Shown in pieces: positions 1 to 21,642 of a stretch of DNA of 21,642 bases. The notes under the pieces are model-generated. The model ran no database searches. It was not told the DNA's origin and was given only the letters and a program-made list of their open reading frames with translations. How positions within the stretch are numbered: the first letter of the stretch is position 1; the number at the start of each line of letters is the position of its first letter. The stretch lies in the IMG/VR virus record IMGVR_UViG_3300027676_000013, positions 1 to 21,642 of that record, one strand, 5' to 3'. This DNA is from a virus. The translations under genes were made by a program, and so were the position numbers.

Positions 1-1
1 G

Positions 2-115
2 CGCGGCGACGTCAAGATCCAGATCGGCAGGAAATGGCCGCTCGCCCAAGTCGCTGACGCTCATGTCGCGCTCGAGAAGCGCGAAACGACGGGCTCGCTC
101 ATTCTCTTACCGTGA
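2..115 (+). CDS. C-terminus of zinc-type alcohol dehydrogenase/quinone oxidoreductase family protein (partial)
   Basis: The first 115 bases encode the last 37 residues of a protein whose start lies outside the window. The end has the pattern RGDVKIQIGRKWPLAQ, then ADAH, then ALEKRETTGS, then ILLP. This is the usual C-terminal signature of NADPH:quinone oxidoreductases and related MDR-family enzymes, where the final helix (A.AH..LE.R.T.GK) precedes a last beta strand. Such enzymes are cytosolic and reduce quinones or enones using NADPH. Too little is present to assign a substrate or a gene name. The gene runs in the same direction as lepB with a 133-base gap, so it is probably a separate chromosomal gene rather than part of the phage. 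Confidence 0.7.
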   Translation, partial: RGDVKIQIGRKWPLAQVADAHVALEKRETTGSLILLP

Positions 116-166
116 AGCCGGGCTGCGGCCTTTCTTGCGCCAAGTTTACGCGCCACCAGCCAGTGC

Positions 167-195
167 TTGGCGCAGGCTGACCGCCCTTGTATAGG
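167..195 (+). promoter_or_regulatory. Possible sigma70-type promoter for lepB
   Basis: TTGGCG (167-172) and TATAGG (190-195) are separated by exactly 17 bases. Each matches its consensus hexamer at four of six positions. They lie in the 133-base gap between the oxidoreductase stop and the lepB start, with no competing gene. The match is moderate, so this is a candidate only. Confidence 0.35.
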
Positions 196-205
196 AGGCG
201 CGCCG

Positions 206-219
206 GGCCGGCGCCGGCC
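206..219. repeat. Perfect 14-bp GC palindrome in the lepB leader
   Basis: GGCCGGCGCCGGCC reads the same on both strands and lies downstream of the candidate promoter and upstream of the lepB ribosome binding site. It could form a hairpin in the leader or be a protein site. In GC-rich genomes such palindromes also arise by chance. Confidence 0.4.
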
Positions 220-248
220 GGTTTCCGGATGAGACGAGGAAGGGCGTA

Positions 249-1061
249 TTGAGCCGAATGATCGAACCGAGCCTGAAGCCTGTCGAGGTCGCCGTCACGC
301 CCGCCAAGAAGGAGGAGGGCTGGTGGGAAACCATCAAGGTCATCATCGAAGCGCTGCTGATCGCGCTGGTGGTGCGCACGGTCTTGTTCCAGCCGTTCAA
401 CATTCCCTCAGGCTCGCTGGTGCCGACGCTGCTCGTCGGCGACTACCTGTTCGTCTCCAAATACGCCTACGGCTACTCGCATTTCTCGCTGCCGAGCTTT
501 CTCGATCTGGACCCCCAGGCGATGCCCGGCCGCATATTCGCCTCCGAGCCGAAGCGCGGCGACATCATCGTGTTCAAGCTGCCGAGCGACGGTCAGACCG
601 ATTACATCAAGCGGCTGATCGGCCTGCCCGGCGACAAGATCCAGGTCCTCCACGGACGGCTCATTATCAACGGCGAGGAGGTCCCGCGCGAGCCTATCGC
701 GCCCTTTCTGACCGTCAATCACTTCAACAAGCCGATGGAGGCCCCGCAGTACCTCGAGACGCTTCCCGGCGGGGTCCAGCATAAGATCATTCAGATCGAC
801 GGCGACGAGGGAACTTTCGACAACACCAAGGTCTACGAGGTGCCGCCCGGACATTATTTCATGATGGGCGACAACCGCGACAATTCGAGCGATTCAAGGC
901 TCGCGGGGGATCAGGGCGGCGTCGGCTACGTGCCGTTCGAGAACCTGATCGGCAGGGCCGAGGTCATCTTCTTCTCGATCGACGAGGGGACGCCGGCGTG
1001 GGAGGTGTGGCGTTGGCCATGGACTGTGCGCTGGGACCGCATCTTCCAACGCGTGCGTTAG
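249..1061 (+). CDS. lepB: Signal peptidase I
   Basis: Membrane-bound serine protease of 270 residues that removes signal peptides from secreted proteins at the periplasmic face. One N-terminal membrane segment is visible (about residues 31-47). Box B is PSGSLVPTL with the catalytic serine at 56, and the general-base lysine is K121 in DYIKRLIGLPGD. Box E is GDNRDNSSDSR (207-217). The residue after the catalytic serine is Leu where Met is usual (PSGSM). The TTG start at 249 is favoured because GAGGAAGGG (236-244) sits at proper spacing; the in-frame ATG at 258 would be too far from it. In many Rhizobiales lepB is followed directly by rnc (ribonuclease III), but here phage sequence begins right after the stop codon, so the usual gene order is broken. 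The gene itself looks intact. Confidence 0.96.
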   Translation: MSRMIEPSLKPVEVAVTPAKKEEGWWETIKVIIEALLIALVVRTVLFQPFNIPSGSLVPTLLVGDYLFVSKYAYGYSHFSLPSFLDLDPQAMPGRIFASEPKRGDIIVFKLPSDGQTDYIKRLIGLPGDKIQVLHGRLIINGEEVPREPIAPFLTVNHFNKPMEAPQYLETLPGGVQHKIIQIDGDEGTFDNTKVYEVPPGHYFMMGDNRDNSSDSRLAGDQGGVGYVPFENLIGRAEVIFFSIDEGTPAWEVWRWPWTVRWDRIFQRVR

Positions 1062-1548
1062 ACGCCAGCAAACGGGCTCCCGCGAGCGACCCGGAAGCCG
1101 TTGAAGTAAGCGCGCCGTTCGTAGGGGGCGAATATCCGGCCGACGGAATAGAGACGCTCGCGAGGTAAACAGCGCTAATCGCGTTGGGCGCCAGCACAGG
1201 CTCGACAAAGCCGCCGAAGCTCTTCACCAGTTGAAATGCAGTGGTGGTGCCGTCGCCGGTCTCTATGCCTTGGCCAGTGACGCTGTTGTCGTCGGCATCT
1301 GTATAAAGAAAGCTGTCAAACGATCCTTGGCGTGCATTGAAAAAGCCGATAAGTGTTTGAAAATCCTCAGGGGATACTAGAGAGCGCAGGACGTTCACAT
1401 CTGCGCTCCATTCGTACAAAGGCGCCGTCATGTATGCGAGACGCACTTGCTTGCCGCTTATCGATTTCTGCGTGTCGGTGTCCCACACGGGCGTGCGCAC
1501 CACCGGGTAGCCCATGCCCGCAAGCACCGGCATAGTGGCTGTGGACAT
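964..1548 (-). CDS. DUF2460 distal tail protein, 3'-truncated at the phage/chromosome junction
   Basis: Residues 1-160 match the DUF2460 family (TIGR02217), the distal tail component that follows the tape measure in gene transfer agents (gp12) and many alphaproteobacterial siphophages. Recognisable parts are the early PVVRTPVWDT and Q.R..Y..APLYEW stretches, FFNARQGSFDSFLYTD at 70-84, and FQLVKSFGGFVEPV at 105-118. Family members usually run to about 210 residues, with a final strand region rich in aromatics. Here the phage-like sequence stops near residue 161 and the frame runs on for about 33 residues of Arg/Pro/Ser-rich sequence that is simply lepB read backwards (964-1061). The true family C-terminus is therefore missing and the product is probably non-functional. 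It starts 24 bases after the tape measure stop. The following baseplate genes expected for this tail type (DUF2163, NlpC/P60, receptor binding) are absent. Confidence 0.85.
   Translation of the reverse strand: MSTATMPVLAGMGYPVVRTPVWDTDTQKSISGKQVRLAYMTAPLYEWSADVNVLRSLVSPEDFQTLIGFFNARQGSFDSFLYTDADDNSVTGQGIETGDGTTTAFQLVKSFGGFVEPVLAPNAISAVYLASVSIPSAGYSPPTNGALTSTASGSLAGARLLASNARVGRCGPSAQSMANATPPTPASPRRSRRR
1059..1075. other. Chromosome/phage junction
   Basis: Host sequence (lepB on the plus strand, stop at 1059-1061) meets phage tail sequence (the DUF2460 frame on the minus strand, recognisable down to about 1066). The junction must lie within roughly 15 bases of the lepB stop. No integrase, tRNA or obvious attachment repeat is present here. 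The exact breakpoint cannot be fixed from this sequence alone. Confidence 0.65.
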
Positions 1549-1572
1549 CGGTCATCCGTTTATGATTGAGGG

Positions 1573-3954
1573 TTAGTTTCTTGCGGCGTTGACGAGTCCG
1601 CTATGACCGTTGCGGATCTGGCCGGCAATGATATTTCCGATGTTCACGGCATTGCCTTGCAGGAACTGAAGGCCGGTTTGGGTATCGATTGCCTGAATCG
1701 TGAAATTTAAAGTCGTCTGGCCTGCCGCGCCACCGCTTATACTTGCCGACCCGGAACGAAATGTTTGTGCTGAATTCGCTGGGATCACCATCTCCCCGGC
1801 ATGGAGGAATGCCAAGCCATTCTGAGGTATGCTCCATGCCCCCACATCCAGTGAAGCGACACCAACAGCCGTGGCTGCGCCGCCGATACCGAAAATACTT
1901 GCACCCCCGCCCGCACCTTCGGCAAAAGTGTTTGCAATCGTGGCCGTGGTATTCGCAAGCGTTGCGGTGGAAAGACCACCGATTACTGTCCCGCTCGTTT
2001 CTTGGATGGCAAAGCCTGTAGTGAGCGTATCGGCGGTAATCAACTGGCTGGCGGTATTGCCGGTAACGGCTGCGCTCAGTGTGGTCAATATGGCAGTGAG
2101 CGCATTTTGGTTATTGGGCTGCGAGCCGCCGAGCATGGTCGGAACGCCAGCGCCAAGCGCTTGCGCGATATTGCTCCCGGAGCCGAATGCCGCCTGAGCC
2201 GCCTCGAACGCGGTCCATTTCAAAAGCATCTTTGCGATGTCTTCGATGAAGCTTTCCGCCAGTCTGTCGAAGACCTTCGCCACCGCTTCACCCCATGTTT
2301 GCGTCCCCTGAAGGACGCCCTGGAGCATTTGGTCCATGTCTTTGTCGATGGTGTCGAAGAAAGACTTATAGGCTTCCTGTGTCTTTTTTACTTCAGCTAA
2401 CTGCGCCTCAGCGGCCTGAGCGTCAAGCTTTGCCAGCTCCGCATTGTACTTGGCGGCTACGGCAAGCTTTTCATCCTCAACTTTGTTCCATTGCTGCTCG
2501 TCCAGATCGCCGTATTGCTCCTCGTCCTGGAGCGCCTGGATGTCCAGCGCATAAGCTTGGGCCGCGAAGTCCTTAAGCGAATCTATCTTCTGCGCGTTCG
2601 TGATTACCTGCTGAGCGACTTCCTGATCGAGCAGCTCGGTTTTCTGCTGGAGAGCGAATTTATCGAGCGCAAGCTGGTCTTGAATATCCTGCTTGTAGAG
2701 CGCCGCCGTACCGTCTTGGCCACTGCCAGTTCCTGTGGGTGCATCTTTCAGCTTTGTCTTTGGCGTAGTTGGAGAAGCCTGCTGCGCTGCACCTGTCAGC
2801 GCCGCCCACATCTCGTTTGCGCGTTCTTGGAGTCTGGCCCACGATATTATCGTGTCATCGGCGAACTCATCCGCAGCTTTACCCATCTCACGCATGCCAG
2901 CCGCCCAATCGGCCTGCATCTGTTTGACGGCACCCTTATAATCCTCCTCGATTTCGCCCCAGTGACCAGTGAGCGCATGTGCGATCGCATTACCCAGACC
3001 TACAAATAAGTCCTTAATGGCCGCCACAACAACATCCGCCATCGTCTTCAGATCGAAGAATGCGAGACCGAGCCCTTCGATTGCAGTCTTCGCGGTGACA
3101 ATGCCACTCTCAATGCCCATCACCAGGCCGTCAAAGGCGCCCTCGACGAGGATAATAATTTCGCGCATCGAACCGCCGCTTTTTGCGGCTTGGGTAAACC
3201 ATTGGGCAAGATCCGACATGCCGTTCACCACCGCATTGATAGCGGGAATGAATTGGGAGAACAGGTTAACGGAAACCCCTTCAAGACTCGCTTCCATTAC
3301 AACTATATTCTGGTGCGTCTTTGCAAACGCCTCTGCCGTTTCCTGAGAAAGTATCGATCCGGTTTGCTGGGCGGTGACGCCCATCCTTTGGAGGCCTCCG
3401 CTGCCCTGATCGAGCAACGGAATCATTTGGCCCCAAGTCCGACCCCCGAGGTCAACAGCGTAGGCATATTTCGTCGCGCCGTCTGCCGACTCCGCGAAAG
3501 CATCCGCAACCTGTCCCAGCAATTGATCGGGTGTTTTCGTCTTTAAGTCCTGAAGGCTGATTCCGAGATTATGGAATGCCTCGTAGGCCTTACCCGTTCC
3601 GCTCTGCGCCTCGGCAATGTTGCGCTCGAAGCGCCCCATGCTCATCGCCATGCTCTCGGCATCCCCGCCGGTCATCTTCGCGGCGAAGCCAAGCTTCTGC
3701 ACTTCTTCGACACTCATGCCTAGCATGGATGACATGCGTATGGCCTGCTCACCGAGATCGCTCATGCGTTCGGCATAGCCGGCAATCTGGTCTACAGCGA
3801 AAAGCTCCGCAATAGCCGTCCCCACCCCAGTGAAAGTAGATCTGATACTGGCCGCCGAGTCGGCCAGAGATTCTATCTGAGCCTTGACATCGTTAACTCC
3901 CGCGATGATGCCTTCGATATTCGCACCAAATTTAACGCTGACATCGTCGGCCAC
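1573..3954 (-). CDS. Tail tape measure protein
   Basis: A 793-residue protein that sets tail length and is packed inside the tail tube. The GTG start at 3954 is chosen because GAGGA lies 8 bases upstream and the resulting N-terminus, MADDVSVKFGANIEGIIAGV, is typical of tape measure proteins; a TTG at 3969 lacks such support. The protein has long Ala/Gln-rich helical stretches, a hydrophobic part near residues 270-330 (LVMGIESGIV to AIAHALTGHW), and a charged coiled region around 420-530. Near the C-terminus it has DVGAWSIPQNGLAFLHAGEMVIPA, split here as DVGAWSIP and LAFLHAGEMVIPA, a module common at tape measure C-termini. It follows the GT chaperone frame by 4 bases, the standard order. If length scales with tail length at about 1.5 angstrom per residue, the tail would be about 120 nm. 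Confidence 0.93.
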   Translation of the reverse strand: MADDVSVKFGANIEGIIAGVNDVKAQIESLADSAASIRSTFTGVGTAIAELFAVDQIAGYAERMSDLGEQAIRMSSMLGMSVEEVQKLGFAAKMTGGDAESMAMSMGRFERNIAEAQSGTGKAYEAFHNLGISLQDLKTKTPDQLLGQVADAFAESADGATKYAYAVDLGGRTWGQMIPLLDQGSGGLQRMGVTAQQTGSILSQETAEAFAKTHQNIVVMEASLEGVSVNLFSQFIPAINAVVNGMSDLAQWFTQAAKSGGSMREIIILVEGAFDGLVMGIESGIVTAKTAIEGLGLAFFDLKTMADVVVAAIKDLFVGLGNAIAHALTGHWGEIEEDYKGAVKQMQADWAAGMREMGKAADEFADDTIISWARLQERANEMWAALTGAAQQASPTTPKTKLKDAPTGTGSGQDGTAALYKQDIQDQLALDKFALQQKTELLDQEVAQQVITNAQKIDSLKDFAAQAYALDIQALQDEEQYGDLDEQQWNKVEDEKLAVAAKYNAELAKLDAQAAEAQLAEVKKTQEAYKSFFDTIDKDMDQMLQGVLQGTQTWGEAVAKVFDRLAESFIEDIAKMLLKWTAFEAAQAAFGSGSNIAQALGAGVPTMLGGSQPNNQNALTAILTTLSAAVTGNTASQLITADTLTTGFAIQETSGTVIGGLSTATLANTTATIANTFAEGAGGGASIFGIGGAATAVGVASLDVGAWSIPQNGLAFLHAGEMVIPANSAQTFRSGSASISGGAAGQTTLNFTIQAIDTQTGLQFLQGNAVNIGNIIAGQIRNGHSGLVNAARN

Positions 3955-3958
3955 GTGG

Positions 3959-4216
3959 CTATTCCTCAATATCGGGTTGCGTCATGAATCCGGGCAGTAT
4001 CGGCTCGCGCTTCTCTTTCGGATCGTCGCTGCTCTCGACACCAAGCCACGCCTTGAACAGCTGGTTGATCTGCCCGATAGAAACGTGCGGAGGAGGGTTC
4101 TTCTTCCACATGCGCCCGAAGGCTTCGAGCTTCTGGAACGTCATGGTTTCCCAGATGTAGTCCCAGGTCCAGCCCGTGGCCATCACCACGAAGGCGGTCA
4201 GTTCGTCGAAGTCTGG
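3959..4216 (-). CDS. Tail assembly chaperone GT extension, reached by -1 frameshift
   Basis: This frame has the Trp-rich sequence typical of the T half of lambda GT-like chaperones (DFDELTAFVVMATGWTWDY, then IWETM and MWKKNPPPHVSIGQ). The family-like part begins upstream of the first in-frame ATG (4189) and overlaps the end of the G gene (stop 4198), so it is best read as the C-terminal half of a frameshift product. A slip at the C run (4215-4219) would give about 194 residues: 109 from G and 85 from this frame. GT-type proteins bind the tape measure and recruit tail tube subunits and are absent from the finished virion. The arrangement before the tape measure gene is the normal one for long-tailed phages. 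Confidence 0.8.
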   Translation of the reverse strand, partial: PDFDELTAFVVMATGWTWDYIWETMTFQKLEAFGRMWKKNPPPHVSIGQINQLFKAWLGVESSDDPKEKREPILPGFMTQPDIEE

Positions 4217-4542
4217 GGGCTCGCCGCCCCCGTCGCTTCCCCCGGCGATTGCGCCTTCATATTGGTTTGCGCGGCAACTACCAGCGCGGCGGCGATCATT
4301 TCATGAAGGTGCATGCGCAGGTCGAGAAACCCGTCCTCAGTAAGGCCGCCCTTGTTGGCTATCCCCAGATACACGATGCGCCCAAGATTCAGTATCGACT
4401 CCTCATCAAGCCTGTTCTCGCGGATAGCCTGGAACGTCTTGTCCACCAGCGGCACGATCTTCGCCGCATTGCGGAAGGTCACCGGCGGCACGTCATACGT
4501 CTGCCCGGCGAGGATGACGGTCTTGGTTTCTGCGGTGCTCAT
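4198..4542 (-). CDS. Tail assembly chaperone (gpG-like)
   Basis: A 114-residue protein in the position of the shorter tail chaperone, between the tail tube and the tape measure. It opens with MSTAETKTVILAGQTYDVPP and contains NAAKIVPLVDKTF and a helical LRMHLHEMIAAALVVAAQTN segment, ending in a disordered Ala/Ser/Pro tail. Such N-terminal beta-hairpins followed by helices are common in TAC proteins of this class. The start is supported by GGAG six bases upstream of the ATG. A fraction of ribosomes is expected to slip at its end into the GT frame. The function is inferred mainly from position and from the character of the downstream overlapping frame. Confidence 0.8.
   Translation of the reverse strand: MSTAETKTVILAGQTYDVPPVTFRNAAKIVPLVDKTFQAIRENRLDEESILNLGRIVYLGIANKGGLTEDGFLDLRMHLHEMIAAALVVAAQTNMKAQSPGEATGAASPQTSTN
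4214..4231 (-). promoter_or_regulatory. Probable -1 frameshift region between tail chaperones G and GT
   Basis: In the minus-strand message the end of the G gene contains a run of five G (4227-4231) and a run of five C (4215-4219). The GT frame is -1 relative to G, and either run would let the P-site tRNA re-pair after slipping back one base. Neither site is a textbook heptamer, so the exact slip point is uncertain. G/GT frameshifting itself is a conserved feature of long-tailed phages. Confidence 0.6.
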
Positions 4543-4571
4543 CGGAATCTCCGTTCCAGGATTGAAGGTTT

Positions 4572-4979
4572 TTAAGGCTTAACGATAGGCGGCGTGCGCA
4601 GGTGCTCTGGCATTGGCTTGAGTTGCTTCAGGAAATCGGAGTGACGAACAGTGCCGTCCTCCTTGATCTCCATCGGCTCGTGGATGACGTTCTTGTAGAG
4701 CGGATCTTTATCCAAATTCAGCTTATGCAGCAGCGGCAATACCACGAGACGCTGACGCTTGATTTCTTTGATACTGTTGCCGACAATCATCGGTTCCATG
4801 CGCTCAAGTCTCCGGCTCTTTATCTTGCGTAGGATGAAACGGAAAATATCCATCACCTCAGATTCGCTTCGACGGTATGTCTTACATACCTTCTCGATGG
4901 AAACGTCATTGAGCAGGTTACTGAATATCAGCACGCGATCGTCATTTTCGCGAGCTTCCTTTAAAGCGGCGACATCCAT
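4572..4979 (-). CDS. Helix-turn-helix-like phage protein in the tail operon
   Basis: A 135-residue protein of unknown function whose start overlaps the tail tube stop as TGATG, showing translational coupling. Residues 27-50 (SIEKVCKTYRRSESEVMDIF and on) look like a helix-turn-helix: the SIEKVCKTY half would be the first helix and RSESEVMDIF the second. A basic helix follows (RKIKSRRLERM, then KEIKRQRLVVLPLLHKL). It carries no tail-protein signature that I recognise. Its position between the tail tube and the chaperones is odd for a DNA-binding protein; a minor structural role, or a late feedback regulator, are both possible. The C-terminal 30 residues are Pro-rich (PMPEHLRTPPIVKP). The coding frame is clear, the function is not. 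Confidence 0.75.
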   Translation of the reverse strand: MDVAALKEARENDDRVLIFSNLLNDVSIEKVCKTYRRSESEVMDIFRFILRKIKSRRLERMEPMIVGNSIKEIKRQRLVVLPLLHKLNLDKDPLYKNVIHEPMEIKEDGTVRHSDFLKQLKPMPEHLRTPPIVKP

Positions 4980-5755
4980 CAGCCGAGCACAGGCATGCTG
5001 ATGATACCCAGATTGTTTGCCGCATTCACGAATGCGCCGAATTCAAGGGTGGGCATATTGAAATCGCCTATCTTGGTGTCCCACAGATCCAGAGACTCCG
5101 GCACGCACTGATAAAGCTGGATATTCGTTTGCAAAGCTTGGTAGCTCGCACCCATCATCATCTGGAAGGCGTTTGCTGCTCCCGCAGAAGTGTTGCTGAG
5201 TGTGATCGTATCGCCGACAGACGCCAGCGTATACGCGTAGGAGATGAACACCGCAGCGCTCGCGTCCGCAGAATAGAATGTGTAAACGCCCGTCGTGGTG
5301 TTCACAGAATACTGGCCGGCGGCCGCAACAGAGGATACCCTAGTCAACGGCTCTCCCGTTGCCTGATAAATCACACCAAGGTCGAGGGCGAATGTAGCGG
5401 CGTTGGTGACCGTGATTGTGTAGGTGCTGCTGCCAGGAACATTATCCGCCTCGTTGTTTTGCACGATGGTCTGTCCGGCGTTCATCAGTGAGTTGTTAGC
5501 GCCGCCGATGAAATCGCGCACCAGACGGGGGCTGGACTCAGCAAACTTGATCTTGCCGCTGATCTTAATACTTGCTCTCCCTACGGCCTGCGCGAACACA
5601 TTTTGCCCAAAAAGCTCTTTATTTGAGGACTTTAGCGAAAGTGAGGACGACTGAAGTACCCGGATCTGCGTAGGCGTGGGATTCGTGTCGCTGTCGATCT
5701 GGAACGCATAGCCGGAATTGAACGGCGTCGAGGGCCAGTTATTCTGGGTCGTCAT
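4979..5755 (-). CDS. Tail tube (major tail) protein with inserted beta-domain
   Basis: A 258-residue protein identified as the tube subunit by its position (after the tail terminator, before the chaperones) and by sequence: NPTPTQIRVLQSSSLSLK, FGQNVFAQAVGRASIKISGK, and near the end WDTKIGDFNMPTLEFGAF. These match the phage tail tube family that begins with residues comparing the protein to a reference feature and ends in a beta strand. Residues 101-176 are an extra beta-rich domain (NEADNVPGSS, YTITV, then GQYSV, GVYTF, ISYAY) that also occurs in the head-tail connector of this phage. It probably decorates the tube surface. The start has AAGGAG eight bases upstream. Confidence 0.85.
   Translation of the reverse strand: MTTQNNWPSTPFNSGYAFQIDSDTNPTPTQIRVLQSSSLSLKSSNKELFGQNVFAQAVGRASIKISGKIKFAESSPRLVRDFIGGANNSLMNAGQTIVQNNEADNVPGSSTYTITVTNAATFALDLGVIYQATGEPLTRVSSVAAAGQYSVNTTTGVYTFYSADASAAVFISYAYTLASVGDTITLSNTSAGAANAFQMMMGASYQALQTNIQLYQCVPESLDLWDTKIGDFNMPTLEFGAFVNAANNLGIISMPVLG
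5228..5455 (-). repeat. Beta-domain copy 1 (in tail tube)
   Basis: Encodes residues 101-176 of the tail tube. It shares the ordered motifs NEA..VP, YT..V, A.D.GV.Y, GQYSV, GVYTF.SAD and ISY.Y with the connector protein domain encoded at 7060-7284. The two domains are of nearly the same length and align almost without gaps. Confidence 0.75.
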
Positions 5756-5785
5756 GGGGTGTTCTCCTTGAGGAAGAAGAGGGGG

Positions 5786-6217
5786 TTAAACTGTTGCGAG
5801 GATTTTAATGGGGATTACTGCGATGCCATCGCCGTCCAGATCGCCGGGGTCTTTCATGATCTTGCCGTCGATCCAGACATGCGAAACGAGGCCGCCGAGC
5901 GTTTGCCGCTTCGTTACGATGCTTGGCGCGAGCGCTGCGTCAACAGCGTCAATGAGCGGATTGAGTATGGAAATCGGCGTGATGCCGCTGTCCATTCCGG
6001 GAGCCGTGTAAATGTACAGATCGACGTTCATTTCCACGATAGGCAGGTATTGTTTGCCGTTCGTGTACGTGTCATCGCGCTCGTATTGAAAGATCGCGGG
6101 CTTATCCGCCGGGGATAGCGAACTCCAAAGTTGGAGCCTGCGGGACGCAGTCACGAATGATGCGGAGCCGGATACCAGGTTGAACAGCGCCGTCATGATG
6201 CTCTCTCTGGAGTTCAT
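5786..6217 (-). CDS. Tail terminator / head-tail joining protein
   Basis: A 143-residue protein placed between the HK97-gp10-like gene and the tail tube, the standard location of the tail terminator (lambda gpU-like). The sequence has MTALFNLVSGSASFVTASRR, LPIVEMNVDLYIYT and LIDAVDAALAPS followed by GGLVSHVWIDGKIM, a pattern common in this family, with alternating strands and one amphipathic helix. Tail terminators form a ring that ends tube growth and docks the tail to the head. It overlaps the upstream stop as ATGA, which favours the start at 6217; an internal ATG at 6196 (MTALFNL) is possible. The family match is by order and general sequence rather than a diagnostic motif. Confidence 0.75.
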   Translation of the reverse strand: MNSRESIMTALFNLVSGSASFVTASRRLQLWSSLSPADKPAIFQYERDDTYTNGKQYLPIVEMNVDLYIYTAPGMDSGITPISILNPLIDAVDAALAPSIVTKRQTLGGLVSHVWIDGKIMKDPGDLDGDGIAVIPIKILATV

Positions 6218-6690
6218 TCACGCGCTGCGCCCTTCACCGCCTGTTCGTAACTGCTCTGGATTTCCGGTTTCATGGCATCGAAGGCCTCGCCCATGTAGTG
6301 CGCGCCTTTGATGGTCGAGCCGGGGTGGTGCACGCGCTTGAAGAACACCTGCTTGCCGCCCATATTGAACGCCAGCGCCTTGCCGTTTACCGCCTCGATG
6401 ATGTGCGCCTTGGTCTGGCCTCCGAATTCCTGAATCCGCGCATATGGGAGGCCGCTGGAGAAAACGCGCCCGCTCACCTCGTTTGTCGAGTTCGTGACCT
6501 GCTCGAATATGGAGCGCACCAGCTTGCCGGTGCGGATATTGAGCAGCTTGTTCGTCAGGTTCTGCTGGACTTTGCTCTTGAGCTTTTCGGCGAGAGTGTA
6601 TGTAGTTTTCAGGATGCGCGCGCGTAGCTTATCAGGCATAACAGCCAGGCGTGCCATGATGGCGCGGTCGTCTATCTGGACATCGAGCAT
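6214..6690 (-). CDS. HK97 gp10-like head-tail joining / virion morphogenesis protein
   Basis: A 158-residue protein of the HK97-gp10 type. Typical elements are the helical N-terminus (KLRARILKTTYTLAEKLKSK), the NIRTGKLVRSIF segment that matches the family's TG.L..SI motif, and YARIQEFGGQTK, the family's YA.I.E.GG motif. Members act between the connector and the tail terminator during joining. The start is preceded by TAGGGCAGC, which supplies an AGGG binding site and includes the stop of the 58-residue gene upstream. It ends in a four-base ATGA overlap with the tail terminator gene. Confidence 0.9.
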   Translation of the reverse strand: MLDVQIDDRAIMARLAVMPDKLRARILKTTYTLAEKLKSKVQQNLTNKLLNIRTGKLVRSIFEQVTNSTNEVSGRVFSSGLPYARIQEFGGQTKAHIIEAVNGKALAFNMGGKQVFFKRVHHPGSTIKGAHYMGEAFDAMKPEIQSSYEQAVKGAARE

Positions 6691-6696
6691 GCTGCC

Positions 6697-6873
6697 CTAC
6701 TTCTCGGTAGAAATTCGCTTATGCTTCTTCGGCGTGGGCCAGTTGCCGGTTTTTATGAAGCTATAGAAATGATCTACAATCACCGTTGTCTGCTCGGGCT
6801 TGCCGCCTATCTGGATTGCCATCTCAAGGCATTTAAGCCGTATCTCTTCGTCTGCTTTCATGAGGTAATCCAT
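6697..6873 (-). CDS. Small phage protein, 58 residues
   Basis: This short frame fills the gap between the connector and the gp10-like gene, starting 6 bases after one stop and ending 6 bases before the next start. Its sequence begins MDYLMKADEEIRLKCLEMAI and continues QIGGKPEQTTVIVDHFYSFI, ending KTGNWPTPKKHKRIST. Small acidic-helix proteins with an ADEEIRL..LE.A pattern followed by a G and a Y..F segment are frequent in phage structural operons, but their role is unknown to me. No strong ribosome binding site is visible, so translation may be coupled to the connector gene. The tight packing and protein-like composition support it as real. Confidence 0.75.
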   Translation of the reverse strand: MDYLMKADEEIRLKCLEMAIQIGGKPEQTTVIVDHFYSFIKTGNWPTPKKHKRISTEK

Positions 6874-6879
6874 GCTGAG

Positions 6880-7716
6880 TTAAACCAAGATCACGCGCCG
6901 ATACGGCTGCAACACCGTCTTCAGGAAATCCGGCATGTCCTTCTGGCTGTAGGAGGTCGTTTCCTGTCCGCCGAGGCTTTTTGAAACTTCCCCGATCCGG
7001 TTGCGATACCGGTACCGCTCGCCCACCAGCTCGATACAGGCCTCCTCGATGTCCGAGGGGATGTAGCTGTAGGAGATCAGGACGGCTTGCGCGGAATCGG
7101 CGGAGTTGAACGTGTACACTCCGGCTGAGACTGAATACTGTCCTTGCGCCGGGCTTGATGCGACCGGTGCTAGCGCCGTGCCACTGCTGGCGTAGGTCAC
7201 TCCCTGATCCACCGCCCAATTGCCGTTTGGCGCATTCACCGCCACCGTATAACTACCCGAAGAAGGCACGGTCTGCGCCTCGTTCTGCACCACGAAGCCC
7301 GCAGTATAGACGATCTGCACGTTGCTGTTGCCGCGCGTGAACCGGAATCCGCGCAGGTCAACCGCCTGTGGGCGCCCCGGAGGGTAGCCGCTCCAAGGTT
7401 CAAGCACCCAGCCGCATCCGTATTGCGTGTAATAGGGGTTTGGCTGCTGCGGAACCTGGTATTGGATTATCGTCTGGTAATCGACCGTAACCGAAGTGAC
7501 TGAGAGCACCGGCCAGTGGCGGAGTATCTGCCGGGAATTACCGACTCCGTCATAGACATCGCTCGGCGACCACTGAAACAGCGTGCGCCGCTGAAGGTAA
7601 GAGAGGATAAACCGGCTAGCGTTGCCGATCAGACGCGTAATCAGCTGGTCGTCGTTCGTCGTCGTTACGTTTGCCCAGGACTTCGCATTGGCCAGGGTAG
7701 TGAGGTTATTGTTCAC
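6880..7716 (-). CDS. Head-tail connector (gp6-like) with inserted beta-domain
   Basis: A 278-residue protein with the helical N-terminus typical of HK97 gp6-type adaptors (DDQLITRLIGNASRFILSYL) and the family's C-terminal half (IPSDIEEACIELVGERYRYR, then a DFLKTVLQPYRRV end). The standard family core also has a strand block (LRHWPVLSVTSVTVDYQ). Residues 144-219 are a beta-domain insert homologous to that in the tail tube. The GTG start at 7716 overlaps the end of the previous gene by 11 bases and follows AAGGGCG; an upstream extension would be an Arg-rich tail (antisense-like composition) and is rejected. Adaptors of this type form a ring beneath the portal. Confidence 0.85.
   Translation of the reverse strand: MNNNLTTLANAKSWANVTTTNDDQLITRLIGNASRFILSYLQRRTLFQWSPSDVYDGVGNSRQILRHWPVLSVTSVTVDYQTIIQYQVPQQPNPYYTQYGCGWVLEPWSGYPPGRPQAVDLRGFRFTRGNSNVQIVYTAGFVVQNEAQTVPSSGSYTVAVNAPNGNWAVDQGVTYASSGTALAPVASSPAQGQYSVSAGVYTFNSADSAQAVLISYSYIPSDIEEACIELVGERYRYRNRIGEVSKSLGGQETTSYSQKDMPDFLKTVLQPYRRVILV
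7060..7284 (-). repeat. Beta-domain copy 2 (in head-tail connector)
   Basis: Encodes residues 144-218 of the connector. See the tail tube copy at 5228-5455 for the shared motifs. The insert lies between the strand block and the last helices of the connector, so it probably projects from the neck. Confidence 0.75.
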
Positions 7717-7996
7717 CGCCCTTCGCCGCTTTGGCGCCCTTCTGCGCGGGCTTTGCTTCCTCGGACTTCTTGGGCTCGGCATCCGTCTCGGGTTCCGTTT
7801 CACCGCCCTTCGCCGCTTTGGCGAGGGGTTTAGGCGTGGGTTTCACTGCGGCAGCCTTCAGCCCATGCGCCCTGAGAACCTCTGTTGGTACGTGCGCGGG
7901 CACCTCAATGACGCCGTCCTCGTCCGGTGCGTAGCTTTCACCGGCATGCGAGAAGCCGCCGAAGTTGTCCGGCCCCTGAAGTCTGATCGTGGACAT
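7706..7996 (-). CDS. Small Lys/Ala-rich protein after the capsid gene
   Basis: A 96-residue protein following the major capsid gene. The folded part is short (MSTIRLQGPDNFGGFSHAGE, then SYAPDEDGVIEVPAHVPTEV and LRAHGLKAA), a pattern often seen in small phage proteins in this position, with a Y.PD.dG.i.vp...v..L..hG core. The rest is a disordered Lys/Ala/Glu/Pro-rich tail containing two copies of AKAAKGGE. AGGAG lies six bases before the ATG at 7996. It could be a minor head protein; no function is established from sequence. Confidence 0.75.
   Translation of the reverse strand: MSTIRLQGPDNFGGFSHAGESYAPDEDGVIEVPAHVPTEVLRAHGLKAAAVKPTPKPLAKAAKGGETEPETDAEPKKSEEAKPAQKGAKAAKGGEQ
7712..7736. repeat. 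25-bp direct repeat, copy 1
   Basis: Identical to 7799-7823 and encodes the second AKAAKGGE of the 96-residue protein; its end also covers the GTG start of the connector gene. It probably arose by local duplication or gives a site for slippage. Confidence 0.85.
7799..7823. repeat. 25-bp direct repeat, copy 2
   Basis: Identical to 7712-7736, separated by 62 bases, encoding the first AKAAKGGE in the disordered tail of the 96-residue protein. Recombination between the copies would delete 87 bp, which keeps the frame. Confidence 0.85.
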
Positions 7997-8024
7997 TGGA
8001 ATCTCCTGTTTTGTGAGTCTTTGC

Positions 8025-8052
8025 GTACCCACTCCCGCTAAGAAGTGGGTAC
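8025..8052 (-). terminator. Perfect 9-bp hairpin after the major capsid gene
   Basis: GTACCCACT (8025-8033) and AGTGGGTAC (8044-8052) are perfect complements around a 10-base loop. The hairpin lies between the capsid stop (8084) and the next gene start (7996). No T run follows in the minus-strand direction, so it is more likely an RNA stability or partial attenuation element that keeps capsid mRNA abundant than a full terminator. Its symmetry is clear; its role is inferred. Confidence 0.55.
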
Positions 8053-8083
8053 TGAGAGAATCACAGATAAGCTACTGAATTAC

Positions 8084-9613
8084 CTATCCGTTAGTAATAT
8101 TTGTGATGACGCCCATGCCAAAGCTGGCATAGACCGCCAAAACTTCCTCGGCATACACACCGTACTCACGCTTGCGGGTCCGGGGCGGCCAATCGATGCG
8201 GTAGTAATCCTTGCGGGTGATGACTTCCGCGACGTTCGGCACCTCGTTGTTCTGGTACCAAGCGGGCAGTTCCTCTGCATACGCCAGGATCGTGCCGGGC
8301 GGGACGTTCGGATGGACGAGGACCGGCATCTTGACGCCGCCCGTCTTTCCTTTTTCCGCACCGGCTCCGCCGAACGGGTTGAAGTAGGTATCGATCGTGC
8401 CGCTCGCGATTGCCGAATACATCCCGCCATTCGCGTTAGTCTCGTAGCGCAGCAGGGAACTCGTACCGCTTCCCAGCACTTTGTTGCTGATATTACGAAG
8501 CTCCTGGCTGTTGACGTAAAGCACGGTGGGGCTGATGCGGTAGTTGTCCCACATGCTCTGGAGCATGGTGTCGATCTCCACGACCGAGCCGCGGCCGGAC
8601 GAAGTCAGAGCAGTGCCTGTACCCGCAGTGCCCGTTGCCAGCGTGTTGACGTATGCAAGGTTGCTGGTATTCAGCGCCTGAGTAAGAAGGCCGTCGAACG
8701 CAAGTCCGGGATTGGCCGAGCTGTCCTGAGTAATCGCCGTTGCGGCCTGACGGCCAGCCGTAAGCGGTGCCGAGAACGTCGCGCTGTTGATAGTGGTGAT
8801 GGCCTGAAGCGTTTCTGCGCCGACCGCACCCACGAACCACGCGTAAGCAACAGCGCCCTGAATCGTAGGCACTGTTCCTGAAAGCGTTTGGCCGAGCGTG
8901 ATGGCCTGCGTGGCGCTTGCGGACTTGTTAGACGAACCGCCGTTCAGCACAAATGTGCCGCCGTCCGCCCCCGTGATCGTCTTCGTGGTGGCAACGCCAG
9001 CAGCAAGAGATGCGTTTCTCCAGCCTTCATACGTGAGCGCCACGACGATGACTGAGTAGGTGAGCGCGGGCAGCGTTGCACCTGAACCGGCAGCAGAGAG
9101 CGTCGCCGCAGTCGGGATCCCGAGCTGCACGCCTCCCCCGTTGCCCCCAAGAAGAGCTGACTCTTCTTTGAGCATCATCTTCTGGAGCGTGCGGAGGCTG
9201 TCGGTGGATTCGACGTTTTCGAAGCCTTCACCCGCCGAGATTGCCTCGTAGGTCGCATAGTCTTCTTCGCCGAGCGTGCAGTATGCCGCCGCTTTCTGAG
9301 TGGCCGAGTAAGACATCGTGCCCGAACGCTGTCCTTCAGGAACCCAGCCCATCGCATCGTAACCGGAGCCGGTGAGCGCCGTAATTTGCTTCCACTTCGC
9401 GGAATCGCCGTAACCGATAGGGCGGCCTACGCGCGGTATGGAATTGCGCAGGGGAGTGATGACGGGATAGAGGTTTTTCGCCGGTGCCTGCAGGTCGTAA
9501 TAGACCAGGCCGGTACTGACGGTGACGCCTTTGGCAAGGGCCTCTTCGGGCGTCATTTTGTTTCGGAGGGCCGCCTTGGTAAGGTCGAGCGTCTCCTTAG
9601 TCGGATTCAACAT
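8084..9613 (-). CDS. Major capsid protein (HK97 fold) with inserted domain
   Basis: A 509-residue capsid protein identified by its place after the protease-scaffold gene and by HK97-like segments: LYPVITPLRNSIPRVGR, WVPEGQRSGTMSYS (E-loop region), RTLQKMMLKEESALLGGNGG in the spine helix, SMWDNYRISPTVLYVNSQEL in the P/A domain, and PVLVHPNVPPGTILAYAEEL near the end. Between about residues 170 and 310 it has an extra beta-rich domain (LPALTYSVIVVALTYEGW, GGTFVLNGGSSNKS, GAVAYAWFVGAVGAETLQAI), which likely forms a surface protrusion. The ATG at 9613 is chosen because GAGGA lies five bases upstream; a TTG at 9625 would place the binding site inside the gene. Confidence 0.93.
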   Translation of the reverse strand: MLNPTKETLDLTKAALRNKMTPEEALAKGVTVSTGLVYYDLQAPAKNLYPVITPLRNSIPRVGRPIGYGDSAKWKQITALTGSGYDAMGWVPEGQRSGTMSYSATQKAAAYCTLGEEDYATYEAISAGEGFENVESTDSLRTLQKMMLKEESALLGGNGGGVQLGIPTAATLSAAGSGATLPALTYSVIVVALTYEGWRNASLAAGVATTKTITGADGGTFVLNGGSSNKSASATQAITLGQTLSGTVPTIQGAVAYAWFVGAVGAETLQAITTINSATFSAPLTAGRQAATAITQDSSANPGLAFDGLLTQALNTSNLAYVNTLATGTAGTGTALTSSGRGSVVEIDTMLQSMWDNYRISPTVLYVNSQELRNISNKVLGSGTSSLLRYETNANGGMYSAIASGTIDTYFNPFGGAGAEKGKTGGVKMPVLVHPNVPPGTILAYAEELPAWYQNNEVPNVAEVITRKDYYRIDWPPRTRKREYGVYAEEVLAVYASFGMGVITNITNG

Positions 9614-9661
9614 ACAAATCCTCAAAAAAATGAATGGGTTAATTGGTTAGGGGAATGGTCG

Positions 9662-11911
9662 TCAGAGGTTCGGCAGTTCCATCGGATTGGACATCGAAAG
9701 CTTCATCAGCTCGCGCGCCTTTTCCGGCTGGGTCATTTTTGCGAACCTCGCCTTGTACTCAGCCTCGGTTTCGCCACTGGCGCCCCCGCTGTCCTGAGCT
9801 TTGGAAATCGCCCTCCCGTGGCCCTTGGGAGCAGCAGGCTGCCTTTCCAGGTGTTCCACCCTCTTTGCGAGTTCCGAATTCTCTTTCTGAAGGCTCTTGA
9901 TGAGACTGACACCGTCGAGCAGGGCTTTTCCCGCGTCGGCGTTTATCTTGGTCATCACCAGGACTTCATCGTTCTTTGCCGTAAGCTCAGCCAGCGCCTT
10001 GCTGATCTTCTGGGCACCACGGCCGTCCTCTTCCGGCTCGTCATCCATCACGCCCGCCGCCTTGAGGCATTTTTCGACCATTTCCATGTGATCGCAGGCC
10101 GACTTGTGGATATCCATGAGGTGTTCTTTGTCCTCAGCGCTGTGGCGCGCGCCCGCCTTTTCGAGCGCATCTTTCAGGGCAATGAAACGCTGCGCGGCCT
10201 TCTTCACCTCCGGCTTCACCAGATCCTTCTCATCGAAGGGGCGCATCTCGCCCACCATCTTGGCGAAGACCGCTGCATGACGCTTCGGAAGACTTGCGGC
10301 CATCGCGAGAGTTTCGTCATCATCCTCGTGGTTTTCGAGAAGTTCCTCCGTTTCCTCCTTGACCCGGTTGACCAAGCATGCGCAAAGCTGGGTAAGGATC
10401 GCTTTCATTTCAGCCGGGGTCATGGAATTGCCGTCGCCTTCCAGCGCTTCCTCGAATTCAACCGACTGGATAAACCACTGAAGTTCATCCACGAAGCAGG
10501 CCATGCGGCTCACATCATGCATGCCCTTGCTCACGCGACCTGAGATAAACGCCTTCCAGAGCTTAGCCGCCTTCTCGCTCTTGTCTTCGGCGCTGGGAGG
10601 GCCGTCCTTATCGATCTTGTCTTTCCAGGCAGCGACAATCTTGGCCTTGATCTTGTCAGCCTCCTCTGCGCTGTACTTGCTGGCGTTTTTCTTCTTGTGG
10701 ATATAGTTCCACGCCGCGCGAATGTGATCCTCAGTGTCCAGGGGATAACGCTTCTTCTTGTCTTTCTGATAACCCGGATCGGCGTAATCGACATCGCCGT
10801 ATGGCTCGTCGTCCTTCTTTTTCGCCTTGGCCAGAGCAGCAGCGGCAGCCGCCTTCTCGGCGTCTTCCTTCTCCTTGCGCTCTTTTTCTGCCTTTTCCGC
10901 GGCTTCCTTTTCCTCTTTCTCTTTGGCAGCAGCCTTTTTCTCGCGGCGCTCTTTCTTGGCCTTCTTCTCGTCTTCTGAGTCGCCGTCCTTATCCTCGTCG
11001 TCATCATCCTCGGGCTTCTTCGCCGCCTTGAGAAGCGCGTCCATTTCCGCGAGGCCGGGAGCAAGTTCTGCCTGCTTTTCGAGGTGAAGGTTATGAACCT
11101 CGGCTTCGCGCTTGCTGTCGTGCAACGAACCGTCCGCGGCCTGCCATTTGTTGAACTGCACCGGTGCCGACTTGGGCTTTACCGGCTTGCCATCCTTCAC
11201 GAGCGCTACCTTGACCGCGTCTTCCGCAGCTTTTGCCAGGAGCGCCTTCTGCTCATCCGTAGCCTCGCCTTTGGCATCCGCATCCTGGGCGGCTTTCAAC
11301 AGTTCGGCATCCGCCTTAGCAATGAGTGCCTTCTGTTCGTCGGTTGCGGTGCCTTTCGCCAGCGCGTCCTTCGCGGCGGCAAGTGCCTTGGGGTCCATAG
11401 AATCCTCTTTGTGTGAAGGGGTGAATTTGCGCATCTCGACCGAGCCGTCGGCCTTGATGTATTCGAATGTTGCCGTGGGAACGCAGGGATTATCGACGAT
11501 GGAGACTTCCGCCAGCGTCGGCGTGTAACGCATCACGCCGGAGTTATTCGGATCGGGCCACCGGCGCGCATAGCCCCCGCCGATGGAGAACCCGGTATAG
11601 ACGCCCTCGACGACCTTGTTCCATTCAGCGTCGTCAATGATCTTGGCGACACCGTCTATGCGTTTGGCATCATCATCGAACTTCAGGTCCGTCAGCTTCC
11701 CCGCCGCGATTGCACTGTGCATCGCGCGCACGTTGCCGAGCGACTTGCCGCCGGAGGCTTCCTTGATTTCGTTCGACCATTTTTCGAAGGCTGGCTTTGC
11801 TGTGGCGTAGTCGAGGATTTCATCGGACTTGTCGCGAACTTCCTCGCTGAGAGTGCCATACACCAGGCGCCGCTCCGCATCCACCTTGGTAATGGGGATG
11901 AAGAGGGCCAT
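9662..11911 (-). CDS. Prohead protease-scaffold fusion (XkdF-like N-terminus)
   Basis: A 749-residue protein, much longer than a usual 200-350 residue prohead protease. Residues 1-165 resemble XkdF/prohead serine proteases: RLVYGTLSEEVRDKSDEILD, then VRAMHSAIAAGK with a candidate His65, VYTGFSIGG, and LAEVSIVDNPCVPTA with a candidate Ser137. Residues 180-235 carry two KG.ATDEQKAL.AKA repeats. Residues 300-368 are extremely charged (DDDDEDKDGDSEDEKKAKK and KEKEEKEAAEKAEKERK). Residues 371-435 (YADPGYQKDKKKRYPLDTED, then HIRAAWNYI) resemble the DUF6582 module. The rest is helical with a coiled coil near 675-715 (LIKSLQKENSELAKRVEHL), as expected for a scaffold. It precedes the capsid gene, the normal order. 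The protease probably matures the head and then removes its own scaffold part. Confidence 0.85.
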   Translation of the reverse strand: MALFIPITKVDAERRLVYGTLSEEVRDKSDEILDYATAKPAFEKWSNEIKEASGGKSLGNVRAMHSAIAAGKLTDLKFDDDAKRIDGVAKIIDDAEWNKVVEGVYTGFSIGGGYARRWPDPNNSGVMRYTPTLAEVSIVDNPCVPTATFEYIKADGSVEMRKFTPSHKEDSMDPKALAAAKDALAKGTATDEQKALIAKADAELLKAAQDADAKGEATDEQKALLAKAAEDAVKVALVKDGKPVKPKSAPVQFNKWQAADGSLHDSKREAEVHNLHLEKQAELAPGLAEMDALLKAAKKPEDDDDEDKDGDSEDEKKAKKERREKKAAAKEKEEKEAAEKAEKERKEKEDAEKAAAAAALAKAKKKDDEPYGDVDYADPGYQKDKKKRYPLDTEDHIRAAWNYIHKKKNASKYSAEEADKIKAKIVAAWKDKIDKDGPPSAEDKSEKAAKLWKAFISGRVSKGMHDVSRMACFVDELQWFIQSVEFEEALEGDGNSMTPAEMKAILTQLCACLVNRVKEETEELLENHEDDDETLAMAASLPKRHAAVFAKMVGEMRPFDEKDLVKPEVKKAAQRFIALKDALEKAGARHSAEDKEHLMDIHKSACDHMEMVEKCLKAAGVMDDEPEEDGRGAQKISKALAELTAKNDEVLVMTKINADAGKALLDGVSLIKSLQKENSELAKRVEHLERQPAAPKGHGRAISKAQDSGGASGETEAEYKARFAKMTQPEKARELMKLSMSNPMELPNL

Positions 11912-11948
11912 CGGTACTTCTCGGGCATGGGGTTAAGGAAATAAGGCC

Positions 11949-11966
11949 GCCCGGTTAAGAGCGGGC
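11949..11966 (-). other. Small hairpin before the protease-scaffold gene
   Basis: GCCCG (11949-11953) and CGGGC (11962-11966) pair around an 8-base loop in the 80-base gap between the small 63-residue gene and the protease-scaffold start. On the minus strand it is followed by GGCCTTATTTCC, not a full T run. It may be a weak terminator or a leader structure. Confidence 0.35.
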
Positions 11967-11991
11967 TTCAGGAACCAACAACGAAAGGAAA

Positions 11992-12183
11992 TCAGTGTCT
12001 CGTAGCGGTGGTAATGTTTAATTCACAGAGCGCCACATATCGCTGCGCATCCAAATCACCCAGCTTCGCCGCGCGCTGGATACGCGCCAGCAGCATAAAC
12101 TTCTGCACCGAGAGGATGTTCGGGTTGTTTGAGTTGAGGACGGCGATGACGTTCTGAATTACGCTATTCGTCTGCGTCGTCAT
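11992..12183 (-). CDS. Small phage protein, 63 residues, unknown function
   Basis: Overlaps the end of the MuF-like frame by 20 bases. The ATG at 12183 has AGGGC seven bases upstream; the ATG at 12189 is also in frame but has no site at a good distance. The sequence is helical and hydrophilic: TQTNSVIQNVIAVLNSNNPN, then ILSVQKFMLLARIQRAAKLG and DLDAQRYVALCELNI. I do not recognise a family. Its place between head morphogenesis and protease-scaffold genes suggests a minor head or assembly role. Confidence 0.7.
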   Translation of the reverse strand: MTTQTNSVIQNVIAVLNSNNPNILSVQKFMLLARIQRAAKLGDLDAQRYVALCELNITTATRH

Positions 12184-12937
12184 TGTCATCGCCCTGTTGG
12201 TTCCTCACGACTGACTCGGTATGACAGCGGCAACGGCAATGGGCGGGCTCGCAATCGTCGCCGCTTGGAAACTGCTCTTCAACTTCGATTACACCCGCAT
12301 CAGCATTTTCTTCACAATCCTCACAGGGATCATCATCCGTAACCCACTGTTTTCCGAGGTCAACTCCTGCTGCCTTAGCTTCCTTGTATCCGGCAAGCGC
12401 ACCGTGCCCGGTTGCCATCGCCACTTCCGTGTCGGCTATCAGAGTGGCGCGGTCCACGCTGAAGATGCCAGAGGCGAGAATCTCATCGATGATGTCCTCA
12501 CGCATCGCGCCTTCTTCAAGGCCGTCAGCGATGATGCCCCGCAGCATGTCACGAGTCGAGTCATCGATATCAGTCACCAGCTCAGCGGCACGCTGCTTTG
12601 CATAAGCCGCAGCTCGCTCGTTCGCGTGGCTGAAGAAATCGGTTTCCTCGGAAATTCCAAGGGAGAGCAGTTCGTCACCGGCACGATCTGCCGCAACATC
12701 ATCAAGCCACGGATGCACTGCGGTGAGCCCGGCAAGTAATCCGAGGTCGAGATCGGTGACTATGCCGTCCGCCTGATCGTCATCGCTATCCGCCTTGCCG
12801 AGCTTTCCCAGCGCTGTTTTGAGCTGCCTGCGTACCGAAGTGCCAGCTTTCGCCAGTACCTTCTCGGCGAGCTTCTTTACGGCCTTGCGTGATCCCCGTG
12901 CGACTTCCCGGTCATGAGGAGATATGGATTGGGCTTT
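12164..12937 (-). CDS. MuF-like head morphogenesis domain, in the -1 frame of portal
   Basis: This frame encodes the phage head morphogenesis (Mu gpF / SPP1 gp7) C-terminal domain: helical FFSHANERAAAYAKQRAAEL, LADGLEEG-like turn (RGIIADGLEEGAMREDI), and the cysteine-rich end with DDPCEDCEENADAG and EPAHCRCRCH, matching the family's C..C...G....P.H..CRC pattern. The frame is open from a stop at 12971 but has no ATG, GTG or TTG before GTG 12718, which has no ribosome binding site and lies in the middle of a helical region. The part upstream of that GTG (HDREVARGSRKAVKKLAEKV, then LAKAGTSVRRQLKTALGKLG) is protein-like. It is therefore best explained as the C-terminal part of a portal fusion made by -1 frameshifting at 12934-12943: 517 portal residues plus 257 here, 774 in total. 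A sequencing error in the A run is the main alternative. Confidence 0.8.
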   Translation of the reverse strand, partial: KAQSISPHDREVARGSRKAVKKLAEKVLAKAGTSVRRQLKTALGKLGKADSDDDQADGIVTDLDLGLLAGLTAVHPWLDDVAADRAGDELLSLGISEETDFFSHANERAAAYAKQRAAELVTDIDDSTRDMLRGIIADGLEEGAMREDIIDEILASGIFSVDRATLIADTEVAMATGHGALAGYKEAKAAGVDLGKQWVTDDDPCEDCEENADAGVIEVEEQFPSGDDCEPAHCRCRCHTESVVRNQQGDDNDDADE

Positions 12938-14487
12938 TTTTTTAAGTCCGCCTGCGCGAGCTTTTTGGCATCATCCTTTTGATTTGCCTTGTTCTTCGGC
13001 TTTGGCTGTTTCGGACCATCACCGCCTTGTCCATCCCCCCCGGCGTGTTCATCATTCAGTGACGGACCGCCGTTATGGCCCATGCGCGCGGCTGCGGCAT
13101 CACTCATAGCCTGCTGCTGCGCCTGATTATCGGCGTCCTGCTCTTCCTGGGATTTAATAGCGACATAGCCGGTTGCGGTGAGGGCCATCGGAGTCGCGAA
13201 CGCACCACCCAAAGCATCTTCACCCATACCATCGCGGGCTTCGTCGATTGAGATGATTCCGGCCTTGACGTCACCCTGCCGAATCGTTGCGGCCACCTCG
13301 GGATCCATTTCCCGGTCGTCCTGGTAATCAAACACCAGATCCGGCGACTTGAAATCCTCGGTAATGATCCGGTTCCAGAACTTCCGGATGAGTTTCTGAA
13401 GGGGCGCAAGTCCTTCCTCGCGCGCCTGGTCGTGCTGGCTGTCCGCCACGGCACGGTTATTCGCTTTCACAAGAGGAGTGGGCGATATCGAGAATACGAA
13501 GCAGATTACGCGGTTCAAGAAGTCGTCATAGTCATCCTTCAGCACCGGTTCTTTCGTCGCCTGGTACTTGAAGTCGCCCGGCAGGAATCGGGCACGGCGG
13601 CGCATACCCAGGTTGCCGGCGAGCAGCGCATCCCACCACTTCTGGAAATCCGAAATCTGCTCCTGTGTCCACTCTTTCGGCAGCCCTATCAGCGCATCCG
13701 GCTGGCTTCCCTCGCGGTAATATTCCAACTGCGACAGAGCCCGGCGGATAGCCGTGTTTACCGTGATAATTATCTGCTCGACGTGGGAATAGCCGTACAG
13801 CTTGTTGCTGCGCGGGTTGCGTATCAGATAAAGCAGTTCGTCCGATGTGTAATCAACCGCTGGAACGCCCTTCAGGATTTCCTGATAAGCGGGGTCCGGC
13901 GGCAAAGGGCGGCAACCATAGTCGTCCACCAACGGCTTGATCTTCGCTCCGTCGATAATCTTCAACGCATAGAGATTGCCCTTGCGATCTGGCCAGCGAT
14001 AGACGCTCGCCGCATCAATCACGAATACATCTTCCAGGAACATCCGCATCCACGGGTCGAAGCCCCGTTCCTTGTCGGGGCTTTCCATGAAGGCGGTAAT
14101 CTTGTCGATGCGGTTTAGCTGATCGGAGGTCGCGGTCACGCGCTTCTTGTCGCCGTCCAGGGGCTTTACTTTTACGCCCCAGTCCAGCGCCTCGATCTGG
14201 TCTTTTCTGGTCTCGATGACGGCGCGCAGGACATCACAGTTGTCCGCCAGCCCGCGCATATCCTCAAACGAAATACCCTCGGATGAGCGCGGCGTGTAAT
14301 TAAGGTTAAGCCCGGTAGGATAATCCCATGTGCGGCCCTTGACTTCGGCGGGAGCCATGGGCCTGAGCGGCTGGAACGGGCCGAACCACGCGTCCGGCGC
14401 AACTCCGCTGATAACGTAGCGCGCGGCCTGTGTGATACGCGAGATCACACCGGAGGGGATCGGGGTAACCTTTCCTCCCTCCGGCAT
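12877..14487 (-). CDS. Portal protein
   Basis: A 536-residue portal, the twelve-subunit ring through which DNA enters the head and to which the tail joins. Typical segments are the DYPTGLNLNYTPR start region, LADNCDVLRAVIETRKDQIE, the MESPDKERGFDPWMRMFLED block, DAASVYRWPDRKGNLYALKI, YTSDELLYLIRNPRSNKLYG with GYSHVEQII, and the ISPTPLVKANNRAVADSQ stretch of the tunnel region. The C-terminal 70 residues are disordered and include RMGHNGGPSLNDE, a GHNGGP motif often seen at phage protein ends. In the zero frame it stops at 12877, 20 residues past an A9 run; a -1 slip there extends it into the MuF domain. It lies 22 bases after the 243-residue gene. Confidence 0.93.
   Translation of the reverse strand: MPEGGKVTPIPSGVISRITQAARYVISGVAPDAWFGPFQPLRPMAPAEVKGRTWDYPTGLNLNYTPRSSEGISFEDMRGLADNCDVLRAVIETRKDQIEALDWGVKVKPLDGDKKRVTATSDQLNRIDKITAFMESPDKERGFDPWMRMFLEDVFVIDAASVYRWPDRKGNLYALKIIDGAKIKPLVDDYGCRPLPPDPAYQEILKGVPAVDYTSDELLYLIRNPRSNKLYGYSHVEQIIITVNTAIRRALSQLEYYREGSQPDALIGLPKEWTQEQISDFQKWWDALLAGNLGMRRRARFLPGDFKYQATKEPVLKDDYDDFLNRVICFVFSISPTPLVKANNRAVADSQHDQAREEGLAPLQKLIRKFWNRIITEDFKSPDLVFDYQDDREMDPEVAATIRQGDVKAGIISIDEARDGMGEDALGGAFATPMALTATGYVAIKSQEEQDADNQAQQQAMSDAAAARMGHNGGPSLNDEHAGGDGQGGDGPKQPKPKNKANQKDDAKKLAQADLKKKPNPYLLMTGKSHGDHARP
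12934..12943 (-). promoter_or_regulatory. dnaX-type slippery site A_AAA_AAG joining portal to MuF frame
   Basis: Nine A followed by G on the minus strand. In the portal frame the codons are TTA AAA AAA AAG, so the heptamer A AAA AAG sits in the correct phase for a -1 slip, the same heptamer used in E. coli dnaX. The MuF frame is exactly the -1 frame. AGGCGG a few bases upstream could act as an internal Shine-Dalgarno stimulator. Transcriptional slippage on the A9 run would also give mixed products. Confidence 0.7.
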
Positions 14488-14509
14488 GACAGGTTACCTG
14501 ATGTGTAAA

Positions 14510-15241
14510 TTAGAACCCTAGAATCGGGCAGGGCGTCGCTGCGTTCATGGTTTCCGTAGCGCCGGATGGGAAGATGGCAGGCAATGCGCCATAGGTCCCC
14601 GCAATCGATATGCCTGTGAATGCGGTTGCCGAGGTTGCGGCGGCATGCGCTGCGGTGTCAGCACCGAGATACGCATTGGTCGCGCCGGTATAGAGCGGAT
14701 CGATGCCAGCCACACTCGGTAGAGTGCCGCTAGCGGTGAAAATGCTGGCCAGCCATACGGTGCTCGGTATCAGCGAAGGCTTCGGGGAAAGGGAAGCCGA
14801 ATTGATTGCCGTTGCCGTCATACCGGTGATCGCGCCTGAGTCCACGATCAGCGCGCCGGGATAACCCGAGCCATTGTCTTCGTACACGCCAAGATGACAT
14901 GCTCCGCCGGTCTGGCCGGTGGTTGTGCTGATCCCTAGCGAAGCCAGCGAAATGTTATTGGGGACTTGAAAAGGAACAGCGTAAAGCGTGCTCGCCACGG
15001 TAAGTACGGCCAAGGCCGTATCGCCGGGATTGCCGAAATAAAACCGCCCTGCCACCAAAGGCGCACGCGATACGCCCGATACTAGCAGAGTGCAGCCGCC
15101 CTTCACCAGGTCCGTTACATCCGTTCCGACATTTACGCCGGTGATAAAGCCGTTGACGGCGGTATAGGTATTGCCGCTCTGGCATTGCTGAGTGTAATTG
15201 GGCTGGCCAGCTGGTGCGGCAAGTATCGTGGTAGCGGTCAT
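14510..15241 (-). CDS. Beta-rich structural protein between terminase and portal
   Basis: A 243-residue protein with few charged residues, many Gly/Thr/Ala, and alternating strands. The segment HLGVYEDNGSGYPGALIVDS (residues about 116-135) resembles the jelly-roll type surface domains (R.G.Y..DG.G.PG.ll.DSG) found in tail fibres, appendages and other adhesins. The N-terminal half includes GGCTLLVSGVSRAPLVAGRF and reads as a separate small beta-domain. AAGGAG lies five bases before the start. Genes between terminase and portal are usually absent in this kind of phage, so a head fibre or decoration role is suggested by composition and position only. I do not recognise a named family. Confidence 0.75.
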   Translation of the reverse strand: MTATTILAAPAGQPNYTQQCQSGNTYTAVNGFITGVNVGTDVTDLVKGGCTLLVSGVSRAPLVAGRFYFGNPGDTALAVLTVASTLYAVPFQVPNNISLASLGISTTTGQTGGACHLGVYEDNGSGYPGALIVDSGAITGMTATAINSASLSPKPSLIPSTVWLASIFTASGTLPSVAGIDPLYTGATNAYLGADTAAHAAATSATAFTGISIAGTYGALPAIFPSGATETMNAATPCPILGF

Positions 15242-15256
15242 AAAAACTCCTTGTGA

Positions 15257-16504
15257 TTAGGGTTGTTTCGTCTTTTCGGTAGATTTTTGCGCTTCGGCGG
15301 CCTGCGACTCGACGAAGCCGAGCCAGCCGGCGCCCGCAACAGGTAGTGTTTTCTTTCTGACCGCCAGCGCCAGCGCGCACACGCAGTCGTCGTGGAATCC
15401 TTCCGGCGCGGAATACCGGACGCCTGTGCGCGTGTATTCATATTCAAACTGCTCCAGCTCCGAGACGATGGCGCCTACCGGGTAGCCGACCTGCTTCTGC
15501 TGAATCGCTACCGCGAGCCCCTCCATGAGCTGCTGTTTGCTCGCCTGGCTGAATTTGAAGCCTTCAAAATTGGTCCCCCCGTTCGCCTGCAGCGCTTCGA
15601 GAACGGGATCGCCGACGCCTGTGCTGTCCACCAACGCCGGGAGCTTGCCGGTAACCGCGCGGATATACGAGATAGTGTCCTGCCAGGACTTCTGAAACCG
15701 CTCGAACCGGCATACATCGCCGTTCTTGTCGAGGCCTATGCCGACCGTCCAGTCATACGACTTCGCCAAATCCCAAGCCCAGCAAACCGGCTCCAGATTT
15801 GACAGGGCCTTGATGCAGCCCTGAATGGCCGTGATGCCGAACGGGTTGCCGCCGTCATCAGACGGCTCGGCGAGGTAAAGCTCGCGGAAGATGTTCTCTG
15901 GAAGCTCCTGCCGCGCCGCCTCAATCTCTTCTGCCGCGAGAACACCACCCTCCACTGCGTCGTATGCGGTGAGCTTGTGGTATTCCATGTTCGGATCACC
16001 GGCCTGCGCTTTGCGGCAGAGACGGTAAAACCAGTTTTTTCGGCCCTTGACGTTTCCGATCGCCCGGAGTGAACCGCGCGTCGCCGTCAGCGTCGTCCGG
16101 ATAGCCGTGTACGCCTCTTCGCGCAGACGGCTGGCCTCATCGATGACCACGTCGTAAACGTCGTCGCCGTACAGGTTGTCGGGCTTCTCGCCGGACTTGA
16201 ACCAGATATTTGCGCCGTTGATGAACGCCAGGCGCAGCTTTGTGTCATGAGCATCGAAGATGTTCTTCGGAAGCCCATGCTTCATGCGCGTATAGGCAAT
16301 TTCTGCCTGACCGTAAACCGGAGCCACCCACCAGCGGTTTTGATTGGGCTTCGCGCCGATCAGGCTCTTTTCCAAGAGCCACGCCATGTTCCCGACCGTC
16401 TTACCGGCCTTCGTGCTGGCCTCGATGAACCCGTAGCGCTTATTGTGGAATATCGCAGCCTGCTGCTTGGGATACAGCGGCGGACGGCAATACTGAATGT
16501 TCAT
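15257..16504 (-). CDS. terL: Terminase large subunit
   Basis: A 415-residue packaging motor ATPase and nuclease. The Walker A motif is EASTKAGKT (28-36), Walker B is YDVVIDEASR with D122 and E123, and the coupling region follows (RGSLRAIGNVKGRKNWFY). The nuclease half has the acidic residues D245 (WAWDLAKSYD), D293 (LVDSTGVGDP) and D372/D373 (FHDDCVCALALA), as in RNase H-fold terminase nucleases. It starts in an ATGA overlap with the small subunit, which confirms the start. It drives DNA into the prohead through the portal and cuts at the end of packaging. Confidence 0.96.
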   Translation of the reverse strand: MNIQYCRPPLYPKQQAAIFHNKRYGFIEASTKAGKTVGNMAWLLEKSLIGAKPNQNRWWVAPVYGQAEIAYTRMKHGLPKNIFDAHDTKLRLAFINGANIWFKSGEKPDNLYGDDVYDVVIDEASRLREEAYTAIRTTLTATRGSLRAIGNVKGRKNWFYRLCRKAQAGDPNMEYHKLTAYDAVEGGVLAAEEIEAARQELPENIFRELYLAEPSDDGGNPFGITAIQGCIKALSNLEPVCWAWDLAKSYDWTVGIGLDKNGDVCRFERFQKSWQDTISYIRAVTGKLPALVDSTGVGDPVLEALQANGGTNFEGFKFSQASKQQLMEGLAVAIQQKQVGYPVGAIVSELEQFEYEYTRTGVRYSAPEGFHDDCVCALALAVRKKTLPVAGAGWLGFVESQAAEAQKSTEKTKQP

Positions 16505-17004
16505 TCAGCGGGCGTTTTCTGTCCGATATTCAGGGTGAAGATCGGTAGGGGCTTGTCATCCTTCGTGCTGTGTTCCTGCTGCACTTTCTCGCCGTATTTC
16601 TTCGGAAGGAGTTTCGAGGCTACCCACTTTCGTGCATCAACGCGGAGCTTGGCACGGTGAACATTGTCGAGCAGGACCACTGGCTTTGCGCTTGCGCCGT
16701 CCTTGCTCTCGGCCTCCTTGAAGCCTATGTCAGCCCGGTCGTCGTCAGCGATATCGATGATTTCATCGACGTACAACTCGGCCTGGGCCTCGCGCGCGAT
16801 CACGTACTGCTCAAGAAAGGTATCGTAAGGCTTTGTCTTGGCGGCCCCTTTGGCAAGCCAGTACATAACGCTGCTCACCCGCGGCATGTTATCCACGGAG
16901 CAAATCTTCCTTAGGCTCTTGCCCTCTGCCAAAAGCGAGCAGATCAATTCCCCGAGCCCCGCCGTATACTTCACCGGCTTCTTCGGCGCTTTCTTCTTAC
17001 CCAT
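16501..17004 (-). CDS. terS: Terminase small subunit
   Basis: A 167-residue DNA-recognition subunit. The N-terminal part contains a helix-turn-helix (LICSLLAEGKSLRKICSVDN, then MPRVSSVMYWLAKG), followed by an oligomerisation helix with YDTFLEQYVIAREAQAELYV, and the conserved-looking NVHRAKLRVDARKWVASKLL, PKKYGEK end. This matches the Sf6-type terminase small subunit family. The ATG at 17004 has no strong ribosome binding site; structured RNA lies immediately upstream. It binds the packaging start site (pac or cos), often located in or next to its own gene. Confidence 0.93.
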   Translation of the reverse strand: MGKKKAPKKPVKYTAGLGELICSLLAEGKSLRKICSVDNMPRVSSVMYWLAKGAAKTKPYDTFLEQYVIAREAQAELYVDEIIDIADDDRADIGFKEAESKDGASAKPVVLLDNVHRAKLRVDARKWVASKLLPKKYGEKVQQEHSTKDDKPLPIFTLNIGQKTPAE

Positions 17005-17024
17005 AAAACTGCTTTTGAATGAAA

Positions 17025-17036
17025 CCCCTCGCGGGG
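17025..17036 (-). other. GNRA-capped hairpin upstream of terS
   Basis: On the minus strand CCCC GCGA GGGG forms a tight hairpin with a GNRA loop, 21 bases before the terS start. It is followed by TTTC rather than a full T run. It may regulate terS translation or be a weak terminator. Confidence 0.5.
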
Positions 17037-17045
17037 CTATTTAGA

Positions 17046-17108
17046 AGGGACGCATACGTCCGGCGCTTTCTCACGCCGGTGCACGTCCTTGCGGATGGCG
17101 CCGTCCCT
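17046..17108 (-). ncRNA. Candidate structured RNA or packaging site (three-way junction)
   Basis: Outer stem: AGGGACG with CGTCCCT (17046-17052 and 17102-17108), seven perfect pairs. Inside lie CCGGCG/CGCCGG (17060-17065 and 17074-17079) around an eight-base loop, and a short stem capped by GCAA on the minus strand (17084-17097). Together they make a three-way junction of 63 bases. The GNRA loops here and in the adjacent hairpin appear on the minus strand, which is the terminase transcript. It is not a tRNA, as it lacks a T arm. It could be a leader element, a small RNA, or the DNA site recognised by terminase. Confidence 0.4.
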
Positions 17109-17119
17109 ACAGAAAAAAT

Positions 17120-17320
17120 CTAAAATGTGTTCTTGATGCCGTTCTGCTTCCGCCACGCCGCGCGCTGCACCTCGTACGCCAGCTGCTTGCGCTGTGCCTC
17201 TTCGACGGTCATTGTCATCTTGACCGCAGGCCTATCGAGAATGGCGGCAACGCGAACCGCCTGGCAGGAGCCGGGGTCGAGGATGGAGGGTGGGGAAACG
17301 GTTGCTTTCCTGAAGTCCAT
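17120..17320 (-). CDS. Possible small protein, 66 residues
   Basis: A frame between the late promoter/terminator and the terminase gene. Residues 37-60 (TVEEAQRKQLAYEVQRAAWR) are helical and protein-like, but the first half is not distinctive, and neither the ATG at 17320 nor the internal ATGs near 17218 has a good ribosome binding site. It may be real, or part of a non-coding leader that contains the packaging site. Confidence 0.35.
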   Translation of the reverse strand: MDFRKATVSPPSILDPGSCQAVRVAAILDRPAVKMTMTVEEAQRKQLAYEVQRAAWRKQNGIKNTF

Positions 17321-17354
17321 GCCGGAATTTTACCGGAGGGCCGCTGGAAGGCAA

Positions 17355-17386
17355 CAAAAAAGCCGCTCATGGGCGGCCAGATTTTT
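17355..17386 (-). terminator. Intrinsic terminator just after the late promoter
   Basis: On the minus strand GCCGC, a six-base loop and GCGGC (17362-17377) are followed directly by six T. This is a canonical rho-independent terminator. On the plus strand the five T come only after three or four extra bases, so it would be weaker in that direction. It lies about 30-50 bases downstream of the minus-strand promoter and upstream of the terminase genes, like lambda tR'. Confidence 0.75.
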
Positions 17387-17403
17387 CAGACACGAAGTGC
17401 GTG
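17387..17403 (-). other. Leader hairpin between late promoter and terminator
   Basis: GACACG and CGTGTC pair around a five-base loop on the minus strand. It would be at the 5' end of the transcript made from the promoter at 17415-17442, before the terminator. Antitermination factors often act on such leader structures or on promoter-proximal pauses. Confidence 0.45.
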
Positions 17404-17414
17404 TCAGCAATTGC

Positions 17415-17442
17415 ATTATACACATACGACCTGTGGGCGCAA
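17415..17442 (-). promoter_or_regulatory. Candidate late promoter (minus strand)
   Basis: On the minus strand TTGCGC (17437-17442) and a perfect TATAAT (17415-17420) are separated by 16 bases. It points toward the terminase and all structural genes, with no other gene between except the doubtful 66-residue frame. The quality of the -10 box makes this one of the better promoters in the window. Confidence 0.6.
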
Positions 17443-17443
17443 G

Positions 17444-17464
17444 TATAATGTTGGTCTGCCAACA
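17444..17464 (+). promoter_or_regulatory. Plus-strand -10 box with overlapping operator-like inverted repeat
   Basis: A perfect TATAAT (17444-17449) points toward the lone plus-strand gene, but no good -35 box is seen at 16-18 bases upstream. The inverted repeat TGTTGG-TCTG-CCAACA (17449-17464) begins at the last base of the -10 box and could be a repressor operator. It also lies just upstream of the minus-strand late promoter, so one protein could affect both. Confidence 0.4.
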
Positions 17465-17486
17465 AAAATGAAAGGCTCCTGCCTGC

Positions 17487-17505
17487 TTTTGCCGGTGGGG
17501 CAAAA
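17487..17505 (+). other. Hairpin in the leader of the plus-strand gene
   Basis: TTTTGCC and GGCAAAA pair around a five-base loop, close upstream of the ribosome binding site (AGAAAGGA, 17508-17515). It could influence translation of the downstream gene. Confidence 0.45.
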
Positions 17506-17524
17506 TGAGAAAGGATAACCGAGC

Positions 17525-18301
17525 ATGACGCCGAGATTACGAAAAGCCTTCCTTGAAAACCCCGAGTACATTCTTGCGCTCATGTTCAGCGCGCCGGACG
17601 ATAAAAGCAGTCAACACCAATCTTTGACCATTGATTTCTTGGACAATGAAGTGAGAGCGACCGTGCCTCTCCGCGAAGCGCCTACGCTCCGACTGCTTGC
17701 AAGCAAGGAAACAATCTACGCTGCAATTGCCATCTATGAAGTCTTGATGGGACGCGCTGGTTATGAAGATACCCTTTTTGAGGAAGCAATCAGTTTCGGC
17801 CGCTCTGCCGCTCTCCAACATCCTCAGTTCACTCAATACGAAGGAGAGGCAGACGAAGTGGCTGAGGTTCCGGATACGTCCAGCTTTTTCAGGCAAATAG
17901 ACGTTGGCCCGCGCAATACTGAGGTAGCGTTACGAAAGACCGATTCCGCGCTGACCTTCCTCGAGGACGAAGGCCTAGCTATAGATCCCGCTTTCGCACC
18001 TGGCCTAATGGTGCTGACCGGCTTGATACCGGTCCATTTCTCAATCCGGACTCCCAAAGGACAGCGGATTTACAAGGAGATCTGTATTAATGCTCCTTAC
18101 TGGTCGCTCAAGGTCGCACGCGGGCGAAATAATGATGGCCATTTTAACGACGTCGACTTCCGGTTCAGAGGAATAGAAATCGTGAAGAAGGCTATCACAG
18201 CTATGGCCACTCAGTACCTCGAATCCGAGGAAGACAGAAGACGTCGCAGTGGGAAAGCAGTGATTCGGCGACCGCACGGACCACAACTGGACGAAGATTA
18301 A
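17525..18301 (+). CDS. Lone plus-strand protein of unknown function (possible moron)
   Basis: A 258-residue protein and the only clear plus-strand gene in the phage part. AGAAAGGA lies nine bases before the ATG. I do not recognise a family. Visible features are a helical start (MTPRLRKAFLENPEYILALM), mixed strands (SLTIDFLDNEVRATVPLREA), a helix with SKETIYAAIAIYEVLMGRAG, an acidic linker around residues 103-120, a strand region (LTGLIPVHFSIRTPKGQRIY), and a basic C-terminus (ESEEDRRRRSGKAVIRRPHG). It has no membrane segment or signal peptide. Its base composition looks less GC-rich than the neighbouring structural genes. Its own upstream control elements, reversed strand and placement between early and late operons are those of an accessory gene, such as a superinfection or anti-defence factor, or of a regulator. 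It ends three bases from the convergent early operon end. Confidence 0.85.
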   Translation: MTPRLRKAFLENPEYILALMFSAPDDKSSQHQSLTIDFLDNEVRATVPLREAPTLRLLASKETIYAAIAIYEVLMGRAGYEDTLFEEAISFGRSAALQHPQFTQYEGEADEVAEVPDTSSFFRQIDVGPRNTEVALRKTDSALTFLEDEGLAIDPAFAPGLMVLTGLIPVHFSIRTPKGQRIYKEICINAPYWSLKVARGRNNDGHFNDVDFRFRGIEIVKKAITAMATQYLESEEDRRRRSGKAVIRRPHGPQLDED

Positions 18302-18304
18302 CCT

Positions 18305-18865
18305 CTATATGTACGTTTCTGCAGCGCGCTTAAGGCGATCCCGGATGGCATCCCTCGCCTCGGCCACAGCCTTATCCAGCTCCTCAAAGGCATTCTGAAT
18401 GTTCGGCCCAAGCTGGTACAGCATCGCATACTCCGCTTCCGTGAAGAAACCGCCGTCGATATCGGGGTTACTGAAGCAAATCAATTTCACCAGGTCCCAC
18501 GGCGCTCCCCATCGCATCTGGTTTCCCCGACGTCTCATCAGGCGTTCGGTGTTCACGAACAGCGTCATGGCGTCAATGCCGCTATCGCCGTTGCCGATGT
18601 CGTTGTAGATTCGGCCCGCCGTCCGCGAGAACGCGCAGTCCCGGATCGTCATTATGCGTTTGCCGGAGTCATGGTGCTCCTGCTCGATGATGCCCCTACG
18701 CAGGCACTGGTCGATGGGATGTTTGCTCTTCACGAGGATGCTGCCCTTGTTGTATTCTGCATGCCCACGCTCGACCAATGGGTCGGTGTAGTTGTGCAGC
18801 TGCTTAAGGCTCAGCACCGCCGACCTGTCGACAATCACTTCCTCCACGACCGCTACCGTTCCCAT
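18305..18865 (-). CDS. Last early gene; candidate late regulator, family unknown
   Basis: A 186-residue protein. The ATG at 18865 has AAGGAGG eight bases upstream, much better than the ATG at 18889. The sequence has a start region VAVVEEVIVDRSAVLSLKQL, a basic/cysteine part (HPIDQCLRRGIIEQEHHDSG, then RIMTIRDCAFSRTAGRIYND), and a C-terminal helical part ending FEELDKAVAEARDAIRDRLK. The pattern C.RRGII...H..G.R....DCA.SR.AGR.Y resembles small phage helix-turn-helix regulators in general layout, but no named family is certain. It is the last early gene, before a promoter-terminator pair and the terminase, the place of antiterminator Q or ArpU-type late regulators. The regulatory role is inferred from position alone. 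Confidence 0.8.
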   Translation of the reverse strand: MGTVAVVEEVIVDRSAVLSLKQLHNYTDPLVERGHAEYNKGSILVKSKHPIDQCLRRGIIEQEHHDSGKRIMTIRDCAFSRTAGRIYNDIGNGDSGIDAMTLFVNTERLMRRRGNQMRWGAPWDLVKLICFSNPDIDGGFFTEAEYAMLYQLGPNIQNAFEELDKAVAEARDAIRDRLKRAAETYI

Positions 18866-18913
18866 AGGCTTGTCCTCCTTTTTGCTCATGTGTTGCCCCG
18901 TTTGTGATCGTTT

Positions 18914-19192
18914 TTACGCCATGCTCCGCACGCTACCGCAAAGCCACGCTTGCCGCGGAATATCGAATACCGAAAATGACCGCCAGCCCTCTGGAAGAAA
19001 GCGCTCCAACATTCTCGGAATCAGCGGCCAGTAAGAGAATCCATATCCCCCGTGCTTGTGCATATGCAAAACGCCTGCACATTCGCCATCAACGATAAGC
19101 GCATACGCCGGGATGAGCGGGTCTTCCCAGCCACCCACCAACTGGTTTCGCATGGTGTCATCCTTCAGTGCATCTTTGCGGGCCTTGTTCAT
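18914..19192 (-). CDS. Unknown early protein, 92 residues
   Basis: Starts in an ATGA overlap with the HNH-like gene and so is translationally coupled; a much longer upstream reading of the same frame is antisense-like and crosses other genes. The sequence is MNKARKDALKDDTMRNQLVG, then GWEDPLIPAYALIVDGECAG, VLHMHKHGGYGFSYWPLIPR, and MLERFLPEGWRSFSVFDIPR. It is rich in aromatics, with a His/Gly-rich centre. I do not recognise it. Confidence 0.75.
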   Translation of the reverse strand: MNKARKDALKDDTMRNQLVGGWEDPLIPAYALIVDGECAGVLHMHKHGGYGFSYWPLIPRMLERFLPEGWRSFSVFDIPRQAWLCGSVRSMA

Positions 19193-19596
19193 GCCATCAC
19201 CTCTACCCGTTGACTCTCCGCCCACGCCCTGCCCTCGGGCGTCTCCGTCATCCACCGCGCGCGGTATTTCTCGACCTGCGCATCGAACCATTCGGCGGCG
19301 ATGCGCTCGGCTTCCACTGGCGATGCGGCATCGAGCGTGCAAATCAGCTGCGGGTCCTTGCTGAACTTCCGCAGGCAGGCGAGTTCGCCGTGCTGATGTT
19401 GGTATCGGTGCTGGGCATCCGACATTGGGACGCATGAGAACTCGGCCTTGTAGGCCACCCCAAAGCGCCCGGCCCGGCGGACATGGCACGCCAGGTTGCG
19501 CCATTCGCCCGCAGCCTCCACCCATTCCGAGAATGAGCGGCCGTCCAAACAAGAAGGTAGGGTTTGAATCCATGCTCGGTATGCGGCGTCGGTCAT
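19189..19596 (-). CDS. HNH/DUF968-like phage protein
   Basis: A 135-residue protein with the spacing ACHVRRAGRFGVAYKAEF, then SCVPMSDAQHRYQHQHGE (residues 36-71). This resembles the DUF968 / NinG-like putative nuclease core, where a C-H-R stretch is followed by K, a VPL(S/C)..HH...H..G segment and a helix. Candidate metal or catalytic residues are H38, H63, H67 and H69, with C37 and C55 nearby. Such proteins occur in phage recombination regions and are thought to process branched DNA. The C-terminal half is a plain helix (VEAERIAAEWFDAQVEKYRA). It is linked on both sides by ATGA overlaps. The nuclease activity is inferred from the pattern and not proven. Confidence 0.7.
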   Translation of the reverse strand: MTDAAYRAWIQTLPSCLDGRSFSEWVEAAGEWRNLACHVRRAGRFGVAYKAEFSCVPMSDAQHRYQHQHGELACLRKFSKDPQLICTLDAASPVEAERIAAEWFDAQVEKYRARWMTETPEGRAWAESQRVEVMA

Positions 19597-19967
19597 AGTC
19601 CCTCCACCAGGTCAACGCCTTCAGCGCCTTGGAAATGCACACAGAGTCTGTTCTCGCCAGGCTCGAAAATACGGCAAACGTCCGGGCGATTGTCATAATC
19701 CCCGCAGCGGCCATTCTTCAAAAGTTTCGGACACCTCCAAACCCAAGGTCCATACGCCCGTCCATTTTTATCGTGCTCAACTCTAACGCTTTGCCTTACC
19801 GGCTCGAAGGGTACATTTTTATTGCCTGGATGATTTGATATCCGTTCCCGCAATAGTTGGTTAGTCACCTCCTCCTCAGCCCAAAAGTTGACGGTCAGTG
19901 TTAGCTCCCTGCAACACGTTCCCGGTGCGTAACACTTATCGCAGAGGCTCACGGGGGCGTCGGTCAT
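19593..19967 (-). CDS. YkgJ-type cysteine-cluster protein
   Basis: A 124-residue protein with eight conserved-looking cysteines at 9, 12, 18, 19, 79, 88, 98 and 109, in the layout CDKCYAPGTCCREL, then WRCPKLLKNGRCGDYDNRPD followed by VCRIFEPGENRLC. This is the pattern of the YkgJ / UPF0153 (CxxCxxCC) family, proposed to hold zinc or an iron-containing centre. The ATG at 19967 overlaps the previous stop (ATGA). Family members in bacteria are of unknown function; in phages they appear next to replication and recombination genes. An iron-sulphur or zinc role in DNA metabolism is an inference. Confidence 0.85.
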   Translation of the reverse strand: MTDAPVSLCDKCYAPGTCCRELTLTVNFWAEEEVTNQLLRERISNHPGNKNVPFEPVRQSVRVEHDKNGRAYGPWVWRCPKLLKNGRCGDYDNRPDVCRIFEPGENRLCVHFQGAEGVDLVEGL

Positions 19968-20164
19968 GATTTCCTCATCAACGACTCGATGAATTTCTTC
20001 TGGAGGCGGTGCAGACGCCCCTCCAGCTTCTGTCGCCATGCCCGGATCTGATCCGCATGCCGCTTGCACAAGTCCCGAACGCCCTTTGGCGCCGCTCTAC
20101 TTTCGATGACGTACGGATCATTGCTGATATCCGCCCCGCAAATATCGCAGGTATGCATCTTCAT
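19964..20164 (-). CDS. Small zinc-ribbon-like protein
   Basis: A 66-residue protein starting with MKMHTCDICGADISNDPYVI and containing DLCKRHADQIRAW, so C6, C9, C33 and H36 could bind one zinc. The second half is a basic helix (RQKLEGRLHRLQKKFIESLM). ATGA overlaps at both ends couple it to the helicase-loader-like gene and the YkgJ-like gene. The zinc site is read from the CxxC...CxxH spacing. The partner or target is unknown. Confidence 0.8.
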   Translation of the reverse strand: MKMHTCDICGADISNDPYVIESRAAPKGVRDLCKRHADQIRAWRQKLEGRLHRLQKKFIESLMRKS

Positions 20165-20778
20165 GCGGCAGGTCCCTCCAGCGCGAATGTCTTCTCGCCC
20201 GCCGCAATCTGTCGCGCGGTGCGCTCATCCTCGGTCGCATCCACCGCGAGCGCCCGAGAAACCGCGTACTCCTCGCACCGTTTCAGGAAATCGCGCTCGC
20301 TGCCGTAGGGGTAATATCCATCCTTCTGCACGCGTTTCTTCAGACTGATGTACACGGCCCAATCGGGTTTCCATTCGGGTTTTGGAGGCTGAACAATTGC
20401 CCGAAGCTGCCTTGGTGTGGGTATGTCATCCGCCGTGTTTACATGAACCCATAGAGCCTTGATAATTTCTGGAATTGGGATATCCGAAAGGGCATGGAGG
20501 AATCCGTCGCGCAGTATCCGCAGCTCTGCGGGCGTCTTTCCGTACTGCTTGAGTAATGCGCAGGCTTGAGATAGCGCCAGCGTGAACTGCTCAGCCTCCG
20601 CCCGGCGGGAAGTGTCCCGACTCTCGATCTTCGGCAATGAGTTGTTCTGCGGCGGAGGTCCAGGCAGATTCGAGGGCTGGGTTACCTGAGCGTCTCCCAT
20701 TGAACTTTGCGGACGAAATGCCTGGCTGAACGTCGCGCCAGGTGAACGCGTTTCGGAGGGCTGCGATGTAGTTGTCAT
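20161..20778 (-). CDS. Candidate helicase loader (lambda P-like role)
   Basis: A 205-residue protein following the replication initiator. The ATG at 20778 has GAGGT at good spacing; an earlier in-frame start (20838) has none. Residues 1-60 are disordered (TTTSQPSETRSPGATFSQAF, Pro/Gln/Ser-rich). The folded part has helices EAEQFTLALSQACALLKQYG and LRILRDGFLHALSDIPIPEI, then ALWVHVNTADDIPTPRQLRA. A helix pair with a W..H...SDDIP.P..L..I pattern occurs in phage replicative helicase loaders. The identification rests on that pattern and on the O/P-type gene order. Its first 188 bases overlap the end of the initiator gene in another frame, and the overlapping part is the disordered N-terminus, as expected for a secondary overlap. 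Confidence 0.65.
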   Translation of the reverse strand: MTTTSQPSETRSPGATFSQAFRPQSSMGDAQVTQPSNLPGPPPQNNSLPKIESRDTSRRAEAEQFTLALSQACALLKQYGKTPAELRILRDGFLHALSDIPIPEIIKALWVHVNTADDIPTPRQLRAIVQPPKPEWKPDWAVYISLKKRVQKDGYYPYGSERDFLKRCEEYAVSRALAVDATEDERTARQIAAGEKTFALEGPAA

Positions 20779-21427
20779 ATGTCTTACCTCTTGATTCGCA
20801 ATAGTTTTTGAAATATTCGAGGATGAAATGCTCGTCATGGCGTGCGTATTTGCCTTGGGCGCGTTTTTCAGCCAGCCAGTCCGCTATGTGGTCAACCGAT
20901 AGCTCGGCCAATGTCACGGCAGGTTTTTGTCTCTTCCTCACAGCCTTCGTTTCGCGCGCGGGTACTTCTGACGGATCACATGACGGTTCCAATGACGGAT
21001 CAGCTCTATAGGGGGGTGTGGGGGGAATTCCGTTTTCGGTACTCTTTGCAGGGAAAAACGGTACTGTTTCGGCGGAGGAACGGTACTGTTTCTGTGGTGC
21101 ATCATTAATGGTTCCGTTTTCGGTACTCTTTGCGCAATCCTTGGTATCGGCGGTTTTGAAGAACGCATCCGTTAGACGATAGACCTTGACCTGATTCGTT
21201 CTTCCCATGCGCTTGCCGGTATCGACCAGCCAGCCGCGAGATTCAAGATCATCCAGACTTTTAATGACAGTCTTCCGATCCTGACAAGTCGTCTCGGTAA
21301 TATGCTCGATAGACGGCCAACAGATGCCATGATCATCCGCACAATCCGCGAGCGCAACCAGCACGAACTTCAGCGACGATGGCTTTATCTCCTGCTTAAA
21401 TACCCATGAGATTGCTGCGATGCTCAT
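20591..21427 (-). CDS. Replication initiator with winged helix-turn-helix (lambda O-like)
   Basis: A 278-residue protein. The ATG at 21427 overlaps the previous stop as ATGA, excluding a longer start at 21442. Residues 1-80 form a helix-turn-helix domain: SIAAISWVFKQEIKPSSLKF, LVALADCADDHGICWPSIEH, ITETTCQDRKTVIKSLDDLE, then a wing (SRGWLVDTGKRMGRTNQVKV). This is the common initiator or replisome-organiser N-terminus. Residues 85-165 are a low-complexity linker whose DNA carries repeats (iterons). The C-terminal part (LAELSVDHIADWLAEKRAQG, FILEYFKNYCESRGKTYDNY, IAALRNAFTW) resembles the segment that recruits a helicase loader. A lambda-O-type origin inside the gene is suggested. Confidence 0.8.
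   Translation of the reverse strand: MSIAAISWVFKQEIKPSSLKFVLVALADCADDHGICWPSIEHITETTCQDRKTVIKSLDDLESRGWLVDTGKRMGRTNQVKVYRLTDAFFKTADTKDCAKSTENGTINDAPQKQYRSSAETVPFFPAKSTENGIPPTPPYRADPSLEPSCDPSEVPARETKAVRKRQKPAVTLAELSVDHIADWLAEKRAQGKYARHDEHFILEYFKNYCESRGKTYDNYIAALRNAFTWRDVQPGISSAKFNGRRSGNPALESAWTSAAEQLIAEDRESGHFPPGGG
20969..21004. repeat. Three tandem 12-bp repeats in the initiator gene
   Basis: Three units, TGACGGATCACA, TGACGGTTCCAA and TGACGGATCAGC, follow each other exactly 12 bases apart. They encode DPS-type tetrapeptide repeats (DPSL, EPSC, DPSE) in the initiator linker. They lie next to the iteron set at 21037-21131. Confidence 0.75.
21028..21133. repeat. Iteron-like repeats; candidate phage replication origin
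   Basis: Four direct copies of an 11-bp core, CGGTACTCTTT or CGGTACTGTTT, start at 21037, 21059, 21081 and 21121. The first three are spaced exactly 22 bases apart and the fourth 40 bases further. The outer two copies are embedded in an identical 22-base unit (21028-21049 and 21112-21133), the inner two in an identical 14-base unit (21057-21070 and 21079-21092). A more AT-rich stretch (ATCATTAATG, 21101-21110) lies between copies 3 and 4. The placement within the initiator gene, after its DNA-binding domain, copies lambda oriL. Origin function is inferred. Confidence 0.7.
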
Positions 21428-21642
21428 GTCCCGCGCTCCCACCCATAGAAATCAGCCGCCGCCTTGCCCTCCACCTCCGATAGCGTCCCGGCGGCCACCC
21501 AGTTCTCAATCGCTATACGGCGCTCCTGGGGGTTTGCGGGCTCAAGCCCCTTCACAAGGCCCAGCGCTTTCACAAAGCCCTGAAGTACGGCTTCCCCGCG
21601 CCAGTCGCAATGTCCGGTGCGGGATACGGAGGTTATGGATAT
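21424..21642 (-). CDS. Unknown early phage protein (partial, N-terminus outside window)
   Basis: The last 72 residues of a frame that enters from the right edge. It reads ISITSVSRTGHCDWRGEAVL, then QGFVKALGLVKGLEPANPQE, RRIAIENWVAAGTLSEVEGK, and AAADFYGWERGT. The stop overlaps the initiator start as ATGA, so it belongs to the same early operon. No family is recognised. Confidence 0.75.
   Translation of the reverse strand: MSITSVSRTGHCDWRGEAVLQGFVKALGLVKGLEPANPQERRIAIENWVAAGTLSEVEGKAAADFYGWERGT

Follow-up and report, generated by a model that had tools for sequence, protein, structure and literature searches.

Putative programmed slippage at a conserved run of adenines joining portal and MuF reading frames in tailed phages

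Introduction

Portal subunits assemble as a ring, which is a 12-mer in the tailed phages that have been characterised. In SPP1, the MuF protein gp7 binds the portal protein gp6 and is thereby taken into the procapsid in a small number of copies; gp7 is dispensable for assembly, and just about a quarter of the virions made without it are infectious (PMC6316719). Portal and MuF are also known as single-gene fusions, as in Microbacterium phage clusters EA and EB (PMC7302621). The locus described here raises the question of how a MuF product is made when portal and MuF lie in two different frames that meet at a run of nine A's. An earlier note on this DNA suggested a portal-MuF fusion made by -1 frameshifting at a dnaX-like A_AAA_AAG site, a link between the two proteins for which it gave no precedent. 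Herein, we follow that proposal from the locus to its relatives, and then to portal-MuF junctions in general.

The Portal-MuF Locus

The window, which is the whole stretch of DNA analysed, is a 21,642-base IMG/VR virus record derived from an assembly, with its head genes on the minus strand. The relevant features are as follows.

12877..14487, minus strand: portal open reading frame, zero frame, 536 aa (PF04860 at residues 97-420; PHROG 2662 positions 31-471 of 717)
13228..14199, minus strand: Phage_portal domain (PF04860 match)
12164..12970, minus strand: open -1 frame, with its stop at 12164-12166 (PHROG 2662 positions 489-712 of 717)
12218..12532, minus strand: Phage_Mu_F domain, PF04233 (residues 136-240 of the translated -1 frame)
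12935..12943, minus strand: A9 tract (T9 on the plus strand), followed by G at 12934; identical and in phase in L002/L003, L004, L005, L006 and L007
12934..12940, minus strand: in-frame slippery heptamer A_AAA_AAG within the A9G run, read from the sequence
12877..12933, minus strand: dual-coded overlap, with the portal tail and stop in the zero frame and the MuF N-terminus in the -1 frame
12716..12718, minus strand: GTG, the earliest candidate start in the MuF frame, rejected; 72 codons past the slip site
15257..16504, minus strand: terminase large subunit, as context (PF17289, PF04466, PHROG 2)
9662..11911, minus strand: head maturation protease/scaffold-like gene, as context (weak Peptidase_S78_2; PHROG 9427, head maturation protease; DUF6582)

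The zero frame scores above the portal cut-off of PF04860 (E=4.3e-13, 49.6 bits against 39.1) and matches PHROG 2662 with E=5.6e-71, and the -1 frame likewise exceeds the Phage_Mu_F cut-off of PF04233 (E=1.5e-8, 35.7 bits against 29.6). Because the single PHROG 2662 model aligns to both frames, portal then MuF, the window belongs to this fusion family and is a portal-MuF chain split over two frames. As the earlier note had it, the MuF frame is the -1 frame of the portal and the two meet at A9 plus G (12943-12934), where the portal frame reads TTA AAA AAA AAG and so holds the heptamer in phase; only the opening of the -1 frame needs correction, to 12970 from 12971. Downstream of the run, the zero frame closes with the 18-residue tail PNPYLLMTGKSHGDHARP, and the MuF extension is decoded from 12934 to the stop. 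The predicted products are those first proposed, a portal of 536 residues and, after a -1 slip, a portal-MuF of 518+256 = 774. The MuF homology model starts 14 nt past the site. In the neighbouring gene at 9662-11911, the internal DUF6582 domain (E=2e-15) is accompanied by a long charged repeat region.

Conservation of the Slip Site in Close Relatives

Four relatives matched by their portals at 71-83% identity, and a further two at 60%, all keep A9+G in the same phase. These six come from separate metagenomes, represent five distinct portal clusters and share the two-frame layout, in which the zero frame stops 12-19 codons past the site and MuF goes on in -1. Both arrangements envisaged beforehand for homologues exist: these six have the same A-rich site with two frames, and others have a single fused frame. 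A conserved slippery site and a constant -1 frame overlap, the marks of a programmed -1 frameshift gene, are both present.

The pattern of substitution within the six-member clade shows how the two frames are used. Differences in the overlap number 72/54/89 across the three codon positions and, because they fall on all three, both frames of the overlap appear to be read. Downstream of the portal stop, as far as GTG 12718, differences number 181/156/370 at -1-frame positions 1/2/3, and this clustering at the third position indicates that the stretch upstream of the GTG is translated in the -1 frame, in agreement with the earlier reading of the frame as coding well before its only start.

These comparisons bear on two simpler accounts of the split. 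The first holds that the gene is decayed, or that the split is an error of sequencing or assembly. Long runs of one base are prone to such errors and the record is itself assembled, but the same A9G recurs in the same phase in six relatives of 60-83% identity, with both frames constrained, and the same layout recurs in 23 clusters of the survey described below. The shared A9G rules out a sequencing error, and we give this first account almost no credence. The second, an independent MuF gene whose translation begins at an internal codon or is coupled to termination of the portal, is very unlikely. In 12 of the 23 two-frame clusters an ATG, GTG or TTG does occur no more than 40 nt from the portal stop; in addition, MuF is separate and ATG-started in L043, and in L123 a tract-less separate frame has an ATG of its own. 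Set against these cases, the window, L002 and L004 have no start near the portal stop, and GTG 12718 sits well inside conserved coding sequence. Moreover, MuF homology begins 2-26 nt past the site in 23/23 two-frame clusters, and an independent gene leaves the A-tract unexplained. For the window itself, an independent MuF start is ruled out by the -1-frame constraint together with the homology onsets.

Some relatives depart from this layout. L065, at 61% identity and in the same clade as the window, is a one-frame fusion without the tract; the long tract is missing at positions 1821-1840 of this sister of L006, and the site can accordingly be lost or absent. L021 carries A9 in phase 2 (6344-6352) after a portal 60% identical to that of the window, followed by a C-terminal extension that is not recognisable as MuF, and slippage may also serve other fused domains.

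A Survey of Portal-MuF Junctions

Viral and bacterial genome contigs were scanned for the same arrangement. A first scan of genome contigs with close alignment gave no matches, and wider alignment gave loci; the scans yielded 344 loci, which form 196 portal clusters at 90% identity. MuF lies directly downstream of portal in 130 of these clusters, which are taken as the non-redundant junctions. The junctions are of several kinds. Twenty-three are two-frame, with MuF in -1 in every case, and 22 of these have a tract of 8-10 A's (A8C in L328); the remaining one, L200, has just A6G (TCA AAA AAG). Their hosts include a gammaproteobacterial MAG, Nitrosomonadales and Chlorobiaceae. A further 22 clusters encode portal-MuF in one frame and still carry A9/A10 at the junction, while 16 others have a short in-frame A_AAA_AAG or A_AAA_AAA there; L036, from Limnobacter litoralis, is a one-frame locus with a long tract. 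Finally, most of the remainder, 67 of the 130 clusters, are one-frame fusions with no A site. Since around half of the family lacks an A site, the two products are either not universally needed or are made otherwise.

Long runs of A are concentrated at the joint. Runs of at least nine A's number 43 in 54.3 kb of junctions, whereas the portal and MuF domains outside them hold none in 235.5 kb, and 43 of the 44 junction runs of at least eight A's have a length of 9-10. Before any tract-based choice of queries, about 21 of the 25 A/T runs of at least nine in 1.03 Mb already lay at junctions. Later queries were partly picked for bearing tracts and the clusters are related, so that tract frequencies are not population estimates; the contrast between the joint and elsewhere inside the same genes is unaffected by query choice. 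Runs of seven A's at the joint are in the phase xxA AAA AAA in 12 of 14 cases. Measured against each gene's own usage, the all-AAA lysine codons give a summed log10 P of -54.7 over 43 clusters, a value uncorrected for relatedness. Several of the joints are in genomes of 62-67% GC whose lysine codons are nearly all AAG, as in L126, with 3 AAA versus 44 AAG. A lysine-rich linker arising by chance was considered, and is ruled out by this codon usage and by the lack of A>=9 runs elsewhere in the domains.

The survey also yielded a number of separate observations. Across 65 one-frame clusters that lack an A-tract, in-frame heptamers of other X_XXY_YYZ types (GGGAAAA, CCCTTTC) occur at 0.73/kb at the joint and 0.22/kb elsewhere in the genes. 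L014 has an intein/Hint-like insertion (CLPGDSL ... VTHNC) at about 5300-7279, in the MuF part of a one-frame portal-MuF. L087, L246, L266, L267, L280 and others are MuF-less portals with long C-terminal fusions past a DERGRFTTAD-like motif, some of which resemble enzymes (lysozyme-like in L280); the fusions may be cargo attached to the portal. L350 (NZ_CP119142.1), a Neisseria gonorrhoeae chromosome filed as a plasmid in PLSDB, has a tract-less one-frame portal-MuF-like ORF that is missing from the collection's gene table.

Two Classes of Slippage Signal

The junctions with A sites resemble, in their sequence signals, both of the solutions known from dnaX: a short heptamer with stimulators, and a bare A9/A10. 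The 16 short-heptamer clusters have a Shine-Dalgarno (SD)-like sequence about 12 nt upstream (median duplex -9.7 vs -3.7 kcal/mol, p=8e-9), its core being present in 14/16 against a background of 11%, and they have downstream hairpins (mean z -1.62, p=0.003). L349, from a finished plasmid record of Herbaspirillum seropedicae AU13965 (NZ_CP034394.1), combines AAGGAGG and a CCGGUC/GACCGG hairpin with an in-phase A7. The long-tract clusters, by comparison, have no SD excess (core in 3/23 two-frame and 2/22 one-frame clusters) and no hairpin excess (z about 0). Host tRNA-Lys content was tried as a divider of ribosome and polymerase classes and fails to separate them, tRNA-Lys(CUU) being found in the hosts of the short-heptamer loci L029, L030 and L046 and also of long-tract loci, L048 being one example.

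By its sequence, the window is of the long-tract class. No GGAG/GAGG core was found upstream of its site and its downstream hairpin is insignificant (z = +0.75 to +1.55), so that the E. coli dnaX-type ribosomal signal of upstream SD-like element plus downstream stem-loop is absent, while the Thermus thermophilus dnaX-type homopolymer of at least nine A/T is present as A9. A search of Rfam gave no match (E<=0.1) for the window site, or for loci L349, L345, L029 and L335. The earlier proposal of a dnaX-like frameshift is therefore retained in part. Slippage in the -1 sense at the tract is strongly supported by the conserved site, phase and layout, the PHROG 2662 match and the lack of a MuF start in the window; the likeness to E. 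coli dnaX does not extend to its stimulators.

Inversion of the Default Product

Long tracts occur in both two-frame and one-frame genes, and the two states are interspersed. On a portal tree of 130 rows, 11 changes are needed to explain the two-frame label, and starred branches force at least 8 of them. At the joint, a single base separates two near relatives, the one-frame L035 (A10GCTTGCC) and the two-frame L305 (A10CTTGCC), with the tract intact; both are assemblies and the pair could hold a sequencing error, although the tree-wide pattern is independent of it. In the one-frame A9/A10 genes, the median distance to a stop is 6 codons in -1 (19 at random, p=0.003) and 2.5 codons in +1 (16 at random, p=5e-7) and, because stops are near in both, a slip in either direction would end translation a few codons on and so shorten the protein. 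In such genes the unslipped product would be portal-MuF, and slippage would cut it to a bare portal. Since these one-frame relatives use the run in the opposite sense, the conserved trait is the pair of products. To judge from the sequences, the stable feature is the capacity for both bare portal and portal-MuF, and not which of them is the default.

Alternation of this kind might also be expected of a contingency locus, in which replication slippage toggles the MuF extension between individual phages with no programmed decoding. Long homopolymers are mutable, and the one-frame and two-frame states do alternate on the tree. Nevertheless, two-frame states with a tract are always -1 and never +1, tract length is constant at 9-10, and the L035/L305 frame flip falls outside the run; furthermore, the short-heptamer branch bears SD and hairpin signals, which work in translation only. 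We regard a contingency locus as highly improbable.

Proposed Mechanism

The reading that we favour, and hold to be highly probable from the sequence evidence, is that programmed slippage by one machine or the other makes portal and portal-MuF from one gene. Regular decoding of A9G in the window would end 18 codons on, giving the bare portal, and slippage would shift a fraction into -1, giving a portal-MuF that shares the portal body. Covalent fusion alone would give each portal subunit a MuF, whereas slippage would restore a mixed ring. With the subunits arranged in a ring, the frequency of slippage would govern how much MuF the procapsid receives at the portal, by analogy with the few copies of gp7 in SPP1, and a fixed product ratio may place a few MuF domains in the head. 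The layout, its conservation, the enrichment of A runs, the recurrent inversion of frame and the two classes of signal are seen in the sequences; the occurrence of slippage, its rate, its machine and its role in the head are all predictions.

Either the ribosome or RNA polymerase could be the slipping agent. T. thermophilus dnaX provides the precedent for polymerase: there, RNA polymerase slips at 9-10 A's, with stops in both other frames (PMC5009743). Two-ORF dnaX genes with A10, all of them -1, are likewise assigned to polymerase slippage in PMC3711429. Because the window belongs to the long-tract class, slippage by RNA polymerase is no less likely than a ribosomal shift; the agent in the window is probably RNA polymerase, which would make some transcripts one A longer, and -1 slippage of the ribosome on A_AAA_AAG, without stimulators, possibly acts alongside. 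The main counter-argument is the constant direction. According to Antonov et al. 2013 (PMC3711429), ribosomal cases keep to one direction and polymerase cases show both, and by this rule the uniform -1 of the two-frame genes counts against polymerase; insertion-biased slippage, though, would also yield -1. Weighing the long-tract features against the constant -1, we therefore put polymerase involvement in the window, given programmed slippage, at slightly better than even.

A purely ribosomal -1 frameshift on A_AAA_AAG, with the long tract merely making the lysine codons slippery, is a form of programmed slippage itself, and overlaps with the reading favoured above; it is a possible but less probable version. 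It accords with the heptamer being in phase, with -1 in 23/23 two-frame clusters, with the two-frame state of L200 on A6G alone with GGAG upstream and of L328 on A8C, and with the short-heptamer members, L349 included, that have full E. coli dnaX-type signals. It accounts less well for junction runs that are nearly all 9-10 A's long, beyond what a ribosome needs, for the lack of SD cores and hairpins in the long-tract class, and for the near +1 stops of one-frame long-tract members, of which a -1 ribosomal shift makes no use.

Comparison with Known Systems

In E. coli dnaX, which encodes tau and gamma, a ribosomal -1 frameshift takes place at A_AAA_AAG with an SD-like element and a stem-loop. 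The window shares the heptamer, the short-heptamer relatives share the SD-like element and hairpin, and in the one-frame relatives a slip truncates the longer product, as it does in dnaX. In contrast, portal-MuF is non-homologous and encodes a virion protein, the window carries A9 in place of A6 and neither stimulator, and a slip in the window extends the product instead of truncating it. The long-tract junctions resemble T. thermophilus dnaX and the two-ORF A10 dnaX genes in having A9/A10 without stimulators. One-frame portal-MuF genes, with near stops in both non-zero frames, parallel the former, and two-frame genes, which need a slip for the longer product, parallel the latter. Portal-MuF is, however, not homologous to T. 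thermophilus dnaX, and the likeness on the portal side is one of sequence.

The fusions of PHROG 2662, of Microbacterium clusters EA/EB and of Arthrobacter phage Sonali have the same order, portal then MuF, and PHROG 2662 spans the window frames, but these fusions are described as plain, with no slip site reported. A run of six or more A's was looked for in the portal-MuF ORFs of Sonali, Polewnik, Strzyga and MMB025, and none was found. SPP1 gp6/gp7 offers a functional parallel, as portal there brings few MuF copies into the procapsid, although through separate genes and non-covalent binding with no frameshift. The lambda G/GT tail chaperone, the T3, A2 and PSA capsid extensions and SPP1 17.1* are all cases in which slippage gives a minority extended virion or assembly protein; they concern other genes, and none was found that involves portal. 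Portals are not mentioned in the main text of recoding reviews and surveys that include PMC3711429 and PMC4066793, and a search of open-access papers found no programmed slippage in a portal gene. Programmed slippage giving two forms of one protein is thus known, and no earlier report for a portal gene was found.

Implications

It appears reasonably likely that a broad family of tailed phages tunes the MuF count on its portal ring via a conserved A-site, that the default has been inverted repeatedly, and that both the ribosome, with SD element and hairpin, and RNA polymerase, on A9/A10, have been recruited to the same task, as in dnaX but in a virion protein. If this is true, portal would become one of the few phage genes known to undergo programmed recoding, and the gene callers' habit of missing or splitting MuF in such phages would be accounted for. 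The joint would represent a natural experiment in which both dnaX solutions and both defaults have evolved many times. The stoichiometry of portal to MuF would become a directly measurable question, and slippage would provide a concrete means to set the number of MuF domains per head, and hence that of any cargo fused to MuF.
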